Assembly (NCBI RefSeq): GCF_020042345.1
Contig: NZ_CP083387.1
Location: 1,426,001 to 1,490,000 of the forward strand
DNA from: Arachidicoccus terrestris
GTDB lineage: Bacteria > Bacteroidota > Bacteroidia > Chitinophagales > Chitinophagaceae
Direction of reading: 5' to 3'
Length of the DNA stretch: 64,000 bases
Below the pieces are notes generated by a model. The model was not told where the DNA came from. It did not search any database and worked only from the letters and a program-made list of their open reading frames with translations. A program made the position numbers and the translations under genes. Positions 1 through 64,000 of the stretch are shown piece by piece; the stretch's first letter is position 1; every line of letters starts with the position of its first letter.

Positions 1-754
1 CTCCTTTTTCAAAATAAGGCTTCTTGGTTATCACATTGATTACGCCGCCGTAGCCGACAAAGTTCGCACCGTAAAGGGTGCCGGAAGGCCCTTTCAATAC
101 CTGAATCTCTTCAATATTAGCCGGATCCAGATCTCCTGCCGTGAACCCCGGAAGGCCGTTGTATAAAGAAGGCTGCGCTTCAAATCCCCTTAAGGCAAAA
201 TATGTGGCCCCGTCTCCTGCCCGGCCGGTAGACGCCCAGGTTCTGGAAATGCCGGGCACATTACGCATCGCGTCATCAAAATTGGTAATTCCCTGCTGGA
301 TCATCAAATCAGCGCCTACACTGCTGTATACCTGAGGATTCTCCAGATTTTTAAGCGGCATCTTGGCAACACCGTAGGTTACCTTATTGCCCAATAGGAT
401 TTGCCTGGCCTGTACGGTCACATCTGCCAATTGAGCATACGTCAGGTTAATGACAAAATCTTCTTTAATATGGGCGCCTGCGCTGAGATAAACTTCTTTG
501 GTCTGCTCCCGGGTGCCTAATGCGGTTAAGCGTAATAAATAAGTTCCGGCGGTGGGCACATCAATATGGTAGTTGCCGTTTATATCACTGATATCGGCCC
601 AGTTTTTTCCATCTATCCGGATATTCACCTGACTGGCGGGCTTACCGTCTGTCGTAGTAATGTGACCACTGATAACGGCCTTTTGAGCCAGCACAATACC
701 ACTGCCGCAGCTCATGACAGTCAGCAGGCAAATAATTGATTGGAAGAGTTTCAT
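1..754 (-). CDS. TonB-dependent siderophore-type receptor, N-terminal part (cut by window edge)
   Basis: Outer-membrane active-transport receptor; only the first 251 residues lie in the window and the barrel continues past position 1. A signal peptide (MKLFQSIICLLTV then an Ala-Gln cleavage site near residue 24) is followed by a carboxypeptidase-regulatory-like domain at about residues 28-110 and then the plug domain. The plug motifs seen are YFALRGFEAQPSLYNGLPG and VLKGPSGTLYG, which are typical of FhuA/ferrichrome-type siderophore receptors rather than SusC proteins. The ATG at 752-754 is the only sensible start because it opens the signal peptide. The substrate is not readable from this part; ferric siderophore is an inference from the plug type. 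Confidence 0.88.
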   Translation of the reverse strand, partial: MKLFQSIICLLTVMSCGSGIVLAQKAVISGHITTTDGKPASQVNIRIDGKNWADISDINGNYHIDVPTAGTYLLRLTALGTREQTKEVYLSAGAHIKEDFVINLTYAQLADVTVQARQILLGNKVTYGVAKMPLKNLENPQVYSSVGADLMIQQGITNFDDAMRNVPGISRTWASTGRAGDGATYFALRGFEAQPSLYNGLPGFTAGDLDPANIEEIQVLKGPSGTLYGANFVGYGGVINVITKKPYFEKG

Positions 755-1053
755 AATTTTATTGAAATAGAAAATGATTGATTCTGATAATGGCGAAAAG
801 CCTAAGTCCGTGGACCGAAAATAAGCGGTATCGCCAGATGTCCTGCAATTACACACACAATCGCGTTGCCGACCGGCGCATGCATAAATGCATTCCAAAT
901 TCCGGCGCAAAAATAATTCACATAGTCTCAACCCTTTTACGAGATGCGGAAAAAGATCAGATCTCCACGAATCATGCGGATCAGTTGGGGCAACCCTCTG
1001 ATGAATTTTTTGTATCTTGTGTTGACAGTATTTTTAAAAGTAAGCAGCTGATA

Positions 1054-1347
1054 ATGACACAGCAGAAGACAAAAAGAATCTGTCCAAATGGGCATAGCTA
1101 TTACAAAACCAGTCATTGCCCCGTTTGTCCGGTCTGTGCGGCTGAGCGCAAACCGCCCGAAGATTTTTATGCCGCACTTGCAGCCCCCGCCAGGCGTGCA
1201 CTATTATCCCATCAGATAAACGATCCGGAGACACTTTCCCAACTAAGCAGGAAAGAAGTGCAGGGCTGGCATGGGATAGGCGATAAGGCAATAGCCCTGC
1301 TCGACCAGGCTCTGACAGAAGCAGGCCTTTGCTTTCGATCTCAGTAG
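1054..1347 (+). CDS. Small zinc-motif protein with RNA polymerase alpha-CTD-like helix-hairpin-helix
   Basis: A 97-residue protein. The N-terminus carries CPNGHSYYKTSHCPVCPVC, a Cys/His cluster that looks like a small zinc-binding knuckle. The rest (APARRALLSHQINDPETLSQLSRKEVQGWHGIGDKAIALLDQAL) resembles the helix-hairpin-helix of the RNA polymerase alpha C-terminal domain, as in small Bacteroidota proteins annotated as RNA polymerase alpha subunit domain proteins. The frame stays open upstream to 778, but that 92-residue extension has no protein-like character. I chose the ATG at 1054, directly before the family-like MTQQKTKRICPNGH start. Its cellular role is not established. Confidence 0.72.
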   Translation: MTQQKTKRICPNGHSYYKTSHCPVCPVCAAERKPPEDFYAALAAPARRALLSHQINDPETLSQLSRKEVQGWHGIGDKAIALLDQALTEAGLCFRSQ

Positions 1348-1355
1348 CAGAATGA

Positions 1356-2312
1356 TTATTTAGCCTTCAAATCCAATTCCATATGGATATTGGCCCGTTT
1401 ATAGGGAGAATGGATGCCTGTTACTTTGACAAAGCCCAGTTTATAGTATAGATTGATTGCAGGTGTCAAGCGTGTATTACTCTCCAGATAAAGCTTAGAA
1501 GCACCGGCCTCCTTCGCGGCTTTCACAATCGCCTTTCCGAGTAACCAACCGATATGCTTTCCCTGCGCCTCGGGGGAAACAGCCATTTTCGCCATTTCAA
1601 AATCATAATCGGTGTCCGTCATTTTAATGAGCGCACAGACCCCAACCGGCTTGCCGTTATACAAGGCTACCAATATTTTCCCACCTTTTTTCAATATCAG
1701 TTCCGGATTATCAAGGGCCTTATAATCAGCTTCCTCCATCTCAAAATATTGGTTAATCCATGCTTCGTTCAATGCCCGGAATACAGCCTTATATTTAGGA
1801 GTATAGGATATAATCTTCACATCCCGGCTCTCTCGTCTCTTTTTTTGCTCCTTCACACGCAAAAACAGAGACTTTTGCCCCAATAAGAACTCCCATTCGG
1901 CTATGGCTTCCCAAAGAGGATAGCTCGCCTCCTTTTCAATATTTTCAATAGCAGCGTCTACATCCTGATACTGCAGATGTATCTTTTGGGATAACTCCTT
2001 CCCTTTTGTTGTCAACCCAACAACATTTCTACGCTTATCTGTGGATTTAAGATTGCTCTTAACAAGGCCGGACCTGGCCATTTCTTTCACTATTTTCGTA
2101 ACCGATGGCTGAGAATGGCCAATTTGCTGAGCGATCTCCGTTATCGTCATTGATGCATTATCAGAGAGCACAAAGAAAACAGGAAACCACTTAGGTGTCA
2201 GTTCTATATTGTATAATCCATATAGCAATGCTGAGTCATCGGTTATCTTAGAGGTCAGCAACCTGAGGCGGCTCCCGATAGCCATCTTACCTGTTTTTTC
2301 AAACAATTTCAT
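1356..2312 (-). CDS. MarR-type HTH / GNAT acetyltransferase fusion
   Basis: A 318-residue two-domain protein. Residues about 35-150 form a MarR winged helix (MTITEIAQQIGHSQPSVTKI is the recognition helix-turn-helix and KSTDKRRNVVGLTTKG the wing). Residues about 165-318 form a GNAT N-acetyltransferase fold, with MAVSPEAQGKHIGWLLGKA as the acetyl-CoA loop and SNTRLTPAINLYYKLGFVKV near the C-terminus. Such fusions are widespread. They likely sense and acetylate a small amine while controlling nearby genes, but the substrate is unknown. A promoter box and a palindrome sit just upstream, which suggests autoregulation. It is transcribed away from the ClC gene. Confidence 0.88.
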   Translation of the reverse strand: MKLFEKTGKMAIGSRLRLLTSKITDDSALLYGLYNIELTPKWFPVFFVLSDNASMTITEIAQQIGHSQPSVTKIVKEMARSGLVKSNLKSTDKRRNVVGLTTKGKELSQKIHLQYQDVDAAIENIEKEASYPLWEAIAEWEFLLGQKSLFLRVKEQKKRRESRDVKIISYTPKYKAVFRALNEAWINQYFEMEEADYKALDNPELILKKGGKILVALYNGKPVGVCALIKMTDTDYDFEMAKMAVSPEAQGKHIGWLLGKAIVKAAKEAGASKLYLESNTRLTPAINLYYKLGFVKVTGIHSPYKRANIHMELDLKAK

Positions 2313-2330
2313 TATTGTATATTTAATTAT

Positions 2331-2351
2331 ATAACTGGTTATGCAAATATA
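2331..2351 (-). promoter_or_regulatory. Promoter -7 box and candidate autoregulatory operator of the MarR-GNAT gene
   Basis: On the minus strand TATATTTG (2344-2351) matches the Bacteroidota -7 consensus TAnnTTTG exactly. Immediately downstream, over the expected transcription start, lies the perfect inverted repeat ATAAC-TG-GTTAT (2331-2342). A MarR dimer bound here would block initiation. The operator role is inferred from position and symmetry only. The remaining bases of the 2313-2664 gap show no gene that I can support. Confidence 0.5.
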
Positions 2352-2664
2352 GATATTTTTCCCTGATCCCCGGATTTCTTTTTTCTATTTAAATTCACAA
2401 CAACCTGATTCTATAAAAACTGTTGTGGGTAGGTATTTATTTTCAGCCACTTTGAGCAAGGAATAACAAAGAAAAATATGGCAATCTGCCCTTTTGCACT
2501 TAACTTAGAAGAGTCAACAGTCCATACTGGTGGCGCGGCCACTTGCCGGTGTATTGCTTTTATTGACAATATTTTAAGTCCTTAAGGCAAGCGAAAGAAA
2601 ATGACGTAGCAGTGCATGGTGTCGACACCTGGCCTATTAAGACAGCTTTTAACCGATTCTTTAT

Positions 2665-4554
2665 ATGAGCAAGGGCACATTTTTAAAACGCGGTTTACCG
2701 GTCTCCATCTCTCTTAGTCCGACACTGGAAGCAGAGAACATGAAACCCAAAATCCCGCAGAGCAAAAAAAGACTGATCACCGTTTCTCTGATGGCCATTT
2801 CTGTAGCCATCCTGATCAGTTTTATTGCCAAATTCCTGATGTTTATTATTGGATTTATTACCCAGCTTTCTTTTTACGGCAAGGTAGCCATGACCACTGA
2901 AGCCAATCCTTCGCTCAATCACCTCGGCATCTGGGTTATTTTCATTCCGGCCATTGGCGGGCTTGTTGTGGGATTTATGGCACTGTATGGCTCCCAGGCC
3001 ATCAGAGGGCATGGTATACCAGAGGCGATGGAACAGATCCTGACCAATAAGAGTAAGATCAAACCTACCATTGTATACCTAAAACCCATTTCTTCCGCAA
3101 TAGCGATCGGTACAGGCGGCCCGTTCGGTGCAGAGGGCCCGATTATTGCCACGGGGGGCGCTTTGGGCTCTACCCTTGGCCAGATATTAAAGATATCCAA
3201 CAATGAACGTAAAATCCTGCTCGCAGCCGGTGCCGCCGCTGGTATGGCAACGATATTTGGCAGTCCTGTTTCTTCTATTTTTCTGGCGATTGAATTACTC
3301 TTATTTGAATTTTCTCCCAGGTCTATCATTCCGGTAGCGCTGGCCTGTATAACCGGTGCCGCGGGGCATCATCTGTTTTTTGGTCAGGGACCGGTATTCC
3401 CCATGGAAAGCCTGGTGTCCATGCCGGGTAATACCGCTCTTTTATGGTACAGCATCATGGGTGTCATTTTAGGGTTCGTGTCTATTTTGGCAACCAAATC
3501 CGTTTTCTGGATCGAGGATCTTTTTGCCAAGATACCCATTAGCTGGTTTTGGTACCCCGCTATCGGTGGTCTGATAGCAGGTGTCATCGGATATTTCGCG
3601 CCGCGGACACTGGGCGTAGGCTATTTCAATATTACGGACATTCTAACCGGTAGCCTGCCGATCACCTTATTATTATCGCTATCGATTCTAAAATTTCTCT
3701 CCTGGACCATTGCACTGGGAAGCGGTACATCCGGAGGTACACTAGCCCCCTTACTCACCATTGGCGGTGCCGCCGGACTCCTGTTTGGAATGGCGATCAG
3801 CTATTACTTCCCCAATAGCGGCATCAACCTGCCGCTGGCAGCACTCATCGGCATGTCAGCGCTATTTGCCGGCGCATCCAGAGCGTTGTTAACTTCTATC
3901 ATATTTGCAATCGAAAGTACGGGGCAGTCCAATGCCCTGCTCCCCTTACTAGCAGCCTGCTCTGCCGCTTATTTCGTATCTTTCTTTTTTATGAAGTACA
4001 CCATCATGACGGAAAAAATCGCCCGAAAAGGTGTCAAAATCCCCGAATCCTACGAACCGGATATTCTGGAAAAAATCCTGGTCGCCCAGGTAACCAAATC
4101 TAATACAATGGTCGTGCATGCCTCCGACAAGATCAATACCGTCAAAGACCTGATCCTGCGGGATAACCAACACCTCAATTATTTTATGGTCAGATCCGAA
4201 GACGGAGAATTTATTGGCTATCTCAGTGTAATGGATCTTTTTGGCAACCATTCAGACAACCAGGAAGTCGGCAGCCTGATCACTGAAAAAAATGAAGTAT
4301 TTATCCAAGATTCAGATAACCTTCTGACCGCCTTAAAACTTTTACTAAAAAAGGATAAAGAAGCTATTCCTGTTAAGAATAGCAAAGGAAAATACATAGG
4401 ATTATTAACGTATAAAGATATCCTGTCCGCCTATCAGATCAGCCAGGGTGAGTTTATTAAAACCACGCCTTCAATTTCCCTGAAACGTCGTGGACTCCGT
4501 ATTCTGGCCAGAGGTAATCACTTTATACAGGAAAGAAAACAACGTCATCCATAG
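2665..4554 (+). CDS. ClC-family chloride channel/transporter with two CBS domains
   Basis: A 629-residue integral membrane protein that moves chloride or a related anion. The ClC signatures are present: GHGIPE (about 115-120), GPFGAEGP with the gating glutamate at E157, and GSGTSGGTLAP (about residues 352-362). The C-terminal part, about 470-600, has paired CBS repeats (TVKDLILRDNQHLNYFMV and PVKNSKGKYIGLLTYKDIL) that normally bind adenine nucleotides. By-eye alignment with E. coli ClC-ec1 puts Leu211 where the proton-pathway glutamate E203 should be. The start could instead be the internal ATG at 2740 (MKPKIPQS), just before the first membrane helix; I kept the longer form. Confidence 0.9.
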   Translation: MSKGTFLKRGLPVSISLSPTLEAENMKPKIPQSKKRLITVSLMAISVAILISFIAKFLMFIIGFITQLSFYGKVAMTTEANPSLNHLGIWVIFIPAIGGLVVGFMALYGSQAIRGHGIPEAMEQILTNKSKIKPTIVYLKPISSAIAIGTGGPFGAEGPIIATGGALGSTLGQILKISNNERKILLAAGAAAGMATIFGSPVSSIFLAIELLLFEFSPRSIIPVALACITGAAGHHLFFGQGPVFPMESLVSMPGNTALLWYSIMGVILGFVSILATKSVFWIEDLFAKIPISWFWYPAIGGLIAGVIGYFAPRTLGVGYFNITDILTGSLPITLLLSLSILKFLSWTIALGSGTSGGTLAPLLTIGGAAGLLFGMAISYYFPNSGINLPLAALIGMSALFAGASRALLTSIIFAIESTGQSNALLPLLAACSAAYFVSFFFMKYTIMTEKIARKGVKIPESYEPDILEKILVAQVTKSNTMVVHASDKINTVKDLILRDNQHLNYFMVRSEDGEFIGYLSVMDLFGNHSDNQEVGSLITEKNEVFIQDSDNLLTALKLLLKKDKEAIPVKNSKGKYIGLLTYKDILSAYQISQGEFIKTTPSISLKRRGLRILARGNHFIQERKQRHP

Positions 4555-4578
4555 CCACCTGATCTGAGGGATGCCAAT

Positions 4579-4597
4579 CCGGAAATTATTTTTCCGG
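4579..4597. other. Perfect 7-bp hairpin between ClC gene and rel
   Basis: CCGGAAA-TTATT-TTTCCGG forms a perfect inverted repeat in the 93-bp gap. There is no good U-tract after it, so a terminator role is doubtful. It precedes a partial -7 box, TAAATTCG (4615-4622), for rel. Confidence 0.4.
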
Positions 4598-4647
4598 TAC
4601 TGTACACAAATGCGTAAATTCGTCTTTATAAAAGACTTTGACGCGAA

Positions 4648-6900
4648 TTGAAACAAACAACAACTGAAAAAGAATTGGTCAGGTATAGCCTGAATGAGGA
4701 GCAGGAAAAGAGAGAAATTCTGCGCAGATACCGTGCCTTACTGCGGACGCTGAGACCTAAATTTAAGAAAGGTGACAAGGAAATCGTCCGCCAGGCTTTT
4801 TATATGGCTGCAGAAGCACATAAAACCATGCGGCGAAAAAGCGGCGAGCCCTACATCTTCCACCCCATTGCGGTAGCCATGATCTGTGTTGAAGAGATTG
4901 GGCTGGGTGTTCGCAGTACTATCTGCGCTCTGTTGCATGATACGGTAGAAGATACAGATATTACAATTGAGGATATTACCCGCGAATTTGGGAATGAGAT
5001 CGCCCGCATTGTAGATGGGCTGACAAAAATATCTACTGTAGTAGACGCGTCTACAACGCAACAGACAGAGAACTTTAAAAAAATCTTACTCACGCTGACC
5101 GATGACCCAAGAGTGATTCTGATTAAACTTGCGGACCGGCTGCATAATATGCGTACGCTGGATTGGATGAAACAGGAAAAGCAGCTTAAAATTGCCAGCG
5201 AGACTGTTTGGGTGTATGCACCACTGGCGCACAGAATGGGCCTTTATAATATTAAGACTGAGCTGGAAGACCTCTCCATGAAGTATCTGGAAAAGGACAA
5301 GTATAAGGAGATTGCCCGTAAGCTGGCAGAAACAAGAAGAGAGCGGACAAGATTTATCAATGAATTTATCAAACCCATTAAGGATAAACTGGTTTCCGCT
5401 GGTTTTAAATTCGAGATCTATGGGCGTCCAAAGAGTATCCATTCCATCTGGAATAAGATGAAAAAGAAAGGAGTCGTCTTTGAAGAAGTCTATGACTTAT
5501 TTGCCATCAGGGTTATACTGGACTCGGAGCCGGAAAAAGAGAAGGAGGAGTGCTGGAAAGTCTATTCCATTGTGACAGATGCCTACGCACCTGCCCCGGA
5601 AAGACTACGGGACTGGCTGAGTAACCCTAAAAGCAACGGTTATGAAGCGCTGCACACAACTGTAATGGGGCCAAAAGGGAAATGGGTTGAAGTCCAGATC
5701 CGGACTAAACGTATGAATGAGATCGCAGAAAAAGGCCTGGCAGCACACTGGAAATACAAGGAGGGTACCAGTACGGAAGACCGGTTTGATAAATGGTTTG
5801 GCCAGATCAGAGAGATGATCAGTTCCCAGGGGACAGATAGTATCGACTTTCTGGAAGACTTTAAAACCAGTTTCCTGGCCGAGGAAATATACGCCTACAC
5901 GCCGAAGGGGGATGTCAAGATGCTTCCCAAAGGATCAACGGCACTTGATTTTGCCTTTAGTATCCACTCTGCTGTCGGACAAAAATGCATTGGAGCGAAG
6001 GTTAACCATAAACTGGTGCCGATCAGTCATATTCTGCGTAGCGGCGATCAGGTAGAGATTATTACCAGTAATAAACAAAAACCCAGTGAAGACTGGCTCA
6101 GTCTGGTGGTGACAGCCAAGGCCAAAAATAGAATAAAGGATGCTTTAAAAGAAGAGAAGAGAACCATCGGCGAGGATGGCAAATATACCCTCAAAAGGAA
6201 ACTGGAAAACATGGGGGTACCGGTGTCCACTTACAATGTAGATGAACTGGTGAGCTTTTATGGGCTCAGTTCTCACCTGGATCTTTATTACGGCATCGCC
6301 ATTAAGAAAATTGACCTGAAAGAACTCAAGACTTTCTCTGTTAACGGCGATAAACTTGAACCGCCTAAACTAGAGGTTAAAACTGAAAAACCCGTATATA
6401 ATCCAGACAGCGCAAAAACCTTATCCAAAAAGGATTCTGAATTAATCATATTTGGAGAGACCAGTGATAAGATCATGTATACGCTGGCCAACTGTTGCCA
6501 CCCCATTCCGGGAGACGATGTGTTTGGCTTCGTCAGCGTGGGTAAGGGACTGATCATTCACAGGACCAACTGCCCCAATGCGGCACAGTTGATGGCTAAT
6601 CAGGGTCACCGGATTGTCAAGACCAAATGGGCTAAGAACAAGGAAATATCCTTTCTTACCGGCATTGAAATCATTGGTGTGGACGATGTGGGTGTCATCA
6701 ATAAGATCACCAATGTCATTAGCGGCGAATTAAAAATTAATATCTCCGCCTTAAGTATTGAATCGAAAGAAGGCTTATTCAACGGTCGGCTGAAAATCTT
6801 CGTACATGATAAAGAAGAGCTTGATACGCTGGTGGAACACCTGAAGCTACTCGATGGCATACAAGGAGTAGAGCGTTTCGATACGGATGATCTGGTTTAG
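4648..6900 (+). CDS. rel: Bifunctional (p)ppGpp synthetase/hydrolase (RelA/SpoT family)
   Basis: A 750-residue enzyme that makes and degrades (p)ppGpp in the stringent response. The HD hydrolase domain has an intact HD...ED motif (H97, D98, E101, D102 in LLHDTVEDT). The synthetase domain follows (EIYGRPKSIHSIWNKM, EVYDLFAIRV, SNGYEALHT), then TGS (EIYAYTPKGDVKMLPKGST), a linker with the NCCHPIPGD motif, and a C-terminal ACT domain. The start is a TTG: an in-frame TGA lies at 4639-4641 and no ATG occurs before conserved sequence. It is the only Rel/SpoT homologue here and is likely the cell's long bifunctional form. A strong hairpin follows the stop codon. Confidence 0.96.
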   Translation: MKQTTTEKELVRYSLNEEQEKREILRRYRALLRTLRPKFKKGDKEIVRQAFYMAAEAHKTMRRKSGEPYIFHPIAVAMICVEEIGLGVRSTICALLHDTVEDTDITIEDITREFGNEIARIVDGLTKISTVVDASTTQQTENFKKILLTLTDDPRVILIKLADRLHNMRTLDWMKQEKQLKIASETVWVYAPLAHRMGLYNIKTELEDLSMKYLEKDKYKEIARKLAETRRERTRFINEFIKPIKDKLVSAGFKFEIYGRPKSIHSIWNKMKKKGVVFEEVYDLFAIRVILDSEPEKEKEECWKVYSIVTDAYAPAPERLRDWLSNPKSNGYEALHTTVMGPKGKWVEVQIRTKRMNEIAEKGLAAHWKYKEGTSTEDRFDKWFGQIREMISSQGTDSIDFLEDFKTSFLAEEIYAYTPKGDVKMLPKGSTALDFAFSIHSAVGQKCIGAKVNHKLVPISHILRSGDQVEIITSNKQKPSEDWLSLVVTAKAKNRIKDALKEEKRTIGEDGKYTLKRKLENMGVPVSTYNVDELVSFYGLSSHLDLYYGIAIKKIDLKELKTFSVNGDKLEPPKLEVKTEKPVYNPDSAKTLSKKDSELIIFGETSDKIMYTLANCCHPIPGDDVFGFVSVGKGLIIHRTNCPNAAQLMANQGHRIVKTKWAKNKEISFLTGIEIIGVDDVGVINKITNVISGELKINISALSIESKEGLFNGRLKIFVHDKEELDTLVEHLKLLDGIQGVERFDTDDLV

Positions 6901-6924
6901 GTGCTGAAACAGGTATAAATTAAC

Positions 6925-6967
6925 GACAAGAAGGGCAGCCGGGTCAAATCCTGCTGCCCTTCTTGTC
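6925..6967 (+). terminator. Intrinsic terminator of rel
   Basis: A perfect 15-bp stem, GACAAGAAGGGCAGC (6925-6939) paired with GCTGCCCTTCTTGTC (6953-6967), begins 25 bp after the rel stop codon. A T-rich run follows. It may also act on the opposite strand for the rpmB operon. Confidence 0.85.
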
Positions 6968-7015
6968 ATTATCTATGTTTTTGTGCATCAACACCGAGGC
7001 GTATCCGATATAAAA

Positions 7016-7069
7016 AACCGTATCGAACCCTGCATTTTCAAGAGATGAATTGCGAGATTCGATACGGTT
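7016..7069. repeat. 12-bp inverted repeat with 30-nt spacer
   Basis: AACCGTATCGAA (7016-7027) and TTCGATACGGTT (7058-7069) are exact reverse complements in the 337-bp gap between rel and the DUF4295 gene. The arms are flanked by A- and T-rich runs. This could be a terminator-like hairpin or part of a small RNA. Nothing else in this gap is recognisable as a gene. Confidence 0.6.
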
Positions 7070-7237
7070 AAAATACGTTTATGGACTTTATCTTCGGAAT
7101 ACTTCTGGTGAGTTATATTTACTCATCCCGGTGATATCTGATCGGAAAAGCAGGAAGGATGATGCAAAATCATAACCTATACGCCCCCTTCAGTTTTCCT
7201 TTTAGCAAATCAGACCTGAGCTTTTCTGAAGGTCAGA

Positions 7238-7408
7238 TTATTTTGCCAGAAATTCTTTGATATTGTCTTTGTGTATGATTGCTTCTTTAAAAGTGTAAGC
7301 ACCTGTTTTTGGGCTGCGTACAGTTTTAATCACTTTAGTCCAGTTCTTAGCATCTGCTGCTGCTTTCTGGTCTTTAGTTTTAATCGCGGTTTTAGCTGCT
7401 TTTGCCAT
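7238..7408 (-). CDS. DUF4295 small basic protein
   Basis: A 56-residue Lys/Ala-rich protein beginning MAKAAKTAIKTKDQK and ending IKEFLAK. It matches the DUF4295 family, which in Bacteroidota lies directly after rpmB and rpmG, as here. It is too short for a normal ORF list but the context is diagnostic. It is probably ribosome-associated, although the function is unproven. The gap to rpmG is 45 bp. Confidence 0.85.
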   Translation of the reverse strand: MAKAAKTAIKTKDQKAAADAKNWTKVIKTVRSPKTGAYTFKEAIIHKDNIKEFLAK

Positions 7409-7453
7409 GATTCGTTATTTATAAGATGGTCCTGCCGGTAAAAACCGGGGTGA

Positions 7454-7636
7454 TTATTTAATTTCTTTGTGTACAGTTACTTTTTTCAAAATAGGATTAT
7501 ACTTCTTCAGCTCTAAACGCTCAGCAGTATTTTTCTTATTTTTCTGTGTAATGTAACGGCTGGTTCCTGGAAGTCCACTTGCTTTGTGTTCTGTGCATTC
7601 CAAAATTACCTGAACCCTGTTTCCTTTCTTTGCCAT
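7454..7636 (-). CDS. rpmG: 50S ribosomal protein L33
   Basis: A 60-residue protein starting [21 protein letters not shown]. It contains the L33 core [14 protein letters not shown] and the conserved [20 protein letters not shown] tail. It lacks the second cysteine pair of zinc-binding L33 forms. It is the middle gene of rpmB-rpmG-DUF4295 and a structural protein of the large subunit. Confidence 0.95.
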
Positions 7637-7669
7637 TGCTATAATGCTTTAATTGTTGTCGACTTTTGA

Positions 7670-7906
7670 TTAGATTTTTACGCCGTCTGCTCTTAATTGT
7701 TTAACGACTGCATTCAGGCCATTTTTATTAATGGTACGGATTGCATCGGCAGACACTTTCAATGTAATCCAGCGATCTTCCTCAGCATAAAAGAAACGTT
7801 TCGTCTGTAAATTCGGTAAGAAACGACGCTTGGATTTAATGTTAGAGTGTGAAACATTGTTTCCCACCATTGGTTTTTTTCCTGTAACCTGACATACTCT
7901 TGCCAT
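7670..7906 (-). CDS. rpmB: 50S ribosomal protein L28
   Basis: A 78-residue large-subunit protein beginning [21 protein letters not shown], the universal L28 N-terminus. The reading frame is open to 7942, but the start at 7906 fits the family and lies downstream of the promoter box at 7929-7936. L28 motifs [12 protein letters not shown] and [14 protein letters not shown] are present. It is the first gene of its operon. Confidence 0.95.
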
Positions 7907-7928
7907 AACTGTATTTTTTATCGGACGG

Positions 7929-7960
7929 CAAAGGTATAACAACCCGTCCGTAATTCCAAA
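7929..7960 (-). promoter_or_regulatory. Promoter of rpmB-rpmG-DUF4295
   Basis: On the minus strand TTTG (7957-7960) is followed after 20 nt by TACCTTTG (7929-7936), an exact match to the Bacteroidota consensus. Transcription would begin near 7924, about 18 nt before the rpmB start codon, and this excludes the longer reading frame. Confidence 0.8.
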
Positions 7961-8030
7961 TTGTTTTTATTTTACCTGATTACCAGACTACCATAAACAT
8001 GGCTATCTGGTCAAGGGCTGCAAAGGTAAT

Positions 8031-8060
8031 AAAAAAGCAGTGTGAATACACTGCTTTTTT
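8031..8060 (-). terminator. Intrinsic terminator after the DUF3276 gene
   Basis: AAAAAAGCAGTGT (8031-8043), loop GAAT, ACACTGCTTTTTT (8048-8060): a perfect 13-bp stem with A and T runs on both sides, so it can work in either direction. It separates the DUF3276 gene from the rpmB promoter. Confidence 0.85.
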
Positions 8061-8105
8061 TAAAGAATTATATAGAAGGAAGAAGCTTTTACGCCTCTCC
8101 TGCAA

Positions 8106-8690
8106 CTACCATTTTTCCACCTCTTCTGAAGCCAGCTTATCTGAAGTCTCCGTAGCATTGACAACATCCTCACCCGAATTTGTAACTACCTCTGTATCAG
8201 ATGACTGGGAATGAATAACTTCAGTCTCTATCGCGGAAGCATCCGGCTCAGTCTGGATTCCGGACGCCGGCTTAAGGGCCGGTGCGGTTTCGGTCACACT
8301 GGTAGCACTTTGCTCACTGTAATTATTTTGATTATCGTTCTTATAAGAGCCGGCAGCTGTCGCGGAGGCAGGGCGGATGTGCGCTTCATCTTGCTCCTCG
8401 CCTTCATGGCTAAAGCTATCAAAGTCATAATCAGGCATCAGTTCTGTCTTTACATGATCTACCGCTTCTCCAAGAGCTTTCAGAAATTTGTTAAAATCTT
8501 CTTTATAAAGAAAGATTTTGTGCCTGTCATAGCCATCTTCGTTAAATCTTTTACGACTTTCGGTAATCGTCAGAAAAAAATCATTCCCTCTGGTTTCCCG
8601 GACATCGAAAAAGTACGTTCTTCGCTTTCCTGCTTTAAGTCTTCTGCTGTAAACACTTGCCTGTTTCCGGTCGTTGTAATCGTAATCCAA
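8106..8690 (-). CDS. PUR-alpha-like nucleic-acid-binding protein (DUF3276)
   Basis: A 194-residue protein. The N-terminal 90 residues are a PUR repeat (ASVYSRRLKAGKRRTYFFDV, GNDFFLTITESRKRF, HKIFLYKEDFNKFLKAL) like the Borrelia/Bacteroidota proteins that bind single-stranded DNA and RNA. The C-terminal half, from about residue 100, is acidic and low in complexity (Ser, Thr, Glu, Ala rich), probably disordered. One PUR repeat implies it works as a dimer. A canonical promoter and a strong terminator show it is transcribed alone. Confidence 0.88.
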   Translation of the reverse strand: MDYDYNDRKQASVYSRRLKAGKRRTYFFDVRETRGNDFFLTITESRKRFNEDGYDRHKIFLYKEDFNKFLKALGEAVDHVKTELMPDYDFDSFSHEGEEQDEAHIRPASATAAGSYKNDNQNNYSEQSATSVTETAPALKPASGIQTEPDASAIETEVIHSQSSDTEVVTNSGEDVVNATETSDKLASEEVEKW

Positions 8691-8739
8691 AATTCAAGTT
8701 TTTTGTTGAGCAATTAACTGTTATCTAATTTAACCTTTA

Positions 8740-8770
8740 CAAATATAATATTGTTTTCATTTTAGCAAAA
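8740..8770 (-). promoter_or_regulatory. Promoter of the DUF3276 gene
   Basis: Minus strand TTTTG (8766-8770), 18 nt spacer, TATATTTG (8740-8747): an exact Bacteroidota promoter about 50 nt upstream of the start codon. Confidence 0.8.
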
Positions 8771-8817
8771 CATTTTGACTATTTTTTTTATACCGTTCAT
8801 GTAAAATCTGGGTATTT

Positions 8818-10200
8818 TTAAAGATTATTCAATAAATCCGTCACTTTTTCTCTTTGAAGGATCAGATAACCCAACCGGTCGTTGCTGATCCCATCTCGTA
8901 GCTGGTAACTGAAAATCAGGTTATCTTCTATAACCTCCGTTTCAAAATAGCGAAACTGAATATTGGGATACTTACGGAGTGGCTCTCCGATCTCATACAA
9001 ATGGGTAGACAATATAAATATAGAATGATCCACTTTGCGTAACCCTTCCACAACAGTGGTGGAACATTTCATAGCATCGACAATATTGGTCCCCTTAAAC
9101 AACTCATCAATGAGTATCAGCCACTTAGAACCTTGCTTTATTTTTTCGACTATCGTTTTTACCCTTTGTACTTCATTAAAAAAGTAACTTTCGCCGTTTA
9201 ACGTGTTATCTGTCACTTCAATATTACTGAGCAGGCCATCAAAAGTACTGACCCGCATAGAGACGGCCGGCACGCCCATTCCCAACGCTGCCAGATAGAG
9301 CCCGATCCCAACTGCCCGGATAAAAGTACTTTTACCGGCCATATTGGCACCGGTCAGAAACAGAAAATTCTTTCCCTGATCTAACTGCAGATCATACGCA
9401 ACGGGAGCATCCAGTAAAGGATGATAAAGCCCTTTTGCCTCCATAACCGGCGCATCGCATTCCAGGATTTCAGGGAAAGCCAATTTGTGTTCCTTAACGG
9501 CCTTGGCCATACTGGCCCAGGCATCTATTTTTAAAAAAGACTCTTCCAAGGCCTTCATGCCAGTCTTTTCCGTGTATTGGTAAAGGGAATGACCATATTT
9601 GATCACCTCTCTGGCTGTCAACTTTCCTCCCTTTTCTATCCTGGCTCCCAATTTACCCATTTGTTTAAAAAAGGGTTTTTCAAGAATCTCTCCGGTTTTA
9701 TCCATTATCTCTGAGAGCTCTCTGGAAGGGCAGTCAGGGGCATATATCTCATGCACCTTTTTCATGCCATAAACAAAACGGGCCAGATGTCCCATACTAT
9801 AACGCAGTAATACGTAATCTGGCCGGCTCAGCCATTTAAAAAAGGTAACATCCACCATGGATGATGAGTTCGGAATATTCGTCATGGGAGAATAATAAAA
9901 TTTATCCATCACCATCATCGTCCCATTAGAGACAGTCGGCGGCAATACTTTATCCCTCATATGATTGAGCAGTGCCTGCCGGTCCCGAATCTGTTCAATA
10001 TCGCTCATCGGTTCCTTGATGAAAAAACGGAGCCAGTCTTTACCCCCAGAAGTAGTAGTAAAGTCCAGATAATGAAATAGCGATTGTTGTTCGTATCGGC
10101 TGATAATTCCCAGATCGTATAAGGTCTTGTCATCTACATGCATGCCTGCTCGCTTTTTAATGAATAGACAGTCGGCAATCATCATTATATCTGATAACAA
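8818..10200 (-). CDS. MutS-family ATPase without mismatch-recognition domain
   Basis: A 460-residue protein made of the MutS lever/clamp-like helical region and the ABC-type ATPase domain. It has a Walker A FLTGANMAGKSTF, a Walker B LILIDELFKGTN, and a following STHLYEIG. The MutS I domain that reads mismatches is absent, so it is not the mismatch repair MutS. Bacteroidota carry several such stand-alone MutS-like ATPases of uncertain role. The reading frame begins at 10200, but the ATG at 10143 (MHVDDKTLYDLGI) looks a better family start. Confidence 0.85.
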   Translation of the reverse strand: MLSDIMMIADCLFIKKRAGMHVDDKTLYDLGIISRYEQQSLFHYLDFTTTSGGKDWLRFFIKEPMSDIEQIRDRQALLNHMRDKVLPPTVSNGTMMVMDKFYYSPMTNIPNSSSMVDVTFFKWLSRPDYVLLRYSMGHLARFVYGMKKVHEIYAPDCPSRELSEIMDKTGEILEKPFFKQMGKLGARIEKGGKLTAREVIKYGHSLYQYTEKTGMKALEESFLKIDAWASMAKAVKEHKLAFPEILECDAPVMEAKGLYHPLLDAPVAYDLQLDQGKNFLFLTGANMAGKSTFIRAVGIGLYLAALGMGVPAVSMRVSTFDGLLSNIEVTDNTLNGESYFFNEVQRVKTIVEKIKQGSKWLILIDELFKGTNIVDAMKCSTTVVEGLRKVDHSIFILSTHLYEIGEPLRKYPNIQFRYFETEVIEDNLIFSYQLRDGISNDRLGYLILQREKVTDLLNNL

Positions 10201-10301
10201 GCAGATACCCTACTGTCAAGAAAATAGATTACCTATTGAAGCACAGGAAAAAGGCGATTTAAACGCCCACCCTAATAACAAATCAGGCGATCATTACCTG
10301 G

Positions 10302-11684
10302 TTACCGGTTAAAAGAAAGCCTTTCTCCCTTTATAGATTCATCAAAGCCCTGATTTCCATAAACTAAATGACCGTTTACAAAAGTTTTTTCGATGGTTAC
10401 GGGCATATGCTCCTCTTCAAACGGCGACCAACCGCATTTGCTATAGAGACTATCCGGGGTTATCCTTACTGGTTGGTCCATATTCACTAACACCAAATCA
10501 GCATAGTACCCTTCTTTTACGTACCCTCTGTCCCGGATCTGAAAACAGCGAGCCACGGCATGGCTCATTTTTTCAACGACCTTTTCAATGGTAAGCCTGC
10601 CTTCCTTTACAAAGCGGAGCATTAATGGCAGACTGTGTTGCACGAGCGGCAGACCGGCGTGCGCATTTTCATAGGTTGCCATAGCAGAAGGCTCCAGTTC
10701 TCCTGAAGTATTACGGATATAGCCTTTCTCATTTAACTGATGCGGCGCATGGTCCGTTGCAATCACATCCAGGCGATCATCTAACAGCGCCCTCCACAGT
10801 GCATCACGATTAAATCCATCCTTAATTGCAGGATTGCATTTAATCAGGTATCCTTTAGCAGCATAGTCCGCTGCGGTAAATGTCAGATGGTGGACACAGA
10901 CTTCGCAAGTAATGCGCTTTTCTTCCAGAGGCAGCATATTGGAGAACAGTTGCAGCTCTTTTTCTGTGGTGATATGCAATATATGAAGCCGGCTATTATG
11001 TTTCTGTGCCAGCTGAATAGCCTTATAACTACTTTCAAAACAGTTTTCCGCATTGCGGATTATCGGGTGATCAGCAGGTCCTAAAACCCCTTTTTCAGCT
11101 TTTAGCTTTTCGTAGTTCGCCCGGATAATACTTTCCTCTTCACAGTGAGTCGCAATAAGCACTTCACTGGTGCCGAATACATTGTCCAGTACAATCGGGT
11201 CATTAACCAGCAGGTTGCCGGTGGAAGAACCCATGAATATTTTTAGACCGCAAATTTCATTTTTTCGGTCATTCAGCTTCTTGATTTCCTCCAGATTATC
11301 ATTAGAAGTCCCCAGGTAAAAAGAATAATTAGCCAGAGACACCTGCTTCGCCCGCTCGTATTTTTTCTCCAGCAAGTCCAGGGTAAAGGCAGGTGGCACG
11401 GTATTTGGCATTTCCATAAAACTGGTCACCCCTCCGGCCACCGCGGCCTTGGCTTCTGTGTAGATTTCGGCTTTATGTGTCAGTCCCGGCTCGCGGAAAT
11501 GGACTTGATCATCGATGACACCTGGCAGGAGATATAGACCGGTTGCATCTATTTCCTGAACATTAAAATTAACCTGCAACGATGGAGCTATTTTTTCAAT
11601 TCGTTGATTACGAATGAGTACATCACTGATAAATGTCTTACCTTCGCTTACAATTCGGGCATTTTTTATTAAATAGTCACTCAT
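10302..11684 (-). CDS. pyrC: Dihydroorotase
   Basis: A 460-residue amidohydrolase that closes carbamoyl aspartate to dihydroorotate in pyrimidine synthesis. The motifs are DDQVHFREPGLTHK (residues 58-71), GLKIFMGSSTGN with the lysine expected to be carbamylated, ILHITT, and the catalytic IATDHAPH. The first metal-ligand histidine of the classical HxH motif is Gln60 here, a substitution I recall as usual in the Bacteroidota branch (for example Porphyromonas). It could also be annotated as a generic dihydroorotase-like hydrolase, but the motif set favours PyrC. It is divergent from the barrel gene, with 22 bp between starts. Confidence 0.9.
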   Translation of the reverse strand: MSDYLIKNARIVSEGKTFISDVLIRNQRIEKIAPSLQVNFNVQEIDATGLYLLPGVIDDQVHFREPGLTHKAEIYTEAKAAVAGGVTSFMEMPNTVPPAFTLDLLEKKYERAKQVSLANYSFYLGTSNDNLEEIKKLNDRKNEICGLKIFMGSSTGNLLVNDPIVLDNVFGTSEVLIATHCEEESIIRANYEKLKAEKGVLGPADHPIIRNAENCFESSYKAIQLAQKHNSRLHILHITTEKELQLFSNMLPLEEKRITCEVCVHHLTFTAADYAAKGYLIKCNPAIKDGFNRDALWRALLDDRLDVIATDHAPHQLNEKGYIRNTSGELEPSAMATYENAHAGLPLVQHSLPLMLRFVKEGRLTIEKVVEKMSHAVARCFQIRDRGYVKEGYYADLVLVNMDQPVRITPDSLYSKCGWSPFEEEHMPVTIEKTFVNGHLVYGNQGFDESIKGERLSFNR

Positions 11685-11706
11685 TAATATAGCATAAAAA
11701 TTTTAT

Positions 11707-13425
11707 ATGAAAATAAGGTACGCACTTTTGCTGGGAACCTGTCTCGCCTTTACCGCGCTTAAAGTTAAGGCGCAAACCGATAACATCGAGTTAAGTGACA
11801 AACAAAATCTGTTAATCAAACGACTGGACATCAAATTAAGAGGTGATTCTGTCATGCAGTTCACGACGGTCAAGCCTGCAGACCGTAAGCGCATTACGGA
11901 ACGGATGGAATTAATTGACTCTTTGGAGAAGGCCGGTGCCTTACAAGGCGTTCTTACTGATGTAGACCGCTATAACCTTAGGAGCCTCCTGATGAATAAC
12001 CAGGACTGGACGCACTACTATACTGATTCCTTTGGTGTCAAAAAACCCATTTTCAATACCTTCTTCAAAACCCCTGCCCATTTATATGCCGTGGCTAAAC
12101 CGGAATACAGCATTATTGTAGATCCACTACTCAATTTGCAATTCGGCCATTCCAGCGATGGAACCAGCCTATTTGTAAATTCCAGGGGTATCCGTGTTCG
12201 GGGTCAGGTAGACCAGCGGCTGGGTTACTATCTGTATTTTTCAGAAAATCAGGAAAGGGATCCGCTCTATGTAAGGCAATATACAGCTGCTCATTATTCA
12301 TTGCCGGGCAAAGGTTATTATAAGCATTACAATAAAAATGGCTATGATTATTTCGATGTCCGCGGGGGCATTACTTTCCATGCTGGCAAAAACATTGATT
12401 TTCAATTAGGTTATGACCGCTTCTTTATCGGTGATGGCTATCGCAGCCTGTTTTTAAGTGACAATAGTGCTCCATTTTATTTCCTGAAATTTGGTGTGCA
12501 GGCCGGCAATATCAAGTATACCGCTGTCGGCGCACAAACCATTGCTTCTTTTATCCCGAATTCGGATTCAACGCGCCCCAGGAATTATATGATGTTCCAT
12601 TATCTGACCTGGCAGGCAACAGACTGGTTAAAAGTAGGGCTGTATGAGAATACCATGTACAATTCCAAAATCAATGGCGGTTTACAGGTTAGCTACATCA
12701 ACCCGGCGATATTCAACCGTTCCATGTCCCAAAATACAGGTAACAGTGCAAAATCCAGCATCGGGCTTGATTTTAAGGCTAATTTTGCCAAGCAGTTTGA
12801 AGTCTACGGCCAATGGCTGATCAATGAGTTCCATATTGATAAAGCGTTTAAATTCGGAGATGGCAACTGGGTCAATAAGTTTGGCTTCCAACTGGGCGGA
12901 AAATATGTTGACGCCTTTACAATTAAGAATCTGGATCTGCAACTGGAAGGCAATCTTGTCCGTCCTTTTACCTATATGGATAAGTGGGCACAAAACAATT
13001 TCCTGCATTATAACCAACCGCTCGCCCATCCATTGGGCGCCAACTTCAAAGAACTTGTGGCCATCGCCAATTACCAGCCGATCCCCCGTCTGAACATCGA
13101 ACTGATGGCTATGACCTACAGAAAGGGCCTGGATACAGCAGCGGCTTATGTTACAACAATTGATCAACCCAATAACGGTGGCGATTTATTCAGAAACTAT
13201 AACGACCACCGCCTCGCTGAAGATGGCTATTTCCCGGGTGACGGTGTTCGGGTAAACGGCCTTTTAGGCTCATTGACCGCATCCTATGAAATCCTGCAAA
13301 ATCTGTATTTTGATGCGAATTTCACGTACCGCAGACATGATATTGAAACAATCCCTAAAAATCACATTAAAATGTTCATGTTTGGGCTAAGATGGAACAT
13401 GGCCAGAAGAAGTTTTAACTTTTAA
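11707..13425 (+). CDS. Outer-membrane beta-barrel protein (Wzi/RemB-like)
   Basis: A 572-residue exported protein. The signal peptide MKIRYALLLGTCLAFTALKVKAQ is followed by a 120-residue N-terminal region and then many alternating beta strands with aromatic ends (for example YFDVRGGITFHAGKNIDFQLGYDRFFIG). It ends in MFGLRWNMARRSFNF, a typical C-terminal barrel strand. The pattern resembles capsule-assembly Wzi proteins and the gliding-associated RemB group. I am sure about the barrel and unsure about the subfamily. The start at 11707 lies 5 bp after an in-frame-free AT-rich stretch, and the start opens the signal peptide. Confidence 0.7.
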   Translation: MKIRYALLLGTCLAFTALKVKAQTDNIELSDKQNLLIKRLDIKLRGDSVMQFTTVKPADRKRITERMELIDSLEKAGALQGVLTDVDRYNLRSLLMNNQDWTHYYTDSFGVKKPIFNTFFKTPAHLYAVAKPEYSIIVDPLLNLQFGHSSDGTSLFVNSRGIRVRGQVDQRLGYYLYFSENQERDPLYVRQYTAAHYSLPGKGYYKHYNKNGYDYFDVRGGITFHAGKNIDFQLGYDRFFIGDGYRSLFLSDNSAPFYFLKFGVQAGNIKYTAVGAQTIASFIPNSDSTRPRNYMMFHYLTWQATDWLKVGLYENTMYNSKINGGLQVSYINPAIFNRSMSQNTGNSAKSSIGLDFKANFAKQFEVYGQWLINEFHIDKAFKFGDGNWVNKFGFQLGGKYVDAFTIKNLDLQLEGNLVRPFTYMDKWAQNNFLHYNQPLAHPLGANFKELVAIANYQPIPRLNIELMAMTYRKGLDTAAAYVTTIDQPNNGGDLFRNYNDHRLAEDGYFPGDGVRVNGLLGSLTASYEILQNLYFDANFTYRRHDIETIPKNHIKMFMFGLRWNMARRSFNF

Positions 13426-13447
13426 AACTGATTTTTTTGATATTTAC

Positions 13448-13477
13448 AAGGTGCGCGGTTTTTCTGCGCACCTTTTT
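13448..13477 (+). terminator. Intrinsic terminator of the barrel gene
   Basis: AAGGTGCGC (13448-13456), 9-nt loop, GCGCACCTT (13466-13474), then T's. It lies inside the longest reading frame of the next gene, so it also argues that the nucleotidase starts downstream of it. Confidence 0.8.
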
Positions 13478-13482
13478 CGTAT

Positions 13483-13490
13483 TAAATTTG
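13483..13490 (+). promoter_or_regulatory. Promoter -7 box of yjjG, apparently leaderless
   Basis: TAAATTTG matches TAnnTTTG exactly and ends 5 nt before the ATG at 13496. A T-run in the terminator loop (13459-13463) sits at the right distance for the upstream element. Initiation would fall at or next to the start codon. Confidence 0.6.
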
Positions 13491-13495
13491 CCTGC

Positions 13496-14194
13496 ATGAA
13501 GACGTACCAACATCTTTTTTTCGATTTAGACCATACCATCTGGGATTTTGAGGCCAATGCAAAAGATGCCCTCAGGGAGAGTTATCTGTATCATGAATTA
13601 GCCCTTAGTGGCATTGAGCCCTATGAAAACTTTTACGAGAGGTATACGTATCATAATAAGCGACTCTGGGACCGTTATACCAAAGGGCTGATTATTCAAA
13701 GGGAACTAAAGTGGAAAAGAATGTTCCTGACCCTGCTGGATTTTAAAATTGCCGATGAACCGCTGGCCAGAAGTCTGAGCCAGGATTTTCTGGACCGGTT
13801 ACCGATACGAAAAAAAGTCTTTCCCTATACTTTTGAAATTCTGGACTATCTGAAAAACAAAAATTACCAGCTGCACTTAATCACAAACGGCTTTAACCGG
13901 ATACAGGAGCAGAAGTTGGTCCATGCGGGTCTTCAAGACTATTTTGAAGTCATGGTCACATCTGAGATCAGCGGATGCCTAAAACCTCATGCAGGTATTT
14001 TTGAATATGCCATGGAGGCTACTGGCGCTCAACCTGATAAAAGCATCATGATCGGGGACAATCTGGTAGCGGACATACAAGGGGCTGCGAACTTCGGAAT
14101 TGATTCTGTCTTTACCAATCATATCGAAGATACGACAGCACACGTGGCCACTTATGAGGTCCGGCATTTGAGGGAGTTGGAAGATATCTTTTGA
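13496..14194 (+). CDS. yjjG: HAD hydrolase, YjjG-family nucleotidase
   Basis: A 232-residue cytoplasmic phosphatase likely acting on non-canonical pyrimidine nucleoside monophosphates. The HAD motifs are FFDLDHTIWDFE (nucleophile and acid Asp), LITNGF (motif II), the CLKPHAGIF lysine (motif III) and MIGDNLVADIQGAANFG (motif IV). The start at 13496 is preferred over 13451 because the longer frame reads through a terminator and begins upstream of the promoter box. The motif I spacing from the new start matches the family. Confidence 0.88.
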   Translation: MKTYQHLFFDLDHTIWDFEANAKDALRESYLYHELALSGIEPYENFYERYTYHNKRLWDRYTKGLIIQRELKWKRMFLTLLDFKIADEPLARSLSQDFLDRLPIRKKVFPYTFEILDYLKNKNYQLHLITNGFNRIQEQKLVHAGLQDYFEVMVTSEISGCLKPHAGIFEYAMEATGAQPDKSIMIGDNLVADIQGAANFGIDSVFTNHIEDTTAHVATYEVRHLRELEDIF

Positions 14195-14313
14195 TAGGAA
14201 AGAATTTGATCAATTGATAAGAGCTCTGTTTTACATTCCGGTTTAAAGCCCCTGATATCACTCCTGTGTACCGAAGTAAAATTTCCTCCTTTATTTAATC
14301 AGCTGGGTAAATT

Positions 14314-14412
14314 ATTAATTTGGCGGAATCCCATGATTGTATATCACCTGCCAAATACAGGTATTATAATTGGCGGAATCTCATGATTCTATGCCACATT
14401 CCGCCAATTATA
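14314..14412. repeat. Two tandem 50-bp palindromic (REP-like) units
   Basis: The sequence TTGGCGGAATC-(C/T)-CATGATT-(G/C)-TAT occurs at 14320 and again at 14370, exactly 50 bp apart. Each unit ends in a reverse complement of its own start: GCCAA in the first and the full ATTCCGCCAATTATA (14398-14412) in the second. The second unit is a perfect 15-bp inverted repeat with TATAATTGGCGGAAT (14365-14379). It lies in the 335-bp gap between yjjG and the permease gene, where I see no coding sequence. A weaker 7-bp inverted repeat (GCGGATA 14460-14466, TATCCGC 14495-14501) follows. Confidence 0.75.
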
Positions 14413-14529
14413 ACATCAAACGAACGGATAAATTTATTGGAGGCATGAAACAAAAACAGGCGGATATTCATTCCATTGGATTTATTCAAAATGTTATCCG
14501 CAATGGATGACTTGTTTCAATAATCGGGC

Positions 14530-15753
14530 TTAGCTTTTTAAAGAGAAGTGTTTGGTAGCCGCCTTTCTGGCTGGAACCCAGGCAGCTAGTAAGGCTACGA
14601 TGAAAACGGTCGCGCCTACCAAAAGGAAATCCAAGACATGCATTTTTACGGGGTAGTAATCTACCACAAAAGTACCGCCTTCCAATTTCAGTAAATGTAA
14701 CTTATCCTGCAAAAGACAGATAACAAATGCAATAAACATCCCCATTAGCCCGCCAAGTCCACCTAATAGAAAGCCTTCTGTCAGGAAAATTTTCTGTATC
14801 ACACTCTTTCGTGCACCCAGCGCCTCCAGAATGGCAATATCCTTTCTTTTCTCCAGCACCAACATGGTGAGTGCACCGACCATATTAAAAGCAGCAATCA
14901 CCAGGATAATCGATAAGATAATATAGATGATCCATTTTTCCATTTGCATAACCGTAAATAAGCTCTGATTTTGCTGGAAGCGCGTTTCAACCTTATACAG
15001 GTTGCCTAATTGTTGTTGAATCTTCTTTTGTACCCTAAACAGGTCTGTTTCCGGTTTTACAGCAATGGCAATCTCCGTATAATAGTCAGCAGGTAATTCG
15101 ACCATATAACGCAAAAAGTCCAGGTTAGTAAAGGCATATTTATTATCAAAACCTTCCTGAATCCTGAAAATACCCACCTCCTTGATCTCATAAGAATTCA
15201 AGGCGGCCTGTACACTCGTTTTATCGGTGCTGTTTCGGTTCGGAAGATAGACGATCAGGGGAACTGTTGAATTCGCATCCGCGCCGATACTACTGGCAAT
15301 ACCGCCGCCTAACACCATTTGGGGCGCCCGCTCCACTCCCAGGCCATAATGTCCGTTCTCCTCGATATGCCCCGCAATATTTACGACATGCTCATAATTG
15401 CTATCCACTCCTTTTAACATGACGGTCGCCTGATACGCACCATCATTATCCAGTAAAGCCTTCTCACCTATCACAAGGCTAAAGTCTTTAATCTCCCGGA
15501 TCTTATGCAGCTTTTGTAGCTGGACGGAATCCAGCCTCATGTATTTACCCGTTCTGGCCATTACACGCAGATCGGGATAAAAATCGCCATACATGGATTT
15601 TACCAGTCCCTGGAAACCATTGAATACACTTAAAACAATAATAAGGGCTGCAGCGCCGACAGCAATAGCAATCACGCTGATCCAACTGATAATGTTGATC
15701 GCGTTGGTGGATTTCTTAGACTTAAAATATCGCCAGGCGAAAAGAAAATTCAT
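14530..15753 (-). CDS. FtsX-like ABC permease (LolC/LolE type)
   Basis: A 407-residue inner-membrane protein. It has one N-terminal helix (about 22-48, WISVIAIAVGAAALIIVLSV), a MacB-like periplasmic domain to about residue 265, then three C-terminal helices with the FtsX region VLEKRKDIAILEALGARKSVIQKIF. This is the arrangement of the lipoprotein-releasing LolC/LolE subunits. No ATPase partner (LolD) is next to it. Family certainty is high; assignment to lipoprotein release is inference. Confidence 0.85.
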   Translation of the reverse strand: MNFLFAWRYFKSKKSTNAINIISWISVIAIAVGAAALIIVLSVFNGFQGLVKSMYGDFYPDLRVMARTGKYMRLDSVQLQKLHKIREIKDFSLVIGEKALLDNDGAYQATVMLKGVDSNYEHVVNIAGHIEENGHYGLGVERAPQMVLGGGIASSIGADANSTVPLIVYLPNRNSTDKTSVQAALNSYEIKEVGIFRIQEGFDNKYAFTNLDFLRYMVELPADYYTEIAIAVKPETDLFRVQKKIQQQLGNLYKVETRFQQNQSLFTVMQMEKWIIYIILSIILVIAAFNMVGALTMLVLEKRKDIAILEALGARKSVIQKIFLTEGFLLGGLGGLMGMFIAFVICLLQDKLHLLKLEGGTFVVDYYPVKMHVLDFLLVGATVFIVALLAAWVPARKAATKHFSLKS

Positions 15754-15826
15754 GCGCTCAGGAGGTTATGTAGGCCATCATGGTACCAGTTTCTTAAAAA
15801 ACGCCCGGGTGCCTCAAATATTATAT

Positions 15827-16198
15827 TTAATCGTTATTTTTATCGGAATTACGGTTAATCTGTGCCAAAAGCTCTTCAATATGAAAGACTTGATCCAGGG
15901 TATCATCTAAGTAATAATGAATAACCGGAATTCTTCTTAATTGTTTACCCAATTTATGAGAAAGCTCTTTTTTGATCTCCCAGGCCTTTTGTTCAATACG
16001 TAATAATGCAGCTTGACTATCAGCAACCTGGAAAAAGCTGAGATAAATCCTGGCTTCCAATAGATCGGGTGTAACCTTCACATCCGCAATAGAGACCATA
16101 CCGCCTCCTATCATATTGAGATCCAGATGCCTGAAAATGGCATTCATCTCCTCTTTAATGACACTGGCCACCTGTTTTTGTCTTTTCCCCTCTTGCAT
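15827..16198 (-). CDS. rbfA: Ribosome-binding factor A
   Basis: A 123-residue protein of KH-like fold that helps 16S rRNA 5'-end maturation and 30S assembly. Conserved stretches are QVASVIKEEMNAIF, VSIADVKVTPDLLEARIYLSFF and the C-terminal RRIPVIHYYLDDTLDQVFHIEELL, all typical of RbfA. It is divergent from the ABC exporter (61 bp) and lies 73 bp upstream of the permease gene on the same strand, probably co-transcribed with it. Confidence 0.93.
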   Translation of the reverse strand: MQEGKRQKQVASVIKEEMNAIFRHLDLNMIGGGMVSIADVKVTPDLLEARIYLSFFQVADSQAALLRIEQKAWEIKKELSHKLGKQLRRIPVIHYYLDDTLDQVFHIEELLAQINRNSDKNND

Positions 16199-16231
16199 AA
16201 TCTTTACAAGTTTATTGGCTGTAAAAATAGT

Positions 16232-16239
16232 TACTTTTG
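16232..16239 (+). promoter_or_regulatory. Promoter -7 box of the ABC exporter
   Basis: TACTTTTG matches TAnnTTTG and lies 20 nt before the start codon at 16260, within the 61-bp divergent region shared with rbfA. Confidence 0.6.
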
Positions 16240-16259
16240 CACTCTACCACTGAGAAACA

Positions 16260-18068
16260 ATGAAGAAATTTAAAAGAATATTCAGATATCTGGGCTATTA
16301 TAAAGCAAAACTGACTGTCTACGGTGTATTAACTATACTGGGAACAGTCTTTGGTGTTTTTTCATTGGGTATGCTAGCCCCGTTTATTTCCCTGATCGTT
16401 TCTGATGGTAGTGACGGGACAGCTGGCCTTATCAAATCCAAAGCAGTTGGTCAAAATGTATCCGATATTTTAAATGAAATGATGATAGACCATGGCAAAG
16501 TCTATACTTTGGGAGCAGTCTGCGTACTGATTATTATCCTGACTTTTTTAAAGAATATTTGCATTTACGGCTCTAATATTATGTCGGCCCCGATCAGGAG
16601 TTCCATTATCCGGCATTTGCGTAGTGATCTTTACCAAAAAACACTGGTACTGCCCATCGGCTTTTTTACAGAACAAAAAAAAGGCGACATTCTTTCCCGG
16701 ATGACCAATGATGTAGGCGAGGTAGACGCTTCTGTGGTCAGCACCTTGGAAGGCCTGATCAAAAATCCGCTGACCATTATCGGATATTTGATTGCGATGA
16801 TTATCATTAGCCCCTTGCTTTCCATCGGTTTATTTATATTGCTGCCGCTGACAGCATTTTTAATCGGCAGAGTAAGTCGGTTACTTAAAAAGCAATCTAA
16901 GGTAATGTCCGAACAGATGAGCCTTGCATTATCTATAATAGACGAAACCCTCTCCGGTATGCGGGTAGTCAAGGCATTTTTAGCGGAAAAGTTACTGGGA
17001 CAAAAATTTGAAGCCGTAAATGATTACATGTTTGTGGTACGTAATAAAATGGCCAGAAGAAGGGACCTCGCCTCGCCGATGACTGAAATTCTAGGTGTGA
17101 TCGTGCTGGCAGCCATTCTTTTTTTTGGTGGCTTATTGGCTATCCGATATAAAACTTTGTCGGGGGGCGATTTATTAAGCTATATCGCCATGTTCGCCAT
17201 CATCATCAATCCTGCCAAGACATTATCCACCGCTTTTTTTAATATGCAAAGAGGCGGCGCGGCATTGGACCGGATAGAGCAGCTACTCAATACACCAGTG
17301 GTCATTGAAGATAATGGCCAGCAAGAATTGGCATTTAACCATCAGATCGAGTTTCGAAATGTCAGCTTCAGCTATGGACAGGGTAATCCAATCCTTAAAA
17401 ATATCAACCTGACCATCCCCAAAGGTAAGACAGTTGCTTTAGTGGGGAGTAGCGGTGCTGGGAAAAGCACCCTCGCGGACCTGGTTCCACGCTTCCATGA
17501 CGTAACTTCGGGCGAACTTTTGATCGATGGGGTCAACATCAAGGATTATTCATTAAGTTCTCTCAGAAGCCATATTAGCATTGTTACCCAGGAGCCGATC
17601 CTATTCAATGACAGCATTGCCGGCAATATTGCACTCGGGAAAAATAGTGCAACCGAAGAGGAAATTGAACAGGCTGCCAAAATTGCCAATGCCTATCAGT
17701 TTATTGAGAAAAAAGAAGGTGGCTTTGAGGCCAATGTAGGCGATAGAGGCGGCAAGCTCAGTGGGGGAGAAAAACAGCGGCTGACCATTGCCCGGGCCGT
17801 TGTCAAAAATCCGCCGATTTTGATTCTGGATGAAGCCACTTCCTCACTGGACACTGAAAGTGAAAGACTGGTGCAGGATGCTATTAATAAAATGATGAGC
17901 AACCGAACTTCACTGGTAATTGCACATCGGCTCAGCACCATCCGCAATGCCGATGAAATCATCGTATTGCAAGGCGGGCAGATCGCAGAGCGGGGTAATC
18001 ATGAAACATTGATGGCCATCCCTGAAGGCATTTACCAGAGATTGGTTCAGATTCAGGCAGTGAAATAG
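16260..18068 (+). CDS. MsbA-like ABC transporter, fused permease and ATPase
   Basis: A 602-residue half-transporter with six membrane helices in residues about 15-320, then an ATPase domain. The ATPase has Walker A GSSGAGKST, the Q-loop VTQEPILF, signature LSGGEKQRL, Walker B ILILDEATSSLD and the H-loop AHRLST. It would act as a homodimer in the inner membrane. By family it exports lipid A-core or another lipid or drug, but the substrate cannot be read from the sequence. Confidence 0.92.
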   Translation: MKKFKRIFRYLGYYKAKLTVYGVLTILGTVFGVFSLGMLAPFISLIVSDGSDGTAGLIKSKAVGQNVSDILNEMMIDHGKVYTLGAVCVLIIILTFLKNICIYGSNIMSAPIRSSIIRHLRSDLYQKTLVLPIGFFTEQKKGDILSRMTNDVGEVDASVVSTLEGLIKNPLTIIGYLIAMIIISPLLSIGLFILLPLTAFLIGRVSRLLKKQSKVMSEQMSLALSIIDETLSGMRVVKAFLAEKLLGQKFEAVNDYMFVVRNKMARRRDLASPMTEILGVIVLAAILFFGGLLAIRYKTLSGGDLLSYIAMFAIIINPAKTLSTAFFNMQRGGAALDRIEQLLNTPVVIEDNGQQELAFNHQIEFRNVSFSYGQGNPILKNINLTIPKGKTVALVGSSGAGKSTLADLVPRFHDVTSGELLIDGVNIKDYSLSSLRSHISIVTQEPILFNDSIAGNIALGKNSATEEEIEQAAKIANAYQFIEKKEGGFEANVGDRGGKLSGGEKQRLTIARAVVKNPPILILDEATSSLDTESERLVQDAINKMMSNRTSLVIAHRLSTIRNADEIIVLQGGQIAERGNHETLMAIPEGIYQRLVQIQAVK

Positions 18069-18139
18069 AATTATTGTTCTGATAAGATGACGGGACGCCC
18101 ATTCATATAATTCATCGCTCATAAGCGGTAATTTGGCCG

Positions 18140-18147
18140 TAAATTTG
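18140..18147 (+). promoter_or_regulatory. Promoter -7 box of the methyltransferase gene
   Basis: TAAATTTG (exact consensus) 41 nt upstream of the start codon at 18189. Confidence 0.55.
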
Positions 18148-18188
18148 CGTTTAGACTTTACACAGAAAAACTTTAATGAATACTCTAT

Positions 18189-18935
18189 ATGAATGATATT
18201 CAGAAATATTTTGAAAATAATACAGGTAGACTTATCCATAAATGGCACCATTATTTTGATATCTACGACCGGCACTTTTCAAAATACAGAGGTAAAGAAG
18301 TCGTTGTACTGGAAATCGGTGTATATCAGGGTGGAAGCCTTAAGATGTGGCAGGACTATTTCGGCCCTAAGGCAAAACTCTACGCGATCGATATAGACCC
18401 CAACTGTAAAAGTTTCGCGGATGAACAAACGACCATACTCATTGGCAGTCAGTCAGACCGTCAGTTTTTAAAAAAGGTAATAGCTGAACTCCCCCCAATT
18501 GACATCTTTATTGATGATGGTGGGCATACAATGAAACAACAGATTGTTTCTTTTGAAGAGATCTTTTCCCATGTAAAATCTGACGGTGTGTATTTATGCG
18601 AAGATCTGCATACATCTTATTGGCCCATATACGGAGGCGGTTACAAGAGAAAGAATTCCTTTATCGAATATAGTAAAAACTGGATCGATTTCATGAACGC
18701 TTTTCATAGCCAAAGTAGCCGGTTAAAAGTAACTGACTTCACCAGATCGGTCAAGGGAATTCATTATTATGATAGTATTGTGGTCGTGGAAAAAGCTCCT
18801 ATCGACCCTCCGCAGGATTCAATGTCAGGCAATGCCTCCATTCCTACACCCGTTGCCATCCGGCCAAAGAACTTTTTCGAGAGAAACTTCAACAAGATCA
18901 TGGGTAAATTGAACTTACCCTTTTACATCGATTAA
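18189..18935 (+). CDS. Class I SAM-dependent methyltransferase
   Basis: A 248-residue enzyme with a Rossmann SAM-binding motif VLEIGVYQGGSLKMW, then YAIDIDPNCK, and an acidic active-site-like DIFIDDGGHTMKQQ. This pattern is that of the macrocin or rhamnosyl O-methyltransferase and cephalosporin-hydroxylase-like (CmcI) group. The acceptor is probably a sugar or a secondary metabolite. It stands alone, with a strong terminator behind it and no biosynthetic cluster nearby. Confidence 0.82.
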   Translation: MNDIQKYFENNTGRLIHKWHHYFDIYDRHFSKYRGKEVVVLEIGVYQGGSLKMWQDYFGPKAKLYAIDIDPNCKSFADEQTTILIGSQSDRQFLKKVIAELPPIDIFIDDGGHTMKQQIVSFEEIFSHVKSDGVYLCEDLHTSYWPIYGGGYKRKNSFIEYSKNWIDFMNAFHSQSSRLKVTDFTRSVKGIHYYDSIVVVEKAPIDPPQDSMSGNASIPTPVAIRPKNFFERNFNKIMGKLNLPFYID

Positions 18936-18956
18936 AAGCATTCCAATTACTATAAA

Positions 18957-18998
18957 AAACCGAGTGGGCCGCTATTGATTTAGTGGCCCACTCGGTTT
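18957..18998. terminator. Bidirectional terminator between convergent genes
   Basis: A 17-bp stem pairs 18957-18973 (AAACCGAGTGGGCCGCT) with 18982-18998 (AGTGGCCCACTCGGTTT), allowing one G-U pair. A-rich and T-rich flanks serve both the methyltransferase gene and the opposing lytic transglycosylase gene. Confidence 0.85.
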
Positions 18999-19038
18999 AA
19001 CTTTCTAATTTCAAAAAATATCTGTTCATTACTTTGAG

Positions 19039-20208
19039 TTAAGAACGATCGATAGCTGTTCTGCCGGCCGGCAGCTTCTCACTGCTTGGCGAATCTGCAT
19101 CCAACAGATCATTAAAACACTGCTGTAGGATCTGATCCTTCTTTTTAAGGAACTGGTCTGTTTTCCCATCGGGTAAATGTAAATCGTAGAACTGTCCGTC
19201 TGAAAGGGCCTTATCAAAGTTTGGATTAATTTTATCAAACTCTGATTCTTTAATATTCAATACTTTACAAATCGCATCCTTCTTATAAATGCCCTTAATT
19301 CTTACAACATTTGTATTACCGATTAACTGAATTACTTCATTGCCATCTTCATTAGCCGCCAGTTCTTCTTTTAATTTTTTAGTTTCTTTGGCGCTCATGG
19401 TGGTGATCCCGCCGCTACCTTCAAAGAAATAATGCGTACTGATAAACTTCTTGACATGGTTGCGTGTCTCCTTCGGCAGATAATACTGCACTTTCCAAAA
19501 ATCTTTGCTACCACCTGCTTTTTTTATCGCCCTGTTTACTCCGCCAACACCTGCGTTATAAGCGGCGATAGTGAGCAACCAGTCATGATAACGATTATGC
19601 AGAGAAGTCAGTAATTTGGAAGCAGCTTCCGTACTTCTGGCCAGATCCGTACGGTAATCGTGCCCATTCTTAAGCAATCCGTACCGTACCGCCTCATCGG
19701 GCATCAATTGCCAATAACCTAACGCACCGGAACGCATTCTAAGATGTGCCTTCAGGCTACTTTCAATGACAGCCAGATATTTTAACTGTGTAGGCAGATG
19801 ATTTTCTTCCAGAATCCTGTCCATGGTGGCGAACATGGACTTGGCAGAGGATTTCATACGGGTCAGGTCGGTATATTCACGACGAATATAACTATCCGCA
19901 AAATCTTCTACCTTGCTGTTCAAATCTACCTTAACATCAGAAAGATCAATTGTTGCGGGTTTGACCCCTTCAGTCGAAGGGTCTAAAATAACCGGTTTGG
20001 TCTTAGGTAATAAGCTAACGAACCCTTTAGGGCCTTTTGCTTTTAATTTCGTATCCTTACCCGGAGCAGGCAATAAATCACTGCTGTAGCTGCTAAATGA
20101 CATTATTGACACAGCAAAGCCCCCCATCAACACAAGGCCGATACAGTACTTTATACCTGTCAAGGTCAAAAAATTCTCTTTAATCCGGGAAACTAAACTC
20201 CGCTTCAT
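19039..20208 (-). CDS. Membrane-anchored lytic transglycosylase (MltD-like)
   Basis: A 389-residue periplasmic murein hydrolase. An N-terminal hydrophobic segment (about 20-40) anchors or exports it. The SLT domain has the catalytic glutamate E149 in LAVIESSLKAHLRMRSGALGYWQLMP and the downstream AYNAGVGGVNRAI motif. The C-terminal part (VVRIKGIYKKDAICKVLNIKE...NPNFDKALSDGQFYDLHLP) resembles a LysM module that binds peptidoglycan. It would cut glycan strands to 1,6-anhydromuramyl products. Confidence 0.88.
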   Translation of the reverse strand: MKRSLVSRIKENFLTLTGIKYCIGLVLMGGFAVSIMSFSSYSSDLLPAPGKDTKLKAKGPKGFVSLLPKTKPVILDPSTEGVKPATIDLSDVKVDLNSKVEDFADSYIRREYTDLTRMKSSAKSMFATMDRILEENHLPTQLKYLAVIESSLKAHLRMRSGALGYWQLMPDEAVRYGLLKNGHDYRTDLARSTEAASKLLTSLHNRYHDWLLTIAAYNAGVGGVNRAIKKAGGSKDFWKVQYYLPKETRNHVKKFISTHYFFEGSGGITTMSAKETKKLKEELAANEDGNEVIQLIGNTNVVRIKGIYKKDAICKVLNIKESEFDKINPNFDKALSDGQFYDLHLPDGKTDQFLKKKDQILQQCFNDLLDADSPSSEKLPAGRTAIDRS

Positions 20209-20373
20209 TCATTTTTTTTTCGTTACATAACCATCCCAGATGCAGTTTTTAGTTGCAATGGGTTTAACTTAGAAAAAACGCGTCTGCATTAATCCTGAAC
20301 GGTATTATCTAAAATTGAAGATAATCCGGATGCAAAGAAGCCTGTTGATTGAGGATTATGTATATTAAAGTTC

Positions 20374-21825
20374 TTAATGTTTGCCTTCTGATTGCATCAA
20401 TTGATCCGAAAGAGTTAGCAAAGATAACTCTTTAAGTTGATCTGACATCAGCTGTATACCAAAAGGCATGCCATCCTTTGTGTGGAAAAGTGGCAACGAA
20501 ATCCCGGGAATGCCGACCAGATTGGCGAAAACTGTATAGATATCAGCCAGATACATCTCGGTGGCATCACCCTGCTTTTCCCCTAATTTAAAAGCCGAAC
20601 AAGGAGCATTGGGGGAGATCAGCGCATCGTATTTGTTAAATATTTCTTTAGACTTTTCAGATAGTAATTGTCTAATTTGCTGAGCTTTAGCAAAGTAAGC
20701 ATCAAAATAAAATGCACTAAGTACAAAAGTACCTAACATAATTCTTTTTTTCACTTCCTTTCCAAAGCCTTCGCTCCTATTCTTTTTATAAAATTCTGTT
20801 AAATCATCTACTTTTTGAGTTGTTTGATGGCCAAATTTGACTCCGTCATATCGGGATAGATTCGTAGATGCTTCTGCGGTAGTGAGTACATAATAGGTTG
20901 GGACAACATAATCAAGAAGCTCAAATTCAATGGGAGTAACAGTATGGCCTTCTGCTCTCAGTTTATCTATCAGATCCGAAACAGCGTTTTTAATTTCCGG
21001 ATCCAGGCCCGGATGCTCAAGCGCCTGTTTAAAATAAGCCAGCTTATATCTTTTGTCTTCACGGCGCCCCGCCTTTAATAACTGACTGTAAGCCTCTACC
21101 GGCGACTGGCTAACCGTACTATCCATATCATCAGCCCCAGAGATAACCTCCAGCACTCTGGCGGCATCCGGTATATTAGTGGAAAAAATACCGATCTGGT
21201 CAAAAGTAGATGCATAAGCGATCAGTCCATACCGGGAAATCCGGCCATAAGAAGGTTTAAGGCCGATTACACCACAAAAATCCGCCGGTTGACGAACAGA
21301 TCCGCCTGTATCGCTTCCCAGGCTAACCATACAAAGGCCGGCCTGAACAGACACAGCCGATCCTCCCGAAGAACCACCGGGTACCCTGTTATTATCGGCA
21401 TCGTTGAGCACAGCTCCGTAAGCAGAATGTTCATTGCTGGATCCCATGGCAAATTCATCACAGTTCTGGCGACCAATGATAATGGCCCCTTCTTCCAATA
21501 GACGCTCGACCACGGTTGCATTATAAACAGCCTCATAGCCTTTCAGCATATTAGAACTGGCCGTCAGGCCATGCCCCCGGTAGCTGATAACATCTTTGAG
21601 CCCAACAATAACGCCGTGTAGTTTACCCATCGGGGCCCCGTCACGTCGCTGATGGTCCAACATTTTTGCCCGCTGAATGGCTTCTTCTTCAAATACTTCC
21701 AAGAATGCATTGAGATGCGTTTTCTCTGCTATGCGCAATAAAAAATGATTTACAGCCGCCTCGCAACTCGTGCGATGGTGCTGTAAATCATCTAAATAAG
21801 TTTCAATAGAGGTAAAACTAAACAG
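20374..21825 (-). CDS. gatA: Asp/Glu-tRNA amidotransferase subunit A (non-AUG start)
   Basis: Amidase subunit of GatCAB, which converts Glu-tRNA(Gln) and Asp-tRNA(Asn) to the amide forms. The amidase signature is intact: the lysine in GLKDVISYRG, GGSSGGSAVSVQAG, and the serines in GSDTGGSVRQPAD, followed by GVIGLKPSYGRISRYG. The first in-frame ATG/GTG/TTG is a TTG at 21738, which would drop the conserved N-terminus. The preceding 29 codons (FSFTSIETYLDDL...SCEAAVNHFLLRIAEK) are clearly GatA sequence, and an in-frame TAA at 21838-21840 closes the frame. I place the start at CTG 21825, giving 484 codons including stop; ATT at 21834 is the alternative. gatB and gatC are not in the window. Confidence 0.85.
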   Translation of the reverse strand: MFSFTSIETYLDDLQHHRTSCEAAVNHFLLRIAEKTHLNAFLEVFEEEAIQRAKMLDHQRRDGAPMGKLHGVIVGLKDVISYRGHGLTASSNMLKGYEAVYNATVVERLLEEGAIIIGRQNCDEFAMGSSNEHSAYGAVLNDADNNRVPGGSSGGSAVSVQAGLCMVSLGSDTGGSVRQPADFCGVIGLKPSYGRISRYGLIAYASTFDQIGIFSTNIPDAARVLEVISGADDMDSTVSQSPVEAYSQLLKAGRREDKRYKLAYFKQALEHPGLDPEIKNAVSDLIDKLRAEGHTVTPIEFELLDYVVPTYYVLTTAEASTNLSRYDGVKFGHQTTQKVDDLTEFYKKNRSEGFGKEVKKRIMLGTFVLSAFYFDAYFAKAQQIRQLLSEKSKEIFNKYDALISPNAPCSAFKLGEKQGDATEMYLADIYTVFANLVGIPGISLPLFHTKDGMPFGIQLMSDQLKELSLLTLSDQLMQSEGKH

Positions 21826-21837
21826 AACGGCAATTAT

Positions 21838-21927
21838 TTATAGCTCCGCCATCAGGCAGTGCTTCCATGAAAATAACATTCCTGCGACCAATATGACAAT
21901 AGTGGCAGCAGCTACAAATCCAAACAC
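21838..21927 (-). CDS. Possible 29-residue single-span membrane peptide between tatA and gatA
   Basis: From GTG at 21927 the frame reads 29 codons to the TAA at 21838, giving a product of the form MFGFVAAATIVILVAGMLF followed by SWKHCLMAEL. Most of it is one hydrophobic span with a short polar tail. Its stop lies 12 bp before the proposed CTG start of gatA in the same frame, so translational coupling is possible. There is no homology that I can name, and a chance frame is a real alternative. Confidence 0.3.
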   Translation of the reverse strand: MFGFVAAATIVILVAGMLFSWKHCLMAEL

Positions 21928-21950
21928 GCTTATTCAGCGGAAAACTGGTT

Positions 21951-22193
21951 CTACTTTTCTGTAACAGCTGTTTCTACCGGTTCAATTGTTTCTACCGATT
22001 TAGCAGCAGTTTTAGGTGTATCTTTTTCCTTCATGCCTTCTTCCAGCTCCTTGCGAACGCTGTCTTTGGCATCGTTAAATTCCCGGACACCTTTACCTAA
22101 CCCACGCATGAACTCAGGAATCTTACGGCTGCCGAAAAGCACCAAGATAACTACTGCGATCAATAAAATTTCTGAAAAGCCAATATCTCCCAT
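21951..22193 (-). CDS. tatA: Sec-independent translocase protein TatA
   Basis: An 80-residue protein with the TatA/E architecture: an N-terminal membrane helix (ILLIAVVILVLFGSRKIPEF), the FGSRKIPE hinge, an amphipathic helix (MRGLGKGVREFNDAKDSVRKEL) and a charged tail. It forms the pore-like part of the twin-arginine export system. tatC is not beside it. It lies upstream of gatA on the same strand. Confidence 0.93.
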   Translation of the reverse strand: MGDIGFSEILLIAVVILVLFGSRKIPEFMRGLGKGVREFNDAKDSVRKELEEGMKEKDTPKTAAKSVETIEPVETAVTEK

Positions 22194-22224
22194 GATGATG
22201 TGATTTTATATATTATGTGAACAA

Positions 22225-22232
22225 CAAAGATA
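22225..22232 (-). promoter_or_regulatory. Promoter -7 box of tatA
   Basis: Minus-strand TATCTTTG (exact consensus) about 31 nt upstream of the tatA start, with TTTT (22251-22254) 18 nt further upstream. Confidence 0.6.
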
Positions 22233-22285
22233 GCTAATTTATTGAACTGGAAAACTCTGGTTCTATTTTTTTAACAGCCACCTTT

Positions 22286-23359
22286 TCACGCGATCTGCCC
22301 CATATGTTTTAAGAAGCTAACATGCGATATAAAGGCCTGATACATACGCTTATACTCGATATAAGTTACATTATATTCTTTGCATGCCTGCTTGACGATT
22401 TTATTAATGGCCGGATAGTGTACATGGGAAATCTTAGGAAACAGGTGATGCTCTACCTGAAAGTTAAGCCCTCCTACATACCAGGAAATAATCTTGCTAT
22501 TGGTTGCAAAATTGGCCGTAGTCTTCAACTGGTGTACCGCCCATTCATCAGCCAGTTTACCGGTAGCTATATCCGGTACGGGAAACTCTGTATCCTCTAC
22601 CGTGTGTGCCAGCTGAAATACAACGCTCAAGATCAAACCTGCGGTTAATGAGAAGATCAGATAGCCGATAATCCATTTTTCAAATCCCAACCGGATAATG
22701 GGAACCACAATAAACAAGGTATAATATACCGCTTTAAAACCCCAGAAAAGAATATGATCCGTGCTCTTCATTTTTTTCAACGGCATTGAACCGATTTTAC
22801 CGGTGAAATATTTTTTATAATCACTAAGCAGGGTCCAGTAAATATGTAAAATAGAATAAAACATCCAAAAATACAGATGCTGAAACTTGTGCATTTTGTA
22901 TTTTTTTTGCGTAGATGCCATCCTCAAAAACGGCTTGGCGTCAATATCATCATCCACTCCGTCGATATTGGTAAAGGCATGGTGAATGATATTATGCTTC
23001 ATATTCCACATAAACTGGCTCGCCCCAACTATTTCTGCAGAATAAGCAGCTATTTTATTCACCGTTGGATACTTACTAAAACTCCCGTGACCACCATCAT
23101 GCATCACATTGAATCCCACTCCGGAGATCAAAGCACCAATAGCTATACAAAGTAATATATCCAGCCATAGGCTTTCCGGTGTAAAAAACACGGTCTGAAT
23201 ATAGCAGTAGATCAAGGCGGCATATAAAATAACGGCCTTGCTGTATATGCGCATACCCCCTGTCACACTCTGATTGGTGGTAGCAAAATAATCGTTGATA
23301 CGGTTTTTAAGTTCTACATGAAAAGAATTACCGCTTTTAGGGAATTTAGGAACTGCCAT
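22286..23359 (-). CDS. Membrane fatty acid desaturase
   Basis: A 357-residue di-iron acyl desaturase. All three histidine boxes are present: HDGGHGS, HNIIHHAFTN and, near the C-terminus, FQVEHHLFPKISHVHYP. Four or more membrane spans surround them. The final HxxHH form with a preceding GGLNFQ places it with the linoleoyl-CoA (front-end, delta-6-like) group. Chain and position specificity cannot be inferred. It would adjust membrane fluidity. Confidence 0.9.
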   Translation of the reverse strand: MAVPKFPKSGNSFHVELKNRINDYFATTNQSVTGGMRIYSKAVILYAALIYCYIQTVFFTPESLWLDILLCIAIGALISGVGFNVMHDGGHGSFSKYPTVNKIAAYSAEIVGASQFMWNMKHNIIHHAFTNIDGVDDDIDAKPFLRMASTQKKYKMHKFQHLYFWMFYSILHIYWTLLSDYKKYFTGKIGSMPLKKMKSTDHILFWGFKAVYYTLFIVVPIIRLGFEKWIIGYLIFSLTAGLILSVVFQLAHTVEDTEFPVPDIATGKLADEWAVHQLKTTANFATNSKIISWYVGGLNFQVEHHLFPKISHVHYPAINKIVKQACKEYNVTYIEYKRMYQAFISHVSFLKHMGQIA

Positions 23360-23394
23360 TTTAAAAAAGATCCGTTTAAGGTTGGTGTTAATGT

Positions 23395-24117
23395 TTAGAG
23401 GGTAAAACGATCAAAGCTGCTGATGCCCAGTGCACGGGTTTTAATATACCCCTCCCCAAACTCAGCCCCGATTCTTTTACCAAATAATCTGGCTCTTGCT
23501 TCTACCCCCTGGATAAACTGCGGCTTTGAGATATAGGTCTGTACTCCATCTCCGGCCACAACGTTAAATTGCGTGGTATAGCTGAGGATCGCTTCCTGTC
23601 TTTGATTGAATGTGTTTGTAATGTCAAATATAAAATCCGGTTCAATATAATCATCCTGAATATAATGATACAGATGTTTGGGCCTCCAGGCAGCCTGCTT
23701 TTCTCCGTTTTCTTCTGTTTCTATACGAATCAGGCCCGATAGAAAGGCGGCTTCCTTCACCAGCTGAGAACTACGCCCATGATCGGGGTGCCGGTCATGA
23801 GGTGCATTACAAATCAGTACTTCAGGTCGGTATTTACGGATAACCCTTATTACTTTCAGGGTATTTTCTTGCGTAATCTGAAAAAAACCATCTGCCATTG
23901 CCAGATTTTCACGGGCGGCGAGCTGCATAATCTTAGACGCAGCTTCTGCTTCCTGTTCTCTGGTCTCGGGCGTTCCCCTGGACCCCAATTCTCCTCGGGT
24001 AAGATCTATTACCGCTACTTTTTTCCCTTCCTTCACGGAGGCTATAATCGCCCCGCCACATCCTAATTCGACATCATCTGGATGAACGCCAACGGCTAGT
24101 ATATCTACTTTCATCAA
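23395..24117 (-). CDS. bshB1: Bacillithiol biosynthesis deacetylase BshB1
   Basis: A 240-residue zinc hydrolase of the PIG-L/LmbE family that removes the acetyl group from GlcNAc-malate in bacillithiol synthesis. The zinc and catalytic motif is GVHPDDVELGCGG, with the second site PHDRHPDHGRS. LTRGELGSRGTPETREQEAEAA is characteristic of BshB1. The second methionine (24114) may be the real start. bshA and bshC are not in the window. Confidence 0.9.
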   Translation of the reverse strand: MMKVDILAVGVHPDDVELGCGGAIIASVKEGKKVAVIDLTRGELGSRGTPETREQEAEAASKIMQLAARENLAMADGFFQITQENTLKVIRVIRKYRPEVLICNAPHDRHPDHGRSSQLVKEAAFLSGLIRIETEENGEKQAAWRPKHLYHYIQDDYIEPDFIFDITNTFNQRQEAILSYTTQFNVVAGDGVQTYISKPQFIQGVEARARLFGKRIGAEFGEGYIKTRALGISSFDRFTL

Positions 24118-24149
24118 TATTTGTTATTGCGGATACGCTCAAAAACAGT

Positions 24150-24157
24150 CAAAGTTA
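24150..24157 (-). promoter_or_regulatory. Promoter -7 box of bshB1
   Basis: Minus-strand TAACTTTG, an exact consensus match 33 nt upstream of the start codon. Confidence 0.5.
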
Positions 24158-24187
24158 ACGCATTTTGTCCAAAAGCTGCCTTAAAAA

Positions 24188-24820
24188 TTAATAGCCATAG
24201 TAAGAGGCGGCTTGCTGCGCTAAAATCTCTATAGAGCGGTCATCGCGGGCTCCGTCATAAGATTGTTTCAAAGAGGAGCCGAAAATCCGGGCTACCCCCT
24301 GATAGACCACTGCCGAGAAATCACCCTTATATTCATCGATGATCTCGTAACAACTGTTACCGGTTTCCCGGTTGATCAATTTCATAAGAACTTTACCTTG
24401 ATACACAGAGAGGTTACGTAACTTGCTCGAGAATTTTTCTTTGAGTTCCTTTTCGTGACTTTTGATAATCTTTTTCCGTTTATGCTTACTGGTAACCCCG
24501 ACTAATTCCTGGTTGATCTGATTGATCACAGAACCGGCGGCCTTCGCATAAGGGTAAGTGACATAAACGGCATTTTTAAGCCGTCCCCATGCCTGGTAAT
24601 ATTTACGCCATTTGGCCGTCATCTGTGCGAACAGATAAAGAGGTTCCAGTTCACTGGTAGGTACCGGGATACCGGTTTCAGTAAAAGTTAATTCTACCCG
24701 GATAGAATCATAGGGTCCTATTTGTAACGATGAAGATAACTGTTGAGCAGCGACCTCCCTGCCGATAAGTAGGATACTTACCAGGATCACCGGGCTCATT
24801 ATTTTGCTAACTGCTTTCAT
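24188..24820 (-). CDS. DUF4294 family exported protein
   Basis: A 210-residue protein from the ATG at 24820, which opens a signal peptide (MKAVSKIMSPVILVSILLIGREVAAQ). The mature part matches DUF4294: ELEPLYLFAQMTAKWRKYYQAW, VYVTYPYAKAAGSVI, and SVYQGKVLMKLINRETGNSCYEIIDEYKG. The family is widespread in Bacteroidota and its function is unknown. The longer frame to 24856 adds a polar stretch before the signal peptide and was rejected. It is divergent from holA. Confidence 0.82.
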   Translation of the reverse strand: MKAVSKIMSPVILVSILLIGREVAAQQLSSSLQIGPYDSIRVELTFTETGIPVPTSELEPLYLFAQMTAKWRKYYQAWGRLKNAVYVTYPYAKAAGSVINQINQELVGVTSKHKRKKIIKSHEKELKEKFSSKLRNLSVYQGKVLMKLINRETGNSCYEIIDEYKGDFSAVVYQGVARIFGSSLKQSYDGARDDRSIEILAQQAASYYGY

Positions 24821-24928
24821 CCGCCTATAAAAGTAATAGAAATCTTCAATCTGCAAAAATAAACGCTAAAAAAATCCAGCGTTGCCTGGAATCGTTAAAA
24901 TCCCTGCAAAGGAAACGTTATAATCTGT

Positions 24929-24936
24929 TACATTTG
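24929..24936 (+). promoter_or_regulatory. Promoter -7 box of holA, apparently leaderless
   Basis: TACATTTG (exact consensus) ends 4 nt before the ATG at 24941, so transcription would start at the initiation codon. I see no good TTTG element at the usual distance. Confidence 0.55.
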
Positions 24937-24940
24937 CGAC

Positions 24941-25936
24941 ATGTCTGTTGAAAAAATTATCGGCGATTGGAAAAAAGGCAGTTTCAAACCCATCTATTGG
25001 TTGGAGGGAGACGAGCCCTATTATATTGATCAGATCGTAAACTATGCGGAAAAGCGCCTGTTGACGGAGTCTGAGGCAGGATTCAACCTGACCATTTTTT
25101 ATGGCCGGGATGCCTCCTGGTCTGATGTAGCCAATACCTGCAAAAGGTTCCCGATGTTTGCCGAAAGGCAAGTCGTGATTCTGAAAGAGGCGCAATACAT
25201 GAAAGATATTGCCAAGCTGGAATCCTATTGCGAAAAGCCTCAGCCAGAAACCGTGCTGGTCATCAGCTATAAAGATAAAAAGCTGGACACCCGGACCAAA
25301 TTTGGCAAGGCTATCAAAAAAAATGCGGAGATCGCCTCTTTCAAAAAAATCTACGATAATAAGCTTCCCGAATGGATCGGCAACCGGGTAAAACAGCTGG
25401 GTTATCAGACGACACCCAAAGCCGTCATGCTTCTTGCAGAACATATCGGAAATGACCTGTCCCGCATAGAAAATGAGTTGAACAAACTGGCTGTTAACCT
25501 TACAGATAACAAAACGATTACGGAGGATGAAATAGAAACTTATATCGGTATCAGCAAAGACTATAATGTCTTTGAGTTGCAAAGAGCAGTTGCCGGCAAA
25601 GATCTGCCCCGGGTGATCAGCATGATCCAATATTTTGACAAAAACCCGAAGGCAGCGCCGGTACAAGTAATCTTGCCTACGCTTTACAATTTTTTTTCAA
25701 AGACCTCCATGGTCTTCTATGCGGGTAATGGCGAAGCTGCTATAGCCTCTGCATTGGGAGTACATCCTTTTTTTGCCAAAGACTACATGGCGGCAGCCAG
25801 ACTATATGGACATGCCGGAGTTGATAAAACCTTATTATTACTCCACGCTTATAATCTCAAGAGTATTGGCATTAATAACGGAGGGGCTTCTGAAAGCGAT
25901 TTACTAAAAGAATTGATGGTAAAACTGATGTCCTAA
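24941..25936 (+). CDS. holA: DNA polymerase III subunit delta
   Basis: A 331-residue clamp-loader subunit that opens the sliding clamp. Typical HolA stretches are PIYWLEGDEPYYIDQIVNYAE, PMFAERQVVILKEAQYMKD, LLAEHIGNDLSRIENELNKLA and the C-terminal DLLKELMVKLMS. Length and order match the family. It is convergent with the RecQ-type gene, with only 16 bp between the stop codons. A long antisense frame across it (24866-25666) is a shadow. Confidence 0.93.
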   Translation: MSVEKIIGDWKKGSFKPIYWLEGDEPYYIDQIVNYAEKRLLTESEAGFNLTIFYGRDASWSDVANTCKRFPMFAERQVVILKEAQYMKDIAKLESYCEKPQPETVLVISYKDKKLDTRTKFGKAIKKNAEIASFKKIYDNKLPEWIGNRVKQLGYQTTPKAVMLLAEHIGNDLSRIENELNKLAVNLTDNKTITEDEIETYIGISKDYNVFELQRAVAGKDLPRVISMIQYFDKNPKAAPVQVILPTLYNFFSKTSMVFYAGNGEAAIASALGVHPFFAKDYMAAARLYGHAGVDKTLLLLHAYNLKSIGINNGGASESDLLKELMVKLMS

Positions 25937-25952
25937 AAAACATTCACCGTGC

Positions 25953-27689
25953 TTACACATCGGCTCTCTTCTCAACCTGACAATTATCACAAATGCCACA
26001 TGGCACAGCAAGCTGCTGACCAAAATAAGCCGCCAGCATTTGGGCCCGGCATTTATCCTTTTGTTGTATATACCGGATTAACATATCGAGCCGCCATTCA
26101 AACCATTTTTTTCTTCTCTGGTATCGCTCATGATCAAACAACAGTGATCCGGCCGGAGCCCGGGCCGTTAAAAAATGGACCTGAGGTAGATTACGCGCGG
26201 GTAGATACTGTATATATCCGTCCTGATGCAGGTTATAAAGGATATGCCTGATACGTGCCTCATCCAGATATAAATCCCAGGCGATCTGGCGCTCTCTGAT
26301 CGTAACCGATTCGATAAAAATATGCGCGTAGTGACGCATCAGGAAATCCAGCACCTCGCCGGCCTCAGGAAATCCTTCACTATAGATCTCGATTTGGGAC
26401 CTGGAAGCAGTTATCTTTAATTTAGACGGCAGATATACCTGTTCCAGATAGGTGATCAGGCCCGATTGCTCCAGAGCCTTTAGAATACTATGCACCTGTA
26501 ATGGATTCCATTGAAAACGCTCCGCAAAATCCTTTGTCCGGAAACTAAAAAAACGATCCTCTCCCAACCCGACCGGCAACTGCAGGTAGTCAGCGAGGTC
26601 TTGATAAAAATGTTGTATCGTCTCAAAAGAGGGATAAAAGAGCCCGGATAATTTCTCCAACATCTGAAGATCCCCTTCTGTATATAACAACAGGGCTGTT
26701 GAAGGGTTCCCGTCTCTGCCGGCCCGGCCGGCTTGCTGGTAATAAGACTCCAGATTATCGGTTGGTCCATAATGCACTACCCACCTGACATCGGGCTTAT
26801 CAACCCCCATACCAAAGGCGCTGGTGCAAACCATAATGGGCAGTTTGTTTCCTAGCCAATCCTCTTGCCTTTGCTCGCGTTGCTCACCGGCTATGCCTGC
26901 GTGATAGAAGGTACTGGAATAACCGGCAGCATTCAGCTGAGCTGATAACGCTTCTACTGCTTTTCGGCTGCGCGCATAAATAAGAACACGCTCTTCTTTA
27001 CAGCGGGATAACAATGTGTATAGCTTCTCCAGTTTATCTGCTTCGTTAACACAAAGTTCGATCCGGTAGCTAAGCCCAGGTCTGCTAAAACCCTGAATCA
27101 GGACTTCAGCTTGTTGTAACCGGAGTTTGTCGATAATGTCCTTTTGTACAAGAGGCGTGGCGCTAGCCGTCAGTGCCAGACAAGGAACATTTCTCAGCTC
27201 TTCCCGAAGCATCCCGATATTGAGGTAAGCGGGCCTGAAATCATATCCCCATTCCGCAATACAGTGCGCCTCATCTATTACAAGCAATTGCACCTTGAGG
27301 CGGCTCATACATTGCAGGAAGCTTACTGTGTCCAGACGCTCGGGCGATACATATAAAAAGCGATATTTATCCCCTTCCAACTCGTCATAGATACGTGCGA
27401 TATCTGTGGCATTCAGGCCGCTGTGAAGGGCAATTGCAGCAATACCCCTTTGTTGCAGATGTTGCACCTGGTCTTGCATTAACGCGATCAATGGCGAAAC
27501 AACCAGACAGAGACCAGAGCGCATCATAGCCGGCACCTGAAAGCAAAGGGATTTGCCGCCTCCTGTCGGCATCAGCGCTAATACATCCTTGTTCTCCAAG
27601 ACGGCTTCAATGACGGATTGCTGAATGCCCCTGAGGCTGTCATAACCCCAATATCTGCTCAAAATATCATGAAGTTGCCGCTGTTCCAT
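25953..27689 (-). CDS. recQ: RecQ-family ATP-dependent DNA helicase (short form)
   Basis: A 578-residue 3'-5' helicase. Motifs are PTGGGKSLCFQ (Walker A), VIDEAHC, LTASAT, and QQAGRAGRDG. After a winged-helix-like region, the four-cysteine zinc site is at the extreme C-terminus (CRAQMLAAYFGQQLAVPCGICDNC) and no HRDC domain follows. This is the short Bacteroidota paralogue type, with the zinc site placed after rather than before the winged helix. The start at the second Met (27689, MEQRQLHDIL) fits the family better than 27707. Confidence 0.9.
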   Translation of the reverse strand: MEQRQLHDILSRYWGYDSLRGIQQSVIEAVLENKDVLALMPTGGGKSLCFQVPAMMRSGLCLVVSPLIALMQDQVQHLQQRGIAAIALHSGLNATDIARIYDELEGDKYRFLYVSPERLDTVSFLQCMSRLKVQLLVIDEAHCIAEWGYDFRPAYLNIGMLREELRNVPCLALTASATPLVQKDIIDKLRLQQAEVLIQGFSRPGLSYRIELCVNEADKLEKLYTLLSRCKEERVLIYARSRKAVEALSAQLNAAGYSSTFYHAGIAGEQREQRQEDWLGNKLPIMVCTSAFGMGVDKPDVRWVVHYGPTDNLESYYQQAGRAGRDGNPSTALLLYTEGDLQMLEKLSGLFYPSFETIQHFYQDLADYLQLPVGLGEDRFFSFRTKDFAERFQWNPLQVHSILKALEQSGLITYLEQVYLPSKLKITASRSQIEIYSEGFPEAGEVLDFLMRHYAHIFIESVTIRERQIAWDLYLDEARIRHILYNLHQDGYIQYLPARNLPQVHFLTARAPAGSLLFDHERYQRRKKWFEWRLDMLIRYIQQKDKCRAQMLAAYFGQQLAVPCGICDNCQVEKRADV

Positions 27690-27827
27690 TGGCAGTAAAA
27701 ATATCAACCTTTTTATAAACTTGGCAAATTAAAAAAAAATTAAGATCAGTTAGCAGAGCGTTAATCCATATCCAGTACACTTGCAGTCAATTAAATTCTA
27801 TGTAAATTGCGTTAAATCTGAACATAC

Positions 27828-28403
27828 ATGATACTGCATATCAAAAATATGGTTTGTCCACGCTGCGTCCAGGCTGTCACCGATCTGGTTAACAAGATGG
27901 GCCTAAAAGATGTGCAGGTCGATTTGGGCATCTTGACGATATCTGATGGAGATAGCCCTCTAAAAGATAGAAAAAAGCGGGAACAATTAGCTGACCAACT
28001 TCGGGTACTGGGCTTTGAACTGATTGACTCCCAGAAAGGGCGCCTGATAGAACAGATCAAAAAAGAAGTAATTACACTGGCCAGAAAATCCGATGGCGAG
28101 AAACCCAGCCAAAACCTTTCCCAAATTATAGCCAATGCCTTACATTATGATTATAACCACCTGAGCGCGCTTTTTTCCGCTTCAGAAGGGCAGACAATCG
28201 AAAAATACTATATCGCTCAAAAGATAGAATTTGTAAAAGAATTATTGGTCTATGACGAACTTAGTTTAAGTCAGATCGCTTTTAACCTCGGATATAGCAG
28301 CACGGCCCACCTCAGCGCGCAATTCAAAAAAGTAACCGGTCTAACCCCTTCCCATTTCAAAAGCGTAAAAGATCAAAAAAGGAAGTTTCTTACAGATATT
28401 TAA
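27828..28403 (+). CDS. AraC-type regulator with N-terminal HMA-like metal domain
   Basis: A 191-residue protein. The first 65 residues look like a heavy-metal-associated ferredoxin-like fold with a metal-type motif MVCPRCVQAV (Cys10, Cys13), and residues about 95-185 are an AraC helix-turn-helix pair (LSLSQIAFNLGYSSTAHLSAQFKKVTGLTPSHF). It lies 125 bp upstream of the copper ATPase gene and likely activates it on binding Cu(I). The metal and target are inferred from context. No recognisable operator was identified. Confidence 0.82.
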   Translation: MILHIKNMVCPRCVQAVTDLVNKMGLKDVQVDLGILTISDGDSPLKDRKKREQLADQLRVLGFELIDSQKGRLIEQIKKEVITLARKSDGEKPSQNLSQIIANALHYDYNHLSALFSASEGQTIEKYYIAQKIEFVKELLVYDELSLSQIAFNLGYSSTAHLSAQFKKVTGLTPSHFKSVKDQKRKFLTDI

Positions 28404-28528
28404 AATATTGCACAAAAAGTCTATCGCCGTAAGTAGCTGCTCCTGAAAATCTATAACTTTTACAGATAAAGCTGTAATAGCTGGCCTTGAAATTCGTCGG
28501 AACTTTGTCTTCATAACACAATAAAACT

Positions 28529-30775
28529 ATGAAGACCGTTCAACCCATAAGCGAAAAATTACAACATAGATCCTTTCCGGTACTGGGGCTTTCATGCGCC
28601 TCATGCGCCGCTAGTGTACAATCGATGCTTTCCAGTCAGGCAGGCGTTTCTGCCGTAGCCGTCAATTACGCCAATGCCACAGCAACCGTTGACTATGATC
28701 CGGCTGCTATCCGGGAAGAGGACATGCAATCAGTGATACGTAGCATTGGATATGATCTGGTGATTGAAAAGGAACAGGCCGCTGAAGTGGTCGAAAAATC
28801 AGAGCAGAACAGGTACAAGAAGTTAAAAATACACACCCTGTGGGCGGCAATACTGAGCATGCCACTTATGGTCATTTCTATGTGGGGCATGGATATCCCT
28901 TACGCCGGACTCCTTATGTGGATACTGGCGACGCCTGTCGTATTTGTTTTTGGTGGCCGGTTCTTTACAAGTGCCTACCGACAATTAATTCATGGAAAGG
29001 CAGGCATGGACACCTTAGTGGCATTGTCTACCGGCGTCGCTTATCTATACTCCCTGACAGTATTTATCTTTCCTGATTTCTGGGCATCTAAAGGACTGCC
29101 CGGTCATCTGTATTTTGAGTCTGCGGCTGTGGTGATTACCTTTATCCTGCTAGGTAAGCTATTGGAAATGCAAGCCAAGAGCCGCACTTCCGCAGACATC
29201 AAAAAGCTAATGGGTACACAGCCTACGACCGCTACGGTCATCAGAGACGGCAGAGCCGAACAAGTGTCTGTCAACGCCATTAAAATTGGTGACCACCTAC
29301 TGGTAAAGCCTGGTGAAGCCATCGCGGTTGACGGCAATGTCCTTTCCGGAATGCCCCTAATCAATGAAAGCATGATTACGGGAGAACCGGTTGCTGTACA
29401 AAAAGAAAAAGACGCAATCGTCTATGCGGGTACACTCAACGAGCATACGTCTTTTGAAATGACTGCTACGCAAGTAGGCAGCGACACGGTATTGGCCTCT
29501 ATCATCGAAATGGTAAAAAATGCGCAGGGTAGTAAAGCGCCTATTCAGAAACTCGTGGATAAGATCGCTGCACGTTTTGTTCTGGGTGTTTTAATCATCG
29601 CTGCCATTACCTTTTTATCCTGGTGGTGGCTGGGAGGTGCGGCAGAGATTTCCAGAGGTGTGGTGGCTGTTGTCACAGTGCTTGTTATTGCCTGTCCATG
29701 TGCACTGGGACTGGCAACACCTGCAGCCATCATGGTAGGCATTGGTAGAGGCGCCGCGATGGGCATACTTATCAAGGATGCTGCACATCTTCAGACCTTA
29801 GCTGGCGTAACAGACATTGTATTAGACAAAACCGGCACGCTTACTACCGGCAAGCCTGTTGTACAGGAAGCCGTCTGGCTGGAATATAATGACCAACTGG
29901 CAAATATATTACTGGCCATAGAACGCAGTTCACAGCACCCACTCGCAGATGCCGTCGCCGACTATGCTGCATCATTGCTTCCACATAAGGACACCGTAAA
30001 CGGCCTGACGCACGCTACTTTTTTGCCTGGCTTAGGCCTGGAAGCGGCCGTTAATGATATCAATTATTATGTAGGAAATGCCCGGCTTTTGGAAGACAAA
30101 GGCATCGTCTTAAATGACCAAAGCCTGGATCACTTTCTACAGAGGCACCCCAACGACACCATTATCTACTTTGCAGATGGCGGCCATAAAAAACTGTTGG
30201 CCGGACTGGCGTTGGCAGACACCCTGAAACCGGAGGCGAAAACAACACTTGACAGGCTTCGGGATCAAGGGATAACCATACATATGCTCACAGGCGATAA
30301 TTCAGCAACAGCCAGTCATATAGCTGCGCAAACGGGTATCACTTTTTTTGAAGCAAATCTGCTGCCGGCTGACAAGCTGACCTATATTGAACAACTGCAG
30401 CGAGCCGGTAAAGTTGTGGCCATGATCGGCGACGGCATCAATGATAGCGCAGCGCTCGCACAGGCAGATATCAGTATGGCAATGTCAAAAGGAAGTGCGG
30501 TAGCGATGGATGTCGCGGGCATGACACTGGTAGGCGACAGGCTGGATAAAATTGCTGACGGCATACAACTTTCCAGATTAACCAACAAAACAATAAAAGA
30601 AAACCTTTTCTGGGCCTTCTTTTATAACTTAATAGGGATTCCTGTCGCTGCCGGTATCCTTTATCCGTTCACAGGTTATATGCTAAACCCTATGATCGCG
30701 GGTGCAGCTATGGCGATGAGCAGTATTTGCGTGTTAGCCGCCAGTCTGCGGCTCCGGTATAGAAAGCTTCAGTAA
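28529..30775 (+). CDS. copA: Copper-exporting P-type ATPase
   Basis: A 748-residue P1B-type ATPase. There is one N-terminal HMA domain with GLSCASCAASVQS (Cys23, Cys26), the membrane CPC motif IACPCALGLATPAA, the phosphorylation site DKTGTLTTGKP, TGDNSATA, and the hinge MIGDGINDSAALAQADIS. The YN and MSS signatures in the last two helices (FFYNLIGIP and AMSSICVLAASLRLR) place it in the Cu(I) subgroup. It exports copper from the cytoplasm and is the core of this metal locus. Confidence 0.94.
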   Translation: MKTVQPISEKLQHRSFPVLGLSCASCAASVQSMLSSQAGVSAVAVNYANATATVDYDPAAIREEDMQSVIRSIGYDLVIEKEQAAEVVEKSEQNRYKKLKIHTLWAAILSMPLMVISMWGMDIPYAGLLMWILATPVVFVFGGRFFTSAYRQLIHGKAGMDTLVALSTGVAYLYSLTVFIFPDFWASKGLPGHLYFESAAVVITFILLGKLLEMQAKSRTSADIKKLMGTQPTTATVIRDGRAEQVSVNAIKIGDHLLVKPGEAIAVDGNVLSGMPLINESMITGEPVAVQKEKDAIVYAGTLNEHTSFEMTATQVGSDTVLASIIEMVKNAQGSKAPIQKLVDKIAARFVLGVLIIAAITFLSWWWLGGAAEISRGVVAVVTVLVIACPCALGLATPAAIMVGIGRGAAMGILIKDAAHLQTLAGVTDIVLDKTGTLTTGKPVVQEAVWLEYNDQLANILLAIERSSQHPLADAVADYAASLLPHKDTVNGLTHATFLPGLGLEAAVNDINYYVGNARLLEDKGIVLNDQSLDHFLQRHPNDTIIYFADGGHKKLLAGLALADTLKPEAKTTLDRLRDQGITIHMLTGDNSATASHIAAQTGITFFEANLLPADKLTYIEQLQRAGKVVAMIGDGINDSAALAQADISMAMSKGSAVAMDVAGMTLVGDRLDKIADGIQLSRLTNKTIKENLFWAFFYNLIGIPVAAGILYPFTGYMLNPMIAGAAMAMSSICVLAASLRLRYRKLQ

Positions 30776-30804
30776 TTTATTTTTTTCATATTTAAATCTA
30801 ATCA

Positions 30805-31026
30805 ATGATGGCAACTTATCAATTTAAAACGAATATCCAATGTGAGGGGTGCATTGCTAAAGTCACTCCCTTCCTAAATCAGATCAAAGACCTGGAAAAC
30901 TGGCAAGTAGATATCAAAAATCCAGAAAAAATCCTGACCATACAGGGGCCTGCAGAAGCAAATATTAACGTATTGGTAACTGAAAAGGTCAAAGAGGCAG
31001 GCTATCAGATAGAACCTGTCGTCTGA
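30805..31026 (+). CDS. Small heavy-metal-associated (CopZ-like) protein
   Basis: A 73-residue single HMA domain with the metal motif NIQCEGCIAKV (Cys13, Cys16). It follows copA by 29 bp and precedes a strong terminator, so it is almost certainly co-transcribed. It could act as a copper chaperone for the ATPase. Met2 may be the true start. Confidence 0.88.
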   Translation: MMATYQFKTNIQCEGCIAKVTPFLNQIKDLENWQVDIKNPEKILTIQGPAEANINVLVTEKVKEAGYQIEPVV

Positions 31027-31057
31027 TGCCCCTGACGCCTGTCTATTATAATTTAGC

Positions 31058-31102
31058 GCGGCTTTGCGGTAATCTTAATGAAACCGCAAAGCCGCTTTTT
31101 TT
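31058..31102 (+). terminator. Intrinsic terminator of the copA operon
   Basis: GCGGCTTTGCGGT (31058-31070) pairs perfectly with ACCGCAAAGCCGC (31083-31095), followed by seven T's. Confidence 0.92.
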
Positions 31103-31149
31103 GAAACCTTATTACAAAGATAAATATTCAGACTACTAAACGAGTTTGG

Positions 31150-31157
31150 TAAATTTG
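31150..31157 (+). promoter_or_regulatory. Promoter -7 box of the cation diffusion facilitator gene
   Basis: TAAATTTG (exact consensus) ends 18 nt before the ATG at 31176. This supports the downstream ATG over the TTG at 31146. Confidence 0.6.
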
Positions 31158-31175
31158 TATAAAGAATATCAACAT

Positions 31176-32123
31176 ATGGCCCACGATCATTCAACGCATA
31201 GCCATGCACATCACCATCATACACTTACTGCTCAGAAGATCAATACAGCATTTCTGATTGGTATCGGCCTGAATACCGTATTTTTGATTGTTGAGTTCAT
31301 TGTAGGCTTTATGCAGAACTCCTTATCCCTCATTAGTGATGCGGGTCATAATGCCACTGATGTATTCAGTCTGCTAGTATCCCTGTTTGCCTTTAAAATG
31401 ATGCAGGCAAAGGCATCTAAACAGTATACATATGGTTATAAAAAGGGAACTATACTGGCGTCCTTACTCAATGCGGTATTGTTACTTGTAACGGTGTTTT
31501 TTATCTTTTACGAAGCAATTGGCAGAATCGGCCAACCTGTAGCCGTGCATGGAACTGTTATTTCTATCGTTGCGCTGATCGGTGTATTTATTAACGGGTT
31601 CTCTGCCTACCTGTTTTTTAAAGATCAAAAAAAAGATATCAATATCAAAGGTGCTTATCTACATATGGTGAGCGATGCCATTGTTTCCCTGGGTGTTGTT
31701 ATTGGTGGTCTGTTAATGAATTATACGGGGTGGTACTGGCTGGATACGGGCATCAGTATAATCATAGGCATTGTTATTTTGAAGGCCACATGGGGCCTTT
31801 TTACGAAAAGTGTACGTTTGGCACTCGATGGCATGCCCGAAGATATTGATGTGGAAGAAGTCAAGAAAATAATATTAACATATCCTGGAATTGTGGGCGT
31901 ACATCATATTCATATCTGGCCGCTTAGCAGTAACGAGAATGCCTTAACCGCACATCTGGTATTAGCCGGGACAGATATCACCCGTTACGAGACTATTAAA
32001 CAGTCGCTTCGCCACGATCTGTTACATGCTAATATCCACCATATTACTTTCGAAATAGAAAGTACCGCCTGCAGCGAAATAACCTGTGCAGATAAGGGTC
32101 AGCAAAGCGACGGGTGTTCATAA
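31176..32123 (+). CDS. Cation diffusion facilitator (CzcD/ZitB-type)
   Basis: A 315-residue metal/proton antiporter with a His-rich N-terminus (residues 3-15, HDHSTHSHAHHHH), six membrane helices and a cytoplasmic C-terminal domain (VEEVKKIILTYPGIVGVHHIHIW). The first metal site is SDAGHNATD in helix 2 and the second is HMVSDAIVS in helix 5. The histidine-rich head suggests zinc or cobalt. The start is the ATG at 31176, not the upstream TTG. It is transcribed separately from copA, but the two make a metal-resistance pair. Confidence 0.92.
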   Translation: MAHDHSTHSHAHHHHTLTAQKINTAFLIGIGLNTVFLIVEFIVGFMQNSLSLISDAGHNATDVFSLLVSLFAFKMMQAKASKQYTYGYKKGTILASLLNAVLLLVTVFFIFYEAIGRIGQPVAVHGTVISIVALIGVFINGFSAYLFFKDQKKDINIKGAYLHMVSDAIVSLGVVIGGLLMNYTGWYWLDTGISIIIGIVILKATWGLFTKSVRLALDGMPEDIDVEEVKKIILTYPGIVGVHHIHIWPLSSNENALTAHLVLAGTDITRYETIKQSLRHDLLHANIHHITFEIESTACSEITCADKGQQSDGCS

Positions 32124-32162
32124 TGACAAAATAACTACCCGAAACAACCGTATTTGATTGGG

Positions 32163-32219
32163 TAACAGAACATCCGCCATGCGTAAACCAATAGGTATAG
32201 CATGACGGATGTTCTGTTA
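32163..32219. terminator. Long hairpin between convergent genes
   Basis: A 20-bp stem with one mismatch: TAACAGAACATCCGCCATGC (32163-32182) against 32200-32219. The 17-nt loop is unpaired. It sits between the convergent diffusion-facilitator and rhamnosidase genes and probably terminates both. Confidence 0.75.
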
Positions 32220-32257
32220 TCCAATCTTGGAAAATATTCTCGGTCCTATATACTTTT

Positions 32258-35047
32258 CTAAATTTTCTTCTTGGGTACCTGATACTGACTTGTAAATGTA
32301 TAACTTCCTGAGCCTAATTGTATCTTAAGAAATTCACCATCTTTGCCTTCCACTAAAAGGCTATCCATGTCGTTTAACGGCTTGCCATTCACCCTTACGG
32401 ACGAAGGGTCATTGGTAGGAATGAAAACAGTCGAATGCGTATTCACCGGGATGTGAACAGTCATAGTCAGCCTATTGCCCGACATCTTCCATTCATTACT
32501 CAATATGCCAAAATAGGTATTCAGGCTGGCCTTTGCATCGGTAAAGTCGCCGCCAATATGTGGCTGAATTCTGCTATGCTTGTAAGCGACACCATCCTCG
32601 TAGGTATCCAGTCCAACCATTTTTCGATACATCCAATCTCCTATTGCACCATACGCATAATGATTAAAGGAGTTCATTCCGGGATTTTCAAAGGTACTGT
32701 CAGGCTTTATACCATCCCACCTTTCCCAAATAGTGGTCGCTCCCATCTTTACAGGATATAACCAAGACGGATAGGTCTTCTGGAGCAATAGCTGATAAGC
32801 AACATTACTATAGCCAAATCTGGTCAGCACCGAACAGATGTAAGGCGTTCCTAAAAATCCGGTAGTAATATGATTGTCATAACTTCGGATGTTTGCTACC
32901 AGTCTTTCCGCTGCCTGACTTCGGAGGCCTTCCGGTAACATATCAAAATTAAGTGCGAGCACATAAGCCGTTTGCGTACTGGACACAAGCCTGCCGGAAG
33001 GAGTTACATACTCGCGCATAAAGGCTTTTTTAATATCTTCCAGTAAGTGAGTATACATCGCCACATCATTCGCTTTCCCCAGAAGTTTTGCCGTATTGAT
33101 CAGTAACTGGGTGGAGTGAGCATAGAAGCATTGAGCTATCAGATACTTATCAGTCACCGCCGCGCGGCCATCATTATCATCTGCCGGGTGATAGAAAAGC
33201 CAGTCTCCAAAATGAAAACCGGTATTCCACAGATTTTCTTTACTGACGCTTTTAATATAGTCCACCCAGGCTTTCATACTCGGATATTGCGTTTCCAATA
33301 TTTGACGATCCCCATACGCCAGGTACATATTCCAGGGTATAATGGTAGCGACATCTGCCCAGCCGGCCGAACCACTGGAATTAGCACCTAAGACGTTAGG
33401 AACGACATGATCTACCCGCCCGTCTTTTTGCTGATCGGCAGCTACGTCTTTCATCCACTTATCGAAAAAGCTGTTGACATTGCGGATAAAGGACGCCGTT
33501 CTGGAGAAGACCTGTGCATCACCTGTCCAGCCAAGTCTTTCATCGCGTTGCGGACAATCAGTAGGCACATCCAGAAAGTTTCCCCTCAGGCCCCATTCTA
33601 TATTATGCTGCAGCTGATTGATCAGGCTGTCAGAGCTACTAAAATGGCCCGTCACAGGCATAGCTGAATAAAGTGTTACCGCTGTAAAGTCCTCAGGATT
33701 CAATGGCCCATCTATTCCTTCCACACGGATATAGCGGAACCCATGCCAGGTAAAATGCGGTTCAAATGTCTCGGCACCGGTTCCGCTTAAAATATACTGA
33801 TCTTCGGCTTTTGCTTTGCGCAGATTGGTCGTGTAAAAATTACCGTCTTTATCCAGCACTTCCGCATGAAAAACCTTCACCGTATCTCCCGCCTGGCCAT
33901 GTAACCTGGCTACGACCCAACCTACCAGGTTCTGCCCGAAGTCCAGTACTTTTTCTCCCTTGGGTGTGGTGATTACTTTAATGGGTTTAAAAGTTTTATG
34001 CTTTTCAACGAGCTCATTCTGCGTTGTTATAAGATTCTTATATCCATACTGACCTATCCTAACCGGCGACCAGTCAGCATCATTATACCCTGGCTCCGTC
34101 CAGCCTTTCTTTGCCTGTCTAGCATCAATGGTCTCGCCGTTATAAATTTCTGCATAGCGAACTTTGCCTGTTGTTGACGTCCAGGAGTCATCGGAGATAA
34201 CCGTTGCTTTGCTGCCGTCACTGTATGTTATTTCCAGCTGAAATAAAAGGCCGAGGGTTTTCCCATAAATATTATAATTATTTCCCCAGGCAATCGTTCC
34301 CCTGTACCAGCCATTTCCCAGCATCACTCCAATAGCATTACTTCCCTTTTTGACCAGATCCGTCACATCATACTGTTGATACTGCAACCTTTTATTGTAG
34401 CTTGTCCAACCCGGTGTAAGAAAGCCCTTCCCCACTCGCCTGCCATTGATAAATGCTTCATACAGTCCATGTGCAGTGATTAAAGCTGTTGCCCGCAGAA
34501 TCTTTTTATCCAGACTAAAGTCCTTTCGCAGCAACGGGCTGGGTCTTAAAACCGTGTCCTCCTGGTATCCCGGTTCGATCCATTTGGCTTTCCATTCATT
34601 GCTTGAAAACAGCCCGGTGGTAAAATAAGCGGGCGCACTCCACTTAGAGCTATGACCCTGGTTGTCCCAGACACGGACCTGCCAATAATACTGCTGGCTG
34701 GCTTGCAATTTGTCCCCTCCATATGGTACATGTAAAGAACTGGGTGAACTTATCTTACCTGATCCCCAGACAAGGTTTTTCCCCTTTTGCAGATCTTGTG
34801 AAGTACCAGCCACCCGAATTTCGTAAGCCGTCTGTTCTACATTCCCGCCGTCTGAAACAGATGCCCATGTAAATCTGGGTTGTGGCACATCAATCCCCAT
34901 CGGGTTTGTCTTATTTTCTACCCAGAGTTGACTTATTTGGATCTGCGCCTCAAGACGTAACCCAAAAAATAAGAATATGGCACAAAACCAGAGTGCCTTA
35001 GGCGTAAAAACACTAATTGAGCGATCGATAAACTTTGTTTGTTTCAT
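32258..35047 (-). CDS. Alpha-L-rhamnosidase (GH78)
   Basis: A 929-residue exported glycosidase that removes alpha-L-rhamnose from plant or microbial glycans. Residues 1-33 include a signal peptide (ALWFCAIFLFFGLRLEAQ). The N-terminal beta domains follow, then the (alpha/alpha)6 catalytic domain with DVPTDCPQRDERLGWTGDAQ, which contains the general-acid region, and GATTIWERWDG nearer the C-terminus. The protein ends in a beta domain. It lies 107 bp after SusD on the same strand, so it is the enzyme of this utilisation locus. Confidence 0.94.
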   Translation of the reverse strand: MKQTKFIDRSISVFTPKALWFCAIFLFFGLRLEAQIQISQLWVENKTNPMGIDVPQPRFTWASVSDGGNVEQTAYEIRVAGTSQDLQKGKNLVWGSGKISSPSSLHVPYGGDKLQASQQYYWQVRVWDNQGHSSKWSAPAYFTTGLFSSNEWKAKWIEPGYQEDTVLRPSPLLRKDFSLDKKILRATALITAHGLYEAFINGRRVGKGFLTPGWTSYNKRLQYQQYDVTDLVKKGSNAIGVMLGNGWYRGTIAWGNNYNIYGKTLGLLFQLEITYSDGSKATVISDDSWTSTTGKVRYAEIYNGETIDARQAKKGWTEPGYNDADWSPVRIGQYGYKNLITTQNELVEKHKTFKPIKVITTPKGEKVLDFGQNLVGWVVARLHGQAGDTVKVFHAEVLDKDGNFYTTNLRKAKAEDQYILSGTGAETFEPHFTWHGFRYIRVEGIDGPLNPEDFTAVTLYSAMPVTGHFSSSDSLINQLQHNIEWGLRGNFLDVPTDCPQRDERLGWTGDAQVFSRTASFIRNVNSFFDKWMKDVAADQQKDGRVDHVVPNVLGANSSGSAGWADVATIIPWNMYLAYGDRQILETQYPSMKAWVDYIKSVSKENLWNTGFHFGDWLFYHPADDNDGRAAVTDKYLIAQCFYAHSTQLLINTAKLLGKANDVAMYTHLLEDIKKAFMREYVTPSGRLVSSTQTAYVLALNFDMLPEGLRSQAAERLVANIRSYDNHITTGFLGTPYICSVLTRFGYSNVAYQLLLQKTYPSWLYPVKMGATTIWERWDGIKPDSTFENPGMNSFNHYAYGAIGDWMYRKMVGLDTYEDGVAYKHSRIQPHIGGDFTDAKASLNTYFGILSNEWKMSGNRLTMTVHIPVNTHSTVFIPTNDPSSVRVNGKPLNDMDSLLVEGKDGEFLKIQLGSGSYTFTSQYQVPKKKI

Positions 35048-35154
35048 AATGATGTCAGTTTAATTTATGCTGATTTGAAGTTAGGTAAAATATTTTATAC
35101 GCATCAGAAACGGGCGCCACCACTCCGGCCTGACAGGCATACCGGGTAAAAATG

Positions 35155-36669
35155 CTATTGCCAGCCCTCATTTTGTTCAATATTATTTAATTGAATTTCA
35201 TTGAGCGGAATAGGAAACAGCATTTTATAGTCCTGGATATCATATGAAGACGCAGGCAGCCATTTCTGATAAGATTTTTGCTCAGAACCGTTGGCCGTCA
35301 TCGCCGCTTTTGCTTCTCCTGTTCTCAACAGCTGATACCATCGATGATTTTCAAAAGCATTCTCAACACGCTGTTCATGATAAACGGCTTTGCGGAAATC
35401 AGCCTGACTTAACCCTTTTTCCAAAGCCGGTAGCCCTGCTCTTTTGCGTACCAGATTTACATTCTCATAGGCTTGACCATTCGGACCCAACTGCTCGTTA
35501 ATGGCTTCCGCCTTCCAAAGTAACACCTGAGCATATCGATATACATAAAAATCATTATCCTGTTTACCTGAAACAATGGGTTTAGAAGCATATTTATTAA
35601 TAAAAGGAACAGAATCATGCTGTGCTTCTGCATAACCTTTATCTATATTCAACTTATCCACGAACCAGGCAATAGAGGCCGCCTTGCGTAAGTCACCTGC
35701 CTCATAGGCGCTGATCATGTTCCGGGTCGGGATATTGCGGCCGGCACCGCTGTTGGGGTCAAAAGAACCGATTGTCTTAAACCCGGAATATAAAGGGGCA
35801 AAAGTATAAAGATAGTTGCTGGCTTCGCCCTCAATGGCATTGCTATACTGGATCTCAAAAATGGATTCTACATTATTCTTACCGCTGGGTTGATACAAAC
35901 CTGCATAAGAGGGCAACAGAGCATAACCCGATACCTTATCAAATGCGTCAATCGATAGCTGATATTGTTTTCTGGTCAGATATACCTCCCCAAGTAACGA
36001 ATAGGCTGCCCCCCGGGTGGCTCTTCCCAAATCTGAGGATGGCCAGGATTGCGGAAGATCTTTAGCGGCCTCAGTAGCGTCCGCTATGATCTGCCGATAG
36101 ACCGAATCCACAGAGACCTTGGTATTGTATGCCTTAGCGGGATCATCCAACTGCCTGAGGACCAGCGGAACACTTCCCCAAAGTCTTACCAAATGAAAGT
36201 AGAACAAACTTCTTAAGAAAACTGCCTGCCCATAAATTTCCGCCTTCTGGTCATCACTGGCATAGGTCACATCATCGATATGTGCAATGACACCATTACA
36301 CTGAGCGATTGAATTGTAGATAGATGTCCAGATAGTTTCAAGATAATTATTGTCTGTTGTTACCTGAAAATAGTCTAGATTTTCAAGTTGCAGGGAGCCA
36401 CGATCTTCATTATTATATTCAAAGGTGGTGTTATCGGAGCGCATCTCTGTCATTGCCCAGAGATTCCCGTCTGCATTATATAGGTTCTGCAGGCCAGCGT
36501 ATCCACCGTTCAGAACTTCTTTCAGCTGTGTTACATTCTTAAAAAAAGTTGTAGAGGAAGCAAAGTCCTGTGGTTGCTGATCCAAAAATTTATTGCATCC
36601 GCAGGCAGTAATCGCTATATAAAATAAACCGATCAGATATTTATATTTCATAGTATTTCTTTTAATCAA
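35155..36669 (-). CDS. SusD/RagB-type outer-membrane lipoprotein
   Basis: A 504-residue glycan-binding lipoprotein. The signal region MKYKYLIGLFYIAITACGCNKFLD gives a lipid-attachment cysteine, and the start may be the second Met at 36651. SusD hallmarks are LDQQPQDF, a TPR-like N-terminal half (AQCNGVIAHIDDV, RSLFYFHLVRLWG), and the C-terminal VLLWKAEAINEQLG and FPIPLNEIQLN. It caps the SusC channel and binds the substrate outside the cell. It follows susC by 40 bp. Confidence 0.92.
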   Translation of the reverse strand: MIKRNTMKYKYLIGLFYIAITACGCNKFLDQQPQDFASSTTFFKNVTQLKEVLNGGYAGLQNLYNADGNLWAMTEMRSDNTTFEYNNEDRGSLQLENLDYFQVTTDNNYLETIWTSIYNSIAQCNGVIAHIDDVTYASDDQKAEIYGQAVFLRSLFYFHLVRLWGSVPLVLRQLDDPAKAYNTKVSVDSVYRQIIADATEAAKDLPQSWPSSDLGRATRGAAYSLLGEVYLTRKQYQLSIDAFDKVSGYALLPSYAGLYQPSGKNNVESIFEIQYSNAIEGEASNYLYTFAPLYSGFKTIGSFDPNSGAGRNIPTRNMISAYEAGDLRKAASIAWFVDKLNIDKGYAEAQHDSVPFINKYASKPIVSGKQDNDFYVYRYAQVLLWKAEAINEQLGPNGQAYENVNLVRKRAGLPALEKGLSQADFRKAVYHEQRVENAFENHRWYQLLRTGEAKAAMTANGSEQKSYQKWLPASSYDIQDYKMLFPIPLNEIQLNNIEQNEGWQ

Positions 36670-36709
36670 TGATAATTATGTCATTCTATACCGTCTACAT
36701 CCTTCCGCA

Positions 36710-39700
36710 TCAATAGCTGAGCTTAACACCCAATACGAATGTCCTGGGAACAGGATAATTCGTATAATCGACTCCCGGTGTCAAGGCAGTTCCATAGCCG
36801 TTTGCACCTGTGTAGTTTGAAACAGCTGGATTGCCGGGATAATTGGTAATAATGAATGCATTTTGAATACTGCCGTAAACCTGTACACTATTGAACAGCC
36901 CTTTGGCAAATCTTTCGGGTAAGTTATAGGACAATGATATGTTGCGGCACCAGAGATAAGAAGCCTTATAAATGGCCCATGAGTTAATATCCCTAAACAT
37001 TACTCTTCCCAGGCTGGCACCTGCAGTGGTGGGCACTTTTCCGCTTCCGGGGTTATCTTCTGACCGCCAGCGATCAATCACATCTGTCGGAACATTAAAA
37101 ATACCATCAATATTGTGCAATGAGGCGTAGTTTCCCTTATAACGGTCCGCTCCATAGGATCCCGAGAATACAAAGTTCAGGCTGAGCCTTTTGTAGGTCA
37201 TATTATTGGAGAAACCATAATTAAATTTCGGATAAGGATTACCAATGATCGTAAAATCAGCAACTGGTGTTATCTCACCATCTCCATTCGCATCCAGCAT
37301 CTTCAGATTTCCGGGAATCGCATCAGGAAAAGCAGGATTACCTGCTACGTCTTCGGCATTTCGATAAAGGCCTAACACTTTATAACCAAATAACATTCCG
37401 ACCGGCAGGCCAATCCTGGTAATATTGGTCGGATGCCCTTCCATATTGCTGGCACTTTGTATCTCTGATTCATTCGGTCCCAGTTCAAGTGTTTTATTTC
37501 GGTTTAAAGTAAAATTAAAATTGGAAGTCCAGTTAAAATCCTTGGTAGCCATATTCACCGTATTCAAAGACAGTTCAAAACCTTTGTTCTGCACTTTTCC
37601 CACATTTGCAATGGTTGACGTAAAACCGGAAGAGTTCGGAATATTCAGATTTAAAAGCAGACTTTTTGTTCTGGACTGGTAAAAATCCGCAGTAAAGGTT
37701 ATTTTATTGTTCAGTAGACCAATGTCCAACCCCAGGTTAACCTCAGCGGTCCTTTCCCAGGCCAGATCCTGATTGCTGATAGAACTAATCACGCGACCAC
37801 TGGCCAGAGAGCCGCCAAAGACATAATTGCTGGAATTAAGCTGACTTAAATAAGTAAAATTACCAATCTGATCATTGCCTGTAATCCCATATGAGGCACG
37901 TATTTTAAATTGGTTTAATGCCGAGCTCCTGCTTCGCATCCAAGGCTCTCTGGCGATATCCCAGCCTAGCGCAAAGGACGGAAAAGTACCCCATCTGTTA
38001 TTCTGTCCAAACCTTGAGGAACCATCTCTTCTGACGGTGGCTGTCAGCAGGTATTTATCCTGATAAGCATAATTGACCCTGCCAAGATAAGATGCAAGTG
38101 CCCAACTGCCGGCATAGGTACCTCCGGTGATCAAAGCAGCAGCGTTAAGTGTCTTAATCGCATCATCAGGGTATTCAGAGCCATTAAATGCCGCCGAGTT
38201 ATCGCTTTGCTTCTGTTCGGAGAACACCCCCAGAACCGTAAGCGCATGCCCGCCTTCGAAGGTTTTCTTAAACGTGAGGCTATTTTCATTGGCCCAGTTA
38301 AGATAATGGCGTTCGCCATAAGAGCCTGATGGTATATGTGGAGGCGGGTTATTTGTGCTTCCCAGGATAGATGGGGTAAAGTTTTTCTGGTTTTGATAGT
38401 CAAGATCCACATTAAAGGTTGACTTAAAGGTCAGTGCAGGCAGGATCTCGTAATTAATATAGGTACTTGTTAAGAGATGCGTCTCCGTTTGTCGATGCAC
38501 AGACTCTTTCAGTACCATAACAGGATTAGGTTGATTCCAGGTCCCGGCAGTCCCGATCATTGCATTATATGTTCCGTCTTCATTATAAATGGCAGGAATT
38601 GGATTCGCTACTTCCCATGCACCAAAAGCGTCACCTCTTTCATTCCCTCCTGTAACGCCATTATGCCCATAGGAATAAGTCGGAGATAAGTTTAATCCGA
38701 CAGTGATTTTCTTACCGATCAGGCCCGTCATATTAAAACGCAGAAAAAACTTGCTGTAATCGGTAGCCAACACCACGCCTTGCTGATTCAAATATCCGCC
38801 CGATGCATATATCTTGAAATTTTTCGAGCCTCCACTCAGACTAAAGTTGATGTTGGTCATTGGCGCTACCCTGGTTATCGCGTCAAACCAATCAGTTCCT
38901 TTGCCTAGTGCTTCCGGATGCTGATAGATTTCGGGAATAGGCGTTTTCGTCCCATTCAGGACATCATTATCTTCTATAATCTCCTTTTGAAACAGTGCGA
39001 ACTGGGAGGCATTCATCATACTCGGCACTTCTTTTCCCGGTATTTTCTGCCATCCGGTATAGGCATCCATATTAAACCTGAGCTTACCTGAAACACCTTG
39101 TTTGGTGGTAATAATTACGACACCATTCGCTCCCCTCGATCCATAGATAGCAGTTCCGGAAGCATCCTTCAGGACAGATATAGAAGCAATATCTCCGGGC
39201 GGGATATCGTTAAGTGGATTGGAAATCTGTACTCCGCCGGAGCTACCGGAGGGCAGAGGAAACCCGTCGACCACATATAGAGGCGTGCTGCCCGCTCCAA
39301 TGGCACCGACACCCCTGATTTGTACTTCTGGCCCTCCTCCAGGAATTCCATTTGTAAAATTAACCTGAACCCCAGGAATCTGGCCGGCCAATGCCTCATT
39401 GGCCCCCACAATGGGCTGTTTGGTCACAGTCTCCATATCAACAACCCCAACCGACCCGGTAACATCTTGCTTGCGCTGTGAGCCGTACCCAACAACTACT
39501 ACCTGATCCAATGCACCTTTGCCAGTAGCCGGTTGCAAGAAAATCTTTATGGGCGATGCAACAACCTCTGCTGCCGCCTGATCATAGCCAACACTGCTAA
39601 TCAGTAATTGCGCACCAGGCATCGCTTTAATGGAAAACTGACCATTGCTGGCTGTAACGGTTCCTTGAGGAGAGCCTTTTATCCGTATTGTTGCGCCGGG

Positions 39701-39847
39701 CAGCGGGGTGCTATCTATGGCGGACAATACCGTTCCATGAGCGGTAATTTCTTGCTGTGAATAGCCCTGTAATACAGGAAGCAATAGCGTTACAGCGACG
39801 ATACCGTTGCGTAGGTGTGGAAACCAACGTTTTTGCCTTTTCATCAT
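36710..39847 (-). CDS. SusC/RagA-type TonB-dependent transporter
   Basis: A 1045-residue outer-membrane importer. After a signal peptide comes a carboxypeptidase-regulatory-like domain (about 35-105, DSTPLPGATIRIKGSPQGT). Then follow the TonB-box-like region (ALDQVVVVGYGSQRKQDVTG) and the plug (QIPGVQVNFTNGIPGG, VLKDASGTAIYGSRGANGVVIITTK). It ends with a long barrel. It has no N-terminal secretin (STN) domain, so regulation probably does not use an anti-sigma partner. With the SusD gene it takes up rhamnose-containing oligosaccharides; the substrate is inferred from the GH78 neighbour. Confidence 0.94.
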   Translation of the reverse strand: MMKRQKRWFPHLRNGIVAVTLLLPVLQGYSQQEITAHGTVLSAIDSTPLPGATIRIKGSPQGTVTASNGQFSIKAMPGAQLLISSVGYDQAAAEVVASPIKIFLQPATGKGALDQVVVVGYGSQRKQDVTGSVGVVDMETVTKQPIVGANEALAGQIPGVQVNFTNGIPGGGPEVQIRGVGAIGAGSTPLYVVDGFPLPSGSSGGVQISNPLNDIPPGDIASISVLKDASGTAIYGSRGANGVVIITTKQGVSGKLRFNMDAYTGWQKIPGKEVPSMMNASQFALFQKEIIEDNDVLNGTKTPIPEIYQHPEALGKGTDWFDAITRVAPMTNINFSLSGGSKNFKIYASGGYLNQQGVVLATDYSKFFLRFNMTGLIGKKITVGLNLSPTYSYGHNGVTGGNERGDAFGAWEVANPIPAIYNEDGTYNAMIGTAGTWNQPNPVMVLKESVHRQTETHLLTSTYINYEILPALTFKSTFNVDLDYQNQKNFTPSILGSTNNPPPHIPSGSYGERHYLNWANENSLTFKKTFEGGHALTVLGVFSEQKQSDNSAAFNGSEYPDDAIKTLNAAALITGGTYAGSWALASYLGRVNYAYQDKYLLTATVRRDGSSRFGQNNRWGTFPSFALGWDIAREPWMRSRSSALNQFKIRASYGITGNDQIGNFTYLSQLNSSNYVFGGSLASGRVISSISNQDLAWERTAEVNLGLDIGLLNNKITFTADFYQSRTKSLLLNLNIPNSSGFTSTIANVGKVQNKGFELSLNTVNMATKDFNWTSNFNFTLNRNKTLELGPNESEIQSASNMEGHPTNITRIGLPVGMLFGYKVLGLYRNAEDVAGNPAFPDAIPGNLKMLDANGDGEITPVADFTIIGNPYPKFNYGFSNNMTYKRLSLNFVFSGSYGADRYKGNYASLHNIDGIFNVPTDVIDRWRSEDNPGSGKVPTTAGASLGRVMFRDINSWAIYKASYLWCRNISLSYNLPERFAKGLFNSVQVYGSIQNAFIITNYPGNPAVSNYTGANGYGTALTPGVDYTNYPVPRTFVLGVKLSY

Positions 39848-40372
39848 GAGATATTATTTTGGAAGGTTAAATATTAAAAAATAAGGGTTCCCCCAGGTCT
39901 ATCCGTTGCAATAGCCAGCTGAAGGCATGAAATGTCATCCTCCTAATAATCATTTTACAGAATGTATTTGCGCTTAGGGCTTGTCGTCAATATAAAATGA
40001 CAAATGATCCAAGTTGTTAATCATTCATTTTTTATATTTAGGTTAATCAATAAAATATTCTGCTATTTAGGCGCTTCCTGACAATCTGCTCCACACAACC
40101 TAAATAACATTTGTATGCAATTTATCGCATTCCAATAAGTTAACTATCCCCTACTGTATTCAAACACCTACCCGGCTCCGGATTTCCATAACACTTCATT
40201 TTAATTGCGGCCCGGCTTCATCCGTCTATAAAAAACTACCCGACCAGACATCGAACACAGCGACCATCTTTCAATACATATAACTATTGTCGGCTGCATA
40301 AGCCGATCAGGCCATTGCGGCTCCCATTTTGTTCATAGCGTTTACGTATCTTTAAACTATTATAGAAAACAT
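39848..40372. promoter_or_regulatory. Divergent control region between susC and the GntR-type regulator
   Basis: A 525-bp non-coding, AT-rich stretch. For the regulator, TTTTG (40327-40331) and TATCTTTA (40347-40354) form a partial promoter, but the spacing is short. AATGAT (40003-40008) and ATCATT (40020-40025) form an inverted repeat with an 11-nt spacer that could be an operator. I could not identify an exact promoter for susC. No coding sequence is evident. Confidence 0.35.
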
Positions 40373-41413
40373 ATGGACATGACGCTATCCGAGAACATCT
40401 ATTCGTTCATTGAATTTGATGATTATGCAATAACTCCTAAGTATCTGCAATTATGTAATTCCATCATAAAGGCGGTTGAAGACGGTAAGATTACCAAAGA
40501 ATATCTATTGCCCTCAATTAATAATTTTAGTTATGAGCTGGAGATAGGGCGCAATACGGTCGAAAAAGCCTACAAACACCTTAAAAAACGCGGATTCATA
40601 AAGTCGGTTCCAGGCAAAGGTTATTTTATCAGTGACTTACAAATGGAGAAGTCCATCCGGGTGTGTCTGATCTTCAATAAACTAAGTGTCCACAAAAAAA
40701 TCATCTATGATGCCTTTACCAAAGCACTTGGTGTAAATGCCATGGTCGACTTCTATATATACAACAACGACTTCTCGTTATTCAAACGTCTGTTGTCCCG
40801 CAGAAAAGACAATTACTCTCACTTTGTTATTATTCCGCATTTTCTGGAAGGTGGCGAACACGCAAATGAGATCATCAATACAATTCCTAAAGAGAAATTA
40901 ATTTTAATGAGCCACCTCGTTGAGGGCGTTGACGGTAGTTACGGCGCGGTCATCGAAGAGTTTGAAAAAGAAATCTATCATGCCCTCACCGATGCATTGC
41001 CCCGTCTTGAAAAATACAAATCTATCCATATCATCTTTCCTGAAAACACATATCATCCTGAAGCAATATTAGATGGCTTCGTCCGATTTTGTCGGGACAA
41101 TCATTTTAACCATCATATCATCAGAAATATCGACATAGCCCCCATACAGCGCAGCACGGTTTATATCAGCCTTATGGAAGATGACTTGGTGGTGCTGGTC
41201 AAAAAAGTGCTTGAATCGGGCTATACGGTTGGTGCTGAGATCGGCATCATATCTTACAATGAAACCCCTATCAAGCAAATTATTCTTAATGGTATCACCA
41301 CGATTTCCGCGGACTTTAAATTTATGGGAGAGGCGGCGGCCAAATATGTCAAAGAGGGTATCAGGGAGCATCTTGCTGTGCCTTTTTATCTGACTTTAAG
41401 GAACTCACTTTAG
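40373..41413 (+). CDS. GntR-type regulator with LacI-like sugar-sensing domain
   Basis: A 346-residue regulator. Residues about 8-85 form the GntR winged helix (YSFIEFDDYAITPKYLQLCNSIIKAVEDG, EIGRNTVEKAYKHLKKRGFIKSVPGKGYFI). Residues about 100-346 match the periplasmic-binding-like effector domain (GYTVGAEIGIISYNETPIKQI is a recognition stretch). It is divergent from susC and very likely controls the SusCD-rhamnosidase locus in response to rhamnose or a derivative. The effector is inference. Confidence 0.85.
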   Translation: MDMTLSENIYSFIEFDDYAITPKYLQLCNSIIKAVEDGKITKEYLLPSINNFSYELEIGRNTVEKAYKHLKKRGFIKSVPGKGYFISDLQMEKSIRVCLIFNKLSVHKKIIYDAFTKALGVNAMVDFYIYNNDFSLFKRLLSRRKDNYSHFVIIPHFLEGGEHANEIINTIPKEKLILMSHLVEGVDGSYGAVIEEFEKEIYHALTDALPRLEKYKSIHIIFPENTYHPEAILDGFVRFCRDNHFNHHIIRNIDIAPIQRSTVYISLMEDDLVVLVKKVLESGYTVGAEIGIISYNETPIKQIILNGITTISADFKFMGEAAAKYVKEGIREHLAVPFYLTLRNSL

Positions 41414-41655
41414 CGTGATCCTGGGTAAAAAATCCGGAAATCAAAAGGCGCCAAAAGGGCATAGACCTTGATGTCGGGGTTATAAAAAGGCACGGTCTGT
41501 ATGCTAAATCGCCTGGTTGATGGAATTTATCAAAAATTACTTAACTTTAGGATAGTAACCGTTTTGACATAAACAGCGATCTGCCCGGCATGGTCATCAT
41601 TTCGTTTTCAGACCGGGGCTGTCGTTCACAACTTTAACCTTTAAATGATTTGCAG

Positions 41656-42210
41656 ATGAAAACGGACAGACTTTCTCCGGCAATGAACCAGGCGTTAAAT
41701 CAACAATTGACCATTGAAGCAGAAGCGGCACAGACCTATCTTTCCTATGCCGCCTGGGCGGATGATCAGGGTTACGCCGGTATCAGCAATTTCTTATTCA
41801 GGCATGCACATGAGGAAAGAAATCATATGATGAAATTTCTTCGCTATATTTTGGACAGAGGTTCAAAAGTAACTATTCAGGCGGTGTCCGCCCCAGGGGC
41901 AGATCCCACAAGTATACAAGATTGCTTTAATAAAGTTTTTCAGCAGGAAGTAAGCAATTCTGAATCGATCCATAGAATCGTTAAGCAGAGCTTCGAAGAG
42001 CAGGACTGGGCTACCTGGAACTTTTTACAATGGTTTGTAAAAGAACAGGTAGAAGAAGAGACCCTTGCACTTAATCTGCTGGATAAGATAAAAATTGCCG
42101 GTGGCGAAGGGGCCGCAGATGAAGCACTACTGGAACTCAATGCCGAATTAGGCAAAATGCCGGATGAGGCGCATAATGCCAGCAGTGCTACGGAACAACA
42201 TCCGTCATAG
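41656..42210 (+). CDS. ftnA: Ferritin
   Basis: A 184-residue iron-storage protein of the non-haem ferritin family. The ferroxidase residues are seen in TIEAEAAQTYLSYAAWADDQGY, HAHEERNHMMKFLRYILDRG and VKEQVEEETLALNLLDKI. The C-terminus, after about residue 165, is an unrelated Ala/Glu tail. The start is the ATG at 41656; the frame is open three codons further only via TTG. It would oxidise and store Fe(II). Confidence 0.92.
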   Translation: MKTDRLSPAMNQALNQQLTIEAEAAQTYLSYAAWADDQGYAGISNFLFRHAHEERNHMMKFLRYILDRGSKVTIQAVSAPGADPTSIQDCFNKVFQQEVSNSESIHRIVKQSFEEQDWATWNFLQWFVKEQVEEETLALNLLDKIKIAGGEGAADEALLELNAELGKMPDEAHNASSATEQHPS

Positions 42211-42317
42211 TCCCGGACGTACTGCGGCTAGATCATGTGTAAGGTCAGTTTCAGTGTTTAAAATATCCTGATACTTACCAATGGATATACTATTTCTTAT
42301 TAATAACTGAAGTGTAG

Positions 42318-43268
42318 ATGGCTAAACCGGATGACGACTTTACCTTTCTGGAATCTCTGGATGCAGAATATGATAACGAACCTGACCATCCGGGTTGGCG
42401 TCAGCGTGTCTATAATATCATCTTTAAATCCGATACACGGAAAGGCAAGGTATTTGACATCATTTTGGTGCTTTTTATTCTTACCAATATCGGCGTGTTG
42501 CTCCTGGAGTCCATCGAAACCTTCAGTGTCAGGTACGGCTCTTTATTTAAAATATTAGATAAAATATATCTGGTATTTTTTACCCTGGAAGTCTTACTCA
42601 GGATAATTTGCGTTAAATGGCCCGGGCGCTATATTTTTAGTTTTTATGGCTTAATAGACTTACTCTCGATCATCCCGTCTTATCTCGAATATTTCTTCCC
42701 TTCGACACATGTGCTGATGATGATCCGTGCCTTTAGACTACTCAGGGTATTCAGGATCTTTAAATTGGTTAAGTTTTTAAATGAGAGTAAGCGTTTACTC
42801 TTTGCTATGATCCGCTCTTTGAGAAAGATAGTCATCTTCCTGTTTTTTGTATTACTGCTGACCATCTTCTTAGGTGCAATCATGTACGTACTGGAGTCCG
42901 CCAAAAACCCACAGTTTTCAAGCATTCCACAAAGTATTTACTGGGCTATTGTAACAATTACTACGGTAGGGTATGGAGATGTCGCCCCGATTACACCGGC
43001 GGGCAAAATTGTATCTTCCCTTATTATGATCCTCGGCTATGCAATTATCGCCGTACCTACAGGAATTCTTTCCACCTCCATGATGCGGGAACAATGGAAG
43101 CGTTTACCGCAGTACGCGTTACTTCCCTGCCCCAAATGCGGCGAAAAAGGCCACGAAACGGATGCTGCTTTCTGTAAAAACTGTGGTGCCGCATTATACC
43201 CGGATACGGATAAAGGCCATAGCTCCGATCAGACGGGGACGGCTGTGAACGATGCCTCAACATTGTAA
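42318..43268 (+). CDS. Voltage-gated-type potassium channel with C-terminal zinc ribbon
   Basis: A 316-residue six-helix ion channel. The first helix is KGKVFDIILVLFILTNIGVLL, the S4-like arginine helix is RAFRLLRVFRIFKLVKFL, and the selectivity filter is TITTVGYGD. After S6 comes a cytoplasmic zinc-ribbon-like CPKCGEKGHETDAAFCKNC (CxxC-12-CxxC), at about residues 274-292. It would conduct K+ across the inner membrane. The filter makes K+ selectivity secure; gating is inferred from S4. Confidence 0.9.
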   Translation: MAKPDDDFTFLESLDAEYDNEPDHPGWRQRVYNIIFKSDTRKGKVFDIILVLFILTNIGVLLLESIETFSVRYGSLFKILDKIYLVFFTLEVLLRIICVKWPGRYIFSFYGLIDLLSIIPSYLEYFFPSTHVLMMIRAFRLLRVFRIFKLVKFLNESKRLLFAMIRSLRKIVIFLFFVLLLTIFLGAIMYVLESAKNPQFSSIPQSIYWAIVTITTVGYGDVAPITPAGKIVSSLIMILGYAIIAVPTGILSTSMMREQWKRLPQYALLPCPKCGEKGHETDAAFCKNCGAALYPDTDKGHSSDQTGTAVNDASTL

Positions 43269-43308
43269 CAAGAGCGTTTGAGCGATATACAGATACGACC
43301 GACGCGGC

Positions 43309-45162
43309 TTATTTACTGTTATCACGTATGGTTGCTCTCTTTCTTCCTTGTATCGATTGATCGATCGCCTTATTGATCACATCTTGTATCCTGCTTCTGG
43401 TTTTCAGTCTATAGATTTCGGTGCTGCGTACAGGATTTACGCGATTGGACAAAAAGATATACACTAAGTCGCGGTCTTCATCCACCCAGATGCAGGTACC
43501 TGTATAACCGGTATGTCCAAATGTATTGAGCGACGCGAGTCTGGAGGGGTATTCTTTAGATCTGTCCGGATCTGCCCTGTCAAAACCATATCCTCTTCTG
43601 CTTACTTTGGATTCATTCTTCGTAAAAGTAGTAACCGTCTGTGGCTGAAAATATCTTTGCCCACCATAATATCCCTTGTTTAATAACATCTGGTAATAAG
43701 CTGCCAGGTCAGTAGCACACGAGAACAATCCGGCGTGACCGGCAACACCTCCTTTAAGGGCCGCTCCTTCATCGTGTACATATCCAACCAGTAAAGTTTT
43801 ACGGAAGGTCTTATCATCTTCTGTAGGGACGATTCTTCTGTCATCAAACTTATAATATGGCAAGTACCCGGTACTATGCATGCCCAGAGGTTTGTAAAAA
43901 TTACGATCTGCATATACATCCAGTGTCGTGTCTGTAATCGATTCTACCACGGCCTGCATCACATACATGCTGATATCACTGTATACATACTTTCCTCTGG
44001 TAACAATGGGCGAATAAAGCATAGTAGGCCACATCAAATCCTTAAAAAAGTTTTTGCGGATAAAATAATGGTCAGCCACCTTAGTAGGAAACGCCCCGCT
44101 GGAATCACGGCGATAATCCCGGTCTGTAATCATCTTGGGGAAATTAATAAAGGGCACAAATCCGGCCTGATGCAACATTACTTCCCAGAGATGAATATTA
44201 TTCATACCCGTCTTTCTGGCCCGGGCGATATAATGACCAATGGTAGAATCGAGCTTGAGTTTTCCTTTTTCAACCAGCTTCATTACCGAAGGAGTCGTTG
44301 CAGTTATCTTTGTCACTGAAGCCATATCAAAAATATCATTCAGCTGTTCGGGCACCTGTTTACTATAGGTATGATAGCCATATGCCTTGTGGAAAAACAC
44401 TTTTCCATTTCTGGCAGCAAGCACTACCATTCCCGGAGTAGCTCTTTTTGAAATAGCCTCCCCCGCTATTTTATCGATCTCTTTTAAAGCAGTACCGGAG
44501 ATCCCCAGCTCTTCAGGGAATGTGTATTTTAAGCGAATGGCACTGGTGAGACTGCCTTTACCAGCCGTCATATCTGGACCTAAGGTCTTTTTCAGCTTAC
44601 CATGCACACCAATACCGCCAAAAACCATTTGCGCAGCCACGCCGGCTGATATGGATTCATTAGAAGGGATATAGAGCACCGGGCATTTAAGAGGATTCAG
44701 GCGCATTTTTAACGGATGACGGATCTGCCCCATGATCACCAAAATTGTCTGTTTGCGCTTAGCGACATCCTGAATATACCGCTGATTCCTGTAGTCACTC
44801 AACCCAGCTGAGGTTGTGGTTATAATGATCGTATTATAGGGTTGTAAATCATCTTCAAGATTAAACAGGTCAGAAGAATCCGCATAGACCTGGGCCGTTA
44901 AACTGGCAACAGGCGCATATAAACGGGCAATACTGTCAAAAAGTGTACTTTGATTACCTGCCAGATGAACGGTTGCTATGGATCGCTGTGATAAATCTTT
45001 TACGGGAAACAGGTCTGGGTAATGCCCTAACAATACGGCGGCATTTTCTACAGAACGCATAGCCGAATAGGCGCTCTTTGCACGGCGAGTCGTTTGTGCG
45101 TGGACATCCAGGATATACAATAGACCTATCAGCAGGCTGACGGCTGCGCATAATCGTTGTTT
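43309..45162 (-). CDS. Serine hydrolase (beta-lactamase family) with GH3-C-like N-terminal region
   Basis: A 617-residue exported protein. From the ATG at 45162 a signal peptide (MKQRLCAAVSLLIGLLYILDVHAQ) leads to a region of about 180 residues that resembles the C-terminal domain of family 3 glycosidases (ENAAVLLGHYPDLFPVKDLSQRSIATVHL). A class C-type beta-lactamase/transpeptidase fold follows: S283-x-x-K286 in FDMASVTKI, YVYSDISMYVMQ, and the FGHTGYTGT motif. In related Bacteroidota proteins the same pair sits behind a GH3 catalytic domain; that domain is absent here. It may be a D-alanyl carboxypeptidase or esterase acting on wall peptides. Confidence 0.8.
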   Translation of the reverse strand, partial: KQRLCAAVSLLIGLLYILDVHAQTTRRAKSAYSAMRSVENAAVLLGHYPDLFPVKDLSQRSIATVHLAGNQSTLFDSIARLYAPVASLTAQVYADSSDLFNLEDDLQPYNTIIITTTSAGLSDYRNQRYIQDVAKRKQTILVIMGQIRHPLKMRLNPLKCPVLYIPSNESISAGVAAQMVFGGIGVHGKLKKTLGPDMTAGKGSLTSAIRLKYTFPEELGISGTALKEIDKIAGEAISKRATPGMVVLAARNGKVFFHKAYGYHTYSKQVPEQLNDIFDMASVTKITATTPSVMKLVEKGKLKLDSTIGHYIARARKTGMNNIHLWEVMLHQAGFVPFINFPKMITDRDYRRDSSGAFPTKVADHYFIRKNFFKDLMWPTMLYSPIVTRGKYVYSDISMYVMQAVVESITDTTLDVYADRNFYKPLGMHSTGYLPYYKFDDRRIVPTEDDKTFRKTLLVGYVHDEGAALKGGVAGHAGLFSCATDLAAYYQMLLNKGYYGGQRYFQPQTVTTFTKNESKVSRRGYGFDRADPDRSKEYPSRLASLNTFGHTGYTGTCIWVDEDRDLVYIFLSNRVNPVRSTEIYRLKTRSRIQDVINKAIDQSIQGRKRATIRDNSK

Positions 45163-45282
45163 CATAAAAAAAGATGTTTGCTTAAAGATATACAATTTTC
45201 AGGAAGCATCTTACAAGGCAAATCGCTTATTTTACAAACAGATATTAGTTTCAGGTTACTCCAGAGGTAAACTCACAAAGAA

Positions 45283-45312
45283 GGCGGCTCTCCCTAAAGA
45301 AGGAAAGCCGCC
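45283..45312 (-). terminator. Probable terminator after tsf
   Basis: GGCGGCT (45283-45289) pairs with AGCCGCC (45306-45312). Read on the minus strand, a T-rich run follows the stem. It is a short stem, about 80 bp downstream of the tsf stop codon. Confidence 0.5.
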
Positions 45313-45364
45313 CTATATTTTCTGTTATGTCTTTTAAAGACACCGCTTGTCTGTCTTGCAAATA

Positions 45365-46189
45365 TTACCCTAAAGCAACACGCTTGAAAGATTGAACTTT
45401 CAGGTCGTTACCTAAGTATGCGGCAACAGTTTTGCTACCATCCTTTACAAATGGTTGCGCCAGTAACGTATTTTCTTTAAAGAATGCATTTAATTTACCT
45501 TCAGCGATCTTGCCGATCATTTCGTCGGGCTTGCCTTCCATTTTAGGATCAGCTTTCATGGTATCAATGATCACAGCTCTTTCCCGGTCAATTGTTTCCT
45601 GAGAAATGCTGTCAGAATCGATGGCCAGTGGGTTCAAAGCTGCAATTTGCATAGCGATATCTTTACCTGCTTCACCTGCTTCTTTATTGAAACCTACCAA
45701 AACACCGATGCGGTTGGCTCCATGAATATATGAAGCCACATAAGGGGCTTCTACAACTTCAAAGCTGGCAATACCGATTTTTTCACCGATAGCCGCTAAT
45801 TTATCATTGATCAGATCAGCCACTTTTGCACTTCCAACAGTTGCATTGTTCAATGCATCAATCGAGTCAACATTATTTTCAACTGCGGCATTAGCAATAG
45901 ATTCCGCGAAAGCCACGAAATCCGCATTTTTTGAAACAAAATCAGTTTCGCAAGAGATGTTAACGATATACCCTTTAGAGTTGTCACTATTTGTCTTTGC
46001 AATAACAACACCTTCTTTTGCTTCTCTGTCACTACGTTTTGCTGCAACTTTCTGGCCTTGTTTGCGTAACCAGTCAATTGCGGCTTCAAAATCACCGTTG
46101 GTTTCTGTCAATGCCTTACGACAATCCATCATACCAGCCCCGGTGGCCTGGCGTAATTTATTAATATCCTGCGCTGTAATAGCTGCCAT
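45365..46189 (-). CDS. tsf: Elongation factor Ts
   Basis: A 274-residue nucleotide-exchange factor for EF-Tu. It begins MAAITAQDINKLRQATGAGMMDCRKAL, the invariant UBA-like start of EF-Ts, and contains SCETDFVSKNADFVAFA and HGANRIGVLVGF. The start at 46189 follows a GGAGGAATTAACC ribosome-binding-like stretch on the minus strand, unusually strong for this phylum. The longer frame to 46204 was not used. It is the last gene of rplM-rpsI-rpsB-tsf. Confidence 0.95.
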   Translation of the reverse strand: MAAITAQDINKLRQATGAGMMDCRKALTETNGDFEAAIDWLRKQGQKVAAKRSDREAKEGVVIAKTNSDNSKGYIVNISCETDFVSKNADFVAFAESIANAAVENNVDSIDALNNATVGSAKVADLINDKLAAIGEKIGIASFEVVEAPYVASYIHGANRIGVLVGFNKEAGEAGKDIAMQIAALNPLAIDSDSISQETIDRERAVIIDTMKADPKMEGKPDEMIGKIAEGKLNAFFKENTLLAQPFVKDGSKTVAAYLGNDLKVQSFKRVALG

Positions 46190-46325
46190 GGTTAATTCCT
46201 CCAAATATTTTTTAATGATTAAAAAAACCTGCCTTCCAGGCTTAAATAAGAAGCCTGCAAAAGATATTTACAGGCTTCTCTATTGACTTAATTGAAAATA
46301 ATTCTCTCTTCTATCAAGGAAGCAA

Positions 46326-47210
46326 TTATCTTTTTCCACCAGCCTGAGGCTTGCGGGCGCCACCACCCTGAGGTGCACGGCGTTTAGGGCCACCTTCGCT
46401 CTGACGGCCACGACCACCAGCTGTGTTACCGCCTTCTGCTTCGGCTTCAGCCTGCAGTCTGGCAGCTTTTGCTTCATTTTCGTTGTCCACTTCTTCTTCA
46501 TCTTCATCCTTTGCAGCCTGACGTTCAGCCAGACCTTCTGCAATAGCAGCAGTGATGTAGTTTGTGATAATAGCCACAGATTTAGTAGCATCATCATTAG
46601 AAGGAATTGAAAAGTCTACTTTATTGGGATCACAGTTCGTATCAACCATACCGAAAGTTGTAATACCCAGACGCTTTGCTTCAGCCAGCGCAATATGCTC
46701 ATGTCCGATATCCACCAGGAACAAAGCAGCCGGAAGGCGGCTCATCTGAGCGATACCGCCCAGTACCTTTTCCATTTTATCTTTATCGCGTGCCAGTGTC
46801 AGCTTTTCTTTCTTAGTCAGGCTATCAGCGTTTGCATCGCTCAGCAATTTCTCAATGCTCTGCATTTTCTTAACGCTTTTGCGGACCGTGTTGAAATTAG
46901 TCAGCATACCGCCTAACCAACGTTCTGTTGCGTAAGGCATATTAACTCTCTTAGCGCAATCAGATACGATTTCCTTAGCTTGTTTTTTGGTAGCCACAAA
47001 CATGATCTTTTTACCGCTTTTAGCGATCTGTTTCATAGCGGCTGCAGTCTCCTGCAGGTGGTCGACAGTTTTATTCAGGTCAATGATGTGAATGCCTTTT
47101 TTCTCTGCAAAAATGTAAGGTAACATTTTTGGATTCCACTTCTTCTTGAGATGGCCAAAGTGTACACCAGCCTCAAGCAGTTGTTGCTGTAGAGAAGTAT
47201 TTGTTTCCAT
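46326..47210 (-). CDS. rpsB: 30S ribosomal protein S2 with Arg/Gly-rich tail
   Basis: A 294-residue small-subunit protein. The S2 core is clear: LLEAGVHFGHLKKKWNPKM, FAEKKGIHIIDLNKTVDHL, ERWLGGMLTNF and MVDTNCDPNKVDFSIPSNDDATKSV. After about residue 230 comes an acidic run (DEDEEEVDNENEAKAA) and then a Gly/Arg-rich tail to the end (GGRGRQSEGG, RRAPQGGGARK). Many S2 proteins lack such a tail, although tails of this type occur in Bacteroidota. Confidence 0.95.
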   Translation of the reverse strand: METNTSLQQQLLEAGVHFGHLKKKWNPKMLPYIFAEKKGIHIIDLNKTVDHLQETAAAMKQIAKSGKKIMFVATKKQAKEIVSDCAKRVNMPYATERWLGGMLTNFNTVRKSVKKMQSIEKLLSDANADSLTKKEKLTLARDKDKMEKVLGGIAQMSRLPAALFLVDIGHEHIALAEAKRLGITTFGMVDTNCDPNKVDFSIPSNDDATKSVAIITNYITAAIAEGLAERQAAKDEDEEEVDNENEAKAARLQAEAEAEGGNTAGGRGRQSEGGPKRRAPQGGGARKPQAGGKR

Positions 47211-47306
47211 TTATTAAAAATTATAGTATGGTTAAAATGATATTTTCGGTAAGAAATATACCACTGTCCGCCACTTGAGCAGCGAACAGTGACAATATTT
47301 TCTGTA

Positions 47307-47696
47307 TTAACGTTTGCTGAACTGGAAGCTGCGACGGGCTTTCTTGTGACCGAATTTCTTACGTTCAACACTTTTCGAATTACGTGTCAACAGACCGGCT
47401 GCCTTTAACAGGGGACGGTATTCAGGATCAATTTCGATCAGTGCACGTGCGATACCTAATTTAGCAGCTTCTGCCTGACCTTTCACACCACCACCAGTGG
47501 CATTCACTTTTACATCAAATTTATCGCTTCCCTCTACAGTTTTCAAAGGCACCTCTACCTGATTCTGTAAATAAGCTAAAGTGAAATATTCTTTATAGTC
47601 CTTGTCGTTAATGGTAATTTTTCCACTACCGCGGCTAATAAAAACGCGGGTAACGGCTTCCTTACGACGTCCTACGGCTATTTTTTGCTTTTCCAT
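47307..47696 (-). CDS. rpsI: 30S ribosomal protein S9
   Basis: A 129-residue protein with the full S9 signature: KIAVGRRKEAVTRVFISRGSGKITIN, GVKGQAEAAKLGIARALIE and the basic C-terminus KKFGHKKARRSFQFSKR that reaches the P-site tRNA. It lies between rplM (52 bp) and rpsB (96 bp) on the same strand. Confidence 0.96.
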   Translation of the reverse strand: MEKQKIAVGRRKEAVTRVFISRGSGKITINDKDYKEYFTLAYLQNQVEVPLKTVEGSDKFDVKVNATGGGVKGQAEAAKLGIARALIEIDPEYRPLLKAAGLLTRNSKSVERKKFGHKKARRSFQFSKR

Positions 47697-47748
47697 TGAG
47701 TATTAATTATTTACAAAAGATCACTTCTGTAAGATTGTTTAAGATTAA

Positions 47749-48192
47749 TTAGAATTTCAGTTCTTTGGGCTGTTGAGCAGTGTGCGGATGCTGGTCCCCT
47801 GCATAAACAAACAATTTTTTAATCATTTTACGACCTAATTTGTTTTTAGGCAACATACCCTTGATGGCTCTTTCCAAAACAACTTCAGGACGACGCTTTA
47901 AAAGGTCTTTAGCCACTTCCTCTTTTTTACCTCCCGGATAACCAGAGAAGTTGATATAGGATTTCTGCTCTAACTTGTTACCACTAAAAGTAACTTTATC
48001 TGCATTGATGACGATAACATAGTCACCAGTGTCTACGTGTGGAGTATAAGACGCCTTATTCTTGCCGCGCAGAATGGCTGCAATTTTAGAGCTGATACGA
48101 CCCACGGTTTGATTAGTACCATCCACAATATGCCATTGGCGTTGAACGGTAGCCGCATTCGCGTGCTTGGTTGTGAAATGTAGTTTACTCAT
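47749..48192 (-). CDS. rplM: 50S ribosomal protein L13
   Basis: A 147-residue large-subunit protein: WHIVDGTNQTVGRISSKIAAILRGKNK, DYVIVINADKVTFSGNKLEQK, and VLERAIKGMLPKNKLGRKMIKKLFVYAG are all L13 hallmarks. It is the first gene of the ribosomal operon. Confidence 0.96.
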   Translation of the reverse strand: MSKLHFTTKHANAATVQRQWHIVDGTNQTVGRISSKIAAILRGKNKASYTPHVDTGDYVIVINADKVTFSGNKLEQKSYINFSGYPGGKKEEVAKDLLKRRPEVVLERAIKGMLPKNKLGRKMIKKLFVYAGDQHPHTAQQPKELKF

Positions 48193-48243
48193 TTTTAAAT
48201 GTTTTATACAGCGCTATCCCGCCGTTTTTTATGAATTAGGGTG

Positions 48244-48277
48244 CAAAGTTGCGCTTAGTTTTTGGATATAACAAGAA
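48244..48277 (-). promoter_or_regulatory. Promoter of rplM-rpsI-rpsB-tsf
   Basis: Minus strand TTCTTG (48272-48277), 20 nt, then CAACTTTG (48244-48251), seven of eight bases matching the -7 consensus. The remaining gap to the pseudouridine synthase gene (48278-48433) shows nothing recognisable. Confidence 0.5.
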
Positions 48278-48433
48278 ATTCGGCCTTTTTTAGAAATGAT
48301 ACTTTCTCAAGTTACTGATTTTCAATAATTATTTTGACTCAATTTTAAAAATAGTCTTGAAAAACACCGTCTTACAACATTTTGGGGGAACGATTATCAG
48401 CTTTTATGCCACGAAGCGGTCTTGTACTGCCGA

Positions 48434-49024
48434 TTAAACATGCATATAACGAGAAATGTCTATCCGGCTCAGCTCTTTAATATCGCCGGATGCCCATCCT
48501 GTAATATCCAGCTCTTCAATTGAGATACGGACCAATCTAAGGACAGGGGCACCTACCGCAGCACACATTTTGCGGACTTGTCTATTTTTACCTTCTCTCA
48601 GTGTCAATGAAAGCCAGGGAGCAGGTACGGTTTTTCTAAAGCGAATCGGCGGGTTTCTATCCGGAAGCTGCGGTTCTCCACCCATTATCTGTGCCTCCAC
48701 AGCCCGACAGGTATGCACTTTACCGTTGATACCAATCTCAACACCTTTTTTAAGCTGAGAAACTGCCGCCTGACTGACAATACCCTCTACCTGCACATAA
48801 TACGTTCTGTTGTGAGCGTTTCTGGGATGTAATAAGGCCTGGTTTAACTTTGGGTCATTGGTAAGTAATAACAATCCTTCACTATCATAATCCAAGCGAC
48901 CCACCGGATAGACGTCTTTTGGAACGGAAAAATAGTCTTTTAGGGTTCTTTTCCCAACCTCAGGGGAAAACTGTGATAAAGTCTGAAAAGGCTTATATAT
49001 AGCAAAATAGCGAAACCTGGACAA
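48434..49024 (-). CDS. rluE: 23S rRNA pseudouridine synthase, RluE/RsuA family
   Basis: A 196-residue enzyme. The catalytic aspartate is in PVGRLDYDSEGLLLLTND; further motifs are NRTYYVQVEG and LTLREGKNRQVRKMCAAVG. The lack of an N-terminal S4 domain and the length fit RluE, which modifies one uridine of 23S rRNA, rather than RsuA or RluB. It lies 3 bp after the small upstream gene, so the two are probably co-transcribed. Confidence 0.88.
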   Translation of the reverse strand: MSRFRYFAIYKPFQTLSQFSPEVGKRTLKDYFSVPKDVYPVGRLDYDSEGLLLLTNDPKLNQALLHPRNAHNRTYYVQVEGIVSQAAVSQLKKGVEIGINGKVHTCRAVEAQIMGGEPQLPDRNPPIRFRKTVPAPWLSLTLREGKNRQVRKMCAAVGAPVLRLVRISIEELDITGWASGDIKELSRIDISRYMHV

Positions 49025-49027
49025 AAC

Positions 49028-49276
49028 TTAGTTTTTATTAAATAAGAAGACAAAAGGCTTAATGGGGTCACTGATAATTTTGCGTACCAGGTAGCTCTTC
49101 TCCAGAATTCTGTAATGATTGAGATCGATGACCTCATGCGCCTGGCAGAACTGCTCGGTTCCTTCCACCCTATACAGAATCTCATGAATGGAGCGTACCT
49201 CCTGCTCGAAAGCAGCAGTATCGGTATCCGCATACCGGGACAATATGATCAAATCTCTGTTACTATACGCATTCAT
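49028..49276 (-). CDS. Hypothetical 82-residue protein upstream of rluE
   Basis: I do not recognise this family. The sequence looks like a real small protein: a helical, charged N-terminal half (RDLIILSRYADTDTAAFEQEVRSIHEIL) and a hydrophobic end (PIKPFVFLFNKN). It lies 3 bp before rluE on the same strand. Frames overlapping it (48940-49233 and 49115-49384) look less protein-like. Part of the evidence is only position, so confidence is moderate. Confidence 0.5.
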   Translation of the reverse strand: MNAYSNRDLIILSRYADTDTAAFEQEVRSIHEILYRVEGTEQFCQAHEVIDLNHYRILEKSYLVRKIISDPIKPFVFLFNKN

Positions 49277-49335
49277 CGTATCTTAGTTCCGTTATTATTA
49301 ATAAGACACATTAGCCTCATCTCACGGAAACAATT

Positions 49336-49343
49336 TATTTTTG
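49336..49343 (+). promoter_or_regulatory. Promoter -7 box of the glycosyltransferase gene
   Basis: TATTTTTG, an exact TAnnTTTG match, about 45 nt upstream of the TTG start at 49389. Confidence 0.55.
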
Positions 49344-49388
49344 TCTCCAGTCAGGCCACTCAGGCAAAATTATTAAAAAAATAAGTTT

Positions 49389-50558
49389 TTGGAAGAAACC
49401 AACGACATCATTTTATTTTCCGCACTGGATTGGGGCTTAGGTCATACCACAAGATCTATTCCGCTTTTAACGTTTTTTAACGAAAATGGCTACCAATTGC
49501 TGATTGCAGTGCAGCCAGCTACTGCCAGCGAAAAGATTCTGCAAAGACACTTTCCCGATGCTATATTCCTTCCTCTGAAAGGTTACTGCATTCGCTATGC
49601 CAAAAAAAGATCTTTTTTTGCGCTCAAAATATTTTTTCAGATTCCCAAAATTCTGGCAGCCATCAGGCGGGAACATCGTTTTGTCAAAGAAACCGTTCGG
49701 TCTTATCCCATCAAGATGATTCTTTCAGACAACCGGTATGGATTTTACCATAAATCCGTGCATTCAGTTTTTATGACCCATCAACTGCGAATTGCAGCGC
49801 CCTTTTCATGGCTGGAGGCGACTATACAACAGATCAACTATAACTATATTCAGCGCTTTGATGAACTCTGGATACCCGATCTTAAAGGCGAGCTTAATAT
49901 CGGAGGAGCACTGTCTCATCCGGGAAAAATGCCACCCGGCGTTTCAGCTCACTACCTGGGTCCCCTCAGCAGATTATCCCTGTTAGACCGGGCCGACACC
50001 GACAAGAGCATGCCGGTTCACTCCTTGAAATACCTTTTTTTATTGTCAGGCCCCGAGCCACAACGCAGCATTCTGGAAAAACGACTGCTGGAAGCAGCTC
50101 ACCGTCTGACAGGTAAAACGATTTTGATCCGGGGACTGCCGGCAGAAGCCAGTACCCCCGTCTACCAGACTTCTGAAATAAAAAGCGGGGCCAATGGGTT
50201 GACAGTGATTCCTTATGCTGATCCCGACACATTAAACAGATTATTGCAGAAAGCAGAATATGTCGTTTGTCGAGCCGGCTATTCTACGATTATGGATCTT
50301 TTAATCCTGGGTAAAAAAGGCATTTACATTCCCACTCCCGGGCAAACAGAACAACAGTACCTTGCTAAGCGGTTAATGCAGCAGCAATGGGGCTTCTGTT
50401 TTGAGCAGGAAGAAGCGGACTACATAAGTCTGTTAGAAAAAGCTGATACTTTTAATTACATTCTCCCTAAACTGGAAACAATGGATGTCCGGCAACATCT
50501 GACACACACAGCAAAACTGGGAAATCAGTTAAAAAGATCCAATCACCTGATCAGATGA
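49389..50558 (+). CDS. MurG/UDP-glycosyltransferase-like protein
   Basis: A 389-residue GT-B fold protein. The N-terminus DIILFSALDWGLGHTTRSIPLL is the nucleotide-sugar glycosyltransferase start that follows the family Gly-rich loop. The C-terminal half (VIPYADPDTLNRLLQKAEYVVCRAGYSTIMDLLILGKKGIYIPTPGQTEQ) is the donor-binding GT28/UGT region. The start codon is TTG: an in-frame TAA lies at 49374-49376 and no ATG precedes conserved sequence. The acceptor is unknown. Its last 16 bases overlap the convergent phosphatase gene. Confidence 0.85.
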   Translation: MEETNDIILFSALDWGLGHTTRSIPLLTFFNENGYQLLIAVQPATASEKILQRHFPDAIFLPLKGYCIRYAKKRSFFALKIFFQIPKILAAIRREHRFVKETVRSYPIKMILSDNRYGFYHKSVHSVFMTHQLRIAAPFSWLEATIQQINYNYIQRFDELWIPDLKGELNIGGALSHPGKMPPGVSAHYLGPLSRLSLLDRADTDKSMPVHSLKYLFLLSGPEPQRSILEKRLLEAAHRLTGKTILIRGLPAEASTPVYQTSEIKSGANGLTVIPYADPDTLNRLLQKAEYVVCRAGYSTIMDLLILGKKGIYIPTPGQTEQQYLAKRLMQQQWGFCFEQEEADYISLLEKADTFNYILPKLETMDVRQHLTHTAKLGNQLKRSNHLIR

Positions 50559-51037
50559 TTTTTAGGGTAGTCAAAAAACCAGAATGCCTTTTTCCCCTCT
50601 TTAAAACCGGACCAGCTTTCTATATCCGCTTTAACGGCATAAATACCACAGGTAGGGACAATATCCACCCGGACTTTAGTTAGTTTATTCACAAAATCAG
50701 TAAGTCCCGTATTATGAGAGAATAGAGCCACACATTGATAGCTATCCGGCAATGCATGTACGATCTCAAAGAAATTCTTGACGCTCGCCTGATATAATTT
50801 AGGTTCCTTTCTGATAGGTATCCCGGGATAAGCACCGGCAAAAAAAGCGCATGTTGCCACCGCCCGGTTCGCATCGCTGGTCACCAGGGCATCGATAGGC
50901 ACTCCTTTTTTGAGGATCTCATCGGCCATAAAGGGCGCATCCCTTTTGCCCCTGTCATTCAGTGGCCTGTCAAAATCATCTTCCCAGGGATTCTGCCAGC
51001 TGCTTTTAGCATGACGGATTACGAGTAATTCTTTCAT
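50543..51037 (-). CDS. SixA-like histidine phosphatase
   Basis: A 164-residue phosphatase of the RHG family. The nucleophile motif is LLVIRHAKSSW (His9) and the second histidine is in ALFSHNTGL. The start is the ATG at 51037: the longer frame to 51082 begins upstream of the promoter box at 51065-51072. SixA-type enzymes dephosphorylate phosphohistidine proteins; here the target is unknown. The 3' end overlaps the glycosyltransferase gene. Confidence 0.85.
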   Translation of the reverse strand: MKELLVIRHAKSSWQNPWEDDFDRPLNDRGKRDAPFMADEILKKGVPIDALVTSDANRAVATCAFFAGAYPGIPIRKEPKLYQASVKNFFEIVHALPDSYQCVALFSHNTGLTDFVNKLTKVRVDIVPTCGIYAVKADIESWSGFKEGKKAFWFFDYPKNHLIR

Positions 51038-51064
51038 AGAAAGGGCTCCTTGTTTACTGCTAAA

Positions 51065-51097
51065 CAAATATACATTTTGCATCTAAACCACCCAAAT
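51065..51097 (-). promoter_or_regulatory. Promoter of the SixA-like gene
   Basis: Minus strand TTTG (51094-51097), 21 nt, TATATTTG (51065-51072): an exact Bacteroidota promoter, 27 nt before the chosen start. Confidence 0.75.
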
Positions 51098-51125
51098 AGA
51101 CATTCGGATAATTCTAATTTTTTCG

Positions 51126-51133
51126 TAGGTTTG
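51126..51133 (+). promoter_or_regulatory. Promoter -7 box of pncB, apparently leaderless
   Basis: TAGGTTTG matches the consensus and ends 4 nt before the ATG at 51138. TTCG (51103-51106) lies 19 nt upstream. Transcription would start at the initiation codon. Confidence 0.55.
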
Positions 51134-51137
51134 ATTG

Positions 51138-52337
51138 ATGGAACAATCAACAACACTTGTCCGGCTGGCGTCGATGCTAGACAATGATTTTTATAAATTC
51201 ACCATGCAATGCGCTGTGGTGAGTCTTTTTGCAGATGTAAAGGCAACCTATAAATTCATTAACCGTGGCGGGCATCGCTATCCGCCCGGATTTGGCCAGG
51301 CATTAAGAGCGTCTGTGGATGCGATGGCGGAGCTAAAACTGCAGCCTGATGAGAAAGAATACCTACATACAACCTGCCCTTATTTAAGTCCGGCCTATAT
51401 TGACTTTCTTGCCGGGTACAAATATCATCCACAGGAGGTTCGCATCCATCAGGAAGGCGAAGAGCTGGAAGTAACTGTTGAAGGTTACTGGTTTAGAACC
51501 ATATTATGGGAGGTTCCATTACTTTCACTAATCAGTGAACTTTTTTATATCCTGACCGGGCAAAAGCGGATAGCGGATGTGGACATTGAAAGACGTACGG
51601 CAAAAAAGATACATCTGTTCAATCAACTGGGTGTCACTGTTGCAGAGTTTGGCACCCGTAGAAGACACTCCTTTGAAGTTCACAGGCTGATTGCCTCTAC
51701 CCTAAAAAAGCACCACGGTAACAGCTATATTGGCACGAGCAATGTCCACCTGGCCAGGATGACTGGTGTCAAGCCCATCGGCACCCATGCACATGAATGG
51801 TTTATGTTCCATGGCGCTTATTACGGCTTCAAGATGGCAGGAGGGCTCGGGCTGGAAAACTGGGCAACTGTTTTCCAGGGCGACCTTGGTGTCGCATTAT
51901 CAGATACGTATACCACCGATATTTTCTTCCAGCAATTTAATAAGAAATTATCCAAGCTTTTTGACGGCGTGCGCCATGATTCAGGCGATCCCATTGAATT
52001 TGCAGAAAAAACAATTACGCACTATGAAAAACTGGGGATTAACCCACTCTATAAGTTTATCATCTTTTCAGATGGCCTAAACCCGGAAAAGGTCACCCAT
52101 ATTGCCCAGGCCACACGGGGAAGAATCGGAATATCTTTTGGCATTGGCACCAACCTGACCAATGATGTAGGCCTGGATCCCATGAATATTGTTATAAAGC
52201 TTTCATCCATTCAAGCGGGTAATGATAAGCCCATCCCCACCATTAAATTATCGGATGAAAAAGGGAAATACACAGGGGATCCGGAGATGATTGAACTGGC
52301 ACAGAAAATACTGGGAATTCCGGTTGATCCAGCTTAA
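51138..52337 (+). CDS. pncB: Nicotinate phosphoribosyltransferase
   Basis: A 399-residue enzyme joining nicotinate and PRPP to nicotinate mononucleotide in NAD salvage. Motifs are LDNDFYKFTMQCAV, EFGTRRRHSFEVH, and KPIGTHAHEW, which includes the histidine phosphorylated by ATP in the family, followed by GVRHDSGDP and SFGIGTNLTNDVG. It is full length. The TTG three bases upstream is an unlikely start. Confidence 0.95.
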   Translation: MEQSTTLVRLASMLDNDFYKFTMQCAVVSLFADVKATYKFINRGGHRYPPGFGQALRASVDAMAELKLQPDEKEYLHTTCPYLSPAYIDFLAGYKYHPQEVRIHQEGEELEVTVEGYWFRTILWEVPLLSLISELFYILTGQKRIADVDIERRTAKKIHLFNQLGVTVAEFGTRRRHSFEVHRLIASTLKKHHGNSYIGTSNVHLARMTGVKPIGTHAHEWFMFHGAYYGFKMAGGLGLENWATVFQGDLGVALSDTYTTDIFFQQFNKKLSKLFDGVRHDSGDPIEFAEKTITHYEKLGINPLYKFIIFSDGLNPEKVTHIAQATRGRIGISFGIGTNLTNDVGLDPMNIVIKLSSIQAGNDKPIPTIKLSDEKGKYTGDPEMIELAQKILGIPVDPA

Positions 52338-52413
52338 CAACGATTTTTATTCCCTAAAATCACCTTCACGGTCAACAGACATGCATTTTAAGCACACATC
52401 GGGAAAATGTCAT

Positions 52414-52421
52414 TACATTTG
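52414..52421 (+). promoter_or_regulatory. Promoter -7 box of the 125-residue protein gene
   Basis: TACATTTG (exact consensus) 43 nt upstream of the ATG at 52465. This indicates a promoter separate from pncB. Confidence 0.5.
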
Positions 52422-52464
52422 CCCCCATACACCTTAGATGACTATAACCATTAGCATTTAGATT

Positions 52465-52842
52465 ATGATACAGGATAAAAATTTTTTAATGCGCCGCCTG
52501 AAAGAACTGGCAGCCATGCTCAATAAACAGATTGGCTCATTCCCTGACAATATACTGGGAATTACGCAGGCAGATATTGATCAGCAGATATATACAGCAA
52601 CGGGATTGGCCGTAGAAGATTTCCTGGCATTTGATGAAAAGCAATTAGAGGATACAATTGCGAAATATGGAGAGCAAGGCGGGCCGTTAATGCTGGATTT
52701 TCTGGGTAATCTCTTTTATTATCAGTATCAGGTCACAGGCGACAACTTGTTTCTTACAAAAGCCAGAGATTTCTATGCTCGCTTTCAACAAGAAACCGGC
52801 ACTTTCTCTATGGTGTATTTCCAAAGAATGCAGCAGCATTGA
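52465..52842 (+). CDS. Hypothetical 125-residue helical protein
   Basis: I do not recognise this family by name. It reads as an all-helical soluble protein (FLMRRLKELAAMLNKQIG, EKQLEDTIAKYGEQGG, NLFLTKARDFYARFQQETG). The second half has a TPR-like periodicity. No membrane segment or signal peptide is present. It has its own promoter box and lies 127 bp after pncB, convergent with the esterase gene. Confidence 0.7.
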   Translation: MIQDKNFLMRRLKELAAMLNKQIGSFPDNILGITQADIDQQIYTATGLAVEDFLAFDEKQLEDTIAKYGEQGGPLMLDFLGNLFYYQYQVTGDNLFLTKARDFYARFQQETGTFSMVYFQRMQQH

Positions 52843-52863
52843 TCTGCAGCAATATCCTTATGA

Positions 52864-54036
52864 CTACCTCGACTGTAAAGTCAAGAGCCAATGATAAAAC
52901 GGAGCAAACGCTTTACGCCAATATTGTTCCTGATGCATCCCTTCGGGATCCATTACAATCTGGCTGACAACAGTTTCGTTTTTATCCAGCACTAGCTTCA
53001 TTTGCCGTAACCTTATGTCCAGGCTATCTCCTTCTTTATCTCCTCCATAAAAATAAAACCCCGACTGCCCTAAAAGTGGTAAAGCTTTTTTGGCAGCAGG
53101 ATAAATGTCCGGTGCGATCCAAAATGAGGGAGAGAAAACACCTGCCTGGCCAAAAATTTGCGGGTATGTAATTGCCGTATAATAACTAATCAGCCCACCC
53201 ATGGAACTGCCACAAATAGTGGTGAATCTGGCAGCCGGTTTTGTACGGTAATGAGCATCCACAAAAGGCTTTAGAACCTCTGCCAGAAAAGCAGCATAAC
53301 GTTTTCCTTCTCCCCTACCAAATTGTTTGTTAGGATATGGATTATATTCCTGCATCCGTTCATTCCCGCCATTATCTATTGCCACGACAATGCATTGCTC
53401 ATGATCGGGCAGACTATTAAGATATTCATCTACACCCCATTCACCTGAAAATGCGGTGGCCTCATCAAATACGTTTTGCCCATCCTGCATATATATAACA
53501 GGATAATGGGTTTGTGTATTTTGCTCATAGTTTTTGGGCAGATAAACCCAGATACGCCTTTTACGGTTAAGCTGAGGAATCAAAAATGTGCTATCTATGA
53601 TTTTAACGTTACCGGCCGCAGTGCTTCTGACAGGCACCCTGGGGAAACGATCAGCCCATCCGGCGACTTTTATAGCAACTTTCAGAGGAGATCTTCCTGT
53701 TTGCTTTTCAAGATCCAATATTCTGTTGGAGATCGCACCGCCCATACTGTCGGTTTCCACTGTCTGCCAGTTACCACGAACAACTTTAAAAGCATGTTCA
53801 CCCAACAGTAATTTAGTTTTTAGTACATAATGCCCCTTTCGGTCTTTGCTGAAGCAAAAAGCGGTATCGGCGGTATGCCAACCATTAAAATCCCCCGCCA
53901 AGAACAGACTGTCATTTGCGTCAGGTAATGAAGCATCAGGAAGCTCCAATTCAAAAATTACGGTCTGTCGGACTTGTTTAGCGGACATAAACGAAAATAA
54001 ACTTAAAATAACTATCAGGTTAAAGATCGGTTTCAT
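52864..54036 (-). CDS. Esterase (alpha/beta hydrolase) with N-terminal carbohydrate-binding-like domain
   Basis: A 390-residue exported enzyme with a short signal peptide (MKPIFNLIVILSLFSFMSA). Residues about 25-115 resemble the E-set/CBM48-like module (DSLFLAGDFNGWHTADTAFCFSKDRKGHYVLKTKLLLGEHAFKVV). Residues about 140-390 form the hydrolase: YPVIYMQDGQNVFDE, the nucleophile elbow ICGSSMGG, and a late histidine in PEGMHQEQYW. This is the Fes/esterase D-type family. The substrate is unknown; sugar esters or iron-siderophore esters fit the family. Confidence 0.83.
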   Translation of the reverse strand: MKPIFNLIVILSLFSFMSAKQVRQTVIFELELPDASLPDANDSLFLAGDFNGWHTADTAFCFSKDRKGHYVLKTKLLLGEHAFKVVRGNWQTVETDSMGGAISNRILDLEKQTGRSPLKVAIKVAGWADRFPRVPVRSTAAGNVKIIDSTFLIPQLNRKRRIWVYLPKNYEQNTQTHYPVIYMQDGQNVFDEATAFSGEWGVDEYLNSLPDHEQCIVVAIDNGGNERMQEYNPYPNKQFGRGEGKRYAAFLAEVLKPFVDAHYRTKPAARFTTICGSSMGGLISYYTAITYPQIFGQAGVFSPSFWIAPDIYPAAKKALPLLGQSGFYFYGGDKEGDSLDIRLRQMKLVLDKNETVVSQIVMDPEGMHQEQYWRKAFAPFYHWLLTLQSR

Positions 54037-54054
54037 AAACCTACTGTATTACGG

Positions 54055-54639
54055 CTACTTCTTTTCCTCTGCTGACCCAGCTGCACCCCACCTGAACCCG
54101 CCTTGTTCCAGCCCCAAGAGGTCGATCAATCGGTGCACTACGGTCATCGCCACTTCGTCGATTGTTGCCGGTTTGCTGTAAAAAGAGGGCGTCAACGGAC
54201 AGATAATGCCTCCAGCCATTGTGACCGTCTCCATATTACGGATATGAATCAGGTTATAAGGCGTTTCTCTAACACCCAATATAAGGTTTCGACGCTCCTT
54301 AAGCATAACATCTGCAGCTCTGCTGACCAGGTCATCGCTGATGCCACTTGCAATCCGGCCTAAGGTGCCCATACTACAGGGAACAATCAACATATCTGTA
54401 TATTTTGCTGAACCCGAAGCAATGGGTGCATTAAAATCGTACTTGTCGTAGTAAGTAAGCGGGTAAGACGCATATTCTTTATTACTCAGCTCTGTCTCCC
54501 AAACGGTAGCCGCATTCTTACTCATTACGACAGCCATTTCTCTCCACTGGCTTTTTAATGCTAACAGTCTTTCAATAAGAAGCTTAGCGTAAATCGACCC
54601 GCTGGCCCCGGTTATAGCAAGGGCTATTTTCTTTTCCAT
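54055..54639 (-). CDS. ubiX: Flavin prenyltransferase UbiX
   Basis: A 194-residue FMN-binding enzyme that makes prenylated FMN for UbiD-type decarboxylases. The N-terminus is MEKKIALAITGASGSIYAKLL, with PCSMGTLGRIASGISDDLVSRAADV and KERRNLILGVRETPYNLIHIRNM further on. The frame is open 37 residues further upstream, but that part runs through the promoter of the divergent gene. No ubiD is in the window, so the client is unknown. Confidence 0.92.
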   Translation of the reverse strand: MEKKIALAITGASGSIYAKLLIERLLALKSQWREMAVVMSKNAATVWETELSNKEYASYPLTYYDKYDFNAPIASGSAKYTDMLIVPCSMGTLGRIASGISDDLVSRAADVMLKERRNLILGVRETPYNLIHIRNMETVTMAGGIICPLTPSFYSKPATIDEVAMTVVHRLIDLLGLEQGGFRWGAAGSAEEKK

Positions 54640-54767
54640 CATAATTATTTGCAAGTTAGGCATCCTGGATGAATAATCAGCCATTTGGCGCCATCGACAG
54701 CCACGAATGCGCAGATCTCTATTTTTAATAAAATATGGTTTATCTGTCAAAAACTCGGCTTTAGATG

Positions 54768-54775
54768 TACCTTTG
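54768..54775 (+). promoter_or_regulatory. Promoter -7 box of the DUF3109 gene
   Basis: TACCTTTG (exact consensus) ends 21 nt before the ATG at 54797 and lies inside the longer reading frame that begins at 54707, supporting the later start. Confidence 0.65.
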
Positions 54776-54796
54776 CATATAAGTAGAAATCAGCGT

Positions 54797-55381
54797 ATGA
54801 TTGTAATTGATAATATATTAGTCAGTGATGATGTACTTAGTGAACAGTTTGTCTGTGATCTAAGTAAATGTAAAGGAGGCTGTTGTGAAGATGGTGATGC
54901 CGGTGCACCGCTGATGGATGAAGAATTAAAGGAGCTCCAGAAAAACTTTGACGCCATCAAACCATATCTAACAACGGAAGGGCTGAAAGCGATTGAACAG
55001 CAGGGTAAATATATTTACGACAAAAGCTTCGGCTGGGTAACCCCAACAATTAATAATGCCATCTGTGCCTATGGCTACCGAGACACCAACGGTATTATAA
55101 AATGTGGTATCGAGCAGGCCTACAATGATGGTAAGCTGGATTGGAAAAAACCCGTCAGCTGCCACCTGTTTCCTATTAAAACAGAAAAAAGCAGGCTTGA
55201 TAAGGATCTGGAGTTTGTCAATTATGTTCCCAGAGAGGACTTGTGTAGCGCAGCATGTAAATTGGGGAAAAAACTAAAAGTTCCGGTTTACCGGTTTTTA
55301 AAAGAGGCAATCATTCGCAAGTACGGCACCGACTTCTATCAAAGCCTGGAAGCTACTGCCGAGCATATGCATAAGGACTAA
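54797..55381 (+). CDS. DUF3109 cysteine-rich protein (YkgJ-like)
   Basis: A 194-residue cytoplasmic protein. It has a Cys cluster FVCDLSKCKGGCCEDGDAGAP and later CHLFPIKTE and CSAACKLG, a pattern like the YkgJ/UPF0153 zinc or iron-sulphur proteins. The function is unknown. The start at 54797 is chosen because the promoter box is at 54768-54775 and the added 30 residues of the longer frame show no family character. Confidence 0.85.
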   Translation: MIVIDNILVSDDVLSEQFVCDLSKCKGGCCEDGDAGAPLMDEELKELQKNFDAIKPYLTTEGLKAIEQQGKYIYDKSFGWVTPTINNAICAYGYRDTNGIIKCGIEQAYNDGKLDWKKPVSCHLFPIKTEKSRLDKDLEFVNYVPREDLCSAACKLGKKLKVPVYRFLKEAIIRKYGTDFYQSLEATAEHMHKD

Positions 55382-55433
55382 ACTGTCTTCGCAGACTTAT
55401 TGTAGAAATTATGCCTCGAAGAAATCACTAAAC

Positions 55434-56030
55434 ATGACTCCTGAAAGAAAAGAAAAATTATTACGTGTACTTAGTAAACGGCAGTTTGACCTGACCGTCG
55501 TCTTTGAAAATGTGCAAGATCCCCATAATATTGCAGCGGTCTTGCGGACATGTGAATCAGCGGGCATTCAGGAAGTACATATTTTAAATCACAGCATTCC
55601 GCCACATCCTAAATTTGGCGATGGTTTAGGTTACAGGAGCAGCAGCAGTGCCTGGAAATGGCTAACACTCCATTATCACGATGAGCTGCAAACCTGTGTT
55701 GATCACATCAAATCACAAGGGTTTTCATTAATGGCTACAGCGCTCAATGAAAGAGCCGTTGATTTGTACGAAGTAGATTTTACCCAAAAGCTGGCATTGG
55801 TATTCGGGAATGAAAAAAAAGGGGTGTCAGATGAACTACTGCAGCTTTGCGATGGCAACTTTCTAATTCCACAGGTAGGCATTATCCAGTCACTGAATAT
55901 ATCTGTAGCCTGTGCTGTTTGTCTGTATGAAGCATATAGACAGAAAAAAAACAAAGGGCATTATCAAACCCATGCCATAACAGACCCAAAAAGTAACGCA
56001 TTGGCAGCTGAATGGGGAATAAATGAATAA
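55434..56030 (+). CDS. trmH: tRNA/rRNA 2'-O-methyltransferase, TrmH family
   Basis: A 198-residue SPOUT-fold methyltransferase. The N-terminus MTPERKEKLLRVLSKRQFDLTVVFENVQDPHNIAAVLRTCESAG is the TrmH signature; the SPOUT knot is at ALVFGNEKKGVSDELL and IIQSLNISVACAVCLYEA. TrmH methylates the ribose of G18 in tRNA. The precise target is inferred from family. It follows the DUF3109 gene by 52 bp. Confidence 0.9.
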   Translation: MTPERKEKLLRVLSKRQFDLTVVFENVQDPHNIAAVLRTCESAGIQEVHILNHSIPPHPKFGDGLGYRSSSSAWKWLTLHYHDELQTCVDHIKSQGFSLMATALNERAVDLYEVDFTQKLALVFGNEKKGVSDELLQLCDGNFLIPQVGIIQSLNISVACAVCLYEAYRQKKNKGHYQTHAITDPKSNALAAEWGINE

Positions 56031-56319
56031 CGACCACAACCGTACTTCCCAACTTAAGTACTGTCAAAAATGACAAGTCAACTTTAACGCCCTCTTCGTC
56101 AGTTATATAGAAATCATCTACATCCCTTATTGTGGTTAAGCCAGCCGTGCAAACAGGTGTCATCAAGCTAAGGGTGATATGTGAAAGGTAAATTATATCC
56201 CCTGCTGGCCGCCATGGTAAAAAAGCAAAAATTACGACCGCTAACTATCGGTTTATAAGTGCAGCCCCATATACTATCATCCCGTCTTCATCTGTATTTG
56301 CCTGGGCCTGAAAGATGAA

Positions 56320-57234
56320 TCAAAAATCCAATTTTAAAGACAGTGAACCATAAGGAGCAGCACCAAAATGAGGATGATGTACATTATCATCACTTTTAAA
56401 AATAGATTTCAAGGTCCTTTCCTGATAATAGGCCGTTCTGCCAGCGGCAAGGCCTGCTATGGCAGAAATCGACCAACCTTCCCCCAGATTAATTTCAGGT
56501 TGAAGTCCTGTATAAAAATACTGATGCGTAAACATTAGTTTCTTGTTGTTTTTAGTTTCCAATGCCATACTCCCGTTAAATGCAGCTACCATATCCAACT
56601 TAAACTGTTCACTAAACCTTTTGCCTGCTGAAGCCTCCAGCCCGTTGAACATGGAAACATTCACTTCATAATCACCATTAGTTTTCCATTTAACATATAC
56701 ACCGGGGAAAACCATGGGGTATCCAAGCAATGTATTAATTACCGGCCCCAGGCCCACATCCAAATTATTTTTTATGTGACGAACAAAAATCACACCGCCG
56801 TTAGCCATTAAATTATGGAATCCCACTTTTGAAAGATCCGTATGGCTTGTATAAACGCCAACGCCCAGAGTGGCAAGAATGGACCATTTTTCTGACATCG
56901 GCCGCAGATGATATAAAGATAAGTTAGCATTAACTATCTTATCAGGGCCAAAGACATCCGCTATTTTCCCGTTTGAGAATGTGGTATATTCTGCTGCGAC
57001 TCCTAGCCCCCACACCTTCACCGGCTTCTGATTTTCATCCACTTCCACCGATAATGGGATCTTGGCATTCAATGAGAACACCTTTGCACTTCCTTTATCA
57101 GTCGTTTTAATATTGCTTCCATTTGTATACCGGGAAGACCCGATAAGTTCGGTTCTCAATTCAACCTGACCATATGTCTTAGCCAAAACCACACTTAACA
57201 AAGTAATTAGTGATAACCTCAATATCATATTCAT
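56320..57234 (-). CDS. Outer-membrane beta-barrel protein (DUF6268-like)
   Basis: A 304-residue exported protein. The signal peptide MNMILRLSLITLLSVVLAKTYGQ starts at 57234, or at the second Met, 57228. The remainder alternates short beta strands rich in Gly, Tyr and Phe, and ends in YGSLSLKLDF, a barrel-closing strand. It resembles the DUF6268 barrels beside two-component systems in Bacteroidota. It is divergent from the LytS/LytTR pair and probably its target. Frames extending to 57366 cross the candidate operator and were rejected. Confidence 0.75.
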   Translation of the reverse strand: MNMILRLSLITLLSVVLAKTYGQVELRTELIGSSRYTNGSNIKTTDKGSAKVFSLNAKIPLSVEVDENQKPVKVWGLGVAAEYTTFSNGKIADVFGPDKIVNANLSLYHLRPMSEKWSILATLGVGVYTSHTDLSKVGFHNLMANGGVIFVRHIKNNLDVGLGPVINTLLGYPMVFPGVYVKWKTNGDYEVNVSMFNGLEASAGKRFSEQFKLDMVAAFNGSMALETKNNKKLMFTHQYFYTGLQPEINLGEGWSISAIAGLAAGRTAYYQERTLKSIFKSDDNVHHPHFGAAPYGSLSLKLDF

Positions 57235-57280
57235 TTTATTTTTTTTAAGATTTAATCCGATCCTTAAGAATTTGAAACAG

Positions 57281-57288
57281 CAAATATC
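57281..57288 (-). promoter_or_regulatory. Putative -7 box of the DUF6268-like gene
   Basis: Minus-strand GATATTTG matches seven of eight consensus bases and lies 47 nt before the start codon. The LytTR-type repeat begins 30 nt upstream. Confidence 0.5.
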
Positions 57289-57317
57289 TATTGCAAGTCC
57301 TGCCTTACTAACACAGA

Positions 57318-57353
57318 TTTGACCAATAGCACATTGGTTTTGACCAGTGGCGC
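57318..57353. promoter_or_regulatory. Candidate LytTR operator: 21-bp-period direct repeat
   Basis: TTTGACCAATAGCAC (57318-57332) and TTTGACCAGTGGCGC (57339-57353) match in 12 of 15 positions; the three differences are A/G changes. The start-to-start distance is exactly 21 bp, two helical turns. LytTR-domain regulators such as AgrA and AlgR bind pairs of about 9-bp direct repeats with this spacing. The site lies between the divergent barrel and kinase genes. Confidence 0.7.
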
Positions 57354-57374
57354 ACGACCGATCCAATTATCCGT

Positions 57375-57382
57375 TATTTTTG
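57375..57382 (+). promoter_or_regulatory. Promoter -7 box of the LytS-type kinase gene
   Basis: TATTTTTG (exact consensus) 71 nt before the start codon. The upstream direct repeat occupies the position where a -33 element would be, which fits an activated promoter. Confidence 0.6.
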
Positions 57383-57453
57383 CACTGTGACAATTGAACA
57401 TTCTGGGAACCAAGCGCATTATTGAAAAAAACTCCATTATCAAATAATCCTAC

Positions 57454-58482
57454 ATGAAAAACTATTTTTTCAAAAGCTATAATGGTATTATCTTTCTGAT
57501 CTGGACAATCATTATTTTCCTGGTCTTTTTAAATTTTATAAATAGGTATTCGTTTTTACCTTCCGTTGTTTTAACGGTCGTCATTTTCCTTCCGACCATC
57601 TTGATTAGCCATGTCCTAAGCAATCATTTATTAAAAATATTTATGCTTACTGACAGAATGCACATTTTCACGATATGGTTCCTGTCATTATCGCTTTTAC
57701 TATCATTTATCTACGCGTTAATTGACCAGGGCTTCGATATATTATTAACAAACGGGGTGGTCGCATACCCCCGGACGATGTCAGCTAATTCTTTGCTACT
57801 GCAATTCATGAGCGCACTCCCTACTCCGCTTTTAATAAATCTCGGATTTTGCGGACTTCGTTTTTATTATGAACATACCAAACTGCAACAGGCTCATTTA
57901 AAAAGCCAATTACATTTTTTGCAAGAACAGATCAATCCACATTTTATGTTCAATGTGTTAAATAATATCCACATATTAATGCAAAAGGACCTGGAACTTG
58001 CTTCTGCTCAACTGGTCAAATACGCAGATATACTGCGCTATCAACTCTATAACGGCAAAAATGAATGGGTAGCTCTAAAGCAAGAAATCCAGTTTTTGAA
58101 AGATGTTATTGAAGTGGAAAAGATGAGGTGGGGGCATTCATTAAAAGTTCAAACCCGGTGGAAGATCATTGACGGTGAAAAAGTAATACCACCCTTGCTG
58201 CTAATCACATTCATAGAAAATGCATTCAAACACGTTTCCCGGTCCTTATCTGAAACGGGTTACATAAACATATTGGCAGAACAACAGGAAGGCCAGCTCT
58301 ATCTAGAAGTAGTCAACTCAAAATCAATAAAACATCCTCAACAAAATAAAAATGCGGTCACTTCAGGCATCGGTTTAAAGAACATAAAAGAAAGACTGGC
58401 ATTGCTTTATCCCAAAAAACACAATTTGAGCATCGATGAAACGAAAGAGCATTACCGGGTTCAGTTATATATCAATTTTTAA
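57454..58482 (+). CDS. LytS-type sensor histidine kinase
   Basis: A 342-residue membrane kinase of the LytS/His_kinase (PF06580) class. Four N-terminal membrane helices fall within residues about 12-130. The phospho-acceptor is His163 in QEQINPHFMFNVLNNI, followed by an ATPase with PPLLLITFIENAFKHV and GIGLKNIKERLALLYP. No extracellular sensory domain is evident, so the signal probably arises in the membrane. It lies 3 bp from the response regulator gene. Confidence 0.92.
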   Translation: MKNYFFKSYNGIIFLIWTIIIFLVFLNFINRYSFLPSVVLTVVIFLPTILISHVLSNHLLKIFMLTDRMHIFTIWFLSLSLLLSFIYALIDQGFDILLTNGVVAYPRTMSANSLLLQFMSALPTPLLINLGFCGLRFYYEHTKLQQAHLKSQLHFLQEQINPHFMFNVLNNIHILMQKDLELASAQLVKYADILRYQLYNGKNEWVALKQEIQFLKDVIEVEKMRWGHSLKVQTRWKIIDGEKVIPPLLLITFIENAFKHVSRSLSETGYINILAEQQEGQLYLEVVNSKSIKHPQQNKNAVTSGIGLKNIKERLALLYPKKHNLSIDETKEHYRVQLYINF

Positions 58483-58485
58483 TTT

Positions 58486-59226
58486 ATGGAGAAAAAAACT
58501 ATGACTAAAAGCAGCAATAATACGTTGAAGTGTCTGGTTGCTGACGACGAGAGCTTGGCCCGTGAAGGCATTATTTCCTACATAGAAAAGATTGGCTTTT
58601 TACAGGTCGTATCCGTCTGTTCTTCTGCCGTCGAGGTTGGGGAGGTACTTAAAAGAACTTCAATCGACTTGATGTTCCTGGACATCCAAATGCCCCATTT
58701 TTCCGGTATGGAACTTCTTGAGTCTCTTGATCATCCACCTTTAACCATTCTTACTACAGCACATTCAGAATATGCCTTAGAAGGTTATAGATTTCAGGTG
58801 GTGGACTACTTATTGAAACCCATCACTTTTAATCGCTTTTTCCAGGCTGCATTGAGAGCACAGGAACTATTTAGCCTGCGTAACAATAATGAAGAAGTGG
58901 ACCCTTCCGTGTATATTCGTCAGGGCGATTCATTTGTCAAAATCTCGTGGCTCGACGTGCTCTTTGTTGAAAGTATGGAAAACTACCTGAAGCTATATTT
59001 AAAAGAACGAGTGCTGATCATCCATCAGACAATGACCTTTTTAGAAAATGCACTTCCGAAAGACTATTTTTTCAGAATACACAAATCATACTTAGTACAT
59101 CTTTCTCATATTGATGTCATAAAAGGAAATTTTGTGTACATCCAGAATCATCCCATTCCGATTTCAAGGCAGAAAAAGGAAGCCTTTCTGAAAACCGTGG
59201 TCTATAAAAACCTGGTCAGCAAATAA
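58486..59226 (+). CDS. LytTR response regulator
   Basis: A 246-residue regulator. The receiver has acidic DD at 20-21 and phospho-acceptor Asp66 in DLMFLDIQMPHFSG. The LytTR DNA-binding domain (about 145-240) contains YIRQGDSFVKISWLDVLFVESMENYLKLYL and the RIHKSYLVHLSHI region. It pairs with the kinase gene and likely binds the 21-bp direct repeat at 57318-57353. Confidence 0.93.
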   Translation: MEKKTMTKSSNNTLKCLVADDESLAREGIISYIEKIGFLQVVSVCSSAVEVGEVLKRTSIDLMFLDIQMPHFSGMELLESLDHPPLTILTTAHSEYALEGYRFQVVDYLLKPITFNRFFQAALRAQELFSLRNNNEEVDPSVYIRQGDSFVKISWLDVLFVESMENYLKLYLKERVLIIHQTMTFLENALPKDYFFRIHKSYLVHLSHIDVIKGNFVYIQNHPIPISRQKKEAFLKTVVYKNLVSK

Positions 59227-59442
59227 CATGTCAATATGCCCTTGTTTTGACATTAGAAAAACACACATGTTTTAACAATTTCTGAAAGCAGACTTTGTGC
59301 TACTTTATATAATCTTGATCACCCATTCCGGGACCTTGGTTATTTTAAAAAACTGAGCGAACCCTGAGCTAACGAACGTTTGCAGGAATCATCACCGATC
59401 CACTTCCGTATTAAAATTTTAAAATATTCAATAAAAAATATT

Positions 59443-59472
59443 TTTTTAATTAAAAATTGTAGGCTAATTTAG
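59443..59472 (+). promoter_or_regulatory. Promoter of the thr operon and leader
   Basis: A T-run (59441-59447) containing the -33-like TTTT at 59443-59446 is followed, after 18 nt, by TAATTTAG (59465-59472), seven of eight consensus bases. Initiation near 59478 puts the leader-peptide GTG about 14 nt into the transcript. The bases from 59227 to 59440 are AT-rich and otherwise unremarkable. Confidence 0.5.
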
Positions 59473-59491
59473 CTCCACATTTAACAAATAA

Positions 59492-59572
59492 GTGAATAAT
59501 CGTACCCTAAATATTACCTCTTACATTTCCGTAGTGTCCTCCACTACCGGGACGATTATTATTACCCTGTAA
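59492..59572 (+). CDS. Threonine/isoleucine leader peptide of the thr operon
   Basis: A 26-codon frame from GTG, immediately preceded by an in-frame TAA, ending in TAA at 59570-59572. Of its residues six are Thr (four ACC, one ACT, one ACG) and five are Ile (all ATT), with two adjacent Val; the C-terminal part reads TTGTIIITL. The composition, position upstream of thrA and nearby hairpins match leader peptides that couple Thr/Ile charged-tRNA supply to transcription. It is 124 bp upstream of thrA. Translation is inferred, not shown. Confidence 0.7.
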   Translation: MNNRTLNITSYISVVSSTTGTIIITL

Positions 59573-59642
59573 AGGGTAAATCATTGTATATATCATCCAC
59601 TGGGCCGTTAAGGCCGTTTTGTAGAAGCATCTATTTTTCTAC
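59495..59642 (+). promoter_or_regulatory. Candidate attenuator of thrABC
   Basis: Several pairings are possible. AATAATCG (59495-59502) pairs with CGATTATT (59553-59560), enclosing hairpin GTAGTG (59531-59536)/CACTAC (59542-59547). TTACCCT (59562-59568)/AGGGTAA (59573-59579) forms a GTAA-capped stem over the stop codon. An upstream TACCCT (59503-59508) could compete for the same partner. Downstream, GGCC-GTTAA-GGCC plus GTTTT (59603-59620) is a short terminator-like element, and GTAGAA/TTCTAC (59621-59642) a further stem. The terminator is weak by eye. Confidence 0.5.
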
Positions 59643-59696
59643 GATATAAATCAATATCACTTTCATTTACGCTCATTAAACAATTAAACAATATCT

Positions 59697-62147
59697 ATGT
59701 ATGTCTTAAAATTCGGAGGCTCCTCCGTCGCAAATGCCGACAATATCAGAAAAGTAGCTGAGATCGTCCGGGCATCAGAGGCCAACCAAGTGGTCGTTGT
59801 CGTCTCTGCCCTCGGAGGAATGACCAATGAGCTCCTGGCGCTTGGAACCAGGGCTGCGGAAGGCGATGAAAATTATAAAGGGCACCTGGATGAATTGCAG
59901 GAACGCCACATCAATGTTGTAAAGGCTTTGTTACCCATTACCGGCCAGAGCGGCAGCCTCAGCCTGGTCATGCAGCATTTCAATGAACTTGAAGATATCG
60001 CAGAAAGTATATTCCGGCTCAGAGAGTTCTCTCCCGCAACAAAAGATCGCATCCTTGCTTTTGGCGAAACGCTCTCCAGCAAAATCATCGCTGCCTATTT
60101 TGCCTCCCTGAACCTTTCCTATCGGTGGCTCGACGCCAAAGGTGTAATACTAACAAATTCTAAGTTCAGCATGGCTAAGGTACATCTGGAACCGACCATG
60201 GACAATATCAGTAAGACCATCGCCGAGTTTAAAGAAAGAATTATTCTGGTGCCTGGTTTCATTGCCCGCAATAAAAAAGGTCAGACAACCACCCTCGGAA
60301 GAGGAGGGTCAGACTATACAGCCGCACTCTTTGCCGCCGCGCTGAAAGCTACACGTCTGGAGATCTGGACCGATGTATCTGGCATGATGAGTGCAGATCC
60401 CAGATGGGTGAAGGGAGCAAGAATTATTCCTCATATCTCTTTCAAGGAGGCTATGGAGTTATCTCATTTTGGAGCGAAAGTGATCTATCCACCCACTATT
60501 ATCCCGGCCATGAATGCCGGTATACCCATACTTGTAAAAAACACTTTTGATCCTGATGCTGCCGGCACTTTAATCGATAATGAGCCGACCGTTCATGAGC
60601 TGGATCAGGATATCGTTACCGGCATATCCAGTATGACGGAAATCGCGCTACTCAGCATTGAGGGAAGTGGTATGGTCGGGGTTCCCGGCACATCAAAAAC
60701 CCTGTTTGAAACGCTGGCAACAGCTCAAATCAATGTTATACTGATCACGCAGAGTTCTTCTGAACATTCTATCTGTGTGGCCGTCGATGTGGCAGATGTC
60801 GAACTCGCCAAGGAATCCCTCGATAACAGTTTTCAAAATGATATTCAATCAGGAAAAATAGAACCTATTAAAATTGAGCGCGGACTATCCATCGTAGCGC
60901 TTGTAGGGGATAAAATGAAAAGCCATCCGGGCATCAGCGGAAAAATGTTCTCCGTACTCGGCAGAAATGGCATTAATGTTCGCGCCATCGCTCAAGGTAG
61001 CTCAGAAAAGAACATTTCCGCAGTCATCTCATTCGACGACGTCAAAAAAGCAATCAATGTGCTGCATGAAGCGTTCTTTGAGAAAGTCTATAAACAATTA
61101 AACCTGTTTATTGTAGGCGTCGGCAATGTGGGATCCAGATTGCTTTCCCAATTGAAACAACAAAGAGAATATCTGCTTCACAACCTGAATATACAACTTA
61201 GAATAGCAGGCCTGGCCAATAGCCGCAAAATGGTCTTTTCTGATAATGGCGGTGTCTGTCTGGATAACTGGGAAAATGCTTTACAGCAGGGCAATAAGTT
61301 TGAGCTGGCAGCATTTATCAATACTGTTCTAGAGAAAAACGTGCGTAATGCCGTTGTGGTAGATGTTACAGCCAATGCTTCCATTGCCGGCACCTATAAA
61401 AGGTTTCTGGAAAAAAGTGTAGCCGTGGTGGCTTGCAATAAAATAGCCTGCTCTTCTTCTTATGACGACTACCAGCAGTTAAAGACACTCTCCAAGTCGT
61501 TTAATGCACCATTTTTCTTCGAGACAAATGTTGGTGCGGGACTTCCTGTGATCGGAACGCTAAACGATCTGTTAAGAAGTGGCGATGAGGTCCTAAAGAT
61601 CCAGGCGGTACTTTCAGGGACACTCAATTATGTATTCAATAACTATGATACGACCACCAGCTTTGAACAAGTGGTCAGACAGGCGCAAAAGGACGGCTAT
61701 ACAGAGCCGGATCCGCGGTTAGACCTTGGCGGGACAGATGTGATGCGCAAAATTCTGATCCTGGCCCGGGAGGCTGGATTTGAGCTGAATATGGAGGACA
61801 TTCAAAATACCCCGTTTCTTCCCGAGTCTTGCTTTGAAGGGAGTGTTGAAGATTTTTATGGTCAGCTGAAAGTCCATGAAGGCCATTTTAAGAAATTGTT
61901 TGAAGAGGCTTCTGCCAAGAATTGTAAACTGAAATATGTAGCTAATTTTGAGCCAGGCAACGCCAGCGTAGGATTACAGTCCGTATCTCCTGATTCTGAC
62001 TTTTACCATCTTTATGGCAAAGACAATATTGTTCTTTTCTATACAAAAAGGTATCCGGACCAACCGCTTGTTATCAAAGGTGCGGGCGCCGGAGCAGAAG
62101 TAACGGCTAGTGGTGTTTTTGCGGATCTGATCAAAACCGTTTATTAA
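59697..62147 (+). CDS. thrA: Bifunctional aspartokinase / homoserine dehydrogenase
   Basis: An 816-residue fusion catalysing the first and third steps from aspartate to threonine. The kinase has MYVLKFGGSSVANADN and SDYTAALFAAALKA with GRGG at its core (residues 1-300). Two ACT regulatory domains at about 305-460 carry feedback-inhibition sites. The dehydrogenase starts with the NAD(P) motif FIVGVGNVGSRLLSQL (about 470) and continues through KIQAVLSGTLNYVF and GYTEPDPRLDLGGTDVMRK. thrB follows after 38 bp. It is probably inhibited by threonine. Confidence 0.96.
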   Translation: MYVLKFGGSSVANADNIRKVAEIVRASEANQVVVVVSALGGMTNELLALGTRAAEGDENYKGHLDELQERHINVVKALLPITGQSGSLSLVMQHFNELEDIAESIFRLREFSPATKDRILAFGETLSSKIIAAYFASLNLSYRWLDAKGVILTNSKFSMAKVHLEPTMDNISKTIAEFKERIILVPGFIARNKKGQTTTLGRGGSDYTAALFAAALKATRLEIWTDVSGMMSADPRWVKGARIIPHISFKEAMELSHFGAKVIYPPTIIPAMNAGIPILVKNTFDPDAAGTLIDNEPTVHELDQDIVTGISSMTEIALLSIEGSGMVGVPGTSKTLFETLATAQINVILITQSSSEHSICVAVDVADVELAKESLDNSFQNDIQSGKIEPIKIERGLSIVALVGDKMKSHPGISGKMFSVLGRNGINVRAIAQGSSEKNISAVISFDDVKKAINVLHEAFFEKVYKQLNLFIVGVGNVGSRLLSQLKQQREYLLHNLNIQLRIAGLANSRKMVFSDNGGVCLDNWENALQQGNKFELAAFINTVLEKNVRNAVVVDVTANASIAGTYKRFLEKSVAVVACNKIACSSSYDDYQQLKTLSKSFNAPFFFETNVGAGLPVIGTLNDLLRSGDEVLKIQAVLSGTLNYVFNNYDTTTSFEQVVRQAQKDGYTEPDPRLDLGGTDVMRKILILAREAGFELNMEDIQNTPFLPESCFEGSVEDFYGQLKVHEGHFKKLFEEASAKNCKLKYVANFEPGNASVGLQSVSPDSDFYHLYGKDNIVLFYTKRYPDQPLVIKGAGAGAEVTASGVFADLIKTVY

Positions 62148-62185
62148 TCATTTCCTTAATGGCTCATTAAATAAAAAAAAGAACA

Positions 62186-63115
62186 ATGAAAGCATGTATT
62201 GCTTATGCGCCCGGAACTGTAGCCAACCTTGTATGTGGATTTGATATCCTCGGACTCTGCCTGGACTCTCCTGCGGACAAAATGGAAGTGAGACTTACGG
62301 ATAAAGCGGAAATCATTATCCGCAGCGCCGACGGCTATCCACTACCAGAAGATCCGGCACTTAATACAGCCGGGGCTCCATTATTAGAAATGTTGCAGGA
62401 CCTCGATCAAAAACTGGGCTTTGAAATTCTGATCCATAAAAGGATCAAACCAGGCAGCGGTATCGGGTCCAGTGCCGCCAGCGCAGCTGGCGCCGTAGTG
62501 GCGGCTAATTATTTGTTAGGCAACCCTTTTGACAAAGCACAATTAATTCAATATGCAATGGCAGGAGAAAAGGTAGCCAGTGGCGTCAAGCACGCAGATA
62601 ATGTAGCGCCTTGCGTTTATGGTGGCATTACTCTGATACGTAGCATCGCGCCTTTGGATATTATTCCGCTGGCTGCACCTGATCTCTATGTCAGTGTAGT
62701 ACATCCACAAATTGAAGTCAGAACGGCGGACGCCAGGGCAATATTACGCCAGCAGATCCCCTTGAAAAACGCGATCCGGCAGTGGGGAAATATAGCGGGG
62801 CTGGTCACCGGAATTCTTAAAAACGATGCGGCATTAATCGGCAGAAGTCTTGAGGATCACATTATAGAACCCATACGTAGCACTTTGATCCCCGGCTTTA
62901 AGGAATTGAAAGAAAGCTGTAAAGAAGCTGGCGCCTTGGGCGGCGGTATCTCAGGATCCGGGCCTTCCATTTTTATGCTGAGTACTTCCAGACATACTGC
63001 ACAACAGGTAGAAGAGGTTATGCAAAAGACTTACATTGAACTTGGTATAGAATATCACAGTTATGTTTCTATGATCAACAAAGAAGGCGTCAGAATTGAA
63101 CCCGTAAAAGGTTAA
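62186..63115 (+). CDS. thrB: Homoserine kinase
   Basis: A 309-residue GHMP kinase that phosphorylates homoserine. The N-terminus AYAPGTVANLVCGFDILGLCLD is the homoserine-binding region, and the GHMP phosphate-binding motif is KPGSGIGSSAASAAGAVVAAN. GGGISGSGPSIFML near the end is the third GHMP motif. It is the second gene of thrABC. Confidence 0.95.
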   Translation: MKACIAYAPGTVANLVCGFDILGLCLDSPADKMEVRLTDKAEIIIRSADGYPLPEDPALNTAGAPLLEMLQDLDQKLGFEILIHKRIKPGSGIGSSAASAAGAVVAANYLLGNPFDKAQLIQYAMAGEKVASGVKHADNVAPCVYGGITLIRSIAPLDIIPLAAPDLYVSVVHPQIEVRTADARAILRQQIPLKNAIRQWGNIAGLVTGILKNDAALIGRSLEDHIIEPIRSTLIPGFKELKESCKEAGALGGGISGSGPSIFMLSTSRHTAQQVEEVMQKTYIELGIEYHSYVSMINKEGVRIEPVKG

Positions 63116-63165
63116 TTTCCGGGACTCATTGACCCAATAACAGAACAATAATACAAAAATAAACA

Positions 63166-64000
63166 ATGCAATATTATAGTTTACAACACCAAGCCCCAAA
63201 TGTGTCTTTCAGGGAAGCTGTACTAAAAGGGCAGGCACCTGACAAAGGGCTCTATTTTCCAGAAGAGTTACCCAAATTGTCCAAGGACTTCGTCGAGAGC
63301 CTCTCGTCACTCAGCAAAGAAGAGATCGGCACTACCGTTATGCGACCCTATGTCGGGGAAGACATTCCAGAGCAGGATTTAAAAAAAATCGTTTCAGAGA
63401 CCATTAATTTTGACTTTCCACTCGTAAAGATCAATGATCATATTTCGTCACTGGAATTATTCCATGGTCCGACCTATGCATTCAAAGATGTAGGGGCCCG
63501 ATTCATGAGTCGTTGCCTGGGTTATTTCCAAAAAGAAGAAAATAAGAAAACAACCATTTTAGTAGCCACCTCAGGTGATACGGGAGGTGCTGTCGCCAAC
63601 GGTTTTCTGGGTGTTGACGGCGTCGAAGTTATTATCCTGTATCCTTCGGGCAAAGTCAGCCCCATCCAAGAGCTACAGTTAACGACCTGTGGGCAGAATA
63701 TTACAGCCCTGGAGATTGAAGGTAGTTTTGATGATTGCCAGGCGATTGTCAAACAAGCGTTCATGGATCAGGACCTAAATGACGCCTATAATCTAACCTC
63801 TGCCAATTCCATTAATGTTGGTCGCTGGCTTCCTCAGCAACTCTATTATTTTTTCGGATTGCAGCAATGGGACCAACGTCAACCACCCGTCATTTGCGTC
63901 CCCAGCGGTAATTTCGGTAATATCTGCGCCGGCATATTAGCCCATATCAGTGGGCTGCCTGTAGAACATTTCATGGCTGCCTGTAATGCAAACGATACGG
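63166..64000 (+). CDS. thrC: Threonine synthase, N-terminal part (cut by window edge)
   Basis: The first 278 residues of the PLP enzyme that turns O-phosphohomoserine into threonine. The Schiff-base lysine is K107 in HGPTYAFKDVGARF. TSGDTGGAVANGFLG binds the cofactor phosphate, and NSINVGRWLPQQLYYF and PSGNFGNICAGILA are conserved. The start ATG at 63166 lies 50 bp after thrB. The C-terminus is outside the window. Confidence 0.95.
   Translation, partial: MQYYSLQHQAPNVSFREAVLKGQAPDKGLYFPEELPKLSKDFVESLSSLSKEEIGTTVMRPYVGEDIPEQDLKKIVSETINFDFPLVKINDHISSLELFHGPTYAFKDVGARFMSRCLGYFQKEENKKTTILVATSGDTGGAVANGFLGVDGVEVIILYPSGKVSPIQELQLTTCGQNITALEIEGSFDDCQAIVKQAFMDQDLNDAYNLTSANSINVGRWLPQQLYYFFGLQQWDQRQPPVICVPSGNFGNICAGILAHISGLPVEHFMAACNANDT

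Follow-up and report, generated by a model that had tools for sequence, protein, structure and literature searches.

The window (the whole 64,000-nucleotide stretch of DNA that was analysed) belongs to an Arachidicoccus-like genome (Chitinophagaceae) and carries a leader followed by genes in the order thrA-thrB-thrC. All features described here lie on the + strand. The operon genes were identified by NCBIfam equivalog matches above cut-off: thrA (59697-62147), a bifunctional aspartate kinase/homoserine dehydrogenase I (NF006959, 1015 bits against a cut-off of 726), thrB (62186-63115), a homoserine kinase (NF002288 and TIGR00191, both above cut-off), and thrC (63166-63999), a threonine synthase (TIGR00260, above cut-off) that is cut by the window end.

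The leader peptide frame

Upstream of thrA lies a 26-codon frame, MNNRTLNITSYISVVSSTTGTIIITL, that starts with GTG and occupies 59492-59572 with its stop codon included. Six Thr and five Ile make up 42% of its residues. At the C-terminal side the frame ends in a Thr/Ile codon run (ACT ACC GGG ACG ATT ATT ATT ACC, 59543-59566) recognized from the sequence and the family pattern, and the stop codon TAA is at 59570-59572. A short reading frame rich in the end products of the pathway thus precedes the matching operon. An earlier note on this DNA had described this frame and taken it for the regulatory leader peptide of thrABC, a reading to which homologous upstream regions without a Thr/Ile frame would have been the objection. 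Such a leader occurs in 96 of the family's 103 thrA upstream regions and in 0 of 103 on the reverse complement, used as a control, so it is not a product of chance, and the regulatory reading is supported. In mononucleotide shuffles of the 470 bases from the upstream ORF to thrA, an ORF containing a 10-residue stretch as dense in Thr/Ile appeared 3 times in 400.

The coding character of the frame is seen across 80 leaders. Over the final 13 codons, Thr and Ile account for 66% in frame versus 2.1% and 2.7% in the other two frames. Threonine is encoded by ACA (184), ACC (160), ACT (107) and ACG (38); the codons vary synonymously and therefore it is the amino acid itself that is kept. A predicted -7 promoter box of the Bacteroidota type TAnnTTnG, TAATTTAG (59465-59472), begins 27 nt upstream of the leader ORF. 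Of the 80 family leaders, 47 have this pattern no more than 45 nt upstream of their start, versus 8.9% in shuffles. The flavobacterial promoter consensus is given as TAnnTTTG (PMC9723704).

Segment and motif counts were made on 83 of 92 loci, and they describe the typical form of the leader, not divergent ones; the same is true of the counts on 80. Near-duplicates (L067, L073, L087, L089) and loci in which the X2/C pattern described below failed (L004, L040, L058, L060, L108) were removed from the 92, and the 80 are the 83 minus L076, L079 and L085, which have no ATG/GTG frame. Other dropped rows were L021 (upstream region cut off), L024 (a C-terminal piece of thrA) and L031 and L032 (same genomes as L002 and L003).

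Structure and repeated motif of the leader RNA

The 223-nt leader has a predicted fold of -46.6 kcal/mol, compared to -30.8 (sd 3.9) for shuffled sequences, none of which (0 of 200) was as low. Hairpin B, UUACCCU-GUAA-AGGGUAA (59562-59579), is formed over the leader stop codon, as the earlier note had it. Both-side changes are found in five of its eight modelled pairs and the other three are invariant; its outermost two modelled pairs fail to form in 49 and 32 of 88 rows. X2 and hairpin C follow B at near-fixed spacing in the family. X2, UAUAUCAUCC (59589-59598), begins 6-10 nt after B in 76 of 83 loci. Hairpin C, GGCC-GUUAA-GGCC (59603-59615), is mostly 3-5 bp in the family, with both-side changes in all three of its GGC:GCY pairs. 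For B and C together, 8 of 11 pairs show both-side changes (shuffles averaged 5.0, and 1 of 500 was as high). The covariation score, from an alignment that was fitted to the structure, is 0.193 versus 0.108 (sd 0.007) when shuffled and at most 0.111 when slid. Further pair types, 15 versus 13.8, are not above shuffles (159 of 500). A swap-test z of -14 for B and C was discounted as circular because the arms had been picked as complements. Further downstream the predicted fold includes hairpin D, GUAGAA...UUCUAC (59621-59642), whose sequence is not conserved and which has no U tail.

A longer-range pairing, helix A, joins the start region of the leader to its own Thr/Ile codons. Predicted by folding and seen as covariation in segment swaps, it pairs AAUAAUCGU (59495-59503; codons 2-4, directly after GUG) with ACGAUUAUU (59552-59560), within the Thr/Ile codons. 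Among 55 rows, one per genus, the native duplex energy is below that of all 200 swaps (z -6.3); a less anchored test gave -12.97 for native versus -11.38 (sd 0.31) for swapped segments. Comparison of relatives, which the earlier note had called for, thus found both the conserved Thr/Ile runs and covarying stems (B, C and helix A), and its view that the RNA has a design of its own, with a loop-capped hairpin over the leader stop codon, is supported.

The idea that helix A locks the start codon itself was considered and rejected. In the window the start codon is outside the helix A stem and none of its bases is paired to the Thr/Ile run. Rows with at least two paired start-codon bases number 32 of 55, versus 26.4 (sd 3.3) in swaps; 4 of 60 swaps reach 32, so that helix A is claimed and the lock is not. 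A span-based count (33 of 55 versus 22.7, maximum 30) took in flanking bases and overstates the pairing.

The sequence AUAUYAY recurs in the leader, with offsets of 19 nt from the first base of the start codon and 18-20 nt from that of the stop codon. This repeat is a new element of the leader, absent from the earlier note. In the window the first copy, X1 (ATATTAC, 59511-59517), is at the 19-nt position, and the AUAU of X2, the second copy, is 20 nt after the first stop-codon base. X1 occurs in 42 of 80 leaders, 31 of them at exactly +19, compared to 8.9% in codon shuffles. At codon 7, NAT outnumbers NAC by 51 to 8 versus 89 to 70 elsewhere. A nascent-chain signal, HI(I/T)(S/T), was also tried for this region (18 of 80 leaders; shuffles 0.9%). 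Since codon 7 mostly ends in T although it encodes different residues (H, Y, N, D), a nucleotide signal is the reading adopted.

An RNA model, R1, is composed of B, X2 and C. It matches 90 of the 100 loci given to it, and 40 of these 90 are rows on which it was trained. The 100 are 96 of the 103 family loci and four named ones; L030, L114, L117 and L120-L123, known not to fit, were left out. The ten misses are L003, a member of the window's genus, L009, L017, L023, L054, L060, L068, L095, L113 and L115. In searches of 98 family genomes, R1 gave 55 matches at E ≤0.05, of which 51 are 37-239 nt upstream of a thrA match. In G080 a distance of 585 nt separates it from a partial thrA match downstream, and those in G071, G101 and G122 are on contigs without a listed thrA match. 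With one match per genome in 55 of 98 genomes, the idea of a general amino-acid attenuator module was rejected. The window's own copy is weak under R1 (21.6 bits, E 0.098 in its genome); its CCCUGUAAAGGG form of B was excluded from training. Six further matches in that genome, at E 2-10, are not convincing. A His leader was also sought there; a five-His pattern gave five matches at four loci (L211 overlaps L210), and no leader was seen at any of them.

Output signals and known attenuators

A canonical terminator was not found between 59572 and 59697 in the window, where the earlier note had seen an unusually weak one. The single terminator-like match (59535-59554; 0.4 expected in shuffles) is inside the leader ORF. 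A lenient terminator test is passed by 12 of 80 family leaders, all weakly, and not by the window. The proposed switch, in which two copies of TACCCT compete for one AGGGTA, did not survive comparison. Among six genus members the upstream copy (59503-59508) exists in the window only: L002 has TACCCA, L003 has TATCCA and L004-L006 are different. Its CCC falls in helix A in the predicted fold. Segment swaps, a test that an invariant pairing would escape, revealed no covarying competing pairing and no covarying antiterminator partner for the 3' arm of B or for C, and thus no mutually exclusive antiterminator pairing was identified. The term attenuator is therefore kept for the probable logic of the leader, and not for demonstrated parts of a terminator and switch. 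Pairing of the B 3' arm (GGGUUGUA) with X2 (UAUYAYCC) as an antiterminator was rejected, as native pairs score worse than swapped ones (z +3.8). By eye this pairing looked good, and it has at least 2 bp in 29 of 83 truncated folds. Other swap tests of C or the B 3' arm ranged from z -2.6 (C 3' arm with mid-leader) to +3.3.

The stretch before thrA (59631-59696) is poor in G, with C at 0.197 and G at 0.030. The family mean is 0.181 and 0.073 (83 loci), and the window's 31 intergenic upstream stretches, thrA's own included, have 0.175 and 0.164. By composition this is the C-rich, G-poor RNA after a leader ORF that characterizes Rho-dependent leaders, and Rho involvement is a guess made from that composition. 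Leaders such as tna share the excess of C over G from leader stop to first gene; here no nascent-peptide stall is known, and the link to Rho is compositional.

A close parallel is the thr leader of E. coli (thrL; Rfam RF00506 Thr_leader), in which a short Thr/Ile-rich peptide likewise precedes thrABC and the position of the ribosome is thought to choose between RNA folds. In contrast, the leader described here has no U-tract terminator that could be found, a hairpin on the stop codon, a helix linking the start region to the Thr/Ile codons, and the AUAUYAY repeat. RF00506 has no match in the leader (E ≤5 for the window, E ≤1 for four relatives), and neither a T-box nor a known riboswitch was matched in Rfam within the leaders of the same five sequences. 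The search of the relatives returned one 24.5-bit match (cut-off 55), outside the leader and on the other strand. The E. coli trp and his leaders have hairpin-stabilised pauses. What these share with the present leader is a hairpin with a conserved stretch close behind it at which polymerase might pause; in the present case the stop codon is part of the hairpin, and pausing is hypothetical.

Within the same class, Bacteroidia, the family f58 (L181, L183, L187, L189, L192, L196) has the same operon with a Thr/Ile leader in 6 of 6 rows. These are textbook attenuators, all six with a terminator of -16.0 to -22.5 kcal/mol and a U-rich tail. A complementary segment is found near the leader stop; unlike here, the stop-codon hairpin is absent from the six rows. 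The phylum therefore seems to use leader-peptide transcription attenuation at this operon. The g15/g30 lineages of the window's own family (L030, L120-L122) have the same operon as well, with L121 alone passing the leader criterion. A strong hairpin and U-rich tail are present in all ten rows, six from f58 and four from g15/g30. Also in the Bacteroidota, in a different family, leader-peptide attenuation has been proposed upstream of amino-acid operons of Flavobacterium psychrophilum; the conserved 5' elements named include those of pheA and hisG, and 'threonine' is absent from the main text of that paper (PMC9723704).

A proposed mechanism and its alternatives

The leader probably acts as an attenuator by which thrABC expression follows the charging of tRNA-Thr and tRNA-Ile, as judged from the sequence comparisons above. 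Attenuation would depend on the ribosome as the sensor of Thr and Ile, and its output would be unusual, perhaps based on Rho or on pausing. Under a shortage of either amino acid, the pioneer ribosome would stall in the codon run, keep helix A open and cover the 5' arm of B, leaving the 3' arm of B free. When both are plentiful, it would reach the stop codon, cover the 3' arm of B and leave, after which helix A could close at the leader start. The two states would then differ in how transcription elongation proceeds from B to thrA. The output might be a hairpin-stabilised polymerase pause at X2/C, Rho acting on the G-poor stretch, or both; this is a guess, and a pause or Rho is considered likelier than intrinsic termination because a U-tract terminator is missing. 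More tentatively, with the balance against it, AUAUYAY could act in two places, before the Thr/Ile codons and after B, as a polymerase pause (or ribosome-front) element. The first use would give the pioneer ribosome time to load before synthesis of the Thr/Ile codons allows them to fold back as helix A. The second, with hairpin B, would hold polymerase until the ribosome signals whether or not it got to the stop codon, and Rho or the pause itself would decide the outcome.

A classical intrinsic attenuator as in E. coli, with C (or D) as terminator, an upstream strand as antiterminator and a U-tract that is merely weak, is unlikely. Real terminators do exist in f58 and g15/g30, U-runs follow C in L004 (GCCGUUUUUCU), L005 (GCCGUUUUUU) and L019 (GCUGUUUUUU), and D has a U tail in L109, L111 and L126. 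D hairpins are on average more stable than shuffles (-2.02 versus -1.02, z -5.7), and 11 of 83 loci have a terminator-like score below -4, compared to 5.3% in shuffles. However, the share of U at bases 2-6 after C (33-49%) is no higher than further downstream, and the failed terminator test, the shortness of C and the lack of a covarying antiterminator in segment swaps also weigh against it. The one low value, for pairing of the B 3' arm with the last 20 nt ahead of thrA (z -3.7, one of 69 tests), would point the wrong way for a classical switch. It fits, weakly, a control of thrA mRNA translation or stability by leader and hairpins rather than of transcription, a rather improbable alternative that the missing terminator and the existence of TetQ-type translational attenuation in Bacteroides also favor. 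Yet of 24 segment tests against the thrA start the other 23 are within ±2.1, C lies anywhere from 40 to 226 nt before thrA, and pairing at the thrA start is much like that in the rest of the leader (unpaired 0.57 versus 0.52).

That the frame is untranslated and its Thr/Ile codons arise incidentally from a conserved structured RNA, for instance a threonine riboswitch, is very improbable. The RNA structure is strong and conserved and X1 is kept at the nucleotide level inside the frame, as such an RNA would have it, but the codon periodicity, the free synonymous exchange, and the changes of hairpin sequence while the Thr/Ile run stays all argue for translation. The frame's stop is in the loop of B or no more than 15 nt away in 80 of 80 loci, a count that is partly by construction, because the loci were selected for an ORF ending near B.

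A Thr/Ile leader is conserved across one family of Bacteroidota, where its RNA follows a particular design, and within a single class this operon uses at least two kinds of output. Should the version without a terminator prove functional, it would point to close transcription-translation coupling in Bacteroidota, which to our knowledge has been little studied there. It would also offer a compact natural system for studying coupling and supply an RNA family that Rfam 15 lacks. One locus, L167 (f67), has both a stop-codon hairpin and a strong terminator; the 5' arm of this terminator, GCAGCCCG, is complementary to the 3' side of the stop hairpin, CGGGCUGC.

The leader peptide and its distribution

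The thr genes of Arachidicoccus terrestris, a member of the Chitinophagaceae (Bacteroidota) with a 4.9 Mb genome in a single contig, lie downstream of the leader in the order thrA, thrB, thrC. The thrA protein is 89-90% identical to that of two genomes matching Arachidicoccus rhizosphaerae and A. ginsenosidivorans. The earlier note described a GTG-started frame of 26 codons, rich in Thr and Ile, with a hairpin over its stop codon; the window sequence (frame at 59492-59572, + strand; thrA from 59697) bears out all three features.

The same kind of leader precedes thrA across the family. When a leader is taken as a frame whose last 16 codons include six or more Thr/Ile residues, three of these Thr, it is found in 96 of 103 usable thrA upstream regions from Chitinophagaceae and in 0/103 of their reverse complements. 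No leader was seen in four of the seven misses (L009 and L068, from one genus, and L114 and L117); the other three (L030, L120, L122) are members of two lineages with a strong terminator. In 80 leaders of typical form, Thr and Ile make up 66% of the last 13 codons in frame, compared to 2.1% and 2.7% in the other two frames, and all four Thr codons are in use. Of 50 regions from outside the family, 21 satisfy this definition. Acidic residues are nearly absent from the peptides of the 80 family leaders (Asp 0.4%, Glu 0.6%).

Three helices and a repeated motif

The leader RNA of the window folds more stably than 200 of 200 shuffles (z -4.0), and three helices, A, B and C, stand out in the conserved RNA. 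Helix A pairs the leader start region with the Thr/Ile codons. In a set of 55 rows, one for each genus (three named loci each counting as a separate genus), its native energy lies below all 200 swaps of partners between species (z -6.3). At least two bases of the start codon are paired in A in 32 of the 55 rows, versus 26.4 (sd 3.3) in swaps, of which 4/60 reach 32; in the window's own leader none of these bases is paired.

B, the hairpin over the leader stop codon (59562-59579), occurs in forms that include ACCC/GGGU, AUCCGC/GCGGAU, AUCCCGU/ACGGGAU and ACCCUC/GAGGGU. C (59603-59615) is a hairpin of 3-6 bp; most loci have GGC(N)-loop-(N')GCY, and a few have a very different sequence (ACCAC/GUGGU, UUCC/GGAA). 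In a model-based alignment of B and C, 8 of 11 pairs are changed on both sides (5.0 for shuffled data), and sliding the structure lowers its score; additional pair types are no more numerous than after shuffling. B and C are 18-25 nt apart in 83/83 loci, and 40-226 nt separate C from thrA. Between the two hairpins sits CAUAUYAYC, here called X2, and a covariance model of B-X2-C matched 55 of 98 family genomes, once each; 51 of these matches lie 37-239 nt upstream of thrA, the remaining four not being so placeable.

The core of this motif, AUAUYAY, also lies within the frame of 42 of 80 leaders (8.9% in codon shuffles) and in 31 of 55 genus rows. In 31 of the 42 it is found exactly 19 nt from the first base of the start codon. 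Codon 7 encodes H, Y, N or D in 59/80 leaders, and these codons end in T rather than C by 51:8, compared to 89:70 elsewhere (Fisher p 2.6e-5); where it is His, the codon is CAT in 37 of 37. The second copy begins 18-20 nt after the stop codon in 59 of 72 loci with the stop in the loop of B, a result for which spacing alone is evidence, as this copy was located with a pattern requiring CATAT-like letters. Its letters are conserved in covariance-model matches and in alignments, the rows of the latter having been chosen with the same pattern. AUAUYAY is absent at +15 to +24 of the start or stop of 44 window ORFs (ATG-started, at least 150 codons). Taken together, the signal lies in the nucleotides and is linked to the start and the stop of the leader alike. 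Its positions would fit a polymerase pause or ribosome-front element.

A 2010 comparative study of attenuation may list thr leaders in Bacteroidetes. In the literature covered, searches for leader-peptide attenuation in Bacteroidota gave no match, and those for leader peptides in Chitinophagaceae a genome announcement alone. The stop-codon hairpin, helix A and the AUAUYAY repeat are described nowhere in the portions of the literature searched, and earlier predictions of thr leaders may exist. For F. psychrophilum, strong indications of leader-peptide attenuation upstream of amino-acid operons are reported (PMC9723704), leader-like sORFs are mentioned in B. thetaiotaomicron (PMC7366714), and attenuator motifs are said to come perhaps from gamma-proteobacteria (PMC3766115); Bacteroidota and threonine terms do not occur in PMC2965389.

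Terminators and the output of the leader

The weak terminator proposed in the earlier note found no support: between leader stop and thrA the window fails even a lenient terminator test. Among 80 family leaders the test is passed by 12, whose values all fall between -5 and -10.3 kcal/mol. It is also passed by all six leaders of f58, another family of the same class (-16.0 to -22.5 kcal/mol), and by the four rows of lineages g15 and g30 (-18.5 to -20.8 kcal/mol); for all rows of other families and lineages the count is 14/24. The lineages g15 and g30 (L030, L120, L121, L122) belong to the Chitinophagaceae; upstream of their thrA, a strong hairpin with a U-rich tail replaces B-X2-C. From these sequences, output design appears to have changed at one operon. 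By eye, the 5' arm of the g15/g30 terminator (CUUCCUCC) could pair with GGAGG at the leader end.

In seven other families (f72, f32, f33, f35, f52, f75, f67), 13 of 14 leaders have a perfect stop-codon hairpin of 4-6 bp, L197 being the exception; in f58 it is 0/6. For this count L173 and L195 were left out of the 21 outside leaders with the Thr/Ile run, and L205, which fails that definition, was included. L167 (f67) combines the hairpin with a strong terminator whose 5' arm is complementary to the 3' side of the stop hairpin. Such an arrangement would amount to a classical switch, its first hairpin being B.

The L167 case and the geometry lead to a possible scheme. Stalling in the Thr/Ile run would place a ribosome over the 5' arm of B and leave the 3' arm free; a ribosome at the leader stop codon would cover the 3' arm. 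With the Thr/Ile run free of ribosomes, helix A could close at the start of the leader. Swap tests, which an invariant partner would escape, turned up no competing partner for C or for the 3' arm of B. Downstream of C, as far as thrA, the sequence is poor in G (window C 0.197, G 0.030; family C 0.181, G 0.073) relative to window intergenic controls (C 0.175, G 0.164). Rho prefers G-poor RNA of such composition, and it is in composition that the stretch would suit Rho. Leader-peptide attenuation with a transcriptional output is, with moderate confidence, the reading we favor. The 3' arm of B pairs slightly better with its native 20 nt before thrA than with swapped ones (83 loci, z -3.7, a single result among 69 tests).

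Upstream neighbors

Directly upstream of the leader on the same strand (57454-59226) are a 342-aa ORF that matches nothing in NCBIfam and, after it, a response regulator, for which the best matches (BtsR, LytR) fall below cut-off; ORF and regulator could be a two-component pair. In the 200 nt preceding the leader, 28 of 83 loci carry the motif TAACN4-5GTT (often CTAACGnTTGTTA), versus 4.7% in shuffles. It is at 59370-59380 in the window and is present also in other family members, often about 44-54 nt before the leader start, near the expected -33 position, and is possibly a transcription factor site.
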